A DNA stretch of 64,000 bases, taken from contig JAIKWD010000008.1 in assembly GCA_024685175.1 (NCBI GenBank), positions 1-64,000 of the forward strand. The letters run 5' to 3'. The stretch is from Bacteroidales bacterium. Its GTDB lineage: Bacteria > Bacteroidota > Bacteroidia > Bacteroidales > WCHB1-69. The notes under the pieces were generated by a model. That model was not told the DNA's origin. It did not search any database and saw nothing but the letters and a program-made list of their open reading frames with translations. Made by a program: the position numbers and the translations under genes. Positions 1 through 64,000 of the stretch are shown one piece after another. Each line of letters begins with the position of its first letter. Position 1 is the first letter of the stretch.

Positions 1-178
1 TCGGTCCGAAGTGGCAGAATAGGTTCATCTCCATCTTTTGCCACTCCACCTGCGCAGGCGTGGGCACAGGGCCATAGGGCGCAGGAGGATCCGCAGGCTG
101 CACTTTCGGAGGATGTTTCTGCGCGTAAAGAAATATACCCAAAAGGCAGAGTATCAGGAGCAAGGATGTCTTTTTCAT
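1..178 (-). CDS. GH29 alpha-L-fucosidase-like protein, N-terminal fragment
   Basis: The reading frame starts at an ATG (complement 176-178) and is still open at the window edge, so only the first 59 residues are visible. They begin with a signal peptide (MKKTSLLLILCLLGIFLYAQ), then a proline-rich stretch and the segment PTPAQVEWQKMEMNLFCHFG. That segment is nearly the same as the start of the mature GH29 protein encoded at 1513-2979 (AQLAWQKMEVNMFCHFGP), so this is most likely a second, paralogous exported fucosidase. GH29 enzymes release alpha-L-fucose from glycans. No catalytic residue is visible in the fragment. The call rests on similarity to the neighbour. Confidence 0.8.
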   Translation of the reverse strand, partial: MKKTSLLLILCLLGIFLYAQKHPPKVQPADPPAPYGPVPTPAQVEWQKMEMNLFCHFGP

Positions 179-197
179 AACAGGATGATTCTGTCGG

Positions 198-205
198 CGA
201 AGATA
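198..205 (-). promoter_or_regulatory. -7 promoter element for the left-edge fucosidase
   Basis: On the minus strand this reads TATCTTCG, one base from the Bacteroidota -7 consensus TATCTTTG, 20 bases before the fucosidase start codon. I see no clear -33 element. Confidence 0.4.
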
Positions 206-270
206 CGAAAGTTATGGTATAGAACGACGTTTAAAAAAATCCCCATAATGCTATCGTATTAAAAAAAATG

Positions 271-278
271 TATTTTTG
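271..278 (+). promoter_or_regulatory. -7 promoter element for the SPFH gene
   Basis: TATTTTTG fits the Bacteroidota TAnnTTTG element and lies 51 bases before the ATG at 330. It is AT-rich around here and a -33 box is not obvious. Confidence 0.4.
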
Positions 279-329
279 CGGTGATATTATTTTGATATTA
301 TTTTAATCACCTCAAAAACACATAACATT

Positions 330-1301
330 ATGGAATCCAATGAATTCAACAAAACCATAACCGCAGGAAACAATGGTTTTCTGCACCTTTTCATCAACCT
401 TGCGCTGCTGGCACTCTCCATCTGGCTGATTGTCTGCTTCGCCAAATTCGACTGCATGCTGGATGCCGAGGGCGAGCCCACCGCATGGATATTGCTGCCC
501 ATCCTCACGGGTGTGTTTCTATTTTTCATCTACATTCTTGATTTGGTCGGATTCATGATTGTGCAACCCAACCAATCTGCGGTACTCACCTTCTTCGGCA
601 AATATTCCGGCACAGTGAAGGACAACGGTTTTTTCTGGGTTAATCCTTTCTACAAAAAGGAAAAGCTCTCCTTGCGCGCCCGCAATATGGATGTGGAGCC
701 CATCAAAGTGAACGATCGCAATGGCAACCCAATTATGATCGGTCTGGTACTGGTCTGGAAGATCAGCGATACCTACAAGGCCTGCTTCGAGGTGGATTCG
801 GATGTGCGCAGCACCATCACGGAGAATTCGATGAAGTCTGTCAAGAGCTTCGACTCGTTTGTGCGGGTTCAGAGCGACGCCGCCTTGCGCAAAGTTGCGG
901 GCATGTATGCGTATGACAACATGGACCGCGACGACGAAGAAGTAACCCTGCGTTCGGGCGGCGAGGAAATCAACGACCGGCTGGAGGCAGAATTGCGCAA
1001 GCATCTGGAAATCGCCGGCATTGAGGTTGTGGAAGCTCGTATCAACTACTTGGCATACGCCGCCGAGATTGCCAGCGTGATGCTGCGCCGCCAGCAAGCC
1101 GACGCCATCATCTCCGCCCGCGAGAAGATTGTGGAAGGCGCCGTCAGTATGGTCGATCTGGCCCTCAAGAAGCTCTCCGACGACCATATCGTGGAGTTGG
1201 ATGAAGAACGCAAGGCCGCTATGGTCTCCAACCTCCTCGTGGTGCTCTGCGCCGACGAGTCCGCTTCGCCAGTCATCAACACCGGAACCCTTTATCAATA
1301 G
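330..1301 (+). CDS. SPFH/band 7 domain membrane protein
   Basis: A 323-residue protein with two predicted membrane segments near the N-terminus (about 17-39 and 52-78), followed by an SPFH (stomatin/prohibitin/flotillin) domain. The domain begins at VQPNQSAVLTFFGKYSGTVK and continues through IMIGLVLVWKISDTYKA and the charged EVVEARINYLAYAAEIASVM region. Members of this family form oligomers at the inner membrane and organise proteins or proteases; the partner here is unknown. The small ribbon-helix-helix gene starts 42 bases downstream on the same strand, a pairing I recall from other Bacteroidota, so the two are probably co-transcribed. It lies between two fucosidase genes but nothing suggests a role in fucose use. 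Confidence 0.85.
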   Translation: MESNEFNKTITAGNNGFLHLFINLALLALSIWLIVCFAKFDCMLDAEGEPTAWILLPILTGVFLFFIYILDLVGFMIVQPNQSAVLTFFGKYSGTVKDNGFFWVNPFYKKEKLSLRARNMDVEPIKVNDRNGNPIMIGLVLVWKISDTYKACFEVDSDVRSTITENSMKSVKSFDSFVRVQSDAALRKVAGMYAYDNMDRDDEEVTLRSGGEEINDRLEAELRKHLEIAGIEVVEARINYLAYAAEIASVMLRRQQADAIISAREKIVEGAVSMVDLALKKLSDDHIVELDEERKAAMVSNLLVVLCADESASPVINTGTLYQ

Positions 1302-1343
1302 GTCTTTCCGTCTGCAAGAATTTTTTTTCGGAAAGGAGAATGG

Positions 1344-1532
1344 ATGAAAAAGAATTTTGCGCTTCGTTTGGACGCCGAGACGTACGCCGCCATTGAGAGA
1401 TGGGCCGCGGACGAATTCCGGAGTGTAAACGGGCAGATAGAATGGATTATCTCGGCGGCCCTCAAGAAAGCGGGCCGAGCGCCGAAGGGCACAAAGCCGG
1501 GAAGCGCACCGCCTACGGCGTCGTCTGAGTAA
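1344..1532 (+). CDS. Arc-type ribbon-helix-helix protein
   Basis: A 62-residue protein. Residues 1-42 fit an Arc/MetJ-type ribbon-helix-helix fold: a short strand (KKNFALRLDAETYAAIERWA) followed by two helices containing RSVNGQIEWIISAALKKA, resembling the SVNGQIEWLL signature of Arc-like proteins. The tail is a low-complexity Pro/Gly/Ser stretch. Such proteins bind DNA as dimers. It follows the SPFH gene at 42 bases and may be a regulator of that pair. Its last 20 bases overlap the 3' end of the fucosidase gene on the other strand, so the two transcripts are convergent and complementary at their ends. Confidence 0.75.
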   Translation: MKKNFALRLDAETYAAIERWAADEFRSVNGQIEWIISAALKKAGRAPKGTKPGSAPPTASSE

Positions 1533-2979
1533 TCGTATCCATATACAGCGCGAGTTTGTTCAACACAGGACAGGCCCGCGCTTTTTCAATGACGATATAG
1601 AGATTGTCCGTAGTGCAGGGTTCCGTCAACACAATACGTTTATAACCAATGGTAGTTCCTCTGGCGATGGTGCGCCGTAGGCCATTCTCGTCAAACACAT
1701 CCACCCGAAAACGCTCCACCCGCTGTCCCAAAGGAATATACTCCTGCAATAGGATACGATTGAAGGTTTGGGATTCAGCGAACACAAGCGCGATTTCCGC
1801 AGAGCACACGCTATCGTCCGTGGTCCAATACGTGTCATAGTCGCCATCCAAGAGCGATTGGGGAGAGAATGCCGTTTTCGCCTCATCTCGTTGCGAGCCA
1901 CGAGTGTTGGAAGCGCTAATCCGCACAGCGTCTTGAGCCAAATCGTGCGCAAAGATGGCATCGAGGGCAGTGCGAAACTCCATCAATCGAAGGGAGTCCT
2001 CGCGCGCGATGAGACCGCGTTGGTCGGGCGGCACGTTGAGCAAAAGCAAGGAGTTTCGTCCAACACTAGTATAATAGATGTTGAGCAACTCGTTGAGCGA
2101 CTTGGGATGCTCGCTGTCGCGGTAGAACCATCCCGGACGGATGGAGACGTCCGTTTCGGCCGGAATCCAATGCGCTCCGTTGTAGTTTCCTCCATTCAAG
2201 GTGTCTTGCGAGGGCGCATTCTTTCCGGGCTCGCGGCCTTTGGTGTCGAGTCGCGACCAGCAGGTCTCGCCACACTTGCCCTCCTCGTTACCGACCCATC
2301 GGCAGCCCGGACCCACATCGCTGAAGATAACCGCGGCGGGTTGTAGAGCATATACTTGATTATTGAAGGCGGGCCAGTCATAGACTTGTCGCTTGCCGTT
2401 GGGACCTTCGCCGTTGGCACCGTCGAACCACTGCTCGAAAACGGGGCCATAGTTTGAAAGCGCGCTTCGCAAGGTTTTAAGAAACACCTTGTTGTATTTT
2501 GGTGTGCCATACGTCGGCGCGTTGCGGTCCCACGGCGAGATGTAGATTCCAAAACCAATCTCCGCCTTTTGGCAGGCCGCCGACAATTCTTCCAGCACAT
2601 CTCCTCCACCCTTGCGCCAAGCGCTCTGCTTGACGGTGTGCTTGCTGGCCGGGTTGGGCCAGAGACAGAACCCGTCGTGATGCTTGGCGGTGAGGATTAT
2701 GCCACCGAAGCCGGCCGCCTTGGCGGTTGCGGCCCACTGATTGCAGTCGAGCGATGTGGGGTTGAAAACATCCTCCGGCTCAGTGCCCTCACCCCATTCT
2801 TTGCCCGTGAAGGTGTTTGGACCGAAATGACAGAACATATTCACCTCCATCTTCTGCCAAGCCAATTGCGCCGACGACGGAGTCGGGCCGAAGGGTTTCG
2901 GCGGAAGATTTTGAGCCTGGGACGTACTCATAAGGCAAAGCAGAACAAAAATCCACCCTACCTTGAACTTTTTCAGCAT
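1513..2979 (-). CDS. exported alpha-L-fucosidase, GH29 with C-terminal discoidin-like domain
   Basis: A 488-residue protein with a signal peptide (about 1-22, ending TSQAQ). The GH29 catalytic barrel shows the family hallmark TAKHHDGFCLWP and the nucleophile motif FEQWFDGANG, with the nucleophile Asp at residue 186. A region of about 130 residues at the C-terminus (from SLLDGDYDTYWTTDD) looks like an F5/8 type C (discoidin-like) carbohydrate-binding domain. It hydrolyses terminal alpha-L-fucose, probably in the periplasm or at the cell surface. It has its own promoter (3012-3019). A paralogue begins 1.3 kb downstream, on the same strand. Linkage specificity cannot be read from the sequence. 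Confidence 0.92.
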   Translation of the reverse strand: MLKKFKVGWIFVLLCLMSTSQAQNLPPKPFGPTPSSAQLAWQKMEVNMFCHFGPNTFTGKEWGEGTEPEDVFNPTSLDCNQWAATAKAAGFGGIILTAKHHDGFCLWPNPASKHTVKQSAWRKGGGDVLEELSAACQKAEIGFGIYISPWDRNAPTYGTPKYNKVFLKTLRSALSNYGPVFEQWFDGANGEGPNGKRQVYDWPAFNNQVYALQPAAVIFSDVGPGCRWVGNEEGKCGETCWSRLDTKGREPGKNAPSQDTLNGGNYNGAHWIPAETDVSIRPGWFYRDSEHPKSLNELLNIYYTSVGRNSLLLLNVPPDQRGLIAREDSLRLMEFRTALDAIFAHDLAQDAVRISASNTRGSQRDEAKTAFSPQSLLDGDYDTYWTTDDSVCSAEIALVFAESQTFNRILLQEYIPLGQRVERFRVDVFDENGLRRTIARGTTIGYKRIVLTEPCTTDNLYIVIEKARACPVLNKLALYMDTITQTTP

Positions 2980-3011
2980 GTTATTATTGTCTAGTGGGTT
3001 AAATCACGTGC

Positions 3012-3019
3012 CAAAAATA
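3012..3019 (-). promoter_or_regulatory. -7 promoter element for the GH29 gene
   Basis: TATTTTTG on the minus strand, 32 bases before the start codon at 2979. Confidence 0.5.
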
Positions 3020-3070
3020 CGAAAAAGACGGGAGACGTTAGACGTAAGACTTTAGAACATATCTAATTCC

Positions 3071-3667
3071 TCATTCCCCAACCGCCACTTCTTTCAGCAT
3101 TCCCCACAACAGTCTTGTGGGCAGGCCCATCACATTGTAGAAGGAGCCCTTGAGGGAGCTTATGCCAATATAGCCGATCCATTCCTGCACTCCGTAAGCG
3201 CCGGCCTTGTCGAAGGGGCGATATTGTCTGACATAGTAGTCAATTTCTTCATCGGAAAGGATGTCGAAAGTAACCTCTGAGGCACGGTAGTCGGTGAGCA
3301 TCCGCTGCGGGGTGGCCACTGTAAGGCCGCTATAGACGACATGCGTGCGGCCGGACAAGGCGTGCAACATCTCCTTCGCCTCCTGCTCATCTTGCGGCTT
3401 GCCGATAATATGACCGTTAACGACCACAATGGTGTCGCATGCCACGAAAATCGTCTTTGGCGCATATTGTGTCATATCGATGGGCGACAACTTGAGACGG
3501 GACAGATACTTGACCACCTCTTCGGGTGGCAAGGCGGGGTCATAACTCTCCTCCACGTCCGTAGTGAGGATCTCAAAATCGAGACCCATACCGCGCATCA
3601 ACTCACGTCGCCGCGGCGACTTCGACGCAAGGAATATCTTGTAATTTTGAAGAGTGTCTATGAGCAT
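3071..3667 (-). CDS. maf: Maf-like nucleoside triphosphate pyrophosphatase
   Basis: A 198-residue protein of normal Maf length. The N-terminal nucleotide-binding motif is FLASKSPRRRELM, followed by the catalytic Asp motif ACDTIVVVNG and the GKPQD motif; GAYGVQEWIG sits near the C-terminus as in the dTTP/UTP pyrophosphatase branch (YhdE-like). Family members hydrolyse non-canonical or dTTP/UTP nucleotides to monophosphates and are linked to septum-formation arrest. No promoter is visible just upstream; the gene probably continues the transcript of the YitT-type gene 101 bases upstream, across a stretch of short repeats. Confidence 0.92.
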   Translation of the reverse strand: MLIDTLQNYKIFLASKSPRRRELMRGMGLDFEILTTDVEESYDPALPPEEVVKYLSRLKLSPIDMTQYAPKTIFVACDTIVVVNGHIIGKPQDEQEAKEMLHALSGRTHVVYSGLTVATPQRMLTDYRASEVTFDILSDEEIDYYVRQYRPFDKAGAYGVQEWIGYIGISSLKGSFYNVMGLPTRLLWGMLKEVAVGE

Positions 3668-3768
3668 AAAGGGAAAATCAGGAATTAGGGATGAGAGACT
3701 ATGAGTAACAACTATTTGGGTTATTAGTTTATTGGATCATTGGTTCATTGGATCATCGGCTTGTTCCA
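3668..3768. repeat. intergenic stretch with short degenerate repeats
   Basis: Contains GGAATTAGGGATGAG and a near-duplicated TTGGATCATTGG / TTGGATCATCGG around 3734-3761. Related GGAATTAGGAATGAGG-type motifs occur in several other intergenic spaces in this window (3061-3080, 29022-29047, 37241-37262, 43540-43556, 47331-47354). I see no gene here. Confidence 0.45.
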
Positions 3769-4713
3769 CTATCGTTGGTCCACATTAGCCTTGAGTCGTT
3801 TCTTGTCCTTGATCCAGAAACCGTACACTTCGCTGACGTTGCCGGCAGTGATGAAAGCGCGGATATCGTTCTTGTTGATGTATTCCATCAGTTTAGTAAA
3901 CTCGTCTTTGGTGAGCAAACTCTCCAACTCAATGCTACGCTCGTTGGTATAGCCACCGATAACTTCATAGAGGGTGCAGCCGCGCACCAGCTCGTCGATG
4001 ATGTAGCGACGGATGCGGTCGTAGTCTTTAGAGACGATGCAGACGCGCTTTTTGTTGTTGAGGCCGGCGGTGAAATAGTCAACCACGAGTCCGTTGATCC
4101 AGGTGCCGATAAGGCCGATGACCACCATATAGAAGGGGTTGATGGCGAAGGCGGTGCAGCAGATGATAGCACCAGCCACAGAGACCGATGTGCCGATGTC
4201 AAAGTGCAGGTATTTATTCACGATCTTGGCCAAGATGTCGAGACCGCCGGTGGAGGCGTTGATCTTGAAGAGGACGGCCTGCGCCGCGCTCAGCAGCAGC
4301 ACAAAGCAGACCAAGTCGAACCAGATATCGCCCATAATGGACGGGATAGCGCCATTGGTGCGGATAAAGTTCTCGTAAGGGAAATAAGTCTCCAGAATGC
4401 GCATCATTGGTCCGAGGATAAGTGCCGTATAAACTGTTTTTGCCCCGAATTCTTTGCCGATCAAGAAGTAAGCCAATACGAGCAGAATGGCATTGATGAC
4501 AAGAATAACTGTAGAGACAGGCAAGGCCACACCGAAAAGGCTTTCAGACACGCCGCTTATGACGATAGAAAGACCTGAGATGGTACCGATAATCAACTTG
4601 CTGGGCACCAAGAAATAGTAGACAGCGATTGCGGTAATCATCATGCCGATTGTCATGATTAGCAGCTCCATCCAGAATTTCTTAGTCTTGAGAATTTGGA
4701 GAATATTTTTCAT
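3769..4713 (-). CDS. YitT-family membrane protein with DUF2179 domain
   Basis: A 314-residue protein. Five or six hydrophobic segments occupy residues about 14-215 (for example LLIMTIGMMITAIAVYYFLV and VVIGLIGTWINGLVVDYFTA), with the conserved NASTGGLDILAKIVNKY between them. Residues 220-300 form a soluble DUF2179 domain (KRVCIVSKDYDRIRRYIIDE; GCTLYEVIGGYTNE). This is the standard YitT/DUF161 architecture; the substrate is not known for the family. It has its own promoter at 4781-4788 and maf follows it. The C-terminal tail is Lys/Arg-rich (KDKKRLKANVDQR). Confidence 0.88.
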   Translation of the reverse strand: MKNILQILKTKKFWMELLIMTIGMMITAIAVYYFLVPSKLIIGTISGLSIVISGVSESLFGVALPVSTVILVINAILLVLAYFLIGKEFGAKTVYTALILGPMMRILETYFPYENFIRTNGAIPSIMGDIWFDLVCFVLLLSAAQAVLFKINASTGGLDILAKIVNKYLHFDIGTSVSVAGAIICCTAFAINPFYMVVIGLIGTWINGLVVDYFTAGLNNKKRVCIVSKDYDRIRRYIIDELVRGCTLYEVIGGYTNERSIELESLLTKDEFTKLMEYINKNDIRAFITAGNVSEVYGFWIKDKKRLKANVDQR

Positions 4714-4780
4714 ATCTAACTGGTTATTAACTTGTTTTAAAATCGTTTTTTAGGCAAAAGATCCGTCTTGGAATCGGCGG

Positions 4781-4788
4781 CAAAAGTA
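4781..4788 (-). promoter_or_regulatory. -7 promoter element for the YitT-type gene
   Basis: TACTTTTG on the minus strand, 67 bases before the start codon at 4713. It is divergent from the gdhA promoter about 120 bases away. Confidence 0.45.
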
Positions 4789-4903
4789 GGAAAAATAATC
4801 GTCTGAGGCATCAACCCCTGCACAAGTCCCCAGGAGGTTTTTGTACGTGAATGAAAAAATCCGGAAAAAGGAAGTAGAAAATATCTAAATAGTTATTTTT
4901 ATA

Positions 4904-4934
4904 GTTGATAATGACAATAAATTTTATACCTTTG
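4904..4934 (+). promoter_or_regulatory. gdhA promoter
   Basis: A GTTG at 4904-4907 is followed 17 bases later by TATACCTTTG (4925-4934), ending in the TTTG expected of a Bacteroidota -7 box. The leader to the ATG is about 50 bases. Confidence 0.5.
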
Positions 4935-4987
4935 CCCCGCCTTTCAAAAGGCTCTAAAAGTTTACTAACCCAATAAAAAAAGTAAAT

Positions 4988-6331
4988 ATGAAAGTTAAAA
5001 CAATCATGGCTAACCTGGAGGCCAAACATCCGGGCGAAAAAGAGTATTTGCAGGCTGTAAAAGAAGTCCTGGAAACCATCGAGAAAGAGTACAACAAGCA
5101 TCCTGAATTCGAGGCTGCCAAGATCGTCGAGCGTATTGTTGAGCCCGATCGTATCTTCACTTTCCGTGTGACCTGGGTTGACGACAAAGGCGAAGTTCAA
5201 ACCAATTTGGGCTACCGTGTGCAGTACAATGCCGCCCTCGGTATCTACAAAGGTGGTCTTCGTTTCCACCCCGCTGTCAACGTTTCCATGTTGAAGTTCT
5301 TAGGCTTCGAGCAGATCTTCAAAAACAGCTTGACCAATCTGCCTCTCGGCGGTGGCAAGGGTGGTGCTGATTTCGATCCTACTGGAAAGAGCGATGCTGA
5401 AATCATGCGTTTCTGCCAAGCCTTCATGCGCGAATTGTGGCGCAACATCGGTCCGGATTTGGACAGCCCTGCAGGCGACGTGGGTGTCGGCGGCCGTGAG
5501 ATTGGTTACCTCTATGGTGCATACAAGACTCTCGCTCGCGAGCACAGCACTGGTGCTTTGACAGGCAAGAGCTATGGTTGGGGTGGTTCCCTCATCCGTC
5601 CTGAAGCTACCGGCTTCGGCGCTATCTACTATGTCGACCGCATGGTTCAAGAAAAGGGCGAATCCTTGAAGGGCAAGAAGATTGCTCTCTCCGGCTTCGG
5701 CAATGTGGCTTGGGGCGCTGCCACCAAGGCTACTGAACTCGGCGCTAAGGTCGTCGCTATCTCCGGTCCTGATGGCGTTTGCGAACTGCCTAAGGGTATC
5801 GACAAAGAGATGATCGACTACATGCTCGTTATGCGCGACAGCCGTCGTAACAAGGTTAAAGACATGGCCGACAAATTCCCTGCAAAGGCTAAATTTACGG
5901 CCGGTAAGAAAGCTTGGAGCGTGAAGTGCGACATCGCTATGCCTTGCGCATTCCAAAACGAAATGGCTGAAGAAGATGCCAAACAATTGATCAAGAACGG
6001 CGTTAAATACGTCGCTGAAGTTTCCAACATGGGTTGCCAACCGGGCGCTATCGCAGCTTTCCAAGCTAAGAAGATCCCGTTCGGACCTGGCAAGGCTGTC
6101 AACGCCGGTGGTGTCGCTACCTCTGGCCTCGAAATCTGCCAAAATGCTGGTCACATCAACTGGACCGCTCCCGAAGTTGATGCTAAACTGCACAAGATCA
6201 TGAACGACATTTATGACATGTGTGTTGAGCACGGCAAGGAAGCAAAGGGCTATATCAACTACGTGAAGGGCGCTAACATCGCCGGTTTCATGCGTGTTGC
6301 TAAAGCTATGTTGGCTCAAGGCATCATCTAA
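4988..6331 (+). CDS. gdhA: NADP-type glutamate dehydrogenase
   Basis: A 447-residue protein, full length for the hexameric short-chain enzyme that interconverts glutamate with 2-oxoglutarate and ammonia. The catalytic region reads PLGGGKGGADFDPTGKSD then RFCQAFMRELWRNIGPD. The dinucleotide fold begins at KIALSGFGNVAWGAA and MPCAFQNEM lies further on. The EATGFGAIYYVDRM segment is typical of the NADP-linked S50-I family. The 5' leader carries a good promoter and a strong terminator closes the gene, so it is monocistronic. The gene has evenly used, highly expressed-looking codons. In an anaerobe it serves ammonia assimilation or, given the nearby peptidases, glutamate catabolism; direction is inference. 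Confidence 0.97.
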   Translation: MKVKTIMANLEAKHPGEKEYLQAVKEVLETIEKEYNKHPEFEAAKIVERIVEPDRIFTFRVTWVDDKGEVQTNLGYRVQYNAALGIYKGGLRFHPAVNVSMLKFLGFEQIFKNSLTNLPLGGGKGGADFDPTGKSDAEIMRFCQAFMRELWRNIGPDLDSPAGDVGVGGREIGYLYGAYKTLAREHSTGALTGKSYGWGGSLIRPEATGFGAIYYVDRMVQEKGESLKGKKIALSGFGNVAWGAATKATELGAKVVAISGPDGVCELPKGIDKEMIDYMLVMRDSRRNKVKDMADKFPAKAKFTAGKKAWSVKCDIAMPCAFQNEMAEEDAKQLIKNGVKYVAEVSNMGCQPGAIAAFQAKKIPFGPGKAVNAGGVATSGLEICQNAGHINWTAPEVDAKLHKIMNDIYDMCVEHGKEAKGYINYVKGANIAGFMRVAKAMLAQGII

Positions 6332-6350
6332 TCCATTGCGATTAACATGC

Positions 6351-6384
6351 AAAAAAGGTCATCCTTATGGATGGCCTTTTTTTT
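6351..6384 (+). terminator. gdhA rho-independent terminator
   Basis: AGGTCATCC and GGATGGCCT pair around a TTAT loop, followed by a T tract. The tract runs straight into the -7 box of the next gene. Confidence 0.75.
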
Positions 6385-6392
6385 TATCTTTG
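6385..6392 (+). promoter_or_regulatory. -7 element for the DUF721 gene
   Basis: TATCTTTG directly abuts the T tract of the gdhA terminator. It decides the start of the next gene: ATG at 6410, 18 bases on, rather than the in-frame ATG at 6347 inside the terminator region. Confidence 0.6.
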
Positions 6393-6409
6393 CAATCCAA
6401 AACCACCTT

Positions 6410-6700
6410 ATGAAAAACAGCAACGAACATACCATCCGAGAGCTATTGCAAACGTTCGTCAACAAGGCCGGGAAGCAAAAGCTTTATGCCGAACAGACCA
6501 TCTTAGGTCGATGGCCCGAGTATATCGGTGAATACTGCGCCTCACAGACAAAAGCTGTTTCTCTTCACAATGGTATACTTAAAGTAAGGGTTCTCCAAGC
6601 GGCATTACGTTTCGAACTTACCAGTCGCAAATCCTTGATTATCGAAAGGATTAACAACGACTACGCGATGCCCGTGGTCAAGGACATTTTATTTCTCTAG
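6410..6700 (+). CDS. DUF721 (DciA-like) protein
   Basis: A 96-residue protein. TIRELLQTFVNKAGKQKLY, then ILGRWPEYIGEYCASQTKAV and LHNGILKVRVLQAALRFEL match the DUF721 domain, whose RWxxixG..ia.ht core is also found in DciA, the DnaB-helicase operator of bacteria lacking DnaC. Bacteroidota versions are short like this one. A role with replicative helicase is family knowledge and not shown here. I chose the ATG at 6410 because an upstream in-frame ATG (6347) falls before the terminator and promoter. The last 12 bases overlap the 3' end of aroE on the opposite strand. Confidence 0.82.
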   Translation: MKNSNEHTIRELLQTFVNKAGKQKLYAEQTILGRWPEYIGEYCASQTKAVSLHNGILKVRVLQAALRFELTSRKSLIIERINNDYAMPVVKDILFL

Positions 6701-7429
6701 AGAATTCCAGATATGCCAAGCGGCTTCGGCCTGCAACTGCAACATGCGCAACCCGTTTTGGGTGCGCGCGCCACGCATGACACCTTCGCGAAGGAAGGGT
6801 GTCTCTTCTGGATTGTAAACCAAATCGTATAAAAAATGCTTCTCCGTCAAAACATGATAGGGCAACGGTAACAGCTGATCCGGAAATCCCAGCGTGCCCA
6901 CAGGCGTACAGTTAATCCAAAACATGCAATCATGGGCCACTGCTTCCGTAATCTGCTCGTAGGTCAAGCTACCGTCGATCCCGGCCCGGGACACCCTAAC
7001 ATATTGGATGTCCTTTTGTCGCAGGACATGTGCGACAGCGGCGGCGGCTCCGCCCGTACCCAACACCAGCGCCCGCCCAGGCAACTCCAAACCCTCCAAA
7101 CTCACCTCGAAGCCTAAAGCGTCTGTATTATAACCCACCAAGTGGCTCCCCTGCCCTACGCGCACCACGTTCACCGCCCCAATGGCCGCCGCCTCAGGCG
7201 ACAGCTCACCCAAAAAAGGAATAATCGTCTGCTTAAACGGAATGGTCACGTTGAACCCACGCATGTCGGGGTGCTTTGCCAACAAAATGGGCAACTCGGA
7301 GATGTCTTTCAGCTCAAACAAGAGATATTGGTTATCAGACAATCCCTCTGTTTTGAACTTTTGCTCAAAATAACGTTGAGAATAGCTGTAGCCCAACGAC
7401 TTACCTATTATTCCATATAATTGTGTCAT
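6689..7429 (-). CDS. aroE: shikimate dehydrogenase
   Basis: A 246-residue protein, slightly short for AroE. It has the substrate site GIIGKSLGYSYSQRYF (the Ser pair), the catalytic Lys in FNVTIPFKQ, AAIGAVNVV, the Asp in YNTDALGF, the NADP-binding loop VLGTGGAAAAV and NCTPVG. It reduces 3-dehydroshikimate to shikimate in aromatic amino acid synthesis. The start overlaps the stop of the DedA gene by 4 bases (ATGA arrangement), so the two are translationally coupled. It is the last gene of the TPR-DedA-aroE operon. Confidence 0.95.
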   Translation of the reverse strand: MTQLYGIIGKSLGYSYSQRYFEQKFKTEGLSDNQYLLFELKDISELPILLAKHPDMRGFNVTIPFKQTIIPFLGELSPEAAAIGAVNVVRVGQGSHLVGYNTDALGFEVSLEGLELPGRALVLGTGGAAAAVAHVLRQKDIQYVRVSRAGIDGSLTYEQITEAVAHDCMFWINCTPVGTLGFPDQLLPLPYHVLTEKHFLYDLVYNPEETPFLREGVMRGARTQNGLRMLQLQAEAAWHIWNSLEK

Positions 7430-8208
7430 TGGTTTTCCTCATCTTTGGCTTCAGGATCAACCTTGGGTGCACGCTTGGCCTTAATTCCCTTATACACCAA
7501 ATACAACACAAAAACGATGCACAAACCCCAAAGGACGATTTTCAATTCATCATTGTACTTCTCAATCAAATCCTGTTGGCCATGCGCAAAATAGCCCAGA
7601 AAAGCCAATATTGTGTTCCAAAGAGAAGCGCCCAATGTCGTGAAGAGTACAAACACGCCCACATTCATCTTGGCGAGGCCGGCTGGGATGGAGATCAGCT
7701 GTCGAATAGCGGGAATCAGACGGCCGATGAGCGTGGAACTCTTGCCATGTTCGATAAAATAGTCCTCGGCTTTCTTGACTTTCTGGCTATTGAGCAGCAG
7801 TAGGTGTCCCACTTTGCTGTTGGCAAACCAATAGACTATTGGACGCCCCAGCACCAAGGCCAGGAAATAGTTGACCAGCGCACCAATGAGCGCCCCCAGC
7901 GTGGCAAACAGAATCACGAAGATGACGTTAACCACTTTGGAATCCGTCTTGTAAAGAGCAGGATTGTCGCTGTTGCAGGCCTGATAGGCCGCCGGCGGAA
8001 CGATCACTTCCGAGGGAAACGGAATGAACGAGCTCTCCACGGCCATCAACAACGTGACCGTACCATAGTTGAGATGTTGGTTATACCAAGTGATCACCTT
8101 ATCGGTAACAGAAGCTTTGGCAGCTGTATCTGTGGCCTGTTGAGCAGGAGCGCCAATGGCTACGGTCAGTGTTAGAATCAAGGTTAAAACACAAAAGAGT
8201 CTCTTCAT
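7426..8208 (-). CDS. DedA-family membrane protein
   Basis: A 260-residue membrane protein. The family signatures are present: SSFIPFPSEVIVPPAAY near residue 60 and the arginine-bearing GRLIPAIRQLISIPAGLAKM near 165. It starts with a cleavable-looking signal sequence (MKRLFCVLTLILTLTVAIGA followed by APAQQ), unusual for DedA, then four or five hydrophobic segments and a charged C-terminal tail. DedA proteins are implicated in recycling the undecaprenyl phosphate or phospholipid carriers and in proton-motive-force homeostasis. It lies 6 bases after the TPR gene and overlaps aroE by 4. Confidence 0.9.
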   Translation of the reverse strand: MKRLFCVLTLILTLTVAIGAPAQQATDTAAKASVTDKVITWYNQHLNYGTVTLLMAVESSFIPFPSEVIVPPAAYQACNSDNPALYKTDSKVVNVIFVILFATLGALIGALVNYFLALVLGRPIVYWFANSKVGHLLLLNSQKVKKAEDYFIEHGKSSTLIGRLIPAIRQLISIPAGLAKMNVGVFVLFTTLGASLWNTILAFLGYFAHGQQDLIEKYNDELKIVLWGLCIVFVLYLVYKGIKAKRAPKVDPEAKDEENQ

Positions 8209-8214
8209 GGGCGG

Positions 8215-9642
8215 CTATTTTTGTAAAAGGGCTTCAGGTGCATAACGTTCCAAAAGAGATTGCACCTCTGGAATATTCAGCAAGTCTCTATCCACTTTGA
8301 GAAAAACCTGTTCAACGCGATCATTGGCCATAATCAACGCCTCTTCCAAGTGTTCCATTGCCTCGCTCGTCTGTCCTTTACGGATCTCCAACAAGGCTAT
8401 ATAATAATGTATACTATGGACTAAATCAGGATCATCCAGATAATTTTCACAAAGCTCCAGTGCAATGTCAGGGCATTCGTTCAAATAGCAATATTGTACA
8501 ATAAAATCAAAGAATTGAATGTGATTGTACTCCATAGCATTGATGGCAGTATAGCAGAGTTCTTTGATCTCTTCGGCATCCTTGACGGGATTGAGCAGGT
8601 CGATCATATCCTGGATAGCGAAAATGTCATCCGGGCTTTTTTGCAGGAAGTCTCTCAGATAAGCACGTGCGTCATCAAATTTCCCCTGTATTTTCAAGAT
8701 ATGTACGACATCGCTCACCACATAAGCTTCAAGCAAAGGATGTTCGTTGCGGGCCTTCAACAAATACTCCATTGCTGTATCATACTCTTTTAGCTGGATA
8801 TAGCAACGTCCAAGTTGGGGATTAAACTGCACATTCTCCGACTTGGCATTGGCAAGTTTGAAGTATTCGACGGCTTGTTTATAGTCCCCGCTTCCAAAAT
8901 AGGCCTCCGCAATATTGGCATATGCAAAGGCGTCGTCGGGGTCAAGGGAAGTTTGGAAATGAAAAGCATCCAAGGCATTTTTGAAATCGGAACGCATAAC
9001 ATAAGCCACACCCAATCCATTCCACAGAGGGGCTTTGAGCGGAAAGCGGTCGGTCATCTCTTTAAAGAAATCCACCAAGACGCCTGGGTTGATCTGGTTA
9101 AGACTGGTCTCCATCAACATCGGACGAAGATCGTCTGCGGCATACTGATCCAACCCTATGGCACGAACGGCGTGCTTTACCGCTTCATCCTTATTACCCG
9201 CCACAAGATACTCCTGAATCAAGTACAAATGGCCTTCGAAAAAACGGTCATCCATAGAAACAGCCTTTTCCAGCAGTTCAATAGCATTAATGTCTTGATG
9301 CAAGAAATGGGCTACAGACACCTTTTCCAGATAAAACTCCGGAGTGGGAGCAAAGTGCTTTTCCACATAATCAAGCACACGTTGGGCTTCCTCAAAATTA
9401 AATTGTATGGAGAAATACCGGGAACGAAGGATCTGAAAATAGGAGTCTTGGGGGTATGTTTTAATGGCATAATCGATGACTTTCTCGCAGAACGGCAAAT
9501 CATTGGTATCCATCAAATAGGCAATCGCGTCCTCAAGTTCATAAACATCGAAAAAATTAGATTCTTCATGGTCCAAAGTATTTCTCAGTCGTTGTATGAT
9601 TTCGTCAATTTCTTGGTCTTCCTCTTCATCAAATCTATCCAT
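8215..9642 (-). CDS. tetratricopeptide repeat protein
   Basis: A 475-residue protein made mostly of TPR helices, with no signal peptide. Clear repeat units include APLWNGLGVAYVMRSDFKNA, DDAFAYANIAEAYFGSGDYK and VQFNPQLGRCYIQLKEYDTA; weaker units extend over almost the whole length. The N-terminus is very acidic (DRFDEEEDQEIDEII). TPR arrays are protein-binding scaffolds; the partner is unknown. It has its own promoter, just downstream of the terminator of the OmpA-like gene, and heads the three-gene operon with DedA and aroE. Confidence 0.88.
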   Translation of the reverse strand: MDRFDEEEDQEIDEIIQRLRNTLDHEESNFFDVYELEDAIAYLMDTNDLPFCEKVIDYAIKTYPQDSYFQILRSRYFSIQFNFEEAQRVLDYVEKHFAPTPEFYLEKVSVAHFLHQDINAIELLEKAVSMDDRFFEGHLYLIQEYLVAGNKDEAVKHAVRAIGLDQYAADDLRPMLMETSLNQINPGVLVDFFKEMTDRFPLKAPLWNGLGVAYVMRSDFKNALDAFHFQTSLDPDDAFAYANIAEAYFGSGDYKQAVEYFKLANAKSENVQFNPQLGRCYIQLKEYDTAMEYLLKARNEHPLLEAYVVSDVVHILKIQGKFDDARAYLRDFLQKSPDDIFAIQDMIDLLNPVKDAEEIKELCYTAINAMEYNHIQFFDFIVQYCYLNECPDIALELCENYLDDPDLVHSIHYYIALLEIRKGQTSEAMEHLEEALIMANDRVEQVFLKVDRDLLNIPEVQSLLERYAPEALLQK

Positions 9643-9671
9643 CTACAATATATTTTATGTTATAAGGGGCG

Positions 9672-9679
9672 CAAAAATA
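9672..9679 (-). promoter_or_regulatory. -7 element for the TPR gene
   Basis: TATTTTTG on the minus strand, separated by one base from the T tract of the preceding terminator. Confidence 0.55.
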
Positions 9680-9680
9680 C

Positions 9681-9711
9681 AAAAAAAACCAAGCCCATGT
9701 GAGCTTGGTTT
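9681..9711 (-). terminator. terminator of the OmpA-like gene
   Basis: On the minus strand AAACCAAGC pairs with GCTTGGTTT and is followed by a run of T. It lies 33 bases after the stop codon at 9744. Confidence 0.75.
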
Positions 9712-9743
9712 CATTATGTTGATAATTATATCTATCGTTGGAA

Positions 9744-10844
9744 TTAGTTGACGCGCATATTGTCGATGACAATCTTTCTGTCCTTTGCGGCGGTGAGGCC
9801 ATAGACGCCGACGACCGTGTTCTTGTCGGAGTTATCTTTCACCTCGCCAGTGGGGTTCTTATAGATGTTCAGGCCACTCTTTTCGCCGTTGATGTAAGGA
9901 GCGAGATAGCCGCCTTCGGCTTGTTTCATATAGTTGAGCACGCTTTCGATACGACGGGCGGAGAGGTGCTTGTTGTAGTCGGAACCGCTCAACGGGCTGG
10001 CGTAACCGCTGATATTAAAGGAGATGGTCTTGCCTTTCTTGAGGGCCTTGACAACGTAAGAGGTGAACTTCTCGAGTCTATCCTTGCCACCATAGACTTC
10101 ATCATCGAAGAAATCGGCAACTGCAGCCTTGGCTTCGGAAGTGGTGGATTTCTGCATATAGACGTCTTTTTGGTTCTTATAGACATCGTAGAGTTCCATA
10201 TATTGTTTAGTGGTGGTCTCTTTCGTGGTGCGAGGATCCGGATAGTCGTTCTCAAAGTAGAGCGTGATAGGAGCCACCTTGTCGATTTCCTCTTGGATGG
10301 CCTCGGTCTCGGCTTTTTCGGCAAGTTTTCTGTCTCTTTCATCCTCTTCTTCGATGATGAAAGTCACCGGAATTTGAACGGTCATATCCATCGGTTCGCA
10401 GCTCTGGGTGCAGGGCACCATCTTGGGGAAGGATTTGACCACGCGGACTGCCTCGTCGTCGAACTCCTTGTAACCGGAACTGCTGACCACGTGAATGTCT
10501 TCAAGCGTGCTGTCAGCCTTCACCTTAGCTTGCACGGTGGTGGTACCAGAGATACGTTGGTTTTTCAAAGTCACGGGATAGACCTTGGTTTTGTTGATGT
10601 AGCGGCACATTTCTTTGTTGCCTCCTTTGAAATGAGGCAGGGTCATGGCTGCGGTCGGGGTCGTATGCTGACCATTTGAGTCGGCAATCACCAAGGCAAA
10701 ACCTGATTTGCAGGCATTGTTGTCTTTGCCTTTGAAATAGAGATGGCTGCTGTTGCTTCCGTCACATTGAGCATAACTCACTGTAACACAAAGTGAAAGC
10801 ACCAAAGCGCCCACAAAACCAGCTAATTTGTTGAAACTTTTCAT
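9744..10844 (-). CDS. TonB_C-OmpA fusion envelope protein
   Basis: A 366-residue exported protein (signal peptide about 1-25, ending SYAQ). Residues about 85-170 form a TonB C-terminal-like domain (TTTVQAKVKADSTLEDIHVV, then FDDEAVRVVKSFPKM). A charged, helical linker with ERDRKLAEKAETEAIQEEI follows. The C-terminal half resembles an OmpA-type peptidoglycan-binding domain (ISFNISGYASPLSGSDYNKH; LSARRIESVLNYMK). TonB_C plus OmpA in one periplasmic protein is seen in Bacteroidota and suggests anchoring between envelope layers. The gene is monocistronic with its own promoter and terminator. Confidence 0.85.
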   Translation of the reverse strand: MKSFNKLAGFVGALVLSLCVTVSYAQCDGSNSSHLYFKGKDNNACKSGFALVIADSNGQHTTPTAAMTLPHFKGGNKEMCRYINKTKVYPVTLKNQRISGTTTVQAKVKADSTLEDIHVVSSSGYKEFDDEAVRVVKSFPKMVPCTQSCEPMDMTVQIPVTFIIEEEDERDRKLAEKAETEAIQEEIDKVAPITLYFENDYPDPRTTKETTTKQYMELYDVYKNQKDVYMQKSTTSEAKAAVADFFDDEVYGGKDRLEKFTSYVVKALKKGKTISFNISGYASPLSGSDYNKHLSARRIESVLNYMKQAEGGYLAPYINGEKSGLNIYKNPTGEVKDNSDKNTVVGVYGLTAAKDRKIVIDNMRVN

Positions 10845-10875
10845 ACTATATTTTTGTTTAGTTTATTTCAGGCTG

Positions 10876-10883
10876 CAAATATA
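10876..10883 (-). promoter_or_regulatory. -7 element for the OmpA-like gene
   Basis: TATATTTG on the minus strand, with a TTTG 22 bases upstream. It is back to back with the hydrogenase-like operon promoter. Confidence 0.55.
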
Positions 10884-10940
10884 CATTTTTTTTATTTGAT
10901 AGTAACAAACTATTTTTTTTTAGATTAAAAATGAAAATTG

Positions 10941-10948
10941 TATATTTG
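10941..10948 (+). promoter_or_regulatory. -7 element for the DRTGG/H-cluster operon
   Basis: TATATTTG, 43 bases before the ATG at 10992. No good -33 box. It is the only promoter I can see for the four genes to 14081. Confidence 0.55.
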
Positions 10949-10991
10949 CCGCCACATATCAAACCAAACACCCATTTAGACAAACAGAAAA

Positions 10992-11339
10992 ATGACAGTT
11001 GAAGAAATTGCTACATTGGTACAGGGAGAGATCATCGCCGGCACGGAGTACAAGGACAAAAAAGTGGAGCGTGTTTTCGCTTCCGACTTGATGAGTGATG
11101 TGCTGACGTTGAAGGACTACGACAACCTGATGTTGGTGACGGGCCTTTGCAACCTGCAGTCCATACGCACTTGCGAGATGTCGGACATCGAGATCATCCT
11201 CATTGTGCGCGGCAAGGTGGTGACGCCCGAGATGTTGGAGTTAGCGGAAGACAACGATATGGTTGTGATCAGGACAGACTTTTCCCTGTACAAGACTTCC
11301 GGCATATTGTATGGCGCCGGCATACCCCCCGTTTACTAA
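10992..11339 (+). CDS. DRTGG domain protein
   Basis: A 115-residue protein consisting of a single DRTGG domain: TVEEIATLVQGEIIAGTEYK, the VFASDLMSDVLTL segment and VIRTDFSLYKTSGILY. The domain takes its name from a region found in HPr-kinase-like and phosphotransacetylase-associated proteins; stand-alone copies recur next to iron-only hydrogenase-like genes in clostridia and Bacteroidota. Its biochemical role is unknown. The next gene starts 14 bases downstream and the operon continues into an H-cluster protein, so it probably serves the same signalling unit. Confidence 0.85.
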   Translation: MTVEEIATLVQGEIIAGTEYKDKKVERVFASDLMSDVLTLKDYDNLMLVTGLCNLQSIRTCEMSDIEIILIVRGKVVTPEMLELAEDNDMVVIRTDFSLYKTSGILYGAGIPPVY

Positions 11340-11353
11340 CCAAATAGCGTATT

Positions 11354-11770
11354 ATGGATTTTGTTTACCACGTAGAAGGAGGCGACTTCACCAACGCCGG
11401 GTCCACCTCCAGTGAAGTCAAAAGGATGTTGAAGAAGCTCGGTGTCAGCCCCGACATCGTGAAGCGGACCGTCGTGGCCTTGTACGAGGCCGAGGTCAAC
11501 ATTGTAGCCCACGCCTATCGTGGCGACATAACCGTGGACTTGGAGGAAGACAAAGTGCGCATCGTGTTGGCCGACGAAGGCCCGGGCATCCCCAACATCG
11601 ACTGGGCTATGCAGAAAGGCAACTCCACCGCCTCGCCCAAGGTGCGTGAGATGGGCTTCGGCGCCGGTATGGGCCTGCCCAACATCAAGAACAACTCCGA
11701 CGAACTGAACATCCAATCGGAAGTAGGCAAGGGCACCACCATCGAATTTGTCAACTACTTCAATAAATAA
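11354..11770 (+). CDS. RsbW-like HATPase (anti-sigma kinase type)
   Basis: A 138-residue stand-alone GHKL ATPase domain. It shows the N-box region VVALYEAEVNIVAHAYRG, the G1 box VLADEGPGIPNID and the G2 region MGFGAGMGLPNIKNNS. These match the RsbW/SpoIIAB/RsbT serine-kinase/anti-sigma class; there is no histidine phosphoacceptor and no sensor domain. In such proteins the kinase phosphorylates an STAS-domain partner, but no STAS gene is in this window. The gene is immediately upstream of the H-cluster protein, with 4 bases between them. The partner and output are unknown. Confidence 0.87.
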   Translation: MDFVYHVEGGDFTNAGSTSSEVKRMLKKLGVSPDIVKRTVVALYEAEVNIVAHAYRGDITVDLEEDKVRIVLADEGPGIPNIDWAMQKGNSTASPKVREMGFGAGMGLPNIKNNSDELNIQSEVGKGTTIEFVNYFNK

Positions 11771-11774
11771 CGTT

Positions 11775-13160
11775 ATGGCAGAAGTACAAGATTTCCACCA
11801 CGCACTCAAGTTCAAGCAGGACCTCTGCATCGGCTGCGCCCACTGCACGGGCGTCTGCCCCACGGGCGCCATCCACATCGAAGAAGGCCACCCCGTACTC
11901 GACCCCAACCGCTGCGTCGACTGCGGCAGATGCTACAATGCTTGCCCTGTAAATGCCATCTACATCGAACAGGACGACTTCCAGCTGGTGTACGACTGCA
12001 AATATCCCGTACTTCTCCTGCCCTCCATATTCATCGCCCAGTTTGAAGAGAAAATCAAGGAGAAAACCATCCTCTCAGCTCTCTACCACATAGGCTTCAA
12101 ACACGTTTTCGAAGTCGAAAAAAGCGTCGACTTCATCAAGCAGGAGATGCAGAAGACCGTGCACGACAACAACGGCTACAAGCCCATTATCTCCACCTTC
12201 TGTCCCGCCGTGGTGCGCCTCATCCAGGTCAAGTTCCCCGTGTTGGTGCCCAACCTGTACCTATCGAAACCACCCTTGGACCTTACCGCACTGTACATCA
12301 AGAAGTTATTAACCGAAGAGGACAACATCCCGATGGAGGACATCGGCATCTTCTATGTGACGCCGTGCGCCGCAAAGATCGCCGCCATCAAGAGTCCGGC
12401 CACCGAAGAGGAGTCGCCCGTGACCAGCGTCATCAATATGAACTACCTCTACAGCAAGGTGATGCGTGTCATCAAGCAGGGTGAGTACAAGCTCTGCGAA
12501 GACTCGCGCACCCGATATCACCGACTCTCCAAGGACAGCGTCAACTTCACGCTCACCGGCGGAGAGGTCAGCCTGCTCAAGGAGGGCCGCAACCTTGCCA
12601 TCGACGGCATCCACAACGTGTCCGACTTTCTGGAGAAACTGGAAGACGAGGACATACAGGACATCGACTTTCTGGAGCTGCGCGCCTGCGACGAGAGTTG
12701 CGCCGGAGGCATCCTCTGCGCCAACAACCGCTTCCTGATGGCCGAGCGTCAGCGCAACCGAATGCACAAGTCGCCCGAAGAAGTGGACGCTGAAGACAAC
12801 GACCTGCTCAACTATATGGACTACCTCGCCCAGCACAAGCGCGTGCTCGGCACCGTGGAACCTCGTTCGATGGACAAGATGGACGACAATATGGCCGTGG
12901 CGATGCAAAAGATGCGCAAAGCCTTCGAAATCAACCAGAACCTGCCGCAAGTAGACTGCCGTATTTGCGGCTACCAATCCTGTAAAGCGCTCTCCGAGGC
13001 CGTCGTCAACGACAAGGCCAACGTAGAACAGTGCATCTTCGTGCAACGCGCCCTCGAGCATTCGGAGAAACTGAGCATCCTGGACACGCTCCACATCAAC
13101 ACCAAGATTTGGGGTTCGAAGAAAAACGATCCGTCCATCATCAAGAACCTCAACCTCTAA
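11775..13160 (+). CDS. [FeFe]-hydrogenase-like H-cluster protein, probably sensory
   Basis: A 461-residue protein. Residues 18-28 and 47-57 hold two CxxCxxCxxxCP [4Fe-4S] motifs. An H-cluster domain follows, with the ligand cysteines Cys143 (STFCPAV), Cys198 (TPCAAK), Cys305 and Cys309 (RACDESC). Residues 395-420 form a further CxxCx4Cx16C Fe-S motif of the FeS (PF04060) kind. Catalytic hydrogenases have TSCCP, MPCxxKxxE and MACxxGC at the three H-cluster sites; here the proton-relay Cys is Phe142, the relay Glu is Ala204 and both Met positions are changed. That pattern fits non-catalytic, sensory-type members. There is no PAS domain. I chose ATG 11775; an in-frame TTG at 11748 would overlap the preceding gene. 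Confidence 0.88.
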   Translation: MAEVQDFHHALKFKQDLCIGCAHCTGVCPTGAIHIEEGHPVLDPNRCVDCGRCYNACPVNAIYIEQDDFQLVYDCKYPVLLLPSIFIAQFEEKIKEKTILSALYHIGFKHVFEVEKSVDFIKQEMQKTVHDNNGYKPIISTFCPAVVRLIQVKFPVLVPNLYLSKPPLDLTALYIKKLLTEEDNIPMEDIGIFYVTPCAAKIAAIKSPATEEESPVTSVINMNYLYSKVMRVIKQGEYKLCEDSRTRYHRLSKDSVNFTLTGGEVSLLKEGRNLAIDGIHNVSDFLEKLEDEDIQDIDFLELRACDESCAGGILCANNRFLMAERQRNRMHKSPEEVDAEDNDLLNYMDYLAQHKRVLGTVEPRSMDKMDDNMAVAMQKMRKAFEINQNLPQVDCRICGYQSCKALSEAVVNDKANVEQCIFVQRALEHSEKLSILDTLHINTKIWGSKKNDPSIIKNLNL

Positions 13161-13172
13161 TCCACTCATCCC

Positions 13173-14081
13173 GTGATAGACAAGACCATCCTGCTGGAAA
13201 GACTGTTGGATGTATTCAAGGACACCCTCGAGATTACCTTTTTGGTAATACTGATGATGTCCCTGATAGAGCTTGTCAACGTTTCCTCGTCGGGCCGGCT
13301 GCTGCAAAAAGTACAGGGCAGGCCCTGGCTACAGGTAGTGATCGCCGCCCTGCTGGGCGCCATCCCTGGATGCGCGGGCGGATTTGCGGTGGTCTCGATG
13401 TTCACCCACGACGTCATCTCCTTCGGCGCCCTGCTGTCCGGATTGGTGGCCACCTTCGGCGACGAGGCCTTCTTCTTGTTCGCCAAGAGCCCGAAACACG
13501 GCTTCCTTCTCACCGCCATCCTTTTGGGCATCGCACTCTGTACCGGACTGTTCTTCAACATTATAGGCAAGAAATGGAAACTACCCATCTGGGCCCACAA
13601 GTTCGACATCCACGAAGAAATCGACCACCACGACCACGAACATCGTCATAGCGACGGGCGTCCCGCCGGAGCGAAGGGCAAAGCCGCCCATTTCTTCAAG
13701 GAACACATCTGGGAACACGTCATCAAACAACATCTGCCCAAAGTCTTCTTCTGGTCACTGGGTGTACTGCTGTTCCTGAAGGTCGTCGAACTGTTCGTGG
13801 ACGTGGAACAACTGCTTCAGGCACGCGCCTGGACCCAATACCTGATGCTCCTGCTCGCTGTGCTAATCGGGTTTATCCCGCAATCGGGACCCAACCTCAT
13901 CTTCATCGTCCTGTTTTTGGAAGGCAGCATTCCTTTCGGCATCCTGCTAGCCAACTCCATCTCGCAAAATGGACACGCAGGCCTGCCACTCTTGGCCCAA
14001 TCGCGCCGCAACTTCTTCATTTCCAAAAGTATCACAATGGTACTAGGCCTGGCGGTGGGGGCACTGTTTCTGCTGCTATAA
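13173..14081 (+). CDS. ArsP_2-type putative metal exporter
   Basis: A 302-residue membrane protein with about eight to ten hydrophobic segments, resembling the 'putative, 10TM heavy-metal exporter' family (PF11449), often annotated as a putative manganese transporter. Motifs include AALLGAIPGCAGGFAVVSMF and its counterpart GFIPQSGPNLIFIVLFLEG, an internal two-fold repeat. Between the halves lies a histidine-rich cytoplasmic loop (DIHEEIDHHDHEHRHSDGR) likely to bind metal. The start is a GTG (13173) and lies 12 bases after the H-cluster gene, so it belongs to the same operon. Substrate is not known. Confidence 0.8.
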   Translation: MIDKTILLERLLDVFKDTLEITFLVILMMSLIELVNVSSSGRLLQKVQGRPWLQVVIAALLGAIPGCAGGFAVVSMFTHDVISFGALLSGLVATFGDEAFFLFAKSPKHGFLLTAILLGIALCTGLFFNIIGKKWKLPIWAHKFDIHEEIDHHDHEHRHSDGRPAGAKGKAAHFFKEHIWEHVIKQHLPKVFFWSLGVLLFLKVVELFVDVEQLLQARAWTQYLMLLLAVLIGFIPQSGPNLIFIVLFLEGSIPFGILLANSISQNGHAGLPLLAQSRRNFFISKSITMVLGLAVGALFLLL

Positions 14082-14091
14082 GCACGATTTC

Positions 14092-14164
14092 CCGTCCGGA
14101 CGGACGGCGGGCATCCCAAAAATCAACATCGGTTGGCACCGGACGGTGGGCTTCGCCCTTGTCC
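14092..14164. repeat. GC-rich inverted repeats after the H-cluster operon
   Basis: A 12-base palindrome CCGTCCGGACGG (14092-14103) is followed by a hairpin at 14141-14164 in which GGAC and GGGC pair with GCCC and GTCC around a TTC loop. There is no T tract. It could be a terminator used with Rho or a REP-like element. Confidence 0.4.
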
Positions 14165-14210
14165 GGGACTATTGATATCTTGCTGCTCTAACCGCTATCC
14201 GCTTTTTTTG

Positions 14211-14218
14211 TATATTTG
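14211..14218 (+). promoter_or_regulatory. -7 element for the DPP4 gene
   Basis: TATATTTG after a T-rich tract, 28 bases before the ATG at 14247. Confidence 0.55.
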
Positions 14219-14246
14219 CGGCTCTTAAAAATAAAACAACACCGAT

Positions 14247-16427
14247 ATGAAAAAGATTCTGCTCTCCTTTATGCTGATGGTCTTTGCCGTTATCGCCTTC
14301 GGCCAAGCCAAGGACATCACCGTCGAAAAAATCTGGGACGACTTCTATTTCTACCCGCGCGGCGTGACCGGCTATACGGCAATGCCCCAAAGCGACTACT
14401 ATACTGTAATGAAACGCGGCGGTATCGAACGCTACAGTTTCGCCACCGGCGATGTGGTCGACATGCTCGTCCCCAACGCCGACCTGGAACGTCTCAGCAA
14501 AGGCGCCGTCAACATCAGCAAGGTGGGCAGCTACACCTTCTCCAACGATGAGAAGAAGGTGATTCTCGCCATTGACGAGGAGAGCATCTGGCGTCGCTCC
14601 ACCCTCGCCTACTACTACATCTACGACATAGAGCAAAAGACCTTGACGTTAGTGGCCGACACCAACACCAAACTGCACTTTGCCGAGCTCACGGAAGACG
14701 GCACCAAGGTGCTCTTCGCCCGCGACTGCAACCTTTTCTACCAAGACATCACCACGGGCAAGATTACCCAAATTACCAACGACGGCCAACCCAACGCCAT
14801 CCTCAACGGTTACTCCGACTGGGTCTATGAGGAGGAACTCAGTCTGACGACCGCCGCCGCGTGGTCGGCCGACGGCTCCAAGATTGCCTATATGCGCTTC
14901 GACGAAAGCCGCGTCAAGGAGTTCACAATGCCGATATACGACGAACTCTATCCCACCGAATTCAAGTACAAATACCCGAAGGCCGGCGAGGACAACTCGC
15001 TGGTGGAGGTCCACGTCTATGACCTCGCCACGGGTGTCGATACGCGCCTCGACCTCGGCGACAACAGCAACTGCTACTACCCGCGCCTCTATTGGCTGCC
15101 TAACAGCCACGACTTGGTGGTCCTCAAACTCAACCGCCACCAGAACCAACTCGATTTCATCCGCTACAATACAGACACCAACGGTCACGAGGCTATCTAC
15201 CAAGATGTCAACGACAAATGGTTGGACATCACAGACAACTACTATTTCCTGACCGACAACAACTCTATGATCGTCACCTCCGAGCGCGACGGTTTCAACC
15301 ACATCTACAAGGTGACCTTCCGCCAGGAGCTCAAGCAATTGACACAGGGCAACTGGGAAGTGAACGAAATCCAATATGTTGACCAGAAGAAAAAGCTCAT
15401 CTACTACCTCTCCAATGAAAGCGGCGTGCTGAACCGCGACCTCTACGTCATCAACTTCGACGGCAAGAAAAAGAAACTGCTGACCAAGGGCGACGGTTGG
15501 GCGGCTACGGAGTTCAGTCCGAACGGCAACTACTACCGCCTGCAATACTCCGACCTGAACACCTTGCCGAAATACACCATCAACGACAAGACGGGCAAGG
15601 AGTTGCGTGTGCTCAACGACAACAAGCACGTTAAGGAGACGATGGACAAATACGGTTTTGTGCAGCGCGAACTGTTCAGTTTCACCACCGAAGACGGCAT
15701 TGAGTTGAACGGTTGGATGATGAAGCCCGCCAATTTCGACCCGAACAAGAAATACCCTGTGATGATGAACTGCTATGGCGGTCCGGGCAGCCAGCAGGTG
15801 ATGAACGCCTACAGTGGTGTGCAGGACCTCGCTTTCTACCAGATGTTGGCGCAGAAGGGTTATATCTCCGTCTGTGTGGACGGACGTGGCACCGCCACGC
15901 GCGGCGATGCCTTCAAGAAGGTCATCTACCAGCAGATGGGCAAATACGAGGCTATCGACCAGATTGCCGCCGCCAACTGGCTGAAGAAGCAATCCTACGT
16001 GGACGGCGACCGCATCGGCATCTGGGGCTGGAGCTTCGGCGGCTATCTCTCCGCCTTGTCCCTGTTCCGCGGTGGCGACGCCTTCAAGATGGCCATCTCC
16101 GTGGCCCCCGTCACCAACTGGCGCTACTACGACAACATCTACACCGAGCGCTTTATGCGCACGCCGCAGGAGAACCCCGACGGCTATGATCTCAACTCGC
16201 CCACCACTTACGCCAAGGACCTCAAAGGCAAATACCTGCTCATCCACGGCACTGCCGACGACAACGTCCACTTCCAGAACGCGATGGAATTGGTGAAGGC
16301 CCTCAACGAGGCCGGCGTCGAGTACGACCAGTTCTTCTTCCCCAACAAGAACCACTTCATTATGGGCGGCAACACTCGCACCTATCTGTACAATAAGTTG
16401 GCGAAGTATATTTTGGAGAATCTGTAG
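14247..16427 (+). CDS. dpp4: dipeptidyl peptidase IV (S9B)
   Basis: A 726-residue exported peptidase (signal peptide 1-20, ending AFGQA). Residues about 100-450 form the DPPIV N-terminal beta-propeller with the Glu-bearing SDWVYEEELSLTTAAAWS, and residues 510-726 the alpha/beta-hydrolase domain. The catalytic triad is Ser596 (GWSFGGYLS), Asp671 (HGTADDNVH) and His703 (NKNHFI); the spacing matches human DPP4 within three residues. It removes N-terminal X-Pro or X-Ala dipeptides from peptides in the periplasm, and Bacteroidales use it for peptide growth. It stands alone, upstream of the convergent FISUMP protein gene. Confidence 0.96.
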   Translation: MKKILLSFMLMVFAVIAFGQAKDITVEKIWDDFYFYPRGVTGYTAMPQSDYYTVMKRGGIERYSFATGDVVDMLVPNADLERLSKGAVNISKVGSYTFSNDEKKVILAIDEESIWRRSTLAYYYIYDIEQKTLTLVADTNTKLHFAELTEDGTKVLFARDCNLFYQDITTGKITQITNDGQPNAILNGYSDWVYEEELSLTTAAAWSADGSKIAYMRFDESRVKEFTMPIYDELYPTEFKYKYPKAGEDNSLVEVHVYDLATGVDTRLDLGDNSNCYYPRLYWLPNSHDLVVLKLNRHQNQLDFIRYNTDTNGHEAIYQDVNDKWLDITDNYYFLTDNNSMIVTSERDGFNHIYKVTFRQELKQLTQGNWEVNEIQYVDQKKKLIYYLSNESGVLNRDLYVINFDGKKKKLLTKGDGWAATEFSPNGNYYRLQYSDLNTLPKYTINDKTGKELRVLNDNKHVKETMDKYGFVQRELFSFTTEDGIELNGWMMKPANFDPNKKYPVMMNCYGGPGSQQVMNAYSGVQDLAFYQMLAQKGYISVCVDGRGTATRGDAFKKVIYQQMGKYEAIDQIAAANWLKKQSYVDGDRIGIWGWSFGGYLSALSLFRGGDAFKMAISVAPVTNWRYYDNIYTERFMRTPQENPDGYDLNSPTTYAKDLKGKYLLIHGTADDNVHFQNAMELVKALNEAGVEYDQFFFPNKNHFIMGGNTRTYLYNKLAKYILENL

Positions 16428-16430
16428 AAT

Positions 16431-16466
16431 AAAAAAAACAGCTGCTCCACCGCCGCGGGCAGCAGT
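16431..16466 (-). terminator. terminator of the FISUMP protein gene
   Basis: On the minus strand GCTGC and GCAGC form a stem with a GC-rich loop, followed by eight T (16431-16438). It is 43 bases past the stop at 16509 and also lies just after the DPP4 stop. Confidence 0.55.
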
Positions 16467-16508
16467 TGGAGGACATCCTACAGGACGTGCTTTTCTCAAA
16501 AACAGTAA

Positions 16509-19500
16509 TTAATCTTTCAAGCAGCGCACAGACATACCAATAGCCTTGCTTGCGGAACTACCTGTTGGGCAAGTGCTATCATTATATCTGATGACGACCG
16601 GGCAAAAATTCGTAGAAGGACTTGATTGGGTAGCGCTCATAAAGTAGGCATACTTCCCAAACATCATATAGTTTCCATTATTATGGCCACCCGCAGGTTT
16701 GGCAGAGAAGCCTGTCGCATTGTTGTTATTTTGTATGTGACCCACATTACAGTCCACATTGTCGGAATCCCAACCTGTCGTCGTGGCCAACGCCTTGGCG
16801 ATATTATCAACGGATTCGTCGCAGAGATACTCATTTTGCTGGGACACGTATGTCAACAATTTGTCCCACTCGGCTAAAGAAGGCACGTGCCAACCAGTAG
16901 GACAAACGCCCTGCACGCCACTGGGATCGGCATCGGAAGAGGCGGCATCGTGCATTGTGGTCGCCCAATTGTACAGATAACCGTACGCCTCCGCATTATC
17001 CGTATTGCCATTCGGAGCATAATAATTGGCAATGGCCACTCCATTGCTATAATGGGTGGTACGGATGTTTTCCTTTGTCCAACATTGCGAGCCGACTTGC
17101 ACGGTGCTATATGTATTATTATCATAATCGCTGACCGTAGCGACACCCGTACAAGGTTGACCATCGTTAGGATTGTACGTAAAGAAGGAAATCTGTTCGC
17201 CGTACGCAGTGCCGGCCATATTGGTGGCATAGGCACGCACATAATATGTGGTTGCGGACGACAATTCCGAAATCGTGCCAGAGAAGGAGCCAAGTCCGTC
17301 CCCATTGGTAGTGTGGGAGCCGCTAATGGTCGGATTCGGGCTCGTGCCCCAACAAATACCGCGAGCGGTCACGGCTTCACCCATATCCGAAATCACCTCG
17401 CCTACGCAGATGTACGTACTGTTGTTCACCGGCGAGACCGAGGCGGTGGCGACCATAGGCGCAGACACCTGGGATCCCAGACCATCATCCGACAAGCCGC
17501 TATTTCGCAGACAGCGGACGGCACATCCCATCATCTTACTGGCATAGCCTGTCGTCAGAGATGGGTTATTACTGCTAATAATCGCACGATTGACCATTCC
17601 TGCCTCGTTCGGATTCTGTGTAGTGGTCCAGAACTCCGCACGTTCGCCATGGGAATAGGCGGCGCCGTTGAAATAGCCGGAAGGCACAGCGGAGAAGCCC
17701 GTGGCGTTGTTGGAAGAGGGATTCAGACCGGGCGAGCAATAATCGAAAGCGCTATTCCAGCCCGTTGCAGCGGCCAACGCAGCCGCGTTATTCTGATGAT
17801 TATCATTACACTGGAAATGACTCTGCGAAGAGACATAATTGGCCAATTGTTTCATCTCGGCCATCGAGGGCACGTGCCAACCCGCGGGACAGATTCCCTC
17901 CACCCCACTCGGGATGTTGTTGGAGGCCCCGTCATTATGAACAACGGCAGCCCAGTTGTACAGATATCCGTACAGTTGGACTTTGGACGGATCACCGTCG
18001 GGATAGAAGCGATACGGAATTGTTGAGGAATTGGCATTTGAACTCAACTGTATTGTGTTGGCATCATTGAATCTGGTGGTACGCATATTGGTTTTGGTCC
18101 AACACTGGCCACCTATTTGAACAGTGGGATAGGCATTGTTATCATTGTCGTACACCACGGCGGTGCCTTGGCACGATTGGCCATCATTGGGGTTGGTGGT
18201 AGTCGTGACGAACACATCGGAGTATCCCGTGCCGGCGCTGTTGGTGGCGTATGCACGCACATAGTACAACGTACCGTCAGTCAACCCCGAGATGGTATTG
18301 GAGAAGTTACCCATTCCGGCCCCGCCATCGGTATGAGTGCCATTCACGGTCGGATTGGGAGAGGTGCTCCAACAGAAACCACGGGAAGTCACCGGGGCAC
18401 CCATATCGGCCAACACTTCACCTGCACAGTTTATCGTGGAAGCAGTGACCGTCGGAGTGCTCATCATCAAGACGGGCGGCAAGACCTGTAAGTCGCCAGA
18501 TTCTTGTGGCATACTGCTTACATCGCGCAAGCAGCGTACGGAATAGCCCATATGTCCTTGGGTGTTATTCGCCCTAAAGGCGTAATCGTCATAGTCCGCC
18601 TTGTAGAGACGAATGTTATTGTTGGACGGGCTGGTGCAGGTCCAGAAGTAAGCCGAGTTCTCCAATGGTTGCGGGGTACCGTTGTGATAACCCGCAGCCA
18701 AGGCCATAAAGCCGGATGCATTGTTCGCGGACGGGACACTACCAATCGTACATTCGCCACTAGAGTTACGCCAGCCGAAAGTGGAGGCCAAGGCTTTGGA
18801 GTACTTGGAATCCGAACAGGCATACTGCGCCGACACATAGTTGATGAGGGTATCCCATTCCGCCGCGGAAGGCACGTGCCATCCGGTCGGACAAATGCCC
18901 TGCACACCGGAAGGTACGCTGCTTGAAGCGGTTGCACCGTTCATCACGGCAGGCCAAGAATAGAGATATCCATAAGTCGAGGCGAGATTCCCATCATTAT
19001 TCGGCAGGTAACGTGCCACACCCGTCGAAGAACTATTACTCACTGGTATGGGAGTGCCGTTGGGCTGTTTGCTGGTGCGCAAGTTCTGTTTCATCCAGCA
19101 CTGCTTGCCTATTTGCACGGTAGGATATACATTGCCGTCCACATCGGCCACCGCAGGCGTGCCGCTGCAAGGCCAAGCATCATTGGGATTCACGCTGGTG
19201 CTGTCCCAAGACTGATACTCAAACATGGTGGTAAATGTCTTTTCAGCACCATAACTCGTACCCAATTGATTGGTGGCGAAAGCCCGAATGTGGTAACATT
19301 TGCCTGGAAGAAGCGCGCGAAGGTCGCTGACGAAAGCACCGGTACCGCCACCAGCAATGGTATGGTTGTCTGCAATGGTCGGATTGCCCGTCAGATTCCA
19401 GCAGATACCCTTGGCTGTCACAATATTGCCGCCATCGCTGATTACATCGCCGCCAATCACGGACGTGGTGGTGGTTATTTCCGAGATATTTGTCGTATTA

Positions 19501-21536
19501 ACCGTAGGTCTGTTGCCATTGAGGGCGCTGCTGTCGCCAGAGGCCAAGCGCAAGCTGTCGATGGTCTGCTGCAGTTCGGCGAGAATGGCCTGCAACTGCG
19601 CGTCTGTGATATAATGCGCATCGTTGTTGAAGGCACTCACATTCGTCGGCACCGTCGGGATGGTAGGCTTGTTGAGAATCATAGACACTCCAGTGGTGGC
19701 ATTCCAGTCGGCATTCACCTGCGCAGCAGGGATGTTCGGCTTGTTGATCAAGTCGTTGTAGTCCTTGTCCCAAGCGGTAAATTGAGGATCCGCTTCGGTG
19801 TAGGAGGTAAGGTATCCAGCATCGTTTTGGAAAGCACTCACATTGGTCGGCACCGTCGGGATGGTCGGCTTGTTGATCAAGTCGTTGTAGTCCTTGTCCC
19901 AAGCGGTAAATTGGGGATCCGTTTCGGTGTAGGAGGTAAGGTATCCAGCATCGTTTTGGAAAGCGCTCACATTAGTCGGCACCGTCGGGATGGTCGGCTT
20001 GTTGATCAAGTCGTTGTAGTCCTTGCTCCAAGCGGTAAATTGAGGATCCGTTTCGGTGTAGGAGGTAAGATAACCGACATCGTTGGTAAAGGCACTCACA
20101 TTGGTTGGCACGATCGGGATTTGAGGACGGTTGTTCAAATCGTTGTAATTGCCCGTGGTGGCAACCGTTGCCAGATTAGGCTTGTTTTGCAAGGCGTTGT
20201 AGTTGTAGTTCCAATTGCTGAGCCAAGCCGTAAAGTTAGGATCATACTCCACACTGGCATTAACGCTATCGGGCATCGTGGTGAGGAATCCCACATCGTT
20301 CGTAAAGGCACTCAAGGCCATCGGGCGGTTGGAGAGATCGTTGTAATCGCCGCTAAAGCCAGCGGGCAGTTTCACATAACTACCCCCCGTTAAGAAGATA
20401 GTGTCACCTTGAATAGTCAATATTTGCGATTCGGTAATGCTGGTTAGATATCCGGCATCGTTGGTAAAGGCACTCACATTGGCAGGTACGGTCGGAATGG
20501 TCGGCTTGTTGGTTAAGTCGCTGTAGTTGCCACTCGTCGCAACGGGCGCGAGGTTGGGCTTGTTGAGAATCATCTCCACCCCACTCATCGCATTCCAGTC
20601 GGCGTTTTGTTGGACCGGCACCTGCATGCCGGTAATGTAACCAACATCATTGGTAAAAGCACTTACATTAGTGGGGACGGTCGGGATTTGAGGAATGGAA
20701 TCCATTGTAATATAACCCACATCGTTAGCGAAAGCCCCCACATTGGAAGGCACAGTAGGGATGACCGGTTTGTTTAAGATGTATTGCGGACTGGTAGTAT
20801 CGCTCTCGTTCCAGTCGGCCTGCTGCTGGATTAGCGTATCCAAGCCGCCGCCGTCCGTACCATTGTATAGATAAAGCGTATCTGTCCCATCGACATCGGT
20901 TATTATGATCTGATAACCATTGTTAATCGGTGTGGTTGTTATCGTAGGCGAAATACCGTCTGCTCCATCCGCGCCATCCTCGCCGTCTGCTCCATCGGTT
21001 CCATTGGCACCGTCTGCTCCATCTTCCCCATCGCGACCGTTGCAAATCACGTAGGTCTGTGTCACTCCATCAGCGGTGATGGACATCATGTAACCTGTGT
21101 CGGTGGGAGTCATAGCGATTGAAGGCACGTTTCCTGCGCTATTCGCATACAGAGCATAAGGCACGCTCATCAGTTGTTGCACGCCCTCAATGCTGTAATT
21201 GATGCCACCTTCTGGGTCGATTTCGGATTTCATGTAATAGGGACCATCACTCCAGTCCACTTGCGACATTGCACCTTGCACCGCGACTCCGTCACCGATC
21301 TCCAAGGTAAGCAGGCCATTTGCATTTGTCGTGTTCTGGTGTGTTTCGACATATACGGGGGCACCGTTCACGTCTCCCCGCAAAATAGTAATCCTTGCGG
21401 ACACATTATGGTTGGCCAACAGCATATTGTTTGCATTGCGGACAACGGCTTGATAAGTCATCTTTTGTGGAGCTTGTGCAAACAAGGATGTCAATCCAAC
21501 CACGAGCATAAAGAGTAGGGTGCAGATTTTTTTCAT
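16509..21536 (-). CDS. large repeat-rich exported protein with three FISUMP domains
   Basis: A 1675-residue exported protein (signal peptide 1-20). The N-terminal module (QKMTYQAVVRNANNMLLANH) is common in Bacteroidota surface proteins. Residues 166-196 form a collagen-like Gly-x-x run rich in Asp. Residues 260-650 are tail-fibre-like repeats (DYNDLINKPTIPTVPTNVSA), with three nearly identical 43-residue copies. Three FISUMP domains (TIGR02145-type, with PTVQIGGQCWTKTNMRT, GICPAGWHVPS and VRCLRN) lie at about 784-1002, 1114-1344 and 1455-1675, each preceded by a fibronectin-like repeat with GxCWSTSPNPT. I see no type IX sorting domain. A surface adhesin or fibre role is inference. Confidence 0.85.
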   Translation of the reverse strand: MKKICTLLFMLVVGLTSLFAQAPQKMTYQAVVRNANNMLLANHNVSARITILRGDVNGAPVYVETHQNTTNANGLLTLEIGDGVAVQGAMSQVDWSDGPYYMKSEIDPEGGINYSIEGVQQLMSVPYALYANSAGNVPSIAMTPTDTGYMMSITADGVTQTYVICNGRDGEDGADGANGTDGADGEDGADGADGISPTITTTPINNGYQIIITDVDGTDTLYLYNGTDGGGLDTLIQQQADWNESDTTSPQYILNKPVIPTVPSNVGAFANDVGYITMDSIPQIPTVPTNVSAFTNDVGYITGMQVPVQQNADWNAMSGVEMILNKPNLAPVATSGNYSDLTNKPTIPTVPANVSAFTNDAGYLTSITESQILTIQGDTIFLTGGSYVKLPAGFSGDYNDLSNRPMALSAFTNDVGFLTTMPDSVNASVEYDPNFTAWLSNWNYNYNALQNKPNLATVATTGNYNDLNNRPQIPIVPTNVSAFTNDVGYLTSYTETDPQFTAWSKDYNDLINKPTIPTVPTNVSAFQNDAGYLTSYTETDPQFTAWDKDYNDLINKPTIPTVPTNVSAFQNDAGYLTSYTEADPQFTAWDKDYNDLINKPNIPAAQVNADWNATTGVSMILNKPTIPTVPTNVSAFNNDAHYITDAQLQAILAELQQTIDSLRLASGDSSALNGNRPTVNTTNISEITTTTSVIGGDVISDGGNIVTAKGICWNLTGNPTIADNHTIAGGGTGAFVSDLRALLPGKCYHIRAFATNQLGTSYGAEKTFTTMFEYQSWDSTSVNPNDAWPCSGTPAVADVDGNVYPTVQIGKQCWMKQNLRTSKQPNGTPIPVSNSSSTGVARYLPNNDGNLASTYGYLYSWPAVMNGATASSSVPSGVQGICPTGWHVPSAAEWDTLINYVSAQYACSDSKYSKALASTFGWRNSSGECTIGSVPSANNASGFMALAAGYHNGTPQPLENSAYFWTCTSPSNNNIRLYKADYDDYAFRANNTQGHMGYSVRCLRDVSSMPQESGDLQVLPPVLMMSTPTVTASTINCAGEVLADMGAPVTSRGFCWSTSPNPTVNGTHTDGGAGMGNFSNTISGLTDGTLYYVRAYATNSAGTGYSDVFVTTTTNPNDGQSCQGTAVVYDNDNNAYPTVQIGGQCWTKTNMRTTRFNDANTIQLSSNANSSTIPYRFYPDGDPSKVQLYGYLYNWAAVVHNDGASNNIPSGVEGICPAGWHVPSMAEMKQLANYVSSQSHFQCNDNHQNNAAALAAATGWNSAFDYCSPGLNPSSNNATGFSAVPSGYFNGAAYSHGERAEFWTTTQNPNEAGMVNRAIISSNNPSLTTGYASKMMGCAVRCLRNSGLSDDGLGSQVSAPMVATASVSPVNNSTYICVGEVISDMGEAVTARGICWGTSPNPTISGSHTTNGDGLGSFSGTISELSSATTYYVRAYATNMAGTAYGEQISFFTYNPNDGQPCTGVATVSDYDNNTYSTVQVGSQCWTKENIRTTHYSNGVAIANYYAPNGNTDNAEAYGYLYNWATTMHDAASSDADPSGVQGVCPTGWHVPSLAEWDKLLTYVSQQNEYLCDESVDNIAKALATTTGWDSDNVDCNVGHIQNNNNATGFSAKPAGGHNNGNYMMFGKYAYFMSATQSSPSTNFCPVVIRYNDSTCPTGSSASKAIGMSVRCLKD
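19741..20128. repeat. three near-identical 129-base tandem repeats within the FISUMP gene
   Basis: The word GTCGTTGTAG recurs at 19752, 19881 and 20010, exactly 129 bases apart, with few changes between copies; a degenerate fourth copy in phase starts near 20139. The unit encodes 43 residues and stays in frame. The high DNA identity suggests recent duplication or ongoing copy-number change. Confidence 0.85.
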
Positions 21537-21578
21537 AATGTTAAGATTAAGAAATAGTCGTTAATATTCTATTGTCTG

Positions 21579-21586
21579 CAAATATA
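21579..21586 (-). promoter_or_regulatory. -7 element for the FISUMP protein gene
   Basis: TATATTTG on the minus strand, 42 bases before the start codon at 21536. No convincing -33 box. Confidence 0.5.
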
Positions 21587-21696
21587 GGTATATAAAAAAA
21601 CGAAATATCCCTCTTATAAGGTTTTTTTAAACAAACCATTTTTAACTATTATTTCCCATCATTGTTACTAAACAGATAATATTCAGTGTTTTGCGT

Positions 21697-23063
<1,367 letters not shown>

Positions 23064-23073
23064 TATAATATTC

Positions 23074-23113
23074 GATGGTGACGTGACGTTTACCCTACGT
23101 CACCATCTTTTTT
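23074..23113 (+). terminator. eno rho-independent terminator
   Basis: GATGGTGACGT and ACGTCACCATC form an 11-base perfect stem with a 12-base loop, followed by six T. Confidence 0.85.
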
Positions 23114-23133
23114 CATCTTAAAAACATACGATT

Positions 23134-23820
23134 ATGGAGCCAGTTAATATCTTATTCGCAGAAGACGATGTCAATTTGGGCAAGGTGTTGACCACCTACC
23201 TGACCGGCAAAGGGTATACTATCCAGCATGCCACCAACGGAGAAATCGCTTACGAAATGTTTTGCAAGGACGATTTTGACATTTGCATTATTGATGTCAT
23301 GATGCCCTTGATGGATGGCTTCACATTAGCGCAAGAGATTCGCAAGTTGGACAAAAAAATCCCCATCATCTTCCTTACAGCCAAAAACTTGCAAGAAGAT
23401 ATGATCAAGGGCCTTTCCATCGGGGGCGACGACTATATCACCAAACCTTTCTCCATTGAGGTGCTGCTCGCACGCATCCAAGCCCTCCTTCGTCGTGCCA
23501 ACTCGCAAGAACCCGTCGACGAGGTGATAAAATTGGGAGATGTCCAATTCGACAAGATGAAACAGACCTTGACCATCAAAGGTGAAGAGAAGAAAATCAC
23601 CACCCGTGAAGCGGAACTCTTGCAGATGTTGATCGACAAAAAGAATGATGTGCTCGAACGTGGCTATGCCCTTAAGAAGATTTGGGGCGATGACAGCTAT
23701 TATAACGCTCGAAACATGGATGTGTACATCACCAAACTACGCAAATATTTCAAGGGTGAACCCAACATCCAAATCATCAACGTGCATGGAATCGGGTTCA
23801 AACTGGTTATCAGCGATTAG
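23134..23820 (+). CDS. OmpR-family response regulator, RprY-like
   Basis: A 228-residue regulator. The receiver domain (1-120) has the acidic pair Asp11/Asp12, phosphoacceptor Asp54 (CIIDVMMPLMDG), the Thr in FLTAKN and the Lys in ITKPFS. The DNA-binding winged helix (130-228) ends in MDVYITKLRKYFK and IINVHGIGFKLV. It closely resembles Bacteroides RprY. The start is 20 bases past the eno terminator T tract; no clean promoter is visible. Its probable partner kinase is encoded tail to tail, with a 4-base overlap of the two 3' ends. Confidence 0.93.
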   Translation: MEPVNILFAEDDVNLGKVLTTYLTGKGYTIQHATNGEIAYEMFCKDDFDICIIDVMMPLMDGFTLAQEIRKLDKKIPIIFLTAKNLQEDMIKGLSIGGDDYITKPFSIEVLLARIQALLRRANSQEPVDEVIKLGDVQFDKMKQTLTIKGEEKKITTREAELLQMLIDKKNDVLERGYALKKIWGDDSYYNARNMDVYITKLRKYFKGEPNIQIINVHGIGFKLVISD

Positions 23821-25358
23821 TGTTTTAACGGCAGATAGACTACAAAGGTACTGCCTTTTCCTTCTTCGCTCTGCACTTCGATATGACCATGGTGCAGGGC
23901 GATGATTTTTTTCACATATCCCAACCCTAGACCATAGCCCTTAACATCATGCACATTGCCTTTCGGCACGCGGTAGAAGTTATCGAAGATACTGGGGAGC
24001 GCCTTCTTGGGGATGCCTATGCCCTTGTCGGTCACTGACAACAAGAAATACTTCTTGTCGGATTGAGTATTGATGAGAATTTCAGGATGCGCCGTGGAAT
24101 ACTTGATACCATTCTCGACCAAGTTAATAATCACATTTTCCAAATGATGGCGATCGCCAAAAATCTTAAACGTATCCGCATTTAACGCCAGATTCAAGCT
24201 ACCATGAGTGGAACTGATTTGCAGGGCCACACTATCCGTGACTTTATGGATGAGTTCGTGCATATCCAGCAGTTCCATATTCATCTTCACCTGACCTTTT
24301 TTGAGTTGGGCAATCTGCAAGATATTGTTAACCATCCCCTTGAGACGATCGTTTTCATCACGGATGATGTTGATGTATGCTTCACGCATGGAAGCATCAT
24401 TATGCAAACTCGGATCCGACAATGCCTCACAAGCCAACGAGATGGTAGAGATCGGTGTCTTAAACTCATGGGTCATATTGTTGACGAACTCGTTCGTGAC
24501 CTCTGACAATTTCTTCTGTCGATAAAGAGAGTACAATGCCACAAAAGAGATTGTGAAACACACAATCAACAAGCAAATAATCAAGCTGACGATTGTGCTC
24601 ATTCGCTGCAGGAAAATACCACGTTCCGCCGGGAAATAGAGAATGATATAGTTGGGCGAGGTGACTTTTTCATTGTACTTAAGGCGGAATACATACTCAC
24701 TATGCAACATGGTCTCCTCTTCCGTAAACTGCGGCATCACCACAAAGTCCGTTGTAAAAGCATTGTAAACGGCGAAATCGAACCTGGCATCAATATTTTC
24801 CTCAGCCAAACAAGACTTTATCAAACGATACAAGTATTCTGGACTCAGCAATTGTATCGTGCTGCTATCCATCTGGATAAGATTGACATCCATGTTGGCC
24901 ACAATGGGAGAGACTCCTCCCTTCGAGTTCTTGGGCGACCAAGGATCGTTATTGAGCGGAAACATCTTACGATAAGCTTCGCTAAAATAGGAAGTGTCAT
25001 TTTCCACCACACGAGAGTTATTCTCCTTTACAAAAATCACCGTTTGGATGATACCGATAGGTTGGAAAGAGACAGTATCAAGCAGAAAGCGACGGGCGCG
25101 TTGCATAGAAACCACTTCCGTAGTGTCGGGCAAATGGTTCTCTTCCACACTGTCTGCTTTCACCTCCGACAGGGTGTCATTTTTGATAAGAGCATCAATC
25201 TTGTCTACGATTTCGTCCCCGGCAGTCAAAACTTCGTTGACGAAAATACTACGCTGTACTTTCTCTGCTTCAGTATAAAGCCTGAAAATGGAGAGAATGA
25301 GCAGAATTGAAGTAATACCTACTACAAAAAACAGCGATATGATGATACGTTTTTTCAT
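23817..25358 (-). CDS. sensor histidine kinase, RprX-like
   Basis: A 513-residue kinase. A membrane segment near 5-27 and another near 245-275 (IVSLIICLLIVCFTISFVAL) bracket a periplasmic sensor domain of about 215 residues with no recognised fold. There is no HAMP domain. The dimerisation domain has the phosphorylatable His297 (NMTHEFKTPISTISLACEAL). The ATPase domain shows NLVENGIKYS, DKGIGIPKKAL and GYGLGLGYVKKI. It resembles the RprX kinase partner of RprY. It starts within the last 4 bases of the malic enzyme gene, so it is translated from that transcript, and it converges on the regulator gene. Confidence 0.92.
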   Translation of the reverse strand: MKKRIIISLFFVVGITSILLILSIFRLYTEAEKVQRSIFVNEVLTAGDEIVDKIDALIKNDTLSEVKADSVEENHLPDTTEVVSMQRARRFLLDTVSFQPIGIIQTVIFVKENNSRVVENDTSYFSEAYRKMFPLNNDPWSPKNSKGGVSPIVANMDVNLIQMDSSTIQLLSPEYLYRLIKSCLAEENIDARFDFAVYNAFTTDFVVMPQFTEEETMLHSEYVFRLKYNEKVTSPNYIILYFPAERGIFLQRMSTIVSLIICLLIVCFTISFVALYSLYRQKKLSEVTNEFVNNMTHEFKTPISTISLACEALSDPSLHNDASMREAYINIIRDENDRLKGMVNNILQIAQLKKGQVKMNMELLDMHELIHKVTDSVALQISSTHGSLNLALNADTFKIFGDRHHLENVIINLVENGIKYSTAHPEILINTQSDKKYFLLSVTDKGIGIPKKALPSIFDNFYRVPKGNVHDVKGYGLGLGYVKKIIALHHGHIEVQSEEGKGSTFVVYLPLKH

Positions 25359-26803
25359 ACTTCTTCGCAGACTTGGCGAACGATATTACGGATTTCCTCC
25401 TCCGGAAACTCTCGAATAACACCTTGTTCTTCAAATTGTTGAACAACAGCATGCGTCTCGTCAATATCCTTTTTGGCTTGATCATACACCTCTTGCCAAG
25501 TACGTTCCTTACGAGCGACACCATCCTGAATGGCTTGCATTGCCACATCTGCAGCCACCGTGGGGAACAGGTCGCTATCCATCATGGTAGGCATAATGTG
25601 CTCAGCGGTAATTCCTTGACGTTCAGCATATTCCGCAATAGCATGTGCCGCCCGAATAGCCATACTATCAGTAATTTTGCTAGCAGATACCAGAAGTGTG
25701 CCCTTTAAGATAGCGGGGAAACAGACGGAGTTGTTAACTTGGTTGGGAAAGTCACCACGACCTGTAGCTACAATATAAGCCCCTGCCTCTATGGCCTTAT
25801 AGGGGTAGATTTCCGGGACAGGGTTAGCGCAGGCGAAGACTATGGACTTGGGAGCCATCAACGATATCCATTCAGGCTTAATCGTGTCGGGACCTGGTTT
25901 GGAAAGCGCAATGAGTACATCGGCATCCCGGAATGCTTCTTCGTGAGTCTCAATGCAATTAGGATTAGTACTCAAACATAGTTCCCATTTACGGTAGAAT
26001 CGTTTGTCATCGCGGTACTGCGTGCGATTACAATGGAGGGTGCCTTTGGTGTCAAATATCACCATATTCTCACCTTGTACGCCATCAGCCATCATCAGTC
26101 GAGCGATAGTCGTGTTGGCGGCACCGGCGCCATAGAGTACAACCTTGATGTTTTGCATCGATTTGCCCACAATCTTCAACGCATTGATCAAACCGGCCAA
26201 CGTAACACAGGCGGTGCCTTGGGCATCGTCATGCCAGACGGGGATTACGCACTCTTCACGAAGGGTATCCAATACCTTGTAGCAATTAGGTTGGGAAATA
26301 TCCTCAAGATTGATAGCGCCAAAACTATGCTGCACCATCTTCACGAAATCGATGAGTTTATCTGCCTGATGCTCACCATTTTCGTCACGGCTATCGATAC
26401 AAAGCGGGACAGAGTCAACGCCACCCAAATACTTCATCAACATCGCCTTTCCTTCCATCACGCCCAAGCCGCCAGGAGGCGTACAGTCGCCATCGCCCAA
26501 AACCCGCGTGCTGTCGCTCACCACCGCCACCAAATTGGAGCGGTTGCTCAAGTAAAATGAACGGTCGTTATCATCGCGAATACTCGTGGACACCGCTGAG
26601 ACCCCTGGAGTATACCAAACATTGAACCAATTAAACCCATAAATGGGAGCCTTGGGTAATGTCTGCATCTTACCTCCATAATACTGATGTGCCGCAATGG
26701 ACATCTTTTTGTAAAACAGGGTCTTGGCTTTTGCTTTCTGCTCTTCGTTAAAGTCCGCAGGAAACAAATCCTCAATATGTTCTAAAGTGAGCATCTCTTT
26801 CAT
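25355..26803 (-). CDS. NAD(P)-dependent malic enzyme
   Basis: A 482-residue enzyme that oxidatively decarboxylates malate to pyruvate. It shows YTPGVSAVSTSI, SDSTRVLGDGD, PPGGLGVMEGKAMLMKYLGG, the metal-binding IPVWHDDAQGTACVTLAGL, the Rossmann loop VVLYGAGAANTTIARLM and FACANPVPEIYP. It lacks the phosphotransacetylase-like extension of the long MaeB type. The promoter is at 26825-26832. The kinase gene overlaps its end by 4 bases. Coenzyme preference is not decided by what I can see. Confidence 0.94.
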   Translation of the reverse strand: MKEMLTLEHIEDLFPADFNEEQKAKAKTLFYKKMSIAAHQYYGGKMQTLPKAPIYGFNWFNVWYTPGVSAVSTSIRDDNDRSFYLSNRSNLVAVVSDSTRVLGDGDCTPPGGLGVMEGKAMLMKYLGGVDSVPLCIDSRDENGEHQADKLIDFVKMVQHSFGAINLEDISQPNCYKVLDTLREECVIPVWHDDAQGTACVTLAGLINALKIVGKSMQNIKVVLYGAGAANTTIARLMMADGVQGENMVIFDTKGTLHCNRTQYRDDKRFYRKWELCLSTNPNCIETHEEAFRDADVLIALSKPGPDTIKPEWISLMAPKSIVFACANPVPEIYPYKAIEAGAYIVATGRGDFPNQVNNSVCFPAILKGTLLVSASKITDSMAIRAAHAIAEYAERQGITAEHIMPTMMDSDLFPTVAADVAMQAIQDGVARKERTWQEVYDQAKKDIDETHAVVQQFEEQGVIREFPEEEIRNIVRQVCEEV

Positions 26804-26824
26804 TATTCTATTTTTTTAAAGTTG

Positions 26825-26832
26825 CAAAAATA
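26825..26832 (-). promoter_or_regulatory. -7 element for the malic enzyme-kinase operon
   Basis: TATTTTTG on the minus strand, 21 bases before the start codon at 26803, inside the 50-base gap after prsW. Confidence 0.5.
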
Positions 26833-26853
26833 CAAAAAACACACTTCCCGTTT

Positions 26854-27543
26854 CTACTGTCCAGACACCTTCTGCACACGTCTGATGGCAACCCGCCAGA
26901 CGAGGACAAAGAAAACGAAAAAGACAATGTTGAGCACCGAAGCAGTGGCCATATCCGTAGTATGGATCAAGTTGCCATACATCAACACAAAGTCGTAGAT
27001 ACCGTGCAAGATTACGGGACAGAGATAGGCCAGAAGGAGATATCCTCTTTTTTTCCATGGTCTAAACTTGGCAAAAGAGAAGAAATAGCCCATTATTATG
27101 GCAAAGAAAAAGTGCGCAGGCACGGCGAACAAGGCTCTGCTGACAGCCACGCCCATACCGCCTTGGAAGACATACATGATATTTTCGATGCCAGCAAACC
27201 CCAGACCTACGAACGCAGCATATTCGATGCCATCATAGTACTCATCAAAAAACTTGCTGTTCCAGATGAAAAGATAGAGGAGCAGCAGTTTGCAAAACTC
27301 TTCAGGCAGGGCGGCAAGACAGAAAGCCTGGTACAACGCCGCCGTCAAGTCGCTGGAAAAAGTAGTAATCTCGGCAAAACGCAAAGAAGTAAGCAAGAGA
27401 ATGTCAAGCGCCGCCGCCAGCACACCAGCCAAAAAGGCTTTCAACAACATAGGTAATGGCTCTTTTTTATACTTGTCCTTTTTGTAGATGTAAAGCATCA
27501 ACAAGATGACAGGAGCTAGCGAGGCGACGAGAATAATATACAT
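26854..27543 (-). CDS. prsW: PrsW-family intramembrane protease
   Basis: A 229-residue membrane protein with about seven hydrophobic segments. The family's conserved acidic and histidine motifs are present: ALPEEFCKLLLLY, FVGLGFAGIENIMYVFQGG, FAVPAHFFFAIIMGYF and LHGIYDFVLM. PrsW-type glutamic proteases cleave anti-sigma factors within the membrane in Firmicutes; the substrate in Bacteroidota is unknown. No promoter is evident in the 51 bases after fumC, so it may be read from the fumC transcript. Confidence 0.88.
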   Translation of the reverse strand: MYIILVASLAPVILLMLYIYKKDKYKKEPLPMLLKAFLAGVLAAALDILLLTSLRFAEITTFSSDLTAALYQAFCLAALPEEFCKLLLLYLFIWNSKFFDEYYDGIEYAAFVGLGFAGIENIMYVFQGGMGVAVSRALFAVPAHFFFAIIMGYFFSFAKFRPWKKRGYLLLAYLCPVILHGIYDFVLMYGNLIHTTDMATASVLNIVFFVFFVLVWRVAIRRVQKVSGQ

Positions 27544-27594
27544 TATTTCAAGGGGTTAAAAAATAATTAAAAGTGGGCTACTGACTACTGCCAT

Positions 27595-28965
27595 CTACAT
27601 TCCCATCCACTTGTCAAAGTCTTCTTCGCCGACCAATCCTAGAGCAAGTGCCGACTCACGCAGGGTAAGGCCGTTTGCAAGGGCATGCTGGGCTATTTTT
27701 GCAGCATTGTAGTAGCCAATATACGGACTGAGTTTCGTAACGAGCATCAGTGAATTGTTCAGATGCATCGCTATGCGCTCCTTGTTGGGCACTACTCCTT
27801 TAAGACAATGGTCATTGAAAGAATTGACCACGTCGGCGAGCAACCGTGAGGATTGTAGCAGATTACGCCCAATGAGCGGCATGAACACATTGAGTTGCAG
27901 ATGTCCTTGCATGGCGCCTGTGGTAATCGCCACATCATTGCCGATCACTTGACAACAGACTTGTGAGAGAGCTTCGCATTGGGTTGGGTTCACCTTCCCA
28001 GGCATAATGGATGAGCCGGGTTCGTTAGCGGGCAGGACAACTTCGCCAAAACCGCAACGTGGGCCGGAATTGAGTAGGCGAAAATCGTTGGCAATCTTCA
28101 TCAGCGAGACGGCCAGACGCTTCAAGCACCCCGACATTTCAGCCAACGAATCATGCGTAGCCATGGCTTCGTATTTGTTGGGCGTATTGGAAAACGACAA
28201 GCCGGTAATCTCGTTTATGTATTTCAGCGCCAATTTGTCATAACCCTCGGGCGTATTGATACCATTGCCCACGGCAGTGCCACCGATAGGCAGTTCCATC
28301 AGATGTGGCAGACTGTTGTGAATAGCATCAAGGCCGTGTTCAAGTTGCGACTGGTGACCCGACAGTTCCTGGCCTAACGTCAAAGGAGTGGCATCCATCA
28401 GATGCGTACGGCCAATCTTCTTAATATCAGCAAATTCTGAAACTTTGACTTTGTAGGTGGCAATCAGGCCCTCCACAGCTGGAATGGTATGCTCCAGCAA
28501 CATCTTCGTGGCCGCAATGCGCATACCCGTGGGGAAAATGTCGTTGGTGGACTGCGATTGATTGACATCGTCGTTAGGAGAAAGATATAACGGCTGGTCA
28601 TCGAGTTTCCCGCCATGCAATAACTGTCCGAGATGGGCAATCACCTCGTTGACATTCATGTTGGTCTGCGTGCCCGAGCCCGTCTGCCAAATGTGCAAGG
28701 GGAACTGATCATCCCATTTGCCAGCCAAAATCTCATCGCATGCTTTAACAATGAGATCGCGCTTGTAAACAGGCATCACGCCCAGCTCACAATTAGCTAG
28801 CGCAGCTGCCTTCTTTGCCGTAGCAATACCATAGATGATTTCTATCGGCATCTTTTTTTTACCGATGACAAAATTCTCCATAGCACGTTGCGTCTGTGCG
28901 CCCCATAACTTGTCGGCTTCCACCTTCATCTCTCCAAGAGTATCTTTTTCAATACGATATTCCAT
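27595..28965 (-). CDS. fumC: class II fumarate hydratase
   Basis: A 456-residue enzyme interconverting fumarate and malate without an Fe-S cluster. It shows DKLWGAQTQRAMENFVIG, GSGTQTNMNVNEV, the active-site GRTHLMDATPLTLGQELSG and the family signature GSSIMPGKVNPTQCE. I chose the ATG at 28965 (MEYRIEKDTLGEMKVEADK), the usual start of FumC; an in-frame ATG at 28998 adds a hydrophobic MFFDFCFMILD peptide unlike the family. It follows the putative porin gene after an 82-base repeat-containing gap; no clear promoter is visible. With malic enzyme nearby it fits C4-acid metabolism. Confidence 0.96.
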   Translation of the reverse strand: MEYRIEKDTLGEMKVEADKLWGAQTQRAMENFVIGKKKMPIEIIYGIATAKKAAALANCELGVMPVYKRDLIVKACDEILAGKWDDQFPLHIWQTGSGTQTNMNVNEVIAHLGQLLHGGKLDDQPLYLSPNDDVNQSQSTNDIFPTGMRIAATKMLLEHTIPAVEGLIATYKVKVSEFADIKKIGRTHLMDATPLTLGQELSGHQSQLEHGLDAIHNSLPHLMELPIGGTAVGNGINTPEGYDKLALKYINEITGLSFSNTPNKYEAMATHDSLAEMSGCLKRLAVSLMKIANDFRLLNSGPRCGFGEVVLPANEPGSSIMPGKVNPTQCEALSQVCCQVIGNDVAITTGAMQGHLQLNVFMPLIGRNLLQSSRLLADVVNSFNDHCLKGVVPNKERIAMHLNNSLMLVTKLSPYIGYYNAAKIAQHALANGLTLRESALALGLVGEEDFDKWMGM

Positions 28966-29021
28966 ATCTAAAATCATAAAACAAAAATCAAAAAACAAAA
29001 TGAATTAAAAAATCCTATCAA

Positions 29022-29047
29022 CTGAATTCCTCATTCCTAATTCCTAA
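29022..29047. repeat. intergenic TTCCTAATTCCTAATTA-type motif
   Basis: AATTCCTCATTCC followed by TAATTCCTAATTA, directly after the stop of the putative porin gene. The same word in one or the other orientation recurs in other intergenic gaps of the window. Confidence 0.5.
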
Positions 29048-30964
29048 TTAATCATAAAACCTCCACGTAATGCCCAACTCCAGATTTCGACCTTGCATTG
29101 GATAGTAGGGAGTAGTGAAGTATTTATAACTTAAGACGCCTTCAAGCAGATTGCCACCTCTTACATAAAAGGCGATACGGTTCACACGAAAAGTAATATT
29201 CAAGTCAAAATAGAGATAATTACCTACCTTTACATCTTGCTGATAGTAGAATTGATGAATAATGGGATTATAGCCATCCGCAAAATACAAGGTGTTATAC
29301 ATCAAGTCTCCTCCAATCTGGATATGCAGGCGGTTGCGAAAGATGCGGAACTGATAGGCGGCATATAATTTGCCAGCGAACAAAGGCACAGCAATATACG
29401 GCTGGGTGGAGTGTTGCAACGACATATTCACATCCATGTAAAAATTCTTTATCCTTACAGGCGCAAACAAATTCAACTGAACCACATTAATCGACTTTTC
29501 AAACGATTCAGGCTCGAAATTGGAATTCAAGTATTTATGATGGTTCATCATAAAATAGTTGAAGCTAACCTTGTACCCCAAAATTGTGTAGAAGGCCCCT
29601 AATTTAAGGTTGTTCTCCTTTTTCCAATCTTTTTCCCATGTGTTGTTATTACCGACATAGCGAGTAAATATGAAGTCTGGGGACACTCGATAGAAATCCG
29701 CCTCCAAACCTATAAAGTGGCATTGCTTGCGATTGATGGCGAAGGTCGCATCGGCATTGGCGATAGCATCATTGTTATTGTACCTGAAAAAGGAATAGGC
29801 AATATTACCGTGGATATCCCACACCTTAAACAAACGGATGGAGGTACGAGCAAACAAAGAAACGCTGTTGCCAATGTAGTACGGCAACTTGGCACTAACA
29901 AACTCATGGCGCACACCACCAGCAAAACGAAACGAGTAATTGCTTTGACTCTGCACCGCCAAGGGCTCATAGTTGGACCATTGCAACGTATTTACGATTC
30001 CCCAAAAACTCAAAGTATCCCTTGTAGTGTCCGTACTGAAAAAATAACGGTCCCTATAGTAACTATTATTAAGATCGTAATCATTAAAAGCATCCGACTG
30101 GTGTTTGAATTGGAAGCTATGGGTGAAAGTGCCGTAATATCGCCCTTTGGCATCCTTGAGGTTGACATATTGTTGCAACATCACATCGTGAGTGTTGATT
30201 AACGTAGAAGCGTTACTAAAGAACACATTAAAGCTACCCAAATCGTTGGTGAAGTTCTCGTCACGCGCATTACGTTCCGCGAAGCTCCGATAATCAGTCA
30301 GTCCCCCATTCTCCGAGAATTTGGCGTGATTGAAGATATACGACACCGTAATGCCATATATATCCTTAGGCGTTTGGTAATGGAAGACACCATCCAAACT
30401 CAACATGTTAGTAGACTGATGAATGAAATACCCCTTGTTGGACAAAGCCGTCAGGTCAAGAGAAAACTCAACGTCTTTGATCTTCTGGGCATGCGTAAAT
30501 GAAAAGTTATGTTCGGTAGAGAGACCATAGGTATAAGCCAATCTTGTAAAAGAGGTCTCCACATTATAAAACCGCAAGTCTTTCTGTTCTTTGAAATACA
30601 GTGGATAGGGCAAGGTGATCATATTGAACCCCACCTCCTTTTGATAATCGAAGACCATCGACTTGTGCGCCTGGCCATTGATACCTAAACCTTGGTAAAT
30701 GTTTTGGGACTCATAAAAAGGTGCATAATCAGACGTGTGAAACATCGAAGTATCCAACAGCTGATATTGCATAGGATTGAAATGGATGGTCGGAAATGCG
30801 GCATAATAAATGGGCATGTAATCGGGAGACAACGCCATAGCTGAATCAATGCCTGATTTTGGAGGTTCCTGATCCTGAGCATATAACACCTGATTTATGC
30901 TGATCGTCATCAGGATAAAAAGACACAGGGTCAAACATTTCCGTTGCTTAGACATGGTAACCAT
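29048..30964 (-). CDS. putative porin (DUF4289-type outer membrane barrel)
   Basis: A 638-residue exported protein with an N-terminal signal sequence of about 30 residues (ending QVLYAQDQ). The rest has alternating aromatic-rich strands of an outer membrane beta-barrel, ending NLELGITWRFYD with a terminal aromatic as usual for OmpA/porin-type barrels. It resembles the Bacteroidota 'putative porin' family (PF14121). Substrate is unknown. A second ATG at 30955 (MSKQRKCL) gives a more usual signal peptide and may be the true start. Promoter at 30973-30980. Confidence 0.82.
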   Translation of the reverse strand: MVTMSKQRKCLTLCLFILMTISINQVLYAQDQEPPKSGIDSAMALSPDYMPIYYAAFPTIHFNPMQYQLLDTSMFHTSDYAPFYESQNIYQGLGINGQAHKSMVFDYQKEVGFNMITLPYPLYFKEQKDLRFYNVETSFTRLAYTYGLSTEHNFSFTHAQKIKDVEFSLDLTALSNKGYFIHQSTNMLSLDGVFHYQTPKDIYGITVSYIFNHAKFSENGGLTDYRSFAERNARDENFTNDLGSFNVFFSNASTLINTHDVMLQQYVNLKDAKGRYYGTFTHSFQFKHQSDAFNDYDLNNSYYRDRYFFSTDTTRDTLSFWGIVNTLQWSNYEPLAVQSQSNYSFRFAGGVRHEFVSAKLPYYIGNSVSLFARTSIRLFKVWDIHGNIAYSFFRYNNNDAIANADATFAINRKQCHFIGLEADFYRVSPDFIFTRYVGNNNTWEKDWKKENNLKLGAFYTILGYKVSFNYFMMNHHKYLNSNFEPESFEKSINVVQLNLFAPVRIKNFYMDVNMSLQHSTQPYIAVPLFAGKLYAAYQFRIFRNRLHIQIGGDLMYNTLYFADGYNPIIHQFYYQQDVKVGNYLYFDLNITFRVNRIAFYVRGGNLLEGVLSYKYFTTPYYPMQGRNLELGITWRFYD

Positions 30965-30972
30965 TTAAACGG

Positions 30973-30980
30973 CAAAAATA
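30973..30980 (-). promoter_or_regulatory. -7 element for the putative porin gene
   Basis: TATTTTTG on the minus strand, very close to the start codon at 30964, which favours the second ATG at 30955. Confidence 0.5.
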
Positions 30981-31017
30981 CAAAAAAAATAGTGATAGAG
31001 TGCCCCGACAAAGCTTG

Positions 31018-31046
31018 TTTGGTTCATCACTTTTTTTATATCTTTG
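31018..31046 (+). promoter_or_regulatory. promoter of the DPP11-acyltransferase pair
   Basis: TTTG at 31018-31021 and TATCTTTG at 31039-31046 are separated by 17 bases; the ATG follows 39 bases on. Confidence 0.65.
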
Positions 31047-31085
31047 CAACCATAAATCCAGAATAATAATTAAAAACAACACAAT

Positions 31086-33254
31086 ATGAGAAAATCTTTA
31101 CTCCTATCACTCCTATTGTTTTTTACCTTGAGTCTTGTGCGTGCCGACGGCGGCATGTGGCTCCCTATCTTCCTTAAATACAATGAAGCAGAGATGCAGT
31201 CCTTGGGCTTCAAACTCACGGCCGAGGATGTATATAGTGTAAACCACAACAGCATGAAGGACGCCATCGTTTTGTTTGGCGGCGGGTGCACCGGCGAACT
31301 GATTTCCTCGCAAGGCCTTCTTCTCACCAACCATCACTGCGGCTATTCCTACGTGCAATCGCATAGCACAATGGAACAAAACCACTTGCAGAATGGTTTC
31401 TGGGCCAAGAGCAAAAACGAAGAGATTCCCATGGAGGGGCTTACCGTTACATTCCTAGTATACATGCAAGATGTAACCGACCCTGTATTAAACGGGGTTA
31501 GCGACGATCTCAACGAGGCCGAGCGACAGATCATCATCAGCGACAACATAAAAAAGGTTATCGAGGAGGCCACAAAAGGCACCACTTACAAGGCCACCAT
31601 CAAGCCGTTCTACTATGGCAACCAGTATTTCATCTTCGTGACGGAGACCTACAGCGACATTCGTCTGGTAGGTGTGCCGCCCGAGAGCATCGGCAAATTC
31701 GGCGGTGACAGCGACAATTGGATGTGGCCGCGCCACACAGGCGACTTCTCGCTTTGGCGCATCTACACCGCCCCTGACGGCAAGCCCGCCACTTACTCGC
31801 CTGACAACGTGCCGATGGTGCCCAAACAGTACTTCCCCATCTCCATCAAAGGCATCGAAGAGAACGACTTCACGTTGGTCTTCGGCTATCCGGGCAGCAC
31901 CCAACAGTTTCTGCTCTCCGACGGTGTGGATTTGGTCGCCAACGTGCAGAACCCCATCGCCATCGACGCCCGCACCATCCGTCTTGACGCGATGAAGCGC
32001 CAGATGAACCTCGACCCCCGCATCCGTCTGATGTACTCCGCCAAGGCCAACTCCATCTCCAATGGCTGGAAGAAATGGCAGGGCGAGAGCAAGGGCATCC
32101 GCGAGTGCAATGTCATCGACAAGAAAAAAGCCGAAGAAGCCGATTTCCAGCAATGGGTCAACAATGACGAACAGCGCAAAGCGCAATATGGCAATCTCCT
32201 CCGCGATATGCACAAGACGTACAATGATTTCGCCCAACAAGTGGAAGTCAGCACATACGTCAACGAGTTCGTCTTCGGCCCTGAAATCGTCAGCAACGTC
32301 GCACATCCCTATTATCGTCTGCTCGTCTCCCCCGCCCTGCGCGGTGAAAACAACATCGTGGGAGCCAACAAAGAGCGTCTGTTCAAGAGTAACGAGGCGT
32401 TCCGCGCCAGTTACTGCCCCGCCATCGACAAAGAGGCGTTCGTGGAGTTGTTTACCTATTATTTCACCAAAGAAAAGAAAGAGCTCATCCCTGAAGAACT
32501 GCACAAATATGTCAAGGACGAAGCCACCGTGCGCCAGATGATGACCGCCTTGTGGGACAAGCAAGCCACCACCGCGCCCTACTTCACCGACAACGAAAAG
32601 TTCGTGCAGTTCATCCAAAAGTCCAACGCCTCCAAAATTGCCAAGACCGCCAACAACGATTTGCTGAAGATCTACAATGCCGTATATGATCATTACCGCC
32701 TGGCACGCGACAAATACAGTATGCTGAATAGCAAGCTTAACGCCTACTACCGCACCTACGTAAAGGCCCTGATGGAAAAGGAGAAAGACCGTGTCTTCTA
32801 TCCCGATGCAAACCTGACCATGCGCGTTACCTACGGCCAGGTGAAGGGCTTCAAGCCTGCCGACGGCATCAATTACGACTATTACACCACCTTGGACGGC
32901 ATCATCGCCAAGGAGGATCCGGACGTATATGACTACAAGGTCGACCCGAAACTAAAAGAGTTATGGAAGAACAAAGACTACGGCCGCTATGCCAACGCCA
33001 AGGGCGAGTTGCCAGTGGCCTTCATCGCCAGCAACCACACCACGGGCGGCAACTCGGGCAGTCCGGTCATCAACGGCTACGGCCAGTTGATAGGCACCAA
33101 CTTCGACCGTGTGTGGGAAGGCACGATGAGCGACATCAACTATGATGTGACCCGCTGCCGCAACATCAGTCTCGACGTGCGCTATTTCCTCTTCATCGTG
33201 GACAAGTTCGCGCACGCCCAGAACCTCATCGACGAGATGGACATCGTTGAATAA
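31086..33254 (+). CDS. dpp11: S46 dipeptidyl peptidase, DPP11 type
   Basis: A 722-residue exported peptidase (signal peptide 1-20). It has the S46 features ADGGMWLP, the catalytic-His motif LLTNHHCGYSYVQSHS (His83/His84), SDNWMWPRHTGDFSLWR, and the nucleophile Ser657 in TGGNSGSPVING. The residue 18 positions after the nucleophile is Arg675 (NFDRVWEG). In Porphyromonas DPP11 the equivalent arginine gives preference for Asp/Glu at P1, while DPP7 has Gly. So Asp/Glu-specific release of dipeptides in the periplasm is likely. The acyltransferase gene follows at 15 bases. Confidence 0.94.
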   Translation: MRKSLLLSLLLFFTLSLVRADGGMWLPIFLKYNEAEMQSLGFKLTAEDVYSVNHNSMKDAIVLFGGGCTGELISSQGLLLTNHHCGYSYVQSHSTMEQNHLQNGFWAKSKNEEIPMEGLTVTFLVYMQDVTDPVLNGVSDDLNEAERQIIISDNIKKVIEEATKGTTYKATIKPFYYGNQYFIFVTETYSDIRLVGVPPESIGKFGGDSDNWMWPRHTGDFSLWRIYTAPDGKPATYSPDNVPMVPKQYFPISIKGIEENDFTLVFGYPGSTQQFLLSDGVDLVANVQNPIAIDARTIRLDAMKRQMNLDPRIRLMYSAKANSISNGWKKWQGESKGIRECNVIDKKKAEEADFQQWVNNDEQRKAQYGNLLRDMHKTYNDFAQQVEVSTYVNEFVFGPEIVSNVAHPYYRLLVSPALRGENNIVGANKERLFKSNEAFRASYCPAIDKEAFVELFTYYFTKEKKELIPEELHKYVKDEATVRQMMTALWDKQATTAPYFTDNEKFVQFIQKSNASKIAKTANNDLLKIYNAVYDHYRLARDKYSMLNSKLNAYYRTYVKALMEKEKDRVFYPDANLTMRVTYGQVKGFKPADGINYDYYTTLDGIIAKEDPDVYDYKVDPKLKELWKNKDYGRYANAKGELPVAFIASNHTTGGNSGSPVINGYGQLIGTNFDRVWEGTMSDINYDVTRCRNISLDVRYFLFIVDKFAHAQNLIDEMDIVE

Positions 33255-33269
33255 CCAAAACGAAAAACT

Positions 33270-34634
33270 ATGATTTCCTTTGAAAACATAGACAAATACG
33301 ATTGGTTGTACGCGTTGTATATGCAATACCTGAACATTGCGCACAACCACATCTATTACCGCAAGTTCTATATCCTGAACCCCGAGAACATCCCGCCGAA
33401 GGGGCAGCCCACCATCGTGATCGCCAACCACCAGAACGGTCTGATGGACGCTTTGGCCATCTTGCACACGTTGTATCGCGACGGTCGGCAGCCGGTGTTC
33501 ATCGCGCGGGGCGACATCTTCAAGAAGGACGCCGTGGCGCGCATCTTGCGGTTCCTCAAGATTATGCCCACGTTCCGCAGCCGCGACGGCAACGCCAGCG
33601 ACGTGCGCAGCAACCTGGCCCTGTACAACCGCGCAGCCCGCGTGCTCCGCAAGGGCGGTACGCTGGTCATCTTCCCCGAAGCTACGCACCAGCACGGCCA
33701 CTACATGAACACCTTCAAGAAAGGATTCTGCCGCATCGCCTTCGCGGCGGAGGAGCTCAACGACTTCAAACTCGGACTGAAAGTCCTGCCGCTTAACATC
33801 CACTATTCCAACTATTTCAACTTCCGCAGCGACTTGATGGTCACCGCCGGCGAACCGTTCACCTTCGAGGAGTTCTTCGAAACCTACAAGGAGAACCACG
33901 ACCGCGGCTACCACGCCCTCAACGAAAAGGCTCGCGCCCGCGTCAAGGCCATCACCCCCGACATCGACATTCCGGAATATCTCAACGAGATTGAGAACCT
34001 CACCCAGATGATGAGCGAACCGTTATTGCGGCACAAGAAACTAAAGCCCAACCTGTTGCCCAACCAAAAGGATGCGGCTATGACCATCATCGCCGACATC
34101 CGACGCTACCACGACGAACAGCCGGAACGCTTCGAGCAACTGATGCTTAAGACCCGGGAATATATGGGATTACTCAAGCAGATGGGACTGCAGAACTGGA
34201 TCGTGAACCGCAAGTTGAACATCTTCAGACTTGCAATGCGTATCATCTTTATGATTGTCTCGCTTCCTCTATTCTTGTTCGGCTACATCAACAACTTCAT
34301 CCCGGGAAAGATCACGACATTCTTCGCCAACAAGAGCAGCGACCCGATGTTCCACTCCTCCGTACAATACGTATTGGGGACCGTTATCGCCTTCCCTATT
34401 TTCTATTTGATCATCTTCGGCACGGTCTGGGCCATCAGCAAGCATTTCTGGATGGCGCTGATCTACATAGTCCTCACCTTCCTGACCGCCTTTTTCGTGC
34501 ATTACTACAAGGTGGCCTTCCGCAAGTTGCTCACCTTCTTCCGCGCCCGCCATTTCCATCAGACTGACAACTACAAGAGACTCTGCAACCTACAGAAAGA
34601 GATCACCGACGAAGTGGAGCCGTTGATATTCTAG
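33270..34634 (+). CDS. PlsC-type acyltransferase with C-terminal membrane domain
   Basis: A 454-residue protein. Residues about 45-240 form a glycerolipid acyltransferase domain with IVIANHQNGLMDALAI, FRSRDGNASD and LVIFPEATHQHGH. The first motif has five residues between His and Asp where E. coli PlsC has four; I recall this spacing in related Bacteroidota proteins. The C-terminal half has membrane segments (about 325-350 and 375-430). It probably acylates glycerol-3-phosphate or 1-acylglycerol-3-phosphate in phospholipid synthesis; the exact acceptor is uncertain. It is co-transcribed with the DPP11-type gene. Confidence 0.85.
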   Translation: MISFENIDKYDWLYALYMQYLNIAHNHIYYRKFYILNPENIPPKGQPTIVIANHQNGLMDALAILHTLYRDGRQPVFIARGDIFKKDAVARILRFLKIMPTFRSRDGNASDVRSNLALYNRAARVLRKGGTLVIFPEATHQHGHYMNTFKKGFCRIAFAAEELNDFKLGLKVLPLNIHYSNYFNFRSDLMVTAGEPFTFEEFFETYKENHDRGYHALNEKARARVKAITPDIDIPEYLNEIENLTQMMSEPLLRHKKLKPNLLPNQKDAAMTIIADIRRYHDEQPERFEQLMLKTREYMGLLKQMGLQNWIVNRKLNIFRLAMRIIFMIVSLPLFLFGYINNFIPGKITTFFANKSSDPMFHSSVQYVLGTVIAFPIFYLIIFGTVWAISKHFWMALIYIVLTFLTAFFVHYYKVAFRKLLTFFRARHFHQTDNYKRLCNLQKEITDEVEPLIF

Positions 34635-34695
34635 CCGTTAGCAGATAGCGGTTAGCGATTGTCGAGACGTAGCAATGACTCTATGTTAGGAGTGA
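34635..34695. repeat. intergenic short repeats between convergent genes
   Basis: Contains CCGTTAGCAGATAGCGGTTAGC with a direct GTTAGC repeat, then ATGTTAGGAGTGATTATTTTG, related to the other TTAGGA-type intergenic words. No clear terminator hairpin with a T tract. Confidence 0.4.
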
Positions 34696-35643
34696 TTATT
34701 TTGTAATTGGGGATTTGTGGCAGGAATTCCTATCACTTTGAATTTTGAATTCTGGATTTTTGAACTTCATTTGGCTCACAACTACGCCGACGACCACGAG
34801 CAGGACACCGAGGCATTTCTGCAAGGTGATACTTTCCTGTCCCAACCACGCCGCACAGAGGAGTGTGACGATGGGGATGGCGTTCGCGAACACCGACACC
34901 TTGGTCACGGTAATCTGCTTGGCCGCATAGGAGTAGCACATATACGCGCCGGCAGAGCAGAGCACGGCCAGGCATACAAGACTCGAAATGGTCACGCCCG
35001 TCCAAGCCAACCCGCCCCATAGTTTAAGGTCGAAGATGCAGACGAAGGGCAGATAGAAAGGGATAGCCAACAGGTTCTGCAATGTAGTCACCGTCACAGG
35101 CCCATAAGTTTTCAGCATCCGGCTGAGCATCACGGAATAGCCGGCGGCTGCGGCCACGGCTACCAACAAGATGAGAAATCCTTTCAGATGGAAGTTGATC
35201 GCATCGCCGAAGCCGAAGGTCATAATGAAGACGCCCGCCACAGAGACCAGCGTACCCAGGAAGAACTCCGCCCGCAGGGCCTCACCTTCCACAAAGTGCA
35301 TCGTGATGGAGACCACTATGGGTATCAAAGCAATGATGACCGCCGCAAAACTGGCGTCCACGTACATCATTCCAAAGTCCTCCCCGATAAAATAGAGAAA
35401 CGGTTCGAAGAACGCCAGCAGGAAGAACCACTTCCAGTCGCCTTTTTGCACCGGTTCCAGCTTGTGCGTCAACTTGAAGATGGTGACAAAGATAACGGAA
35501 GCGATGAGCAAACGCAGGAACACGATAGTAAAAACGGGGAATCCGGCATTGAGCAGCAACTTGGTCCACACGAAACTCATACCCCAGAAGAGCATCGAGA
35601 AGATGATGGCGATGTAGCCGGCAAGAGCGTTGCTTTTCCCCAT
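34696..35643 (-). CDS. EamA/DMT-family transporter
   Basis: A 315-residue membrane protein with ten predicted helices in two EamA repeats (AIIFSMLFWGMSFVWTKLLL at the first helix; LLVAVAAAAGYSVMLSRMLK starting the second half). The C-terminus carries a short hydrophilic tail (PEFKIQSDRNSCHKSPITK) that runs into repeat-like DNA and may be a read-through extension rather than a conserved part. Family members export small metabolites; the substrate is unknown. It lies 3 bases after the TrmH gene and is the last gene of the rpsT-thioesterase-TrmH group. Confidence 0.9.
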   Translation of the reverse strand: MGKSNALAGYIAIIFSMLFWGMSFVWTKLLLNAGFPVFTIVFLRLLIASVIFVTIFKLTHKLEPVQKGDWKWFFLLAFFEPFLYFIGEDFGMMYVDASFAAVIIALIPIVVSITMHFVEGEALRAEFFLGTLVSVAGVFIMTFGFGDAINFHLKGFLILLVAVAAAAGYSVMLSRMLKTYGPVTVTTLQNLLAIPFYLPFVCIFDLKLWGGLAWTGVTISSLVCLAVLCSAGAYMCYSYAAKQITVTKVSVFANAIPIVTLLCAAWLGQESITLQKCLGVLLVVVGVVVSQMKFKNPEFKIQSDRNSCHKSPITK

Positions 35644-35646
35644 ATA

Positions 35647-36402
35647 CTACCGTGTTTTAAGGGTAAGTTGATGCATAACGATGGCGGCGGCCACGGCTGC
35701 GTTGAGCGACTCGGCGGTGGCACGTCCCACGGCCACCGCCGGGATGGTGACCCTGTGCGTGACACAGTTGGCAACCTCGGACGAGATGCCGTGCGACTCA
35801 CTGCCCATCACGATAATGTCGGAGGGCTGGAAGTCGAAATCTTGAAGCGGTTCGCCATCCAGGAAGGTGCCGATGATGCGGCGACTCTTACCCTGCTCAC
35901 GCAGGAAGGCGGGCAAATCGGCCACGTGCACGTGCGTATGGGCGAAAGAGCCCATCGTGGATTGAATAGTTTTGGGGCTGTAGAACTCGACGCTGTCGGG
36001 CGAGCAGACCACGTGGCGAATATCGAACCAGTCGGCCGTGCGCACAATGGTGCCCAAGTTTCCGGGATCCGCTATGCGGTCAAGTACGATGACGGGCGCG
36101 TCGGCTGCGATGGGCTCGCTGTCCTGCACCTGACGGGCCACGGCCATCAACTCCGGCGCCGTGCTCATCGTACTGATGCGCGACATCTCCGCAGCGGAGA
36201 CCTCCGTGACCGGACGACCAGCCAACATAGACGCGTTGCGGTCAGCCATCTCCGGTGTGGCAAAGATCTCCATCACATCGTAATCCGACAGTAGCAGCAT
36301 CTCCACGCTCTTGCGGCCTTCGACCAAGAACAGCCGTTCCGCGTCGCGGAACTTCTTGAGATGCAATTTGCGGATGTCGGAAATCTTATTTTTGCTGATC
36401 AT
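35647..36402 (-). CDS. TrmH/SpoU-family RNA 2'-O-methyltransferase
   Basis: A 251-residue SPOUT methyltransferase with an N-terminal substrate-binding domain (residues 1-90; HLKKFRDAERLFLVEGRKSV) and the three SpoU motifs: VLDRIADPGNLGTIVRTADW, DIIVMGSESHGIS and ATAESLNAAVAAAI. These form the knotted SAM site. The likely target is a 2'-hydroxyl in 23S rRNA or tRNA. I favour the ATG at 36402 (MISKNKISDIRKLH); an ATG at 36417 adds five residues. Either start lies inside the 3' end of the thioesterase gene, so translation is probably coupled. Confidence 0.92.
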   Translation of the reverse strand: MISKNKISDIRKLHLKKFRDAERLFLVEGRKSVEMLLLSDYDVMEIFATPEMADRNASMLAGRPVTEVSAAEMSRISTMSTAPELMAVARQVQDSEPIAADAPVIVLDRIADPGNLGTIVRTADWFDIRHVVCSPDSVEFYSPKTIQSTMGSFAHTHVHVADLPAFLREQGKSRRIIGTFLDGEPLQDFDFQPSDIIVMGSESHGISSEVANCVTHRVTIPAVAVGRATAESLNAAVAAAIVMHQLTLKTR

Positions 36403-36823
36403 CGGGGAGTTGTTCAAACTCGTGGAAGAGACGACGATATTCGTCTCGAATGGGAATGGATTGGTGCGTGATGCGGTCGAAGCCTGCCAACACGCTATAG
36501 CAGGTGGTCTTCACCACGTTGGTGTTCGTATCGCGCAACTGCTGCATCATCTTGACGCTCTTGTTGCCAATGGCCACCACCTTGCTTTCGCAGACAATGG
36601 CGTCGTGGAACTCGATGCCCTCACGAAAGTCCATCTCCACGTGCACGAGCACCATATCCATCTCACGCCAGTCGATGGGCTTGCCGAACACATACTCGAA
36701 ATAGGCGCTCCGCCCGAAGTCAAAGTAGTTACATTGCGCCCCGTTGTTCGCGTGGACAAAAGGATCCAAGTCGCTCATACGAACCTGAATGGGAACGGAA
36801 AACCTATAAGTGTCTGTCTGCAT
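36386..36823 (-). CDS. 4HBT hotdog thioesterase
   Basis: A 145-residue hotdog-fold protein. VPIQVRMSDLDPFVHANNGA gives the 4HBT motif with the catalytic-type Asp (compare R..D.D...H.NN in YbgC-like acyl-CoA thioesterases), followed by YFEYVFGKPIDWREMDMVLV. It probably hydrolyses acyl- or aroyl-CoA; the substrate is unknown. I chose the ATG at 36823 (MQTDTYRFS), because an upstream in-frame ATG (36874) would lie across the rpsT terminator. Confidence 0.85.
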   Translation of the reverse strand: MQTDTYRFSVPIQVRMSDLDPFVHANNGAQCNYFDFGRSAYFEYVFGKPIDWREMDMVLVHVEMDFREGIEFHDAIVCESKVVAIGNKSVKMMQQLRDTNTNVVKTTCYSVLAGFDRITHQSIPIRDEYRRLFHEFEQLPDDQQK

Positions 36824-36833
36824 ATTGCTATAA

Positions 36834-36857
36834 ATAAAAAAAGGGGACTGAATCCCC
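36834..36857 (-). terminator. rpsT terminator
   Basis: On the minus strand GGGGA pairs with TCCCC around a short loop, followed by a T tract. It is 34 bases past the rpsT stop and just before the thioesterase start, so it may act as an attenuating terminator. Confidence 0.7.
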
Positions 36858-36891
36858 GTAAAAAAATGAAGCAAGACCTTAGTCTCTTCTA

Positions 36892-37143
36892 TTAAAGAGC
36901 GTTGATCTTCTTCGTGAGACCGGACTTCAAGTTAGCGGCCTTGTTCTTGTGAATCATACCCTTCTTGGCCAAACGGTCGATCATAGAGGTCATAGCGGAC
37001 AGCTTGTTCATAGCTTCGCCCTTGTCCTCGATGGCGCGGATGTCTCTCAAGGCATTGCGCATAGTCTTGGAATAATAACGGTTGGCTTGTCTTTTTCTTT
37101 CGTTTGATCTGATTCTCTTGATTGATGACTTATGATTTGCCAT
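36892..37143 (-). CDS. rpsT: 30S ribosomal protein S20
   Basis: An 83-residue basic protein with the S20 pattern MANHKSSIKRIRSNERKRQA and GMIHKNKAANLKSGLTKKI. It binds 16S rRNA in the small subunit. It has its own promoter and a terminator immediately after it. Length is normal. Confidence 0.97.
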   Translation of the reverse strand: MANHKSSIKRIRSNERKRQANRYYSKTMRNALRDIRAIEDKGEAMNKLSAMTSMIDRLAKKGMIHKNKAANLKSGLTKKINAL

Positions 37144-37189
37144 TTCTTACTTTGATTTATAATTTTTTACGTTTTTAAATTTCGGGCTG

Positions 37190-37219
37190 CAAAAGTACAC
37201 TTTTTTTGGAAAAGTTCAA
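37190..37219 (-). promoter_or_regulatory. rpsT promoter
   Basis: On the minus strand TTG (37217-37219) and TACTTTTG (37190-37197) are 19 bases apart. The leader is about 45 bases. Confidence 0.6.
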
Positions 37220-37264
37220 GTAGCCGAGATTTTTTTTGAGAATGAGGAGTTAGGAGTTATTAGT

Positions 37265-40003
37265 TTATTCCTTGGAGTTTTGAGCCACATGATCGGAAGT
37301 GCCTTGGGCTTTTGGTTTGCGGCCGCGGCGTTTTTTCGTAGGTTTCTCGTCGGGGGCGAGTACCTCAGAAGGCAATTCGACAAAAGGTTCCACCTCTTCT
37401 GTCTCCTCTTTGGCTGCCTTCTTGCCGGTTTTCTTCTCCGGGGCGACCGGCATCTCCACGTGACGCACATAGACATCGCGCTGCGGGAACGGAATCTCGA
37501 TGTGGTTCTTGTTCAAGGTGTTGTAAATAACCTCCTTGACCTTGGCCACGAAGCTGGCGTTCTCTTCCACCAAGACCCAACAGGTGACAAACAGGTCGAC
37601 ACTGCTCTCGCCGAAGTCGTTGAACAGCACATTGATGCCTTGCTTCATATCAACGATATTCCGGCCGGAAGCGTTCTTGACCAACAACGGCTGGAGGTCG
37701 CGGACAAGCATTGCGCGCACCTTGTTCACGTCGGCACCGTAAGCAACGCCCACGGGTATCTTAACCAACACATATCCGTGGTTGCGGGTCAGGTTTTTGA
37801 AGTTTTTGCTGAACAAAGCCGCATTTTGGAAGGCGATGACGCTGCCGTCAAGGGTAACAATCTGCGTACTCTGGTAATTGATGCTCTCCACCTTGCCGCG
37901 GATGTCGTCGCATTCAATGTAGTCGCCCACGCGCAGTCGTCCCGTCATCAGCGAGATGCCGTAGATAAAGTTCTCCAACAGGTCTTTCATAGCAAAACCA
38001 AGACCAGTGGCCAAGCCGGCCATCACGATGGAGATGCCGCTACCGGGCACCTGCAAGATGACCAGGGCAGAAACCGCATAGATACCCCAAACCACGAAAG
38101 ATATGATGTTGTTGACCAACGTGGAATTACCTTGGTTCTGGACCAAGACATCCTTTTTCTGACGACGCTTGCGCAACATCTTATAGAAAGCGCGGATGGC
38201 ATAGTTGAGGTATCGGAACAGGAAGAACAACTCGGTAACCAAGCACAACTTGTACAATGAAAGTTGGATAAGGCCCGGTTTGTTCAGGAAGACATACATA
38301 AACACCTTGAGGCACACCGAACTCATCTCGAAGATGCTGGCAGCCCAATAAATGCTGGCCGGCACGGAGAGTATGGCCAGTATCGGCAACAAGGCCTTGA
38401 ACAAAAAATCGTAGAACCAGGTATGGCTGATATACTCGCCCTTGACCATCTTGGGCTGTATCTTCTTGAAAATCTTGCGCAAGTCCTCTTTGCTGTTGAA
38501 CGGTATCTTTTGCTCCAAGGCGATCTTCTTGGTCATCTGGCGTTGCTCGTACATCTTGGCCACGTCATAGAGGCAGGTAATCGTCTGGATGGCGGCAAGT
38601 TGGATGGTCCACCAAATCATAATCTGCACGGCGAGGAGTACGAAACCGATCCACGCAGCCACGCAGGCCACAATCATCGCGACGAGTGAGATAACCGTAT
38701 AGACCATGTCGCTGTCGGGCAACTTGGCAATCTTCTTCTTCATCACGATAAACTGCCAGATGGTGAACAACAACAAAATCGGCGGATAGATCAAGTTTAC
38801 GAGGTTGTTGGGTATCAAGATGATACGGAACACAATCACGACGAAGGCCATAACGATGAACGGGGTGTAGGCACGCACGCCGGCACGTATCTGTTTGTCG
38901 TTGAGTCGGATGAGCAACGACACCAAGATGACTTCCACCAGCCAAGCGAAGGTGCTCATCAAGCTGATAGCCATAATGACGAAGTTCTGTTTCACGAAGA
39001 TGCGGGCGATGGCGATGGAGATGGCGAAGATGGCCACGCCGCAGGCAATCGTGATGAACGGTCGTTTATGCTTGTCGGCGAAATACTCGCGCCAGCGTTT
39101 GGGCAGGAGCCAGCGCATAATGGCATAACTCAGCAAACTGGCCAGGATGATGTAAAACAACATAAAGATGCTGACGCCAAAGATGACGGGACCGCGCCAT
39201 TCGGAGGACTTCTTAAGGGGCTTGTACTTGTCGTCCACATCGCGTTTGGCCATCAGGTAGTGCCAGCGGAAGCGCTTGATGGTCTTAAAGTAGTTGTCAC
39301 CGCCGTTCTTGAAGATACTGTTCTGCATCTTTTCGTAGCGGGCCAAGGCATATTTGTTGAGTTCCGACACGCGCTTGGTCACGCGCTCGTAATGTTCCTG
39401 GTCTTTCTCTATCGCCTCTAGCATCTTGGCGTAATTATCGCGAAGGGCGATGGCATAGTCCACGCAGGCCTCACGGTCGGCAAGTCCCTGAGCGTCTAAT
39501 ACATACGGGGTCAACTTGGAGGTGTCGAGCACCACCTTCGGCAACAGCTTCCGGATGGAATCGGGCAAGGTCGCTATCTCGCCATTGGGCAACATCCGAG
39601 GCGGCAGGTTCTGCAACGCCTTGATGAGGGCGTCGTAGCGTTCAATCTCCCCTTTGATGCGCTCAATCATCTTGTCGTAGGGCAAATGGTGGGCCTTGAG
39701 GTTCCGATACTGCTCGGTGGCCGCCTGACAGGCATACGCCATATCGAAAGTGAAATCAGAGTTTTGTGAATAGAGCATCAAGGCAATCTGATTGCTCTTC
39801 TGCATCATCCGAACCAGGTTGGCGTGCTGTTCCATATTGCGTTTCTCGAACCGCGCCATACTGGCCTTCTGGTCCTTGTAGTCTTTTTCCAACTCGGCAC
39901 GAAGCACACCGAGAGTCTGGGCCAAGTCTTTCTCCTTTAAGACGGCCTGGGCCTGAAACACGGAGAATATGCTCAGTACGACGAGAATGATGATTTTTTT
40001 CAT
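37265..40003 (-). CDS. large MscS-family mechanosensitive channel
   Basis: A 912-residue protein. It has a signal sequence (about 1-20, ending QAQA), then a 220-residue periplasmic coiled-coil region (residues 20-240), about ten hydrophobic segments, and the MscS core near residues 620-850. The core includes the pore helix GISIVMAGLATGLGFAMKDL and the SF-beta region RVGDYIECDDIRGKVESINY. The tail is a Lys/Glu/Pro-rich extension (KKRRGRKPKAQGT). Such large MscS proteins release solutes on hypo-osmotic shock. The ATG at 40003 gives a clean signal sequence; ATGs at 40012 and 40045 are in frame. Confidence 0.9.
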   Translation of the reverse strand: MKKIIILVVLSIFSVFQAQAVLKEKDLAQTLGVLRAELEKDYKDQKASMARFEKRNMEQHANLVRMMQKSNQIALMLYSQNSDFTFDMAYACQAATEQYRNLKAHHLPYDKMIERIKGEIERYDALIKALQNLPPRMLPNGEIATLPDSIRKLLPKVVLDTSKLTPYVLDAQGLADREACVDYAIALRDNYAKMLEAIEKDQEHYERVTKRVSELNKYALARYEKMQNSIFKNGGDNYFKTIKRFRWHYLMAKRDVDDKYKPLKKSSEWRGPVIFGVSIFMLFYIILASLLSYAIMRWLLPKRWREYFADKHKRPFITIACGVAIFAISIAIARIFVKQNFVIMAISLMSTFAWLVEVILVSLLIRLNDKQIRAGVRAYTPFIVMAFVVIVFRIILIPNNLVNLIYPPILLLFTIWQFIVMKKKIAKLPDSDMVYTVISLVAMIVACVAAWIGFVLLAVQIMIWWTIQLAAIQTITCLYDVAKMYEQRQMTKKIALEQKIPFNSKEDLRKIFKKIQPKMVKGEYISHTWFYDFLFKALLPILAILSVPASIYWAASIFEMSSVCLKVFMYVFLNKPGLIQLSLYKLCLVTELFFLFRYLNYAIRAFYKMLRKRRQKKDVLVQNQGNSTLVNNIISFVVWGIYAVSALVILQVPGSGISIVMAGLATGLGFAMKDLLENFIYGISLMTGRLRVGDYIECDDIRGKVESINYQSTQIVTLDGSVIAFQNAALFSKNFKNLTRNHGYVLVKIPVGVAYGADVNKVRAMLVRDLQPLLVKNASGRNIVDMKQGINVLFNDFGESSVDLFVTCWVLVEENASFVAKVKEVIYNTLNKNHIEIPFPQRDVYVRHVEMPVAPEKKTGKKAAKEETEEVEPFVELPSEVLAPDEKPTKKRRGRKPKAQGTSDHVAQNSKE

Positions 40004-40042
40004 ATTATTCATAGAAGTATAGTTCACAAATAAATACGGCTG

Positions 40043-40050
40043 CAAAAATA
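40043..40050 (-). promoter_or_regulatory. -7 element for the MscS gene
   Basis: TATTTTTG on the minus strand, 39 bases before the ATG at 40003. It also excludes the in-frame ATG at 40045. Confidence 0.5.
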
Positions 40051-40147
40051 TAAAAAAGACGGCAGATGGTGGACTTCCAACTCCAGTATAGCGTTGAAGA
40101 TGCAGCGGTCGCCGGCAGAGAGGTGCGCGACCAAGCGGCGCAAGAGA

Positions 40148-40684
40148 CTAATCTTCTGAAATCTTTCGGAAGTGGTTGGGCGTGATGCCCGTCTCGCGCT
40201 TGAAAGCGGAATGGAACACCTGCCGGTTGCGATAACCGCACATCTCCCCTATCGCCTCCAACTTGTAGTCCTTGTTGGCAGGATCTGTCAGTTGGCGCAG
40301 AGCCTCGTTAACCCGATACTGGTTCAACAAAGCCGGGAACGTCTTGTGGAAATACTGGTTCACCACATGCGAGAGTGTGGCGCGGTTCGTGCCCATCTGC
40401 TTGGCCAACTGCACCAACGTGAGATCAGGGTCTAAATAGACTTTTTTATCCTCGAGCAGCACTTTCAACCGCTCGATTATGTCTTGTTCAACGGAATCAT
40501 CGGCCTTGATATCGGCATAGTCTATTTTATCAGAAAAGGTGAACGTACTTTCCTGCTCCTCCAAATTCTTCTTTAACAGCTTCTTGTAGGCATACCTGCT
40601 TTGGATGAAAAGGACCAGGAAAACAATGGCGGCCGCGAGGAAAACGACAAGTAAAATGGGGTATACAATTGGTCGCATAAACAA
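40148..40684 (-). CDS. membrane-anchored AraC-type regulator
   Basis: A 178-residue protein with one N-terminal membrane helix (about 8-28, YPILLVVFLAAAIVFLVLFI) and a C-terminal AraC DNA-binding domain of two helix-turn-helix units (LTLVQLAKQMGTNRATLSHV; KLEAIGEMCGYRNRQVFHSA, ending TGITPNHFRK). This resembles the C-terminal part of Bacteroidota TPR-AraC or hybrid regulators, here without a sensory region. A membrane anchor with a DNA-binding domain suggests direct signalling from the membrane; target genes are unknown. The leader is very short, so a second ATG at 40678 may be used. Confidence 0.85.
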   Translation of the reverse strand: MFMRPIVYPILLVVFLAAAIVFLVLFIQSRYAYKKLLKKNLEEQESTFTFSDKIDYADIKADDSVEQDIIERLKVLLEDKKVYLDPDLTLVQLAKQMGTNRATLSHVVNQYFHKTFPALLNQYRVNEALRQLTDPANKDYKLEAIGEMCGYRNRQVFHSAFKRETGITPNHFRKISED

Positions 40685-40698
40685 AATCTTATTGGGTG

Positions 40699-40728
40699 CA
40701 AATTTACGGAAAAAAACGACACCCCAAA
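40699..40728 (-). promoter_or_regulatory. promoter of the AraC-type gene
   Basis: On the minus strand TTTG (40725-40728) and TAAATTTG (40699-40706) are 18 bases apart. Confidence 0.6.
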
Positions 40729-40897
40729 GGTACTATTATTCCGAATGTTAATTGATGTTAATTAATGTCAGAAAATGACAATTTACAAATTATGACTGTA
40801 AGGAAACGGTCAAGGCGACAAGTCAACGAGCAAAAGAAAGATTCACTATGTTTGTTATTTTTATACAAATCTTGACAACAACCGAGGATTTTCTGTA

Positions 40898-40927
40898 TTG
40901 TCAGCATCAAAAAATGAGCTATCTTTG
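40898..40927 (+). promoter_or_regulatory. promoter of the porin-YeiH pair
   Basis: TTG (40898-40900) and TATCTTTG (40920-40927) are exactly 19 bases apart, a textbook Bacteroidota promoter. It fixes the start codon at 40974 rather than the in-frame ATG at 40848. Confidence 0.75.
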
Positions 40928-40973
40928 TGACTTTAAAAAAAAGTTAATTATTGTTAAACCAAACCTGTTCAGT

Positions 40974-42155
40974 ATGAAGAATCATTTTTTACGCCTTTCG
41001 TTCATCGTCTTGATGATGGGTTGTGTGACTTTCGTCTCCGCCCAAAAAGAAGGAAAGAGAGAGAAAAAAGAGAAGAAAGCGGCCGTCACCGAGCAGCCGG
41101 TAGCCCCCAAGGAACGCAAGTTCCACATCAGCGACTACATCCAAGTGGGCGGCTTCATCAACTCCCAGTACGAATACACCTACAAAGATAACGGCGAGAA
41201 TATCGACCCGACGCAGAGCAGTGTATTCCAGATCCGTCGCGCCCGTCTCGATCTCAAGGGCACCATCACCCCGAGAATCGAATTCCGCTTGCAGGGCGAC
41301 TTCGCCAACTCCCCGAAACTCATCGACGCATTCGTCAAGTTCAAGTTCTGCCGCTACATCAACTTGCAAGTGGGTCAATTCAAGATCCCCTTCACGTTGG
41401 AGAACCCCTACGCCCCGCTCGACCTGGAATTGGCCGACAACGCACAGGTCATCTCCGCTTTGTCCGGCTACAGCGACGTGACGGGCATCAGCAGTTACGC
41501 CAATGGCCGTGAGATCGGCCTTATGATCAACGGCACGCTGTTGCAGTTCGAGCGCGACGGCCAGAAGTATCCGTTGCTGGACTATGCCGTGGGCGTGTTC
41601 GGCGGCAACGGCATAAACGTCAAGAAGGACAATATGGCCAAGGACATTGCCGGGCGTATTGAATTCCACCCGTTCCTCAAGCACCTGTCGCTCTCCGGTT
41701 CCGCCTATTGGGGTCGCTACGCGATGGGGGACGACCTTGGCGACGGTCTGCGGCTCCGCTGTGCCGGCGGCGCCCAGTACAAGGACGAGAACCTCACCGT
41801 TCGCGGCGAGTATGTGTGGGGCAAGACCGACATTGCCCGCACGGACGTTGATCTGATCACTCCTTACGTGCAGAACCTCGAGACACAAGGCTTTTACGTC
41901 ATCGCCAGCTACTGGTTCCGTTTCGGATGGGGCGGCAACAGCACCGTTCAGCAGAAACTGCGCCCTGTGCTGCGCTACGACTTCTACCAGAAAGACCTCA
42001 CCCTTGAAAACGGCGCCTCCACCCACTACAGCGCCGGCATCGACTGGTGGCCCGAAAAACACGTGCAACTGCGTCTGCAATACACTCTCAAACAAAACCA
42101 GGTCAACAAACACCTCGGCCACTCCGCCCTCGCTATGGTATCCGTGAAATTCTAA
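40974..42155 (+). CDS. OprP-type phosphate-selective porin family protein
   Basis: A 393-residue outer membrane protein. It has a signal peptide (about 1-23, ending FVSAQKEG), a short Lys/Glu-rich linker and a beta-barrel of the phosphate-selective porin O/P family (PF07396): SVFQIRRARLDLKGTITPRI, INLQVGQFKIPFTLENPY and IDWWPEKHVQLRLQYTLKQN, ending with a terminal Phe. Its lysine/arginine content suggests anion uptake. It lies 21 bases before a YeiH-type transporter, so the pair may handle the same anion. That link is inference. Confidence 0.86.
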   Translation: MKNHFLRLSFIVLMMGCVTFVSAQKEGKREKKEKKAAVTEQPVAPKERKFHISDYIQVGGFINSQYEYTYKDNGENIDPTQSSVFQIRRARLDLKGTITPRIEFRLQGDFANSPKLIDAFVKFKFCRYINLQVGQFKIPFTLENPYAPLDLELADNAQVISALSGYSDVTGISSYANGREIGLMINGTLLQFERDGQKYPLLDYAVGVFGGNGINVKKDNMAKDIAGRIEFHPFLKHLSLSGSAYWGRYAMGDDLGDGLRLRCAGGAQYKDENLTVRGEYVWGKTDIARTDVDLITPYVQNLETQGFYVIASYWFRFGWGGNSTVQQKLRPVLRYDFYQKDLTLENGASTHYSAGIDWWPEKHVQLRLQYTLKQNQVNKHLGHSALAMVSVKF

Positions 42156-42176
42156 TCATTACAATAATTTAATAAT

Positions 42177-43466
42177 ATGACTGAAAAAACCGTTAAAAAA
42201 CCGCTCATCAACGAGGAGTGGCTGATCGTCCTTCTCGGCTTTATCGTGCTGGGCCTCATTATTTTGGCCCCACGATTTATGAATAATATCAAGATGTTGA
42301 ATGTCAGCTCCCTGACCACGGGTGCCGGCTGGCTCGACACCGCCCTGACGTTCGTGTTCCTGTTTGTGGTCATCGTCGTGGCGGCTCTGATCTCGCGCAA
42401 GCCATTGAAAGGGTTGCTGCCGTCGTTCATCGTCATCTTCGTTTTGACCTTGCTGGCGCAGTTGTGTGCCAGCATCCCGTTCTGCAAGGAATACGGCCTG
42501 GAGGCCGTGCTCTTCGCCGTGCTCTTCGGCTTGATCATCAGCAACTGCTTCAAGGTGCCCGAATGGCTGAAACCGGCCATCCAGAGCGAGTTCTACATCA
42601 AAATCGGCATCGTGTGCCTGGGTGCCACCGTCATCTTCGGCGAGATCATGAAGTCCGGCGCCTTTGGTCTGGCCCAAGCTCTAATCGTGGTGTTGTGCGT
42701 TTGGTATTTCGGGTTCTGGATTTCCCGCAAGGTGTTCCACGTGGACGACGAGATGGCCACGATGTTGGCCAGTTCCGTGAGTATTTGCGGCGTGTCGGCC
42801 GCCATTGCCACCTGCGGCACCATTGACGGCGACAAGAAGAAACTCAGCTACGTGGTCTCTTTGGTGATGGTCATCGCCATCCCGATGTTGTATTTGATGC
42901 CGTTGCTCTGCAAGTGGTTGTTGCCCTTGATTTTTAGCGATCCCACCGCTGCCGCACAAGTGGCCGGCGCCTGGATCGGCGGTACCATTGACACCACGGC
43001 TGCCGTGGCCGCTTCCGGCGGCATCCTCGGCGAAGAGGCCGGCAACACTGCCGTCATCGTCAAGGCATCCCAAAACGTGCTCATAGGCGTAGCCGCCTTC
43101 TTCATCTCCCTCTACTGGTCGCTGCGCAAGACCGAAGGCGTGCAGAAGACCACCGGATCCGTCATCTGGCAACGCTTCCCCAAATTCGTGGTCGGTATGG
43201 TTATCGCCTCTGTCGTGTTCAGCATCTGGTTCACCGGCGGCGTGGACATTGACGGCGACATCGTGAAATACAAATCCCTGGCCAAGAACTTCCAAGGCAT
43301 CTTCTTCTCCATTGCCTTCGTATGCATCGGCTTGGAGACACGCTTCAAAGAGATTTTCTCCAAAGAGAACCGCCAGTCTTTGTGGGCCTTCCTGTCCGCA
43401 CAAGGCTTCAACATCATCTTCACCTTCGTAGTGGCTTGCATCCTGTTCGGATTCATAGCTAACTAG
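42177..43466 (+). CDS. YeiH-family putative sulfate exporter
   Basis: A 429-residue integral membrane protein of the PF03601 (conserved hypothetical 698, YeiH) family with about eleven hydrophobic segments. The signature region around VSICGVSAAIATCGTIDGDK is present, as is GAWIGGTIDTTAAVAASGG. It has a hydrophilic N-terminus (MTEKTVKKPLINEEW). The family is annotated as putative sulfate exporter on limited evidence. It follows the OprP-type porin by 21 bases and shares its promoter. Confidence 0.88.
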   Translation: MTEKTVKKPLINEEWLIVLLGFIVLGLIILAPRFMNNIKMLNVSSLTTGAGWLDTALTFVFLFVVIVVAALISRKPLKGLLPSFIVIFVLTLLAQLCASIPFCKEYGLEAVLFAVLFGLIISNCFKVPEWLKPAIQSEFYIKIGIVCLGATVIFGEIMKSGAFGLAQALIVVLCVWYFGFWISRKVFHVDDEMATMLASSVSICGVSAAIATCGTIDGDKKKLSYVVSLVMVIAIPMLYLMPLLCKWLLPLIFSDPTAAAQVAGAWIGGTIDTTAAVAASGGILGEEAGNTAVIVKASQNVLIGVAAFFISLYWSLRKTEGVQKTTGSVIWQRFPKFVVGMVIASVVFSIWFTGGVDIDGDIVKYKSLAKNFQGIFFSIAFVCIGLETRFKEIFSKENRQSLWAFLSAQGFNIIFTFVVACILFGFIAN

Positions 43467-43475
43467 GAATGGATT

Positions 43476-43540
43476 AATGATAGTTGCCCTGCAACTCATC
43501 AACGGCTATCATTACCAACACGATTAAAGTTAAAAACTTT
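43476..43540. terminator. hairpins between convergent YeiH and ABC-F genes
   Basis: AATGATAG (43476-43483) pairs with CTATCATT (43506-43513), and a smaller AAAGTT/AACTTT hairpin follows. Either or both may end the two convergent transcripts; neither has a strong T tract. Confidence 0.35.
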
Positions 43541-43551
43541 ATTCCTAACTT

Positions 43552-45471
43552 CTAACTCAGCTCCAGCCATTCCATCTCCTTGGCTTCAAGGGATTGTTTC
43601 GCTGCTTCGTATGTAGCATAGAGTTCGCCGGAGTTGATCTCGGCGGCAAACTTGTCGGGTTGCGCAAGTTTGTCTTCTATCTCTGCAATTTGCTGGTGCA
43701 AGATTTCCATCTCGTCTTCCAGCTTGCGTAGACGGTTTTTCTTCTTGCGGTCGGCGGCCTCCTGTTCCTTACGACGCTCGTAGTTCTCCTTGTTGGAGGA
43801 CACGGGCTTGTCGGGGCCGCCTGCGACAGCGGACGTATTGCGTTGCAACTCATTGAGGGATTCAATTTTACGTTGTTGCAAAAAGTCGTACACGTCACCT
43901 GTATAGCCGCGCATTTGCTTGTCCTTGAACTCATAGGTCTTGGTAGAGAGTCCTTGCAGGAAATCGCGGTCGTGGGAAACGAGAATGAGACTACCTTCGT
44001 ATTGGAGCAGGGCGTTCTTGAGCACATCCTTGGAAGGCATATCCAAATGGTTGGTAGGCTCGTCGAGGATAAGCAGGTTGAAGGGCGAAAGCAACAGTTT
44101 GGCCAAGGCCAGACGGGCTTTCTCACCGCCGGAGAGCACTTTCACCTTTTTCTCGGTGGCCTCGGTATCGAAAAGGAAGCTGCCCAAAATCGTACGAATT
44201 TTGGGCCGGATGTCGCCCACAGCCACATCATCGATGGTCTCGAAGACGGTCTTCTCGGGATCGAGGAGTTTGGCCTGGTTTTGGGCGTAATAGCCGATCA
44301 CCACCTGGTAGCCGAGTTCCAGTTTACCACCCTGTGGGGCCAGTTGTCCCACGATGGCCTTCACCATCGTGGACTTGCCTTCGCCATTACGACCCACGAA
44401 TGCCACACGTTCGCCACGCTCCAGATGGAAGTCCACCTTGTCAAGCACATTAAGGGTGTCATAGCCCAAGGAGAGCTGCTTGGCATCCACGACCATACGG
44501 CCGGAATGGGGAGCCGGAGGGAACTTGAACGAGATGGAGGAGGTATCGTAGTCGTCAATCTCGACGCGGTCCATCTTCTCCAGCATCTTAAGACGGCTTT
44601 GCACCTGGCGGGCCTTGGTGGCCTTATAGCGGAAACGCTCGATGAAACGTTCAATCTGGGCAATCTGTTGTTGTTGGTTTTCGTATGCGGCCTGTTGGTG
44701 CTCAATGCGTTCCAAACGCTGTTCCACATATTGCGAATAACTGCACTTATAGTCCTGTATGGTGCCGCAGGTGATCTCCACGGTCCGGTTGGTCACGCGA
44801 TCGAGGAAAGCGCGGTCGTGCGAGACGAGGATGACGCAGCCGTCATAGTTGGCCAGGTAGTCTTCCAGCCATTGTATGGACTCGATGTCAAGGTGGTTAG
44901 TAGGCTCGTCGAGGAGCACGATTTCGGGCTTTTGGAGCAAGATCTTGGTCAGGCAGACACGCATCTGCCAACCGTTGCTGAACTCGGCCATCGGGCGCCG
45001 GAAGTCAGTACGCTTAAAGCCCATACCCGTGAGCACCTTCTCGGCCTCGCCCTCGATGGTGTTGCCGCCCAAATGTTGATGGCGGTCGTTGGCATCGGAG
45101 AGTTGCTGGGCCAGTTGCGCGTACTCATCCGACTCATAATCCGTTCGTCGGGACAATTCGTCTGTCAGCCGTTGTATCTTGGCCTCCAATTGTTTCACCT
45201 CGACAAAGGCAGACATCGTCTCTTCCCACACGGTCTTGTAGGAGGTCTCGGCCAGTTCCTGGGGCAGGTAGCCTGTCTTGTAGCCGGTGGTGATGACCAT
45301 CGTGCCAGAGGCGGGTTCCATTTCTCGGTGGATGATCTTGAGCAGCGTGGACTTGCCCGCACCATTGTGGCCCACAAGGCCGATACGGTCGCGGTCGCCG
45401 GCCACGAACGAGATATCGTGGAAGAGGAAGTCTCCAGTGAAGTTGACAGACAGCTTGTTGATTTGGATCAT
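43552..45471 (-). CDS. ABC-F family ATPase
   Basis: A 639-residue protein with two ATPase domains and no membrane segment. The first Walker A is GHNGAGKS (residues 34-41) and its signature is the weak FSNGWQMRV; the second domain has GRNGEGKST and the canonical LSGGEKARLALAKLL. Both Walker B regions read LDEPTNHLD. The linker (about 245-320) is charged and the C-terminus (about 560-639) is a coiled coil. This matches ABC-F proteins that act on the ribosome, either housekeeping translation factors or resistance factors. It is the last gene of the long tsaC operon. Confidence 0.93.
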   Translation of the reverse strand: MIQINKLSVNFTGDFLFHDISFVAGDRDRIGLVGHNGAGKSTLLKIIHREMEPASGTMVITTGYKTGYLPQELAETSYKTVWEETMSAFVEVKQLEAKIQRLTDELSRRTDYESDEYAQLAQQLSDANDRHQHLGGNTIEGEAEKVLTGMGFKRTDFRRPMAEFSNGWQMRVCLTKILLQKPEIVLLDEPTNHLDIESIQWLEDYLANYDGCVILVSHDRAFLDRVTNRTVEITCGTIQDYKCSYSQYVEQRLERIEHQQAAYENQQQQIAQIERFIERFRYKATKARQVQSRLKMLEKMDRVEIDDYDTSSISFKFPPAPHSGRMVVDAKQLSLGYDTLNVLDKVDFHLERGERVAFVGRNGEGKSTMVKAIVGQLAPQGGKLELGYQVVIGYYAQNQAKLLDPEKTVFETIDDVAVGDIRPKIRTILGSFLFDTEATEKKVKVLSGGEKARLALAKLLLSPFNLLILDEPTNHLDMPSKDVLKNALLQYEGSLILVSHDRDFLQGLSTKTYEFKDKQMRGYTGDVYDFLQQRKIESLNELQRNTSAVAGGPDKPVSSNKENYERRKEQEAADRKKKNRLRKLEDEMEILHQQIAEIEDKLAQPDKFAAEINSGELYATYEAAKQSLEAKEMEWLELS

Positions 45472-45501
45472 AGGGCAGATTGACGAGCGCGGGAAGTAGG
45501 T

Positions 45502-46434
45502 TTATAGTCCTAATTCATTATATATGTTACGGATAACGATGCCAATGCGGTCGTCGAAGGCCTCTCGGGTGGCGTAGCCCACGTGGGGCACGACCACACA
45601 GTTGGGGGCGTGCAACAGGGGATGGTCTTGTGCCAAGGGCGGCTCCTTCTCAAAAACGTCGATGCCAGCGCCGGCAAGGCGGCCTTCGTTGAGGGCCTGA
45701 GCCAGCGCATCCATATCGACCACATTGCCGCGAGCGGTGTTGACAAGCACGGCAGTGGGCTTGCATAGGGCAAGCATCTCCTTGGATATCAGATGGTTGG
45801 TTTCTGCCATCAGCGGCACGTGCAGCGTAATGATATCGCTGGTGCGCATCAGCTCATCGAGGGGCAGATAGGGGATTTTGTGGTCCAGGATTTCAGCTTT
45901 CCGGCTCCGGCTCCAAGCCACGATCTCACAACCGAAGTGTTGGAGCAACAGGGCGGTGCAAGTACCGATGGCGCCCGTACCAACCACACCCACGCGTTTG
46001 CCACGCAACTCGCGTCCGAGATAGTTGTTGCGCGTGCCACCCTTGCGGGTATCCGCATCCAACGCCGTAATGTGGCGATAGACGTCGATCATCAGGCCGA
46101 TGGCCAGTTCGGCCACGCCTTCGGTGGCATAGCCGGATGCGTTCACCACCTTGATACTATGCTCGGCACAGTAAGCCAAATCGATATGGTCCAGTCCTGT
46201 GAAGGCCACGTCCAGCATCTTGAGTTTGGGGCATTGGCTGAGCACCGAAGCACGGACAGGAATGTTGGAGACGATGACGATTTCAGCATCGTGCATACGC
46301 TCAATCAAGGTCGGTTCATCCTCTTTGCGATCACGGTAACATACGAACTCGTGACCATATTGAGCAAACCCTTCGGCAATCTCACGCGCTTTTTCCTCGC
46401 TGATGCCGATAGGTTCTACGGAAACTATTTTCAT
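45502..46434 (-). CDS. D-2-hydroxyacid dehydrogenase
   Basis: A 310-residue NAD-dependent D-2-hydroxyacid dehydrogenase. The Rossmann loop is VGVVGTGAIGTCTALLL; catalytic residues are visible as Arg in LVNTARGNVVDMD, Glu in GAGIDVFEKEPPL and His in VVVPHVGYATREAF. The N-terminal substrate domain is of usual length. Family members include phosphoglycerate, glycerate and lactate dehydrogenases; which substrate is used is not clear. It lies 14 bases after the Omp28 gene and 30 before the ABC-F gene. Confidence 0.92.
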   Translation of the reverse strand: MKIVSVEPIGISEEKAREIAEGFAQYGHEFVCYRDRKEDEPTLIERMHDAEIVIVSNIPVRASVLSQCPKLKMLDVAFTGLDHIDLAYCAEHSIKVVNASGYATEGVAELAIGLMIDVYRHITALDADTRKGGTRNNYLGRELRGKRVGVVGTGAIGTCTALLLQHFGCEIVAWSRSRKAEILDHKIPYLPLDELMRTSDIITLHVPLMAETNHLISKEMLALCKPTAVLVNTARGNVVDMDALAQALNEGRLAGAGIDVFEKEPPLAQDHPLLHAPNCVVVPHVGYATREAFDDRIGIVIRNIYNELGL

Positions 46435-46448
46435 CTTATGTTATTTTT

Positions 46449-47303
46449 TTAATCTACTTTGATAAAAGGCGCTTCTTCCACTTGCAGGACAAGGCTATTG
46501 GTCTTGTCGTACAGAATGGCCATGACGCGACAATTGTTCGGATTCCAACCGGTACCATCGAGTTTCATTGTCTTGGCATAAGTATAGCCCACATTCTCCT
46601 CAAGGTAGCCGCTCTGGTTGAGAAACTCACCATAAGTGCCGTTCATACTGGCACGTAGTACGTGGTTGTGTACATAATCCGGGATAGTGTCTATTCCGTT
46701 GATTTGTGGTTTCACAATATTGTCTTCCACAATGAAGAAGGCAAGTCGTAGCGCATTGGGGTAGTCATCCAAGAGCGTGACCTTGGCATTAGCCTTGATT
46801 GTGTTCAATATGGGATTGTACTCATTGATGAGTTGGACGGCGGCCAAGGTTTCATTGTCGCGGATGGCAGCTGTAACCTTGCTTTCCCATCTGGCTGGGG
46901 ACCATCCGCCCGCCTCGGGCAAACGGTTGATGATGGCGACTGGAATGCCATCTATGGAGTATTCTTGGGCCAGTTCGTTACCGACCGACGTGCGGAAGTC
47001 ATACGGAAGATCCGTGGTGGGAGCCGCCATGGCACCAGCATGAATACCCACGGCCACGAGCGTGTCGCCGAAGCGCTCAGCCAACTCCTCCAGCTTCTGG
47101 TGCCCCATCGGACAGTTCGGACAACGATGGCCGGTATATTCTTCAATCAAGACCTTACGATAGACACTATTTACGTCCAAATCGGGGAAGTCAACTGTAA
47201 CTATCTCCTGGTCAACAATTTCAGCATAAGGACCCTCTATACGGTCACAACCGACAAACGCAGCCAAAAGCAATATTATAAAAATGTATGGGATCTTTTT
47301 CAT
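46449..47303 (-). CDS. Omp28-related lipoprotein with thioredoxin-like CxxC
   Basis: A 284-residue lipoprotein: the signal peptide ends at LLAAFVGC, so Cys19 is the lipidation site. Residues 45-150 resemble the Omp28/thioredoxin-like fold, with the redox motif EEYTGHRCPNCPMGHQKLEE. The remainder has Omp28-type beta structure (IPVAIINR; TGWNPNNCRVMAILYD). It is downstream of a DUF6029 barrel and a TlpA protein in the same operon, a recurring Bacteroidota set, so it likely acts with them at the outer membrane. The biochemical role is unknown. Confidence 0.85.
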   Translation of the reverse strand: MKKIPYIFIILLLAAFVGCDRIEGPYAEIVDQEIVTVDFPDLDVNSVYRKVLIEEYTGHRCPNCPMGHQKLEELAERFGDTLVAVGIHAGAMAAPTTDLPYDFRTSVGNELAQEYSIDGIPVAIINRLPEAGGWSPARWESKVTAAIRDNETLAAVQLINEYNPILNTIKANAKVTLLDDYPNALRLAFFIVEDNIVKPQINGIDTIPDYVHNHVLRASMNGTYGEFLNQSGYLEENVGYTYAKTMKLDGTGWNPNNCRVMAILYDKTNSLVLQVEEAPFIKVD

Positions 47304-47330
47304 ATTTATATTTTTATCATTCTAAATCAA

Positions 47331-47354
47331 AAAACTCCTCATTCCTAATTCCTA
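47331..47354. repeat. intergenic CTCATTCCTAATTCCTA motif
   Basis: Same family of words as at 29022-29047, in the 51-base gap inside the long operon between the DUF6029 and Omp28 genes. Confidence 0.4.
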
Positions 47355-49067
47355 CTAAAACGAGGTTGTTATCGACAGTCCCGCGCCATAGGAGGCTGGC
47401 ACGGCGCGACACACGCCACCGATGCAAAGAATGCCTTCCATCGTCTTGCCGAAGTTGAGGGCTATGCGGGTGGTGTTCCATACGAAGGCCCCTGCCACAT
47501 TGTAGTAGTGCAGCCGTTTATGCGGATCGGGATTGCCATAGTTGTACTGGTCGCCAACGGAGATAAACCAACGAGGACTGATAGCGTACTCCAACATTCC
47601 ATAGATCCAGCTACCCTTGTCTTCTTTGGCGTACAGATGCTGGGCTTCCAAGCGGAGAGAATGCTTGTTGTTGATTTTCCACTGCAGGTCAGCACCGACG
47701 AAATGCCCTTTCAGGATGCCTGGGTGACCTTGCAGAAGCTCCAGATTATAGGTGATATAGTTGTAAGCCAAGATGAGTTTCCATTGTTTAGTAAAGCGCC
47801 TGCTTATTTCAAGTCCGATGTCTTGGTAAAGAAGTTCGGGGCCGAAGGTGAAAAAACCAGATGTATAACCGTCGGTACCCATCATGGATCCATATCGAAC
47901 AGCTTCTGCAACGGGCGTTTGTTGGATGTTATGGAAACGAGAGAAATTGAAGGTCAAATCGGTGCCGTATTTGCCACCGATTTTCGACTTTTTAGGAATC
48001 TGATAGTTGACTTGCAGCTGGGCTCCTATCTGGCTATTGGGCTGGGAAGCATAGCTATAGTTGGCGAGCACTTGGTACGTGTACTGACGGTTGATAGCAG
48101 GAATATTATTGATAGACAATAAGTTGTTGGTTGATTCCCAACGTTGGCAACGAAAATCCATATTGTCGGCGCGAATGAACGATGCGGCGACACCGAAGCC
48201 CTTCATAGAGTAGGTAGCCGAGAGGAAAAGGGAGTTTCCCTTTCGATAGAGGAATTCGTTGGTTACGTTCGGATCCTGCATCTTTTGGGCAAACTCGCCG
48301 TCAAGGCGGAAGCCCTTATAGCCGAAGCTGAGGCGTGTTGCCCACGTAGCCACGTTGGACGGGATCTTGTCGGAAGGGATGCGAAACATCGTGGCATTCT
48401 CAAGTGAGTCATACAGGATGTAGTTGATGGATTCTTCCGATTTCTCGAACTTGCTGACGAACGAAGCACCGATATTGGCCGTAAAGCCAGCATCTTGGAT
48501 TTTGGGCACGAGTTCGCCGAGCATTATCTCGCCATCGACACCGCGCACATAGTCGCGGCGGCCGAGATAGGACTCGAAGTTGAGGCGTTCCATGCCCCAG
48601 ACGCCTTTGAGGTAGATGCCTCGATACGGCGTGACCTTGACACGGGCGCCGAGCAGACTGTTGTCCACGCCCAGCTGACGGTCTTCATACGCACGCAGTG
48701 TAAGACCGTTGCCGAACTGCTCGTAGAAGTTGCCGGCGGTCACCTGGATGAAGTCGTTCTTGTAATCAGCAAAGAAATACTTGATGCCTTGGCCTTTGTA
48801 GTCGATCTTCTCGAAGTCAAGCAACGGAAACTGATAGTACTCATAGCGCACGCCTGCACTAAAGCCGCCATTGGAATACAACAGGTTGAGGAACGCGTTG
48901 GCCCTCACTTTGGAATCCACTTTCTCCGCCCCTATCAAGGAGTCGGGGATGTAGTACATACCATTAAAACCAAAATCGCCGCTGATGCGGCTGTTGCCAA
49001 ACTGGTGCTGTCCGAAGAGAGGCACCATTAACAGACATAGTATGGATAGGAATAGAATTTTTTTCAT
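47355..49067 (-). CDS. DUF6029-type outer membrane barrel protein
   Basis: A 570-residue exported protein with a signal peptide (ending PLFGQHQFG). The body shows alternating strands typical of an outer membrane beta-barrel (for example FSAGVRYEYYQFPLLDFEKI and WKLILAYNYITYNLELLQGH) and ends in Phe. It resembles the DUF6029 family, which I recall beside Omp28 and TlpA genes in Bacteroidota. The ATG at 49067 (MKKILFLSI) is preferred; an ATG two codons upstream is in frame. No ligand is known. It sits 21 bases after the TlpA gene. Confidence 0.78.
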   Translation of the reverse strand: MKKILFLSILCLLMVPLFGQHQFGNSRISGDFGFNGMYYIPDSLIGAEKVDSKVRANAFLNLLYSNGGFSAGVRYEYYQFPLLDFEKIDYKGQGIKYFFADYKNDFIQVTAGNFYEQFGNGLTLRAYEDRQLGVDNSLLGARVKVTPYRGIYLKGVWGMERLNFESYLGRRDYVRGVDGEIMLGELVPKIQDAGFTANIGASFVSKFEKSEESINYILYDSLENATMFRIPSDKIPSNVATWATRLSFGYKGFRLDGEFAQKMQDPNVTNEFLYRKGNSLFLSATYSMKGFGVAASFIRADNMDFRCQRWESTNNLLSINNIPAINRQYTYQVLANYSYASQPNSQIGAQLQVNYQIPKKSKIGGKYGTDLTFNFSRFHNIQQTPVAEAVRYGSMMGTDGYTSGFFTFGPELLYQDIGLEISRRFTKQWKLILAYNYITYNLELLQGHPGILKGHFVGADLQWKINNKHSLRLEAQHLYAKEDKGSWIYGMLEYAISPRWFISVGDQYNYGNPDPHKRLHYYNVAGAFVWNTTRIALNFGKTMEGILCIGGVCRAVPASYGAGLSITTSF

Positions 49068-49088
49068 AGGCATAAAACAAATCAGGGT

Positions 49089-49601
49089 TTACTTGACCAA
49101 GCCCTTGATGATCTCGTATACTTCATTCTCGCTGCCGGGGGCGTATGAGGTGTGTTGCCACACAATCTCGCCCTTGCCGTTGAGAATGCACATAAAAGGC
49201 ACGTCGTTCACATTCATCGCACGCTTGAAGTCAGAATTCACGTCGAGCAGGACGGTGTACTCCCAGCCCCTACCATTCACGAACGGGGCCACGCGAGCGG
49301 AGGTCTTGGCGTCATCTATAGACACGGCATAGAGTTTTACGCCAGTCTCTTCCACCCAGTCCTCGTACTCATCGGCAATAGCCATAAGCTCTGCGATGCA
49401 AGGTTTGCACCAAGTGGCCCACAGACTCACGATGACCGGCTTGCCATCGTTCTGGATGTCGGCGGTGTTGAACATCTTGCCATCGATGGTTTGGATGTCT
49501 ACGGCGGGCAATTTGGCCAGATGTTGGTCTTTTCCGATCTCTTGGGCACTTAACGTGGCAAAGGACAGCACGGCGATTGCCATAACAATCAGTTTTTTCA
49601 T
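49089..49601 (-). CDS. TlpA-like thiol-disulfide reductase
   Basis: A 170-residue exported thioredoxin-fold protein (signal peptide 1-19, ending LSAQE). The redox site is SLWATWCKPCIAELMAIADE; the cis-Pro is in MNVNDVPFMCILNG. TlpA-type proteins reduce or isomerise disulfides in the periplasm. Gene spacing is 11 bases on the upstream side and 21 on the downstream side, within the long operon, and the neighbours also carry CxxC motifs. Confidence 0.92.
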   Translation of the reverse strand: MKKLIVMAIAVLSFATLSAQEIGKDQHLAKLPAVDIQTIDGKMFNTADIQNDGKPVIVSLWATWCKPCIAELMAIADEYEDWVEETGVKLYAVSIDDAKTSARVAPFVNGRGWEYTVLLDVNSDFKRAMNVNDVPFMCILNGKGEIVWQHTSYAPGSENEVYEIIKGLVK

Positions 49602-49612
49602 AATTTCAGGTT

Positions 49613-51064
49613 TTATTGTCTGTTTCTAAATAATGGATTCGTATTGTCTTCTTCTTGAACTGGGAAACGGATTAGCAGATAATCGGCCAAGCCCTTCTCC
49701 GGTGCAGGTACATCACGATAAATCACGCATGCGTTTTCGTTCAGGATCATATAATCAGGCAAGGTCTCTATCCCATTGGCCATCAGCCAGTCGTAGTTGC
49801 CGTTGAAATAGAGTATCGGCCAATCGAACATTTCCTTATAGGTTTTGCAAAACTGCTCGTAGTCGTCTTTCTTCATATCCACGTTCAAACTGACGAACTG
49901 CAATTTGTCCCCATACTGTTGACTATATTCCTTCAGCAACAGCATCTCGCGGATACAGTCGATACAGTCGCTCTGGAACACCTGAACGTAGATTTCCTTC
50001 CCTTCGAACTGATGCAAGTCCATCTTTTTCCCTTTTTCGTTTACGAAATATAATGGATGGCTTTGGGTATCGGAAGGTTTAAGGAGACGAACTGCATTTT
50101 CGGCATAGACCACATGCTCCGGGAAGTGTGATGAAACGGAGATATACTGCAGGAGTTTGATTATATTTCCCCTGTCGAACTCTTCATTGCTATAAAAATC
50201 GACGAGATTCCGGATAATGACGAGTTCGCGCAACCGTTCACTCACCAACATCGGATCACGACCCGCCTCATTGAAAAGCGTCAGGTAGTCGGGATCTTCA
50301 TTGATCGTGCGCGTAAGCAAGTCTTTGGAAATATGCCTGGAGTTATATAGATAGTTTGAATAGAAACTATTAAAGAGGATCATGTAGGCTGGATTGTCAT
50401 ACAGCACATCGTCATGATTGAAATATTTGTCATATATAAGCTGTTGTTCCTTAACCATATAAAGCCGATCAAGAATACCACAGGTATAGTAGACATACGA
50501 AGAATAGAAGTTGTCGGGGATGTAATTAACATGGAATACGCTGTCTATCAAATAGGTAAGCGTATCATAAGCGTTCTTGTCATGGTCATAGGTCAGTCTG
50601 AAGCCGTAATAGTTCATCGCGCGGTCGAAGTAGTGGGTGAACCTATTGATTTTGTAGTTGAGGTCGGCGGTATCGGTCTTGTCGGTGGTAATATGCAGGA
50701 ATCCGCCATATTTTTCGGGATTGACCATACCAAAGAGGGCGGAATCCGTTGCAATATGGAAATGATAGGTGTTGTAGGGGGCGACAAAGAAGTCGGCCTT
50801 GGTGGTACGGATGGCGAGTTGCACTTGGCGCACCTTGTTGGTCTTGTAGGTCAGTTTGAAGCGTCCTTGTTTGTCGATCTTGTCGGTAGCCACGATGGAA
50901 GGGATGTTGTTGAGCAGGTCGTCGAAGACGAGCAGGCGGATCTCTTCGCCGGCGGCAAAAGGCGCGTCGCCTGTGATGGTGACGGGGTCTTGTGCTCCGG
51001 CGCTGGGGCAAACCCAAAGCAAAGCAGCAAGCAAGAGGCAATATGTAAGGATTCTATTTCGCAC
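49613..51064 (-). CDS. exported protein with C-terminal thioredoxin-like domain
   Basis: A 483-residue exported protein (signal peptide ending PSAGAQD). The middle 300 residues form a mixed domain rich in Tyr and Asp with no family I recognise. The C-terminal 140 residues form a thioredoxin-like domain with a CxxC site (FQSDCIDCIREMLLLKEY) and cis-Pro region TLPDYMILN. It resembles TlpA-like proteins with a DUF4369-like N-terminal region. The start is a GTG (51062-51064) that overlaps the coaD stop in TAGTG, so translation is likely coupled. Confidence 0.78.
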   Translation of the reverse strand: MRNRILTYCLLLAALLWVCPSAGAQDPVTITGDAPFAAGEEIRLLVFDDLLNNIPSIVATDKIDKQGRFKLTYKTNKVRQVQLAIRTTKADFFVAPYNTYHFHIATDSALFGMVNPEKYGGFLHITTDKTDTADLNYKINRFTHYFDRAMNYYGFRLTYDHDKNAYDTLTYLIDSVFHVNYIPDNFYSSYVYYTCGILDRLYMVKEQQLIYDKYFNHDDVLYDNPAYMILFNSFYSNYLYNSRHISKDLLTRTINEDPDYLTLFNEAGRDPMLVSERLRELVIIRNLVDFYSNEEFDRGNIIKLLQYISVSSHFPEHVVYAENAVRLLKPSDTQSHPLYFVNEKGKKMDLHQFEGKEIYVQVFQSDCIDCIREMLLLKEYSQQYGDKLQFVSLNVDMKKDDYEQFCKTYKEMFDWPILYFNGNYDWLMANGIETLPDYMILNENACVIYRDVPAPEKGLADYLLIRFPVQEEDNTNPLFRNRQ

Positions 51065-51531
51065 TAAGGTTCTAACTTGGGCAACGGGTAAGACACAAAC
51101 TGGGAGTAGTCGGCGTTGAGCGACCAGAGTTCACGGACCAACGACGACGAGACGGCAGTCCATTGCGGGGAGGCGGGCACGAAGAGCGTCTCGACATCCG
51201 GAGCCAGCATCTTGTTGGCTTGATACATCTCCTGTTCGCCTTGATAGTCAGCGACATTGCGCACCCCGCGCACGAGGTAGCCGGCCCCTACCCTATGGCA
51301 CAAGTCTACCGTAAGGCCTTCATACGCTACGACCTCGACCTTGGGATTGTTCTCATACAATTGCTGGATCCAATTCATACGTTGTTCAACGGAGAAAAGG
51401 TCCTTTTTGTTGTAGTTATGGCCTATGGCGATATAAATTTTCTCAAAAAGAGGCAGCGTTTTCTGGACGATATCCTCGTGTCCCTTGGTAAAAGGAGAAA
51501 ACGAGCCGGCAAAAACAGCAATGGCATTCAT
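51064..51531 (-). CDS. coaD: phosphopantetheine adenylyltransferase
   Basis: A 155-residue nucleotidyltransferase with the T/HxGH-like ATP site AVFAGSFSPFTKGHEDI, RGVRNVADYQGEQEMYQANK and the PQWTAVSSSLVREL region. It transfers AMP to 4'-phosphopantetheine in coenzyme A synthesis. Length is normal. It lies 3 bases after tsaC and its stop codon overlaps the next start. Confidence 0.96.
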   Translation of the reverse strand: MNAIAVFAGSFSPFTKGHEDIVQKTLPLFEKIYIAIGHNYNKKDLFSVEQRMNWIQQLYENNPKVEVVAYEGLTVDLCHRVGAGYLVRGVRNVADYQGEQEMYQANKMLAPDVETLFVPASPQWTAVSSSLVRELWSLNADYSQFVSYPLPKLEP

Positions 51532-51534
51532 AGT

Positions 51535-52104
51535 TTAATCTCTTAAAACAGTGAAATTATAGTCATCGAGAAACTTAATGAGCCGAGAAGGCTTATAGTC
51601 GTATGAGGTGGCGTATTGTTGGGGCACTATATAGTCCATTTGGCGCAATATTTCAGGGGAGATGTCAGCAAAAGTCTGAGGAGTGGATTTCGTGGCTATA
51701 TTGGCAGAAGTGGAAACGATGGGCTTGCCGAGAGTACGGATGAGTTTCTTGCAGAAATCGTGTTGTGCTATGCGGATAGCTATAGTACCATCGTCATGCA
51801 CCAACTTAGAGGGCAGGTTACGAGCCGTGGGGTAAATGAAGGTGGTAGGTCTTGAAACATGTGGAATAAGATCCCAAGCCACCAACGGGATGTGCTCAAC
51901 ATACATAGGCAGTCTTTCAGCGGAATCCAGGAGGATGATCATGCTCTTTTTTTCGTCACGGCGCTTGATATGATAAATTTTCAGCAAGGCTTCTTCGTTG
52001 GTGGCGTCACAACCGATCCCCCATACCGTGTCAGTGGGATAGAGCAATATCTTCCCAGCACGCAATAGTTCAGCACATTTTGCAATTTCTTGTTCCATTT
52101 TCAA
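51535..52104 (-). CDS. tsaC: threonylcarbamoyl-AMP synthase (Sua5/YrdC type)
   Basis: A 189-residue YrdC-domain protein, the short form without the Sua5 C-terminal domain. It has GKILLYPTDTVWGIGCDATN, IKRRDEKKSMIILL and a PIVSTSANIATKSTPQTFAD segment. It makes threonylcarbamoyl-AMP for the t6A37 modification of ANN-decoding tRNAs. It is the first gene of an apparent eight-gene operon on the minus strand. A second ATG two codons in is possible. Confidence 0.94.
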   Translation of the reverse strand: MKMEQEIAKCAELLRAGKILLYPTDTVWGIGCDATNEEALLKIYHIKRRDEKKSMIILLDSAERLPMYVEHIPLVAWDLIPHVSRPTTFIYPTARNLPSKLVHDDGTIAIRIAQHDFCKKLIRTLGKPIVSTSANIATKSTPQTFADISPEILRQMDYIVPQQYATSYDYKPSRLIKFLDDYNFTVLRD

Positions 52105-52123
52105 GAAGTTTTTTTAGCAAGCG

Positions 52124-52131
52124 CAAAAGTA
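52124..52131 (-). promoter_or_regulatory. -7 element for the tsaC operon
   Basis: TACTTTTG on the minus strand, 19 bases before the tsaC start. I see no other promoter before 43552. Confidence 0.5.
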
Positions 52132-52142
52132 CAAATTTTTTA

Positions 52143-52150
52143 TATCTTTG
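52143..52150 (+). promoter_or_regulatory. -7 element for the C25 protease operon
   Basis: TATCTTTG, 61 bases before the ATG at 52212 and back to back with the tsaC promoter. Confidence 0.6.
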
Positions 52151-52211
52151 CCGCCTTTAAAAGAATTCGGTTTTCTTCTAAAAAAATTGAAATAACTATT
52201 TAACCATTAAT

Positions 52212-55200
52212 ATGAAAAAAGTATTTTCTATCGTAGTTTTAATGCTGGCTGCCACCCTATTTTCTTTCGGCCAGCACTATATTGTTAAACATAGCGATTA
52301 CAATCGTGTAAATCTTTCCTTCAAGCCTGCAGAAGTTCAAGTCAAGGAAGTTGCACATCCCGATGGAACTTACTCAAAGGTATTCATGGAAGATTATTTG
52401 ACCAATCGCACTGTTGGGTGTCCTGAGCTTCCCATGATGTCCAAGTTAATTGAAATCCCGTTGTGTGATTCAGTAATTGCTACCATCACCGAGTCCTCAT
52501 ACGAAGAGTTCACGGCTGCCGAGTTGGGTATTGGGCATGACATCATCCCCGTACAACCCGCTTATGCCAAGTCATATACCGGCGAAAGACCATTCGTCAA
52601 GAACGCTGAAGTATACAGCACCAATGACTTCTATGCCGAGCCGCTGGTTCGCGTGGAGAAGAGAGGTACGTTGCGCGATATGACCATGGCCACCATTTAT
52701 GTATCACCCATGCAATACAACCCGGTAACCAAAAAGGTCCGTATCTACACCAAGCTCGAGGTGACAATCACCTATGTCAACGCCAACATTCCTGGCACAT
52801 ACGAGATGAAGAGCAAGTATGGCAGCCCTATGTTCAAGGTTGCTTCCGAAGCAGTCATCAACCCCATGGAGACCCGCGACGAGTTCAATGGTGCTCCTAT
52901 CAAATATCTCATAATAGCTCACTCCATGTTCGCCAACAACGACAAGCTCAACCAGTTAATCGCCTGGAAGAAACGCTTGGGCTACATTGTCGAGGTCGGC
53001 TATACCAGTGATGCCAATGTAGGCACGACCACCACTTCCATCAAGAATTTCATCATGACGCACTATACGAACGCCACACCAGAGAATCCTGCACCGACGT
53101 TCCTGCTTTTTGTTGGCGACGTAGCCCAAATACCCTCATTCAACTGTCCCGCCGGCAACGGATTGAGTGCACATGTCTCAGATCTCTATTACGCCACTTG
53201 GACTTCCGGCGATGTTCTTCCCGATTGTTACTATGGCCGTCTCTCCGCAGAAAATGTCAGTCAACTGACTCCTCAGCTTGATAAAACATTGATGTACGAG
53301 CAATACACCATGCCCGACCCGTCCTATCTTGGCAAAGCTGTGCTCATTGCAGGTACGGATGCCAATTATGGAGGAAAACATGGCGATGGACAAGTCAACT
53401 ACATTTATAACAACTATATAAATCCCAACTCGACCACTCATGACTACACCACTGTTTACAAGCACAATTACAATTGTACTTCGCAAGCCGCGACCATCCG
53501 TAGCGAGATTGGTGCGGGTGTAGGTTGGGCCAACTATACCGCCCACGGCAGCGAAACCGGCTGGGCCGATCCCAGCTTCAGCAATTCTGATGTTCCTCAA
53601 ATGAACAATGTTGACAAATATGGCATTATGATCGGAAACTGCTGTGTAACCGGCAAGTTCAACTATTCATCCCCTTGTTTTGGTGAGACTTTATTACGTG
53701 CTGCCAACAAGGGAGCCGCTCTCTACATCGGTTGTTCGGAAAACTCTCTCTGGGACGAAGACTTTTACTGGGCTGTCGGCGTACGTTCTAACATCAACGC
53801 CAATCCGACATACAGCGTCAACAACTTGGGTGCATACGACAGAAACTTCCATACTCATGGTGAAGATCATTCCAAATGGGTCACCTCCGCAGGTGGAATT
53901 ATCCATGGTGGCAACATGTCTGTTGAATCATCAACCTCCGAAAACAAACAATACTATTGGGAGATATATCACATATTTGGCGATCCATCTATCAAGCCGT
54001 ATCTTGGCATACCCTCCACATTACCAGTCATTGCAGACGAAGTGCTCATGATAGGTGCTATCCAATACCAAGTGGAAGCTGTCCCTTACGCATATTGTGC
54101 TCTTACTCATAATGGCACGTTGGTTGGCTCCGCATTTGCCGATGAAAACGGCATTGCCAACATTACTTTCGACGCGCTTGGGGATACTGGCAGATACGAG
54201 CTGGCCGTCACCGCTCAAGATTATATCCAATATTTCAAAGATGTGAACGTCCTCACGCCCACAGGCGCATACGTAGTGGCTAGCACTATTGAGCTCACAC
54301 CCAACTCACAACCTATTAACGGCTCTTCCGTAAGCTACAACCTGACACTGTCCAATCTCGGCATCAGCAACGCCAGCAACATCACTGCCGTAATGACTTC
54401 ACAGACTCCAGGCTACGAGGTGACCCAAAACACGGTCAACTGCAGCTCTCTCTCCGTCAGCAACCCACAAACATTCACGAACGCTTTTACAGTATCCATC
54501 CCTCAATACGCTGAAGATGGAGACAAAGCCAGCTTCAAAGTAACTGTTTCTTGGGGCAACAACAGTTCCTCAAAGAATGTCACCTTAAATGTAATTGCCC
54601 CGAAGGTGCAAATGCAATCCTCCACCTTCCAAGGATCGGGTAACTCATTTGAGCCGGGCGATCAAATAACCGCCAATATCGTTCTGAAAAACATCGGACA
54701 TGCCAATGCCCAAAACGTCCGTGCCGACTTAACCTGTAATTATTCCGGCGTAACGGTTGCCACCGATATCCAAAACATCCCTACTATAGCAGCTGACAAT
54801 CAACAGACTGTTACCTTTGACGTTAATATTTCCAGCACGATTCCAACCGTATCCATCGTACCTCTCTACTTCCATACTTTCTTTGAAGGCAAGCATCTAA
54901 AAGACACTCTTTATCTCACCGTTGGTAAAGCCATGGAAGATTTTGAGAGTGGAAACCTAACCCAATACAATTGGACAAACAACAACAATCCTTGGGTCAT
55001 TACGACCAATGCGCCCTACGCCGGCAACTATTGCGCTCGCTCCAAAGAAGGTTTGAGTGACGGCACAGGCAGCTGGTTTGGTACATCCACCTATTCCGTC
55101 TCAGCCATGCAAATCACCATTAACGTTAATATGAGCGACAATCTTTCATATTTCAGAAGAGTGTCCTCAGAACAGCGCTGGGATTTCTTCAGACTATACA

Positions 55201-55667
55201 TTGACGGCAACGTAATGGAGGAAGCCTCCGGTACCGTCAACTGGGGTCAGATGACCTTCCCCGTAACCACCGGTACCCATACCATCAAGTTCTCCTACGA
55301 GAAAGACGCCAGCAACGCTGCTGGTAGCGACTGTGCCTGGGTTGATAACATCATCCTGCCTGGAATAGGCACCCGTGTAATCGAAGACATTGTCGATCCG
55401 ACAGGCATTGCTGACCATGAAGGACAAAATGTCGCCATGGTGCGCGTGTACCCCAACCCTGCTACCAACCAAGTAACTGTAAACAGCAACGAGCCTATCC
55501 GTCAAATAGCTGTTTACGACCTCAGCGGCCGTATGGTGGAGATACTGGACGCCAATGGTGATGAATCCGTCACCATCAACGTCAACAAGTTGCAAGGCGG
55601 TATCTATTTCATCCGCACCACTCTTGAAAATCAACAAGTCAAAACTTCCAAACTCATCAAGCAATAA
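52212..55667 (+). CDS. gingipain-like C25 cysteine protease with type IX sorting domain
   Basis: A 1151-residue secreted protease. It has a signal peptide (1-20), a propeptide-like region to about 220, and a C25 domain at about 225-600 with His445 (YTAHGSETGWADPSF) and nucleophile Cys478 (IGNCCVTGKFNYSSP); the 33-residue spacing equals that in gingipain RgpB. Then come CARDB-like beta domains (about 690-860), a choice-of-anchor J-like domain (from MEDFESGNLTQYNW) and a type IX sorting domain (VYPNPATNQVTV, ending VKTSKLIKQ). It is probably exported across the outer membrane by the type IX system and attached to the cell surface. Cleavage specificity is unknown. The first gene of a four-gene operon ending in prmC. 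Confidence 0.93.
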   Translation: MKKVFSIVVLMLAATLFSFGQHYIVKHSDYNRVNLSFKPAEVQVKEVAHPDGTYSKVFMEDYLTNRTVGCPELPMMSKLIEIPLCDSVIATITESSYEEFTAAELGIGHDIIPVQPAYAKSYTGERPFVKNAEVYSTNDFYAEPLVRVEKRGTLRDMTMATIYVSPMQYNPVTKKVRIYTKLEVTITYVNANIPGTYEMKSKYGSPMFKVASEAVINPMETRDEFNGAPIKYLIIAHSMFANNDKLNQLIAWKKRLGYIVEVGYTSDANVGTTTTSIKNFIMTHYTNATPENPAPTFLLFVGDVAQIPSFNCPAGNGLSAHVSDLYYATWTSGDVLPDCYYGRLSAENVSQLTPQLDKTLMYEQYTMPDPSYLGKAVLIAGTDANYGGKHGDGQVNYIYNNYINPNSTTHDYTTVYKHNYNCTSQAATIRSEIGAGVGWANYTAHGSETGWADPSFSNSDVPQMNNVDKYGIMIGNCCVTGKFNYSSPCFGETLLRAANKGAALYIGCSENSLWDEDFYWAVGVRSNINANPTYSVNNLGAYDRNFHTHGEDHSKWVTSAGGIIHGGNMSVESSTSENKQYYWEIYHIFGDPSIKPYLGIPSTLPVIADEVLMIGAIQYQVEAVPYAYCALTHNGTLVGSAFADENGIANITFDALGDTGRYELAVTAQDYIQYFKDVNVLTPTGAYVVASTIELTPNSQPINGSSVSYNLTLSNLGISNASNITAVMTSQTPGYEVTQNTVNCSSLSVSNPQTFTNAFTVSIPQYAEDGDKASFKVTVSWGNNSSSKNVTLNVIAPKVQMQSSTFQGSGNSFEPGDQITANIVLKNIGHANAQNVRADLTCNYSGVTVATDIQNIPTIAADNQQTVTFDVNISSTIPTVSIVPLYFHTFFEGKHLKDTLYLTVGKAMEDFESGNLTQYNWTNNNNPWVITTNAPYAGNYCARSKEGLSDGTGSWFGTSTYSVSAMQITINVNMSDNLSYFRRVSSEQRWDFFRLYIDGNVMEEASGTVNWGQMTFPVTTGTHTIKFSYEKDASNAAGSDCAWVDNIILPGIGTRVIEDIVDPTGIADHEGQNVAMVRVYPNPATNQVTVNSNEPIRQIAVYDLSGRMVEILDANGDESVTINVNKLQGGIYFIRTTLENQQVKTSKLIKQ

Positions 55668-55670
55668 TCC

Positions 55671-56228
55671 ATGGCGAACACATCAGCCCAATACGATGAG
55701 ATCATCAAGCGTTGTCTTGACATCTTCTCCAAGAAGGCCATTGACTACGGTACGGCTTGGCGCATCCTGCGCACGCCGTCCCTGACGGACCAGATCTACA
55801 TCAAGGCCAACCGCATCCGTAGCATTCAGGAGAAGGGCGAAGCCCGCGTCGCAGAAGGTATCATCCCCGAATTCATCGGCATCGTCAACTACTCCGCTAT
55901 GGCCCTCATCCAATTGGAGATCGGCGTTGCCAACGATGCCGCCCAGATGGAGATGGCCCCCGAGAAGGTCACCGACCTTTTCACCCAGAAACTCCAACAG
56001 GCCAAGGCCTTGATGATGGACAAGAATCACGATTACGACGAGGCCTGGCGCCAAATGCGCATCAGTTCCCTCGACGACATCATCCTGATGAAGATTTTTC
56101 GCATCAAGTCCATCGAAGACCACGAAGGCAACACCATCATCTCGGAAGGTCTCGACGCCAATTACTACGACATCATCAACTATTCTGTATTCGCCCTCAT
56201 TCGACTTATTCTTGAGGAAGAAAAATAA
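55671..56228 (+). CDS. DUF1599 protein with internal duplication
   Basis: A 185-residue soluble protein made of two similar halves: DYGTAWRILRTPSLTDQIYI in the first half corresponds to DYDEAWRQMRISSLDDIILM in the second, and GIVNYSAMALIQ to DIINYSVFALIR. It fits DUF1599 (PF07659), a Bacteroidota family of unknown function. It starts 3 bases after the protease gene stop. No function is proposed. Confidence 0.88.
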   Translation: MANTSAQYDEIIKRCLDIFSKKAIDYGTAWRILRTPSLTDQIYIKANRIRSIQEKGEARVAEGIIPEFIGIVNYSAMALIQLEIGVANDAAQMEMAPEKVTDLFTQKLQQAKALMMDKNHDYDEAWRQMRISSLDDIILMKIFRIKSIEDHEGNTIISEGLDANYYDIINYSVFALIRLILEEEK

Positions 56229-56243
56229 TTTTTACAAATAACT

Positions 56244-57419
56244 ATGGACACTACAAAAGAACCCATTTGGTTGAAAATCATACGCATCTTATTGGCATGC
56301 GTATTCTTGTTCTCCAGTTTCACCAAGGCCGTGGACCCGGTGAACTTCGGCATCACGATGAACGACTATTTCGTCTCTTTCGGGATGGGATTCTTGCATC
56401 CTCTGGCACAATTCGCCGCAATCGTGGCCATCTCCTGCGAATTCATTCTCGGCTGCATGATGCTGTTCCGCATCAAGCCCAGACTTGCCGCCTGGGGCTA
56501 CCTTCTGTTTATGGTGTTCTTCTTCTTCCTGACCCTGTGGCTTGCCGTGGCCGAATACCTTGAGGTGAAAGGCATCCACGACTTCGGTGTGGTCAAGGAC
56601 TGCGGCTGTTTTGGACAGGCCGTCAAGATGAGCAATCTGCAAACCTTCTTGAAGAATGTGGTACTCATCATCCCAACCATCATCGTCTTCGTCTTCCGCA
56701 AACGTATCCCGGCCAACAGACTGGGTTCCTGGCTCCAATGGCTCTGCATCCTGCTGTTCGCCCTCATCGCCGTAATATTCCAGATACATTGCATACGCCA
56801 TCTGCCCGCCATCGACTTCACCGACTGGAAGAAAGGCAACGATGTGACCAGTTTCATAGAACAACCCGCCCAAAAGGAGGTCCTTTTCATCTATCGCAAC
56901 AAGGCCGACGGACAAGAGATCACCCTCACGCCGGACGAGTTGATGCAACAAGAGGACGAGTTCTACGAAGTCAACGACTATGTGGACCGCAAGGACAGCG
57001 TCATCAAAGACATCGTGCGTGCCAAGATCGACGGGTTCAATATGCTGGACGAGAACGGAGCCGACCACGCCTACGAACTCATCAGCCACGACAACGACAA
57101 AGACCTTTACGTGCTCTATATGCACGATCTGAGCGAGACCAAGGCCAAGGGCTTGGAGAAAGCCAAGAAGCTGGCCGCCGACTGTATGGAGAAAGGCATC
57201 GATTTCGTGGCCGTATCCAACTCTTCCGAGGAAGAAATAGCCAAATTCGTGAAAAACAACGACTTGCAGTTTCCGGTCTATCATAACCCCATCGATCCTG
57301 TGAAGGGACCGTTTATGGTGCGTGACGCCGTGCGCTCGAACCCGGGCATCATCCTCTTCAACAAGGGTGTGGTGGTCGACAAATGGGCATGGCGCGATTT
57401 CCCGACCTCGGCACGCTAA
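56244..57419 (+). CDS. DoxX/MauE-like membrane protein with thioredoxin-like domain
   Basis: A 391-residue protein. Residues 1-195 hold five hydrophobic segments of a DoxX/MauE-like module; the cysteine motif VVKDCGCFGQAVKMSN resembles MauE-type redox-transfer proteins. Residues 280-391 form a soluble domain of thioredoxin-like appearance (DLYVLYMHDLSETKAKGLEK, then FPVYHNPIDPVKGPFMVRDA) without a CxxC. It resembles a family called BT_3928-like in Bacteroides. It probably passes electrons or disulfide bonds; the partner is unknown. Operon position: 15 bases after DUF1599, 2 before prmC. Confidence 0.83.
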   Translation: MDTTKEPIWLKIIRILLACVFLFSSFTKAVDPVNFGITMNDYFVSFGMGFLHPLAQFAAIVAISCEFILGCMMLFRIKPRLAAWGYLLFMVFFFFLTLWLAVAEYLEVKGIHDFGVVKDCGCFGQAVKMSNLQTFLKNVVLIIPTIIVFVFRKRIPANRLGSWLQWLCILLFALIAVIFQIHCIRHLPAIDFTDWKKGNDVTSFIEQPAQKEVLFIYRNKADGQEITLTPDELMQQEDEFYEVNDYVDRKDSVIKDIVRAKIDGFNMLDENGADHAYELISHDNDKDLYVLYMHDLSETKAKGLEKAKKLAADCMEKGIDFVAVSNSSEEEIAKFVKNNDLQFPVYHNPIDPVKGPFMVRDAVRSNPGIILFNKGVVVDKWAWRDFPTSAR

Positions 57420-57421
57420 GT

Positions 57422-58276
57422 ATGACCATTCGGGAACAGACCCATATTATCATTGACACTTTGCAGCCGCTTTACGACGATCGTGAGGCGGCTGCAATTG
57501 CGAAGGCGTTGTTGCAAGCCCGCTTGTCGCTGCCGGCGCACGAGTTGGCCTTGCGCGGAGGCGAGTCCCTCGCTGCCGGTTTGGTGCAACGGCTGGCCCA
57601 AGACGTGGAGAAGCTGGAGCAAGGAACGCCCTTGCAATACGTGTTGGGCGAGGCGGAATTCTACGGCCTCACGCTGAAGGTCACTCCCGCCACACTCATC
57701 CCCCGTCCGGAGACGGAGGAGCTGGTCACGACGGCCGTCGAGCGCTGCCGGGAGCTCGTCAACCCCAGTATCTGGGACGTGGGCACGGGCAGCGGCTGCA
57801 TCGCCATCGCGTTGGCTAAGCACTTGCCCAACGCCACCGTATTCGCCACCGACATCTCGGATGCCGCCCTCGCGGTGGCACGCGAGAACGCCGACACGTG
57901 CGAAGTAAACATCACCTTCGCCCTGCACGATATGACGGAGACGGAGCACATACCCTTCGCCGGACGGAAGTTCGACCTCATCGTCAGCAACCCGCCCTAC
58001 ATTCCGCAGTCGGTGCGTGCGGAGCTGCATCGCAACGTGGCGGACTACGAGCCCGCTACGGCACTCTTCGTGCCCGACGACGACCCACTTGTGTGCTACA
58101 GGGCACTGGCAAACATCGGAACGGCTTGTCTTGCACCGAAGGGGATTCTCATCGCCGAAACCTTCGAGAACTTCCACAACGATTTGAAGATAATGTTCAA
58201 GGCACATGGTTACAGACGTTTTGAATCGCTGAAGGACATCAATGGCAGGAAAAGGATGATAATCACGGGAGAATAA
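57422..58276 (+). CDS. prmC: release factor glutamine methyltransferase
   Basis: A 284-residue SAM-dependent methyltransferase with the N-terminal release-factor-binding domain and the motifs TLIPRPETEELV, IWDVGTGSGCIAIALAKHLP and the catalytic IVSNPPYIPQSVRAEL. It methylates the GGQ glutamine of RF1 and RF2. I chose the ATG at 57422, 2 bases after the preceding stop; an in-frame ATG at 57383 overlaps that gene by 37 bases. A perfect 30-base palindrome with a T tract follows. Confidence 0.95.
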   Translation: MTIREQTHIIIDTLQPLYDDREAAAIAKALLQARLSLPAHELALRGGESLAAGLVQRLAQDVEKLEQGTPLQYVLGEAEFYGLTLKVTPATLIPRPETEELVTTAVERCRELVNPSIWDVGTGSGCIAIALAKHLPNATVFATDISDAALAVARENADTCEVNITFALHDMTETEHIPFAGRKFDLIVSNPPYIPQSVRAELHRNVADYEPATALFVPDDDPLVCYRALANIGTACLAPKGILIAETFENFHNDLKIMFKAHGYRRFESLKDINGRKRMIITGE

Positions 58277-58289
58277 CACAATGACGTAT

Positions 58290-58327
58290 TGTAGAGACAC
58301 GGCGTGCCGTGTCTCTACATTTTTTTT
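58290..58327 (+). terminator. 30-base perfect palindrome with T tract
   Basis: TGTAGAGACACGGC (58290-58303) is followed after GT by its exact reverse complement (58306-58319), then T (58320-58327). This is a strong terminator for the protease-prmC operon. The palindromic sequence itself looks like a dispersed repeat of the TAGAGACACGGC type. Confidence 0.85.
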
Positions 58328-58328
58328 G

Positions 58329-58336
58329 TATCTTTG
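58329..58336 (+). promoter_or_regulatory. -7 element for the trans-sulfuration enzyme gene
   Basis: TATCTTTG one base after the terminator T tract. Its position fixes the start at the ATG at 58390, since an in-frame ATG at 58309 lies inside the terminator. Confidence 0.65.
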
Positions 58337-58389
58337 CAACCGCCTTTTGGGGCGACATTCCTTTTAACAACAATCTTAAACATTTCAAT

Positions 58390-59586
58390 ATGGAAAAATT
58401 CGATCCCGCAACCAACCTTGAAAGATTGGACAAAAAAGACGCCTATCGTGGCGTAAACCCTGCTATCTGCGATAGCGCCACCTTTATGTTTGAACAGGCC
58501 AAGACGATGACCGACACATTTCACGGCGAAACCGAGGGCTATTTCCTCTACTCTCGTCACTGGAATCCCAGCACTCTCTCCTTGGCACAGTCATTGGCCG
58601 CCATCGAAGGCACCGAGTTGGCTTGGGCCACCGGTTCCGGTATGGCCGCCATCACCGTCGCCTTGTTGCACGAAGTGAAGAGTGGCGACCACATCGTGTC
58701 CAGTATGACCACCTACGGCGGCACATTCGCCTTCTTGAACAACTACCTCAAGAAGTTCAACGTAGACGTCACGTTCGTGAATATGCAGGACCTCGATGCC
58801 GTGAAAAAGGCCATCCGTCCCAACACCAAGGTTCTCTACACGGAGACGATGAACAACCCGTTGCTCCGCATCGCCAACATCCCCGAGCTGAGCAAGATCG
58901 CGCACGCTGCCGGTGCAAAGTTGTTGGTTGACAACACCTTCACCCCGATGATTTTCTCGCCCTACCGTCTCGGCGCCGACGTGGTCATCTACAGTATGAC
59001 CAAATACGTCAACGGCATGAACGACTGTGTGGCCGGTGCCATCTGCGGTACGGCCGAATACATCAACTCCCTCATCGACGTGAACAACGGCACGGCTATG
59101 TTGCTCGGTCCTGTGTTGGACACCTTCCGTTCCACCAGCATCCAGAAGAACCTACACACCTTGCACATCCGTATGAAGAAGCACGGTGAGAACGCTATGT
59201 ATCTGGCCAAGCGCTTCAAAGAGACCGGCATCAAATACAACTATCCCGGCCTTCCCGAGCACGTGGATCACGAACTTTTCAAGTCAATGATGAACGAAGG
59301 CTACGGCTTCGGCGGTATGATCTCCATTGATATGGGTACGGCCGAGCGCGCTTCCGCCATTATGGAGAAGATGCAGGAACTTGGCGTCGGCTACCTGGCC
59401 GTCAGCTTGGGCTACTTCAAGACCCTGTTCAGCAACTCCGGCAAGTCCACCTCCTCCGAGGTGCCCGATAACATCCAGAAGGAGATGGGTATGAGCGAAG
59501 GCCTTATCCGCTTCTCCGTCGGCTTGGACAACGATCCGGAAGCCACCTTCCAACTCATCAAGCAAGCCATTGACGCCACGAGATAA
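58390..59586 (+). CDS. PLP-dependent trans-sulfuration enzyme (methionine gamma-lyase-like)
   Basis: A 398-residue Cys/Met metabolism PLP enzyme. It has YFLYSRHWNPSTLSLAQSLA, YTETMNNPLLRIANIPELSK, and the PLP lysine Lys205 in VIYSMTKYVNGMNDCVAGAI. The family includes methionine gamma-lyase, cystathionine gamma-synthase/lyase and O-acetylhomoserine sulfhydrylase. Methionine gamma-lyases normally carry a Cys in a YGCTFAF-type motif; here it reads TTYGGTFAFLNNYL, with Gly instead. So a methionine lyase role is doubtful. Its own promoter overlaps the upstream terminator and it has its own terminator. Confidence 0.9.
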   Translation: MEKFDPATNLERLDKKDAYRGVNPAICDSATFMFEQAKTMTDTFHGETEGYFLYSRHWNPSTLSLAQSLAAIEGTELAWATGSGMAAITVALLHEVKSGDHIVSSMTTYGGTFAFLNNYLKKFNVDVTFVNMQDLDAVKKAIRPNTKVLYTETMNNPLLRIANIPELSKIAHAAGAKLLVDNTFTPMIFSPYRLGADVVIYSMTKYVNGMNDCVAGAICGTAEYINSLIDVNNGTAMLLGPVLDTFRSTSIQKNLHTLHIRMKKHGENAMYLAKRFKETGIKYNYPGLPEHVDHELFKSMMNEGYGFGGMISIDMGTAERASAIMEKMQELGVGYLAVSLGYFKTLFSNSGKSTSSEVPDNIQKEMGMSEGLIRFSVGLDNDPEATFQLIKQAIDATR

Positions 59587-59611
59587 TTCGTGTCGATATA
59601 TGATTTCCCCA

Positions 59612-59640
59612 AAAGGCGCCAAAAATTGGCGCCTTTTTTT
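59612..59640 (+). terminator. terminator of the trans-sulfuration gene
   Basis: AAAGGCGCCAA and TTGGCGCCTTT form a perfect stem around AAA, followed by T that merges with the next promoter. Confidence 0.85.
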
Positions 59641-59648
59641 TATTTTTG
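59641..59648 (+). promoter_or_regulatory. -7 element for the MATE gene
   Basis: TATTTTTG directly after the terminator T tract, 19 bases before the ATG at 59668. Confidence 0.6.
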
Positions 59649-59667
59649 CCGCCTTTTTCAATAAACA

Positions 59668-61014
59668 ATGAACAAAACGACTTTATCCGTTAGCAATCGG
59701 GAGATCTGGCAAATCACCTACCCTATCATTTTCGGCAATTTGGCGCAGACCATCATTGTATTGGTCAACACCATCTTTTTGGGACACGTGGGCAATGCCG
59801 AATTAGGGGCAGCCATGATGGCCGGCATGTACTATCTGGTGTTCACCACCATCACCCAGGGTTTTTCCGTTGGTGTACAAATCCTTGTTGCGCGGCGTCT
59901 CGGCGAAGGAAACATCACCCGAATCGGCAAGATCTTCGAACACGGACTGTACTTTACCATCCTGCTGGGTCTCACCTTGCTAGGAATAATGGGTTTCTTC
60001 ACCCGCAGTTTTTTCTCGCACATCATAGAATCGCCTAACATATACGCATCTGCCATCAAGTTCATGGACTTCAGGCAGTGGGGCATCCTCTTTGTCAGCA
60101 TCAATTTTCTGTTTCGCGCCCTTTACATTGGTCTCTCCAACACCAAGATAATCACCATCACCACACTAATGATGGCTGCGGTCAACATCTTTTTCGATTA
60201 CACCTTGATATTCGGCCATTTTGGGTTGCCCGAGATGGGAGTAGCTGGTGCCGGTCTCTCCTCTGTATTGGCCGAAATGACCGCATTCATCACGTTCATT
60301 GTATACACCTTCATTAAGCTTCCATACAAACGATACCAGCTTTTTTCCTTCCAACGTTTTGAAGGGAGACTGCTTGGTTCCGTGCTCCGTATCTCCTTGC
60401 CGACAATGTTCCAGCGTTTGATCTCCTTCGGATCATGGTTCTTGTTCTTCGCCATGATTGAGCATTTGGGCGAGCGGTCGATGGCCATCTCAGGTATCGT
60501 GCGAAGTGTGTACATGCTTTGCACCATTCCGGTGTTCGCATACAGTGCCACCGCCAACACCATCACCAGTCGTTTGATCGGTGCCGGCAAGCAAGACGAG
60601 ATACCGCGTACATTGTTGCAAATAGTAATGATGTCCACACTCACAGTGCTTCCCATCTTGGCCTTTTGTGCCATTTTCCCCGAACAAGTTGCCGCCATCT
60701 ACACAGACGACAAGATGCTGGCTGCGCAATCCGTTCCGGCATTGTACACCATTTACATTGGCGCCATCATTATGACAGCTGCAATGGTCTACTTCGAGTT
60801 TGTCTCGGGCACGGGAAAGACACTCATAGCTTTGTTCCTGGAGACGGGAGTCATAATCGTATACATCATATACTTGCTTCTTTCCACCCACAAGTACCAG
60901 TTTGCCATTCAATGGGTCTGGTGTACAGAATGGGTGTATAGCTCATTGATTCTGCTCTTCTCGTTGGCTTTCCTCAAGTGGTATCCATGGCGTAAAAAAT
61001 CGTCATTGGCATAA
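59668..61014 (+). CDS. MATE-family efflux transporter
   Basis: A 448-residue membrane protein with twelve predicted helices in two MatE halves. It starts REIWQITYPIIFGNLAQTII, and has the IFLGHVGNAELGAAMMAGMY helix 2, VGVQILVARRLGEGNITRIG, and the second-half counterpart AYSATANTITSRLIGAGKQD. MATE pumps extrude cationic compounds using Na+ or H+. Its stop codon lies on the edge of the terminator of the minus-strand RNA gene that follows. No separate terminator is clear for this strand. Confidence 0.93.
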   Translation: MNKTTLSVSNREIWQITYPIIFGNLAQTIIVLVNTIFLGHVGNAELGAAMMAGMYYLVFTTITQGFSVGVQILVARRLGEGNITRIGKIFEHGLYFTILLGLTLLGIMGFFTRSFFSHIIESPNIYASAIKFMDFRQWGILFVSINFLFRALYIGLSNTKIITITTLMMAAVNIFFDYTLIFGHFGLPEMGVAGAGLSSVLAEMTAFITFIVYTFIKLPYKRYQLFSFQRFEGRLLGSVLRISLPTMFQRLISFGSWFLFFAMIEHLGERSMAISGIVRSVYMLCTIPVFAYSATANTITSRLIGAGKQDEIPRTLLQIVMMSTLTVLPILAFCAIFPEQVAAIYTDDKMLAAQSVPALYTIYIGAIIMTAAMVYFEFVSGTGKTLIALFLETGVIIVYIIYLLLSTHKYQFAIQWVWCTEWVYSSLILLFSLAFLKWYPWRKKSSLA

Positions 61015-61043
61015 AAAAGGGAGACGCGACAAGCACGCCTCCC
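61013..61043 (-). terminator. terminator of the minus-strand structured RNA
   Basis: On the minus strand GGGAGGCG pairs imperfectly with CGTCTCCC and is followed immediately by six T (61013-61018). On the plus strand no T tract follows, so the hairpin best serves minus-strand transcription. Confidence 0.7.
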
Positions 61044-61366
61044 TACCCTCTTATTATTTTTTTACATGGTCTTTTTTCATGAACATGAAGTAAAGACTAT
61101 ATCATTAACAAGCAACTATTCGGGATCGGGCAGAAAGAAAGTGGGACCGAATTCCATTCCTTATCCATAGTGTAGGGATTCGACTTCCCTCTTAAGACGA
61201 ACAAGGAAGAACGAGCCCCACCTTATGTATTGGCAATTAAGCATACATACAGATGAGCGTTCTTCTCGTATTCCGGTCTTAAAGATGAATTTGTCGAATT
61301 TCACACTATCGGAACAAGCGAAAAAGCGCTATAACAATATGTCACTGGCGACTATACGGCCGTCAG
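61019..61366 (-). ncRNA. structured rod-like RNA, 6S-RNA-like
   Basis: No protein-coding frame fits here. On the minus strand six complementary pairs nest in order: 61303-61309 with 61167-61173, 61293-61299 with 61178-61184, 61276-61282 with 61192-61198, 61258-61265 with 61206-61213, 61252-61257 with 61217-61222 (using G-U pairs, which favours this strand), and 61243-61249 with 61224-61230. This makes a long rod with an asymmetric internal loop of about 10 and 7 bases (61266-61275 and 61199-61205) and a terminal loop. A promoter is at 61373-61380 and a terminator at the end, giving about 350 bases. The shape resembles 6S RNA, but I cannot confirm the family; Bacteroidales-1-type RNAs are an alternative. 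Confidence 0.7.
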
Positions 61367-61372
61367 CGGGTG

Positions 61373-61380
61373 CAAAGATA
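61373..61380 (-). promoter_or_regulatory. -7 element for the structured RNA
   Basis: TATCTTTG on the minus strand. No protein gene starts downstream of it on that strand, so it must drive a non-coding transcript. Confidence 0.6.
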
Positions 61381-61409
61381 AACAAAATATGAGATACGGG
61401 GATTTTTTT

Positions 61410-61417
61410 TATTTTTG
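61410..61417 (+). promoter_or_regulatory. -7 element for hflX
   Basis: TATTTTTG after a T tract, 26 bases before the ATG at 61444; divergent from the RNA promoter. Confidence 0.55.
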
Positions 61418-61443
61418 CGACCTATACAATTCTAGCATAAAAG

Positions 61444-62634
61444 ATGCCGAAAGCCCTAATCCCCACACCACAAGAACACGCCGTCCTGCTGGCCGTTTCC
61501 ACTCCATCCGTCACAGAAGAAAAAACCAAGGAATACTTGGACGAATTATCTTTTCTGGTAGACACTGCGGGTGGCGAAGCCGTAGCGCAGTTCACTCAAA
61601 ACTTGCAACATCCTGACACGCGCACCTACTTCGGGTCGGGCAAGATCCGCGATGTGGCCGAGTACATCCACGAGCACAACATCGACTTTGTGGTGGTCGA
61701 TGACGAGCTTTCGCCATCCCAACAACGTAACATGGAGAGCATTCTGGGCTGTCGAGTGATGGACCGCACCCACCTCATCCTCGACATCTTCGCCAAGCGC
61801 GCACAAACGGCCCACGCCAAAGTGCAGGTGGAGCTCGCCCAATACAAGTACCTGCTCCCGCGACTGACGGGCATGTGGACGCACTTGGAAAAACAACGTG
61901 GCGGTATTGGTATGCGCGGACCAGGTGAAAAGGAGATTGAGACCGACCGTCGTATTATACGCAATCGCATATCCTTGCTGGAAGGCAAGCTCAAAGACAT
62001 AGATCGGCAGAAGGCCACCCAACGCGGGCATCGCGACAAGTTCGTTCGCGTGGCGCTTGTGGGCTACACCAACGTGGGCAAATCGACCCTGATGAACGTC
62101 CTTAGCAACGCCGAAGTCTTTGCCGAGAACAAATTGTTCGCCACACTGGACACAACCGTCCGCAAAGTTGTGTTCGGCAACCTGCCCTTCCTCCTCTCCG
62201 ACACCGTCGGTTTTATCCGCAAACTGCCTCATAGCCTGGTAGAATCGTTCAAATCCACCCTCGATGAGATTCGTGAGACCGACCTCCTTCTCCATGTCGT
62301 TGACATCAGTCATCCCGACTTTGAAGAACAAATTGCCGTGGTTAACCAGACTTTGGATGAGATTCATGCTGGAGACAAACCTATGATTACTATATTCAAT
62401 AAGATAGACCAATACCATTGGGTAGAAAAAGATCCTGACGACCTCACGCCCAAGACCAAGGAGAACACCACCCTTGAAGAGCTCAAAGCCACCTGGATGG
62501 CCAAAGGCGGACATAAGACTTTTTTCATCTCTGCCAAGACAAAAGAAAACGTAAACGAGATGAAAGAAATGCTATACGAAGAAATCAAAAAATTACATAT
62601 TCAGATATATCCTTACAATAATTTCCTATATTAA
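61444..62634 (+). CDS. hflX: GTPase HflX
   Basis: A 396-residue GTPase. The N-terminal HflX domain (residues 1-180) includes THLILDIFAKRAQTAHAKVQ and the family hallmark GIGMRGPGEKEIETDRR. The G domain shows G1 LVGYTNVGKSTLMN (about 204-217), G3 DTVGFIRKLPH and G4 NKID. HflX splits stalled 70S ribosomes under stress. The C-terminal region is of usual length. It is monocistronic and is followed by an untranslated stretch leading into the nrdD riboswitch. Confidence 0.96.
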   Translation: MPKALIPTPQEHAVLLAVSTPSVTEEKTKEYLDELSFLVDTAGGEAVAQFTQNLQHPDTRTYFGSGKIRDVAEYIHEHNIDFVVVDDELSPSQQRNMESILGCRVMDRTHLILDIFAKRAQTAHAKVQVELAQYKYLLPRLTGMWTHLEKQRGGIGMRGPGEKEIETDRRIIRNRISLLEGKLKDIDRQKATQRGHRDKFVRVALVGYTNVGKSTLMNVLSNAEVFAENKLFATLDTTVRKVVFGNLPFLLSDTVGFIRKLPHSLVESFKSTLDEIRETDLLLHVVDISHPDFEEQIAVVNQTLDEIHAGDKPMITIFNKIDQYHWVEKDPDDLTPKTKENTTLEELKATWMAKGGHKTFFISAKTKENVNEMKEMLYEEIKKLHIQIYPYNNFLY

Positions 62635-62819
62635 GAAATATTTTTAAAACACTAATAATCAATATTTTGCAACGATTATATTAGGATTGGAGACTATATT
62701 TCATGCTAAAAATAGTTATTAACATTTTTTTGTAAAACGTCTCAACTCGTCTATAGAAGCGGCTCTTAGATGTGGATAAATCCAAGTCCTTGGAGCTGGT
62801 CCAACACCGTTAAAAATCC
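62635..62819. other. non-coding gap after hflX
   Basis: AT-rich. No open frame or clear terminator with a T tract. Two small overlapping palindromes, TGGATAAATCCA (62773-62784) and TCCAAGTCCTTGGA (62781-62794), lie just upstream of the riboswitch promoter. Confidence 0.4.
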
Positions 62820-62827
62820 TATTTTTG
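62820..62827 (+). promoter_or_regulatory. -7 element for the nrdD riboswitch transcript
   Basis: TATTTTTG placed so that transcription would start at about 62833, matching the 5' end of the riboswitch. Confidence 0.55.
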
Positions 62828-62831
62828 TAGC

Positions 62832-62990
62832 CGGATTCAGGTTCCAAAAGATTAATAGGGAATCCTGTGCAAATCAGGAGCTATTCCCGTAGCTGTAAGT
62901 TCTTTTTAGTCTTTCTGACATAATGCCACTGACAAGAAACTGTTGGGAAGGTGTTGGAAAGCGGAACAAGCCAGAAGACCTGCCTGCATC
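62832..62990 (+). promoter_or_regulatory. cobalamin riboswitch
   Basis: The conserved cobalamin aptamer elements appear in order: GGTTCC (62840-62845), GGGAATCC with TGCAAATC (62858-62876), CCCGTAGCTGTAA (62886-62898), GCCACTG (62925-62931), GGGAAGG (62945-62951) and the B12 box AGCCAGAAGACCTGCC (62969-62984). It lies 100 bases upstream of the nrdD start. No terminator hairpin with a T tract follows; a small stem (63000-63016) may hide the initiation region, so control may be at translation. Confidence 0.92.
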
Positions 62991-63090
62991 TGCATAGTAG
63001 CTTTCGGGATAAAAGCATGCTTGTCCATTAGGATATTTTTATTCCTGTAAGCTGTTTATATGAACAACTTAACAAACCATACCTATACCT

Positions 63091-64000
63091 ATGATCGAAG
63101 ACACCTATATAATTAAGAGAAACGGCAAAAGAGAGCCTTTTTCCATGGAGAAAATCCGGAATGCTGTAACCAAGGCTTTCGTCTCCGTGGGTTCCTTTCC
63201 TTCCCAGGAGGACATGATCAACATTTTGGGCCGTCTCTCCATTTTCGATGGCATTGCCGTGGAAGAAGTCCAAAACCAAGTGGAAAAATCTCTGATGGCC
63301 GAGCGCTACTATGAGGTTGCCAAGGCGTATATTCTTTATCGCCAAAAGCATTATGAAGACCGTGAGGTCAAGGACAAGTTGGATTTCCTGATCAACTATT
63401 GCAATGCCAAGAACGCAGCCACGGGCAGCAAGTACGACGCAAACGCCAATGTGGAGAAGAAGAACATCGCCACATTGATCGGAGAGCTGCCGAAGTCAAG
63501 CTTCATTCGTCTTAACCGCCGTATGCTGTGCGACAAAATCAAAGAGTTATATGGCAAAGAGGTGTCCGACAAATACTTGTATCTTCTCAACCATCACTTC
63601 ATCTATAAGAATGACGAGACTAGCATTGCCAACTATTGTGCGAGTATCACCATGTATCCATGGTTGCTGAACGGCACTCAAAGCATTGGCGGCAACGCCA
63701 CGCGGCCTACCAACCTCAAGTCATTCTGTGGCGGTTTCATCAACATGGTGTTCATGGTGTCCAGCATGTTGAGCGGTGCCTGCGCCACGCCCGAGTTCCT
63801 GATGTACCTCAACTATTTCGTTGGGTTAGAGTATGGTAAGGATTATTACAAGAACCCCGACAAAGTGGTCGACTTGTCAGTGAAGCAACGCTCCATCGAC
63901 AAAATCATCACCGACTGTTTCGAGCAGGTGGTCTATTCCATCAACCAGCCTACGGGCGCACGTAACTTCCAATCCGTGTTCTGGAACATCTCTTACTACG
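63091..64000 (+). CDS. nrdD: anaerobic ribonucleoside-triphosphate reductase, N-terminal part
   Basis: The frame is open from the ATG at 63091 to the window edge (303 codons), so the C-terminus with the glycyl-radical site is not seen. Residues 1-95 form the ATP-cone regulatory domain (YIIKRNGKREPFSMEKIRNA). The following part resembles the NrdD catalytic region (YPWLLNGTQSIGGNATRPTN, then SSMLSGACATPEFLMYLNYF). The class III enzyme makes dNTPs without oxygen or cobalamin. A cobalamin riboswitch precedes it, so the gene is probably repressed when B12 is plentiful and a B12-dependent class II enzyme can act. Confidence 0.92.
   Translation, partial: MIEDTYIIKRNGKREPFSMEKIRNAVTKAFVSVGSFPSQEDMINILGRLSIFDGIAVEEVQNQVEKSLMAERYYEVAKAYILYRQKHYEDREVKDKLDFLINYCNAKNAATGSKYDANANVEKKNIATLIGELPKSSFIRLNRRMLCDKIKELYGKEVSDKYLYLLNHHFIYKNDETSIANYCASITMYPWLLNGTQSIGGNATRPTNLKSFCGGFINMVFMVSSMLSGACATPEFLMYLNYFVGLEYGKDYYKNPDKVVDLSVKQRSIDKIITDCFEQVVYSINQPTGARNFQSVFWNISYY

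Follow-up and report, generated by a model that had tools for sequence, protein, structure and literature searches.

A conserved DRTGG, SpoIIAB/RsbW-like ATPase and putatively sensory [FeFe]-hydrogenase gene trio in a Bacteroidales genome

ORF calling in the window, a 64,000-nucleotide stretch of contig JAIKWD010000008.1 from a Bacteroidales bacterium, revealed a run of four genes, all encoded on the forward strand and separated by only 14, 4 and 12 bases (Table 1). The genes encode a DRTGG-domain protein (DRTGG1), a GHKL ATPase (ATPase1), a putatively sensory [FeFe]-hydrogenase (HydS) and a membrane exporter. The original prediction of four tightly packed genes under one promoter is borne out with respect to gene content and spacing, but a single promoter is only compatible with the layout. 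The run is preceded by a match to TAnnTTTG, which we take to be the Bacteroidota -7 box, and the following forward-strand box is located at 14211; a sigma-70-type scan also marks 10919-10946. One promoter for all four genes thus fits, but is unproven, since TAnnTTTG is short and common (50 occurrences in the window versus 31.6 expected) and sigma-70-type sites over the region are fewer than in shuffles (1 versus 2.5).

Table 1. Features of the four-gene locus, with positions in the window; HydS residues are given as codons.
Feature	Position	Strand	Basis or remark
Promoter-like -7 element, TATATTTG	10941..10948	+	TAnnTTTG match; 43 bases before first ATG
DRTGG-domain protein DRTGG1, 115 aa	10992..11339	+	Pfam, predicted fold, conservation in 107 sequences
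Stand-alone GHKL ATPase (ATPase1), 138 aa, nearest SpoIIAB/RsbW	11354..11770	+	Pfam/NCBIfam
Group D (M2e) putatively sensory [FeFe]-hydrogenase HydS, 461 aa, ATG start	11775..13160	+	Profiles, alignment, fold
Two N-terminal [4Fe-4S] sites of HydS, C18-C57	11826..11945	+	Eight Cys in 107/107
Lost proton-relay Cys site and H-cluster Cys, F142-C143 (CpI C299, C300)	12198..12203	+	Alignment
L2 motif, T196-P-C198-x-x-K201	12360..12377	+	CpI M353 to Thr; Cys355 and Lys358 kept
L3 motif, C305-x3-C309, two further H-cluster Cys	12687..12701	+	Alignment
C-terminal Cx2Cx4Cx16C [4Fe-4S] domain (PF04060), C395-C420	12957..13034	+	Profile and alignment
ArsP_2 / 'arsenic efflux protein' family membrane exporter, His-rich loop, GTG start	13173..14081	+	Profiles, synteny

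HydS matches Fe_hyd_lg_C with 85.8 bits and additionally carries two [4Fe-4S] sites and a C-terminal FeS domain (PF04060), and its predicted fold is consistent with two N-terminal [4Fe-4S] motifs and an H-domain. All 16 cluster cysteines are invariant in 107 of 107 sequences, among them C143 of the H-cluster and C395, C398, C403 and C420 of the C-terminal motif, which follows the Cx2Cx4Cx16C definition given in excerpts of PMC6984386 and PMC8163306. In CpI residue numbering (in part from excerpts of PMC8163306), the position of the proton-relay residue C299 is occupied by Phe in 103, Tyr in three and Ser in one of the sequences, the M353 position by Thr in the window (Thr in 94, Ser in six and Ala in seven sequences), while the K358 equivalent is kept in 103 of 107. 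HydS reaches only 85.6 of the 405.95 bits set for TIGR02512 and carries F142 at C299, and does not qualify as a group A catalytic hydrogenase. It also falls outside group C (M2f), as no PAS domain was matched by Pfam in HydS up to an E-value of 1; its C-terminus extends 41 residues past the last cysteine of the FeS domain. Judged from its sequence, HydS bears all testable marks of group D (M2e) and is assigned to this putatively sensory group, with diiron subsite binding and slow H2 turnover as putative properties. The expectation that the H-cluster protein looks non-catalytic therefore holds, in that it is non-prototypical, has residues of the sensory class and has lost the relay cysteine. 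The change of S357 to Ala was considered as a further unusual feature and rejected, the group A HydA of genome G218 likewise having Ala.

ATPase1 scores 51 bits against HATPase_c_2, above the cut-off, and its N-box (Glu45/Asn49) and glycine boxes are intact and invariant in 107 of 107 sequences, confirming a stand-alone kinase-type GHKL ATPase beside the H-cluster protein. The GHKL domain, N-box and G1/G2 boxes are shared with the anti-sigma kinases SpoIIAB and RsbW. In contrast to these, no adjoining STAS partner was seen and ATPase1 remains far below both equivalog cut-offs (SpoIIAB, 54.5 of 135 bits; RsbW, 40.3 of 145 bits).

DRTGG1 falls just under the cut-off of the Pfam DRTGG family (PF07085; 23.9 versus 25.2 bits), with orthologues at three other loci scoring 27.8 (L136), 35.3 (L167) and 23.6 bits (L166). 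The AlphaFold2 model (pLDDT 97.1) matches the DRTGG domain of AF1212 (2ioj, TM 0.85) and a CBS-DRTGG pyrophosphatase (3l2b, TM 0.72-0.74) in Foldseek searches, and the DRTGG assignment is supported by this predicted fold. Unlike these two proteins, DRTGG1 is a stand-alone domain with its own conserved motifs, namely SDLMSDVLT, TGLxNxQxxRTxEM and RxK across 107 sequences, the invariant residues being S35, Q56, R59, T60, R73 and K75.

The order of the DRTGG1, ATPase1 and HydS genes, from here on referred to as the trio, is conserved far above chance expectation. Of the 108 distinct HydS sequences, 106 come with the full trio; with repeats counted, this holds at 127 of the 129 loci fetched, and among named loci with room upstream at 74 of 75, the DRTGG1 gene preceding the ATPase gene in fetched loci holding both. 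Parabacteroides distasonis carries the trio as well, and a clostridial version is found in Subdoligranulum variabile (34%, 52% and 31% identity for DRTGG, ATPase and HydS, respectively), in agreement with Pfam. One locus with full room (L115) encodes HydS with PHP and a second ATPase, but neither DRTGG1 nor ATPase1. The DRTGG protein, proposed earlier as a further module, is thus a true member and the constant partner of the ATPase/HydS unit. Conservation of the predicted four-gene order in Bacteroidota, however, stops at the third gene. The exporter itself scores above cut-off (ArsP_2, 130.1 of 32.5 bits; NF037962, 135.4 of 100 bits). Eight of the nine named loci with a HydS identity of 71% or more have it behind the trio. 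It does not follow the trio at the 71 other named loci, not all of which offer much room, and was not found at fetched loci of lower HydS identity. It is a clade-level neighbour and not part of the core unit, and its proposed role as a signalling output is not upheld.

Downstream of HydS, 58 named loci offer at least 5.5 kb: HydB lies within 4.5 kb in 35 of them, the exporter follows in seven and neither in 16. Further small genes, encoding DRTGG2, PHP and ATPase2, occur as well, at 40 of the 65 loci that offer room. Given this frequent placement of hydB and the near-universal retention of the trio, we regard the three genes as a unit with ties to HydABC that has moved away from HydABC in the genome of the window. 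HydABC genes in the same operon, named beforehand as grounds for reading HydS as an accessory subunit, are present in many relatives; this does not sink the sensor idea, since such placement is reported for group D HydS in excerpts of PMC8163306.

A genome-wide profile search identified genes for the H-cluster maturases HydE, HydF and HydG in the genome of the window, all above cut-off. The lack of a hydrogenase gene had been taken to indicate a stripped-down system, a view that does not stand: close relatives have hydBAC, and contig C22 of this genome opens within hydC, covering residues 74-163 with 88.9% identity to HydC of G218. A 712-aa gene and truB (Pfam), located near hydBAC in G218, are missing as well. 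The absence of the hydrogenase is therefore most plausibly due to incomplete assembly or binning, and an orphan sensor, HydS with HydEFG but no hydrogenase, was considered for this genome and rejected. A different situation may apply to genome G001, where HydE, HydF, HydG and the trio are present, no HydA match beyond HydS was found and the region holding the CorA gene (Pfam), located downstream of hydBAC in both G258 and G260, runs on uninterrupted with no hydBAC in it; this gives a lead towards true hydrogenase loss.

The closest described system is TamHydS of Thermoanaerobacter mathranii. According to the published descriptions in excerpts of PMC8163306, PMC6984386 and PMC13104023, it shares with the window HydS two N-terminal [4Fe-4S] sites, an H-domain, the C-terminal Cx2Cx4Cx16C motif and the absence of PAS, as well as the loss of C299, a hydroxyl residue in place of M353, an adjoining kinase-like ATPase and a tie to HydABC. 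Excerpts of PMC8163306 describe this group D protein as having a working H-cluster with low activity, flanked by the ATPase and lying upstream of a bifurcating hydrogenase. Its other flank is an AraC regulator and no DRTGG protein is named in these excerpts, whereas here DRTGG1 is the first gene of the operon and hydC is found on a separate contig. Group C (M2f) proteins (TmHydS, R. albus HydS, T. saccharolyticum HfsB/HfsC) similarly combine a non-prototypical H-cluster and C-terminal FeS with placement in hydrogenase operons, but are reported with PAS and a SpoIIE phosphatase, in contrast to the kinase-type ATPase of the window. In R. albus 7, we took the protein encoded next to adhE and SpoIIE to be HydS on account of this gene context; it matches PAS weakly (19.4 of 22.6 bits), is 25.8% identical to the window HydS and reads SSCCH in L1. 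In Petrimonas mucosa, ING2E5A_0849 is labelled '[FeFe] group C1, histidine kinase-linked' in excerpts of PMC7768429 and lies close to hndABCD (0853-0856); its locus-tag spacing fits HydS-DRTGG2-PHP-ATPase2-Hnd, which makes it a putative member of this family.

The pairing of a group D sensor with an adjacent kinase-like ATPase is thus already published, while a search of open-licence PMC literature returned no link between DRTGG and hydrogenases and no report pairing DRTGG with partner switching; an AAA-DRTGG protein involved in growth on lactate is unrelated to hydrogenase (PMC10102598). How group D proteins pass on their signal was posed as an outright question by Land et al. 2020 (excerpts of PMC8163306), and excerpts of a 2026 TamHydS paper (PMC13104023) argue against one proposed signalling route and report a C-terminal cluster unresponsive to H2. 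The trio supplies two concrete candidate partners, which makes the signalling route testable and bears on the control of H2 production in gut and rumen Bacteroidales.

We consider it about an even call that the first three genes make up a single signalling module that serves the HydABC hydrogenase of the cell. HydS would hold an H-cluster built by HydEFG and read H2, or an H2-poised redox state, with weak turnover, and its state would alter its engagement of ATPase1. The latter may act as an ATP-dependent switch, either a kinase or an ATP-gated binder, with DRTGG1 as its likely partner and contact among all three proteins. DRTGG1 or the freed ATPase would then set expression or activity of the presumed target, HydABC. 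A more specific version, which we put forward tentatively and regard as rather doubtful, is a STAS-less partner switch in which the SpoIIAB/RsbW-type kinase uses DRTGG1 as phospho-acceptor or binding partner, gated by H2-sensing HydS; the invariant S35 and T60 are candidate sites. In the few relatives with a group C-like HydS and SpoIIE phosphatase immediately upstream, the DRTGG protein could be the point where a kinase and a phosphatase branch converge.

It is improbable that HydS is instead a redox sensor or electron carrier with [4Fe-4S] clusters but no diiron subsite, the unit reading ferredoxin/NADH redox. The lost relay cysteine and the changed M353 and E361 positions would agree with this, as would five HydS genomes without a HydG match (G003, G043, G050, G072 and G105). 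However, a group A HydA is encoded in four of these genomes (E≤1e-156) and part of one in the fifth, so that HydG may have escaped assembly or detection. The invariance of the four H-cluster cysteines, the largely kept diiron-contacting lysine and the HydEFG genes, retained even in G001, argue against a redox-only HydS, and TamHydS still holds a full H-cluster without the same relay (excerpts of PMC8163306).

We likewise find it unlikely that the trio is a helper that builds or protects HydABC, with a chaperone-like ATPase and HydS as scaffold. The frequent proximity of HydB and the additional small genes would suit such a role, but the trio persists where hydBAC does not adjoin, G001 keeps it with no HydA found, and the HydS residues are of the sensory class.

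Classical partner switching, with ATPase1 as an anti-sigma or anti-regulator kinase and its STAS and SpoIIE phosphatase partners elsewhere in the genome, is quite improbable. In its favour, ATPase1 is closest to SpoIIAB and RsbW, a single SpoIIE gene adjoins a single STAS gene on contig C10 of the genome of the window, and SpoIIE was found upstream of HydS in four of 77 loci with room, always with a second, group C-like HydS. However, this SpoIIE carries an RsbW-like domain of its own, so the cassette looks self-contained, and ATPase1 lies far under the equivalog cut-offs. SpoIIE was searched genome-wide in this genome only, and STAS with PF01740 as the sole profile in four genus members; two of these, G001 and G120, have the trio but yielded no stand-alone PF01740 gene, the domain being confined to frames of 571 aa and 566 aa, respectively. 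STAS and SpoIIE are therefore unsupported as missing partners of ATPase1, and neither the predicted switching through STAS nor a consistent co-occurrence of STAS genes with the unit was borne out.

Finally, a four-gene metal-homeostasis operon, in which HydS would report FeS-cluster status to the exporter as effector, is very improbable: no TAnnTTTG box separates the exporter from HydS and the two genes mostly stay together among close HydS relatives, though with differing exporters (43% identity to that of G001), but the exporter is missing in L070 and G120 and was not found in more distant fetched loci, where the trio stays.

The original prediction described four closely spaced genes, and these are seen on the plus strand with intergenic gaps of 14, 4 and 12 bases. 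Its shared promoter is compatible with the sequence, as one promoter-like -7 element (TATATTTG) lies 43 bases upstream of the operon and the next on the plus strand, based on a motif scan, is found at 14211, a spacing that would fit a single transcript. A terminator scan called no terminator in the stretch directly behind the operon.

Features of the operon, its surroundings and related loci of the same genome
Feature	Position	Length	Strand	Basis or remark
Four-gene operon	window 10992-14081		+	
DRTGG protein		115 aa	+	Pfam score slightly below cut-off
GHKL ATPase		138 aa	+	Pfam/NCBIfam
[FeFe]-hydrogenase-like protein (HydS)		461 aa	+	Pfam/NCBIfam
ArsP_2/NF037962 exporter		302 aa	+	Pfam/NCBIfam
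Stretch behind operon	window 14083-14170			GC-rich with palindromic pieces
Neighborhood gene	window 16509-21536	1675 aa	-	Repeat-rich, secreted-looking protein
SpoIIE protein beside a stand-alone STAS gene	G000:C10:26181-28460 (L162:6182-8461)			Part of a separate, seemingly self-contained partner switch
Partial hydC	G000:C22:2-271 (L154)			88.9% identical to HydC of sister genome G218

The first three genes form a conserved three-gene unit with a putative sensory function, whose DRTGG component is apparently undescribed. Strong HydS relatives (E up to 1e-50) were counted by eye in 73 of the 247 genomes of the order. Among 129 fetched loci, namely 49 from 34 genomes and 80 named loci (best among the matches listed), 127 encode the DRTGG protein and ATPase directly before HydS, corresponding to 106 of 108 distinct HydS sequences. 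One miss is due to a contig end (L127); in the sole true exception (L115) both genes are absent and HydS remains accompanied by PHP and the second ATPase, two of the further small genes found behind HydS. Of the four-gene order to be sought in Bacteroidota, the first three genes are conserved, and the DRTGG protein, suggested as a further module, is a member of the fixed unit and no loose extra. Among the 80 named loci, the exporter stands behind the trio in 8 of the 9 whose HydS is at least 71% identical and in none of the remaining 71; this marks it as a clade habit, and the role of one output once envisaged for it is not supported.

The downstream region spans at least 5.5 kb in 58 named loci: in 35 of them HydB, more than 70% identical to the G218 protein, is encoded no further than 4.5 kb away, whereas 7 have the exporter and 16 neither. 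Among 65 distinct loci with room, 40 carry a second DRTGG gene (DRTGG2), PHP and the second ATPase together behind HydS, and 21 carry none of these. Room on both sides is available in 42 named loci: the trio is flanked by two hydrogenase operons in 12, hydBAC is found downstream only in 12 and on neither side in 18. In the window's clade the trio stands apart from hydBAC; in four loci with HydS at 63-66% identity (L074, L076, L077, L078), hydBAC lies within 2.8 kb. Of 77 loci with room, only 4 carry SpoIIE on the upstream side. Thermophagus xiamenensis encodes the full set and, upstream of it, SpoIIE together with a second HydS-like protein; this second protein, without PAS by Pfam, was called group C-like based on its SpoIIE neighbor and length. 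In Parabacteroides distasonis a six-gene cassette stands alone, with HydA 60 kb away in the same record. In Subdoligranulum variabile (Clostridia), DRTGG, ATPase and HydS are followed first by a frame judged DRTGG2-like by eye and then by PHP; HydA is encoded upstream, on the opposite strand. One PLSDB record labelled plasmid (NZ_OY725779.1, L166) carries gyrA and looks chromosomal.

As described in published work, group D proteins contain two N-terminal [4Fe-4S] sites, an H-domain and a C-terminal Cx2Cx4Cx16C cluster; they lack PAS, have lost the C299 proton relay and carry Ser/Thr at M353 (CpI numbering) (PMC8163306, PMC6984386, PMC13104023). Across the window HydS and 106 distinct relatives (n=107), all 16 cluster cysteines are invariant (107/107), the C299 position is F in 103, Y in 3 and S in 1, the M353 position is T in 94, S in 6 and A in 7, and 103 retain the Lys adjoining the diiron site. 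The HydS model (pLDDT 90.2) best matches [FeFe]-hydrogenases (TM by query about 0.6), and the protein scores 85.6 of 405.95 bits against the catalytic group A family. Judged from its sequence, it is a group D HydS on every testable feature, the characterized Thermoanaerobacter mathranii protein (TamHydS) being compared by description only, and an ordinary member as far as tested. H2 would be the signal of the unit.

The AlphaFold2 model of the DRTGG protein (pLDDT 97.1) matches the solved DRTGG domains 2ioj (TM 0.85) and 3l2b as well as the HPr kinase N-domain in structure searches. It is the constant candidate partner within the unit; protein contacts and a target of the unit are presumed. 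Its most conserved residues, S35, Q56, R59, T60, R73 and K75, offer starting points for study. No paper linking DRTGG to these hydrogenases was found in the open-licence PMC literature. Published work on group C HydS and an accompanying Ser phosphatase includes Thermoanaerobacterium knock-outs (PMC5707799, PMC11837493) as well as R. albus transcript data (PMC6776011). A Petrimonas protein, termed 'group C1, histidine kinase-linked' and a possible H2 sensor (PMC7768429), looks like a relative, judged by the spacing of its genes.

The partner switching originally predicted is not supported in the form of a STAS-based switch. All kinase residues are kept in the ATPase, which scores far under SpoIIAB/RsbW cut-offs. 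Among four genus members searched for stand-alone STAS, the PF01740 matches in G001 and G120 all fall within frames of 571 and 566 aa, respectively, and the stand-alone STAS gene of the window's genome adjoins a SpoIIE protein bearing its own C-terminal RsbW-like domain.

A stripped-down system without hydrogenase, leaving HydS as the sole maturase client, was rejected: G000, the window's genome, also lacks the 712-aa gene and truB that stand near hydBAC in G218, and its contig C22 begins within hydC. HydB and HydA are thus most likely missing through an assembly gap. Within the genus, HydS-like frames (score and length, judged by eye) occur in 37 of 40 genomes and HydA above cut-off in 31. 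Profile searches found no HydA in G001 (99% complete, 140 contigs; loci C66 = L150 and C110 = L034), which keeps HydE, HydF, HydG and HydS; its CorA gene borders a continuous stretch lacking hydBAC, which is present at this place in G258 and G260. This may represent true hydrogenase loss with the sensor retained and, if real, would offer the best indication from nature that HydS undergoes maturation, albeit from one fragmented MAG. Paired [FeFe]-hydrogenase-like frames of 489-492 aa and 572 aa, not seen in G000, occur in certain members of the genus (G271:C6, G249:C11, G281:C37 and others), scoring roughly 140 and 72 bits against TIGR02512.

HydE, HydF and HydG are each encoded above cut-off in G000, and a TM1266-family gene adjoins hydG. 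Five genomes with HydS have no HydG match (G003, G043, G050, G072, G105), which counts against an H-cluster, yet all five hold HydA (partial in G050). Two HydE lineages exist in one genus (L062 and L063 versus L064 and L065): HydE of G000 shares 52% identity with that of G001 and 41-42% with those of G120 and G218, whose HydS are 84% and 91% identical.
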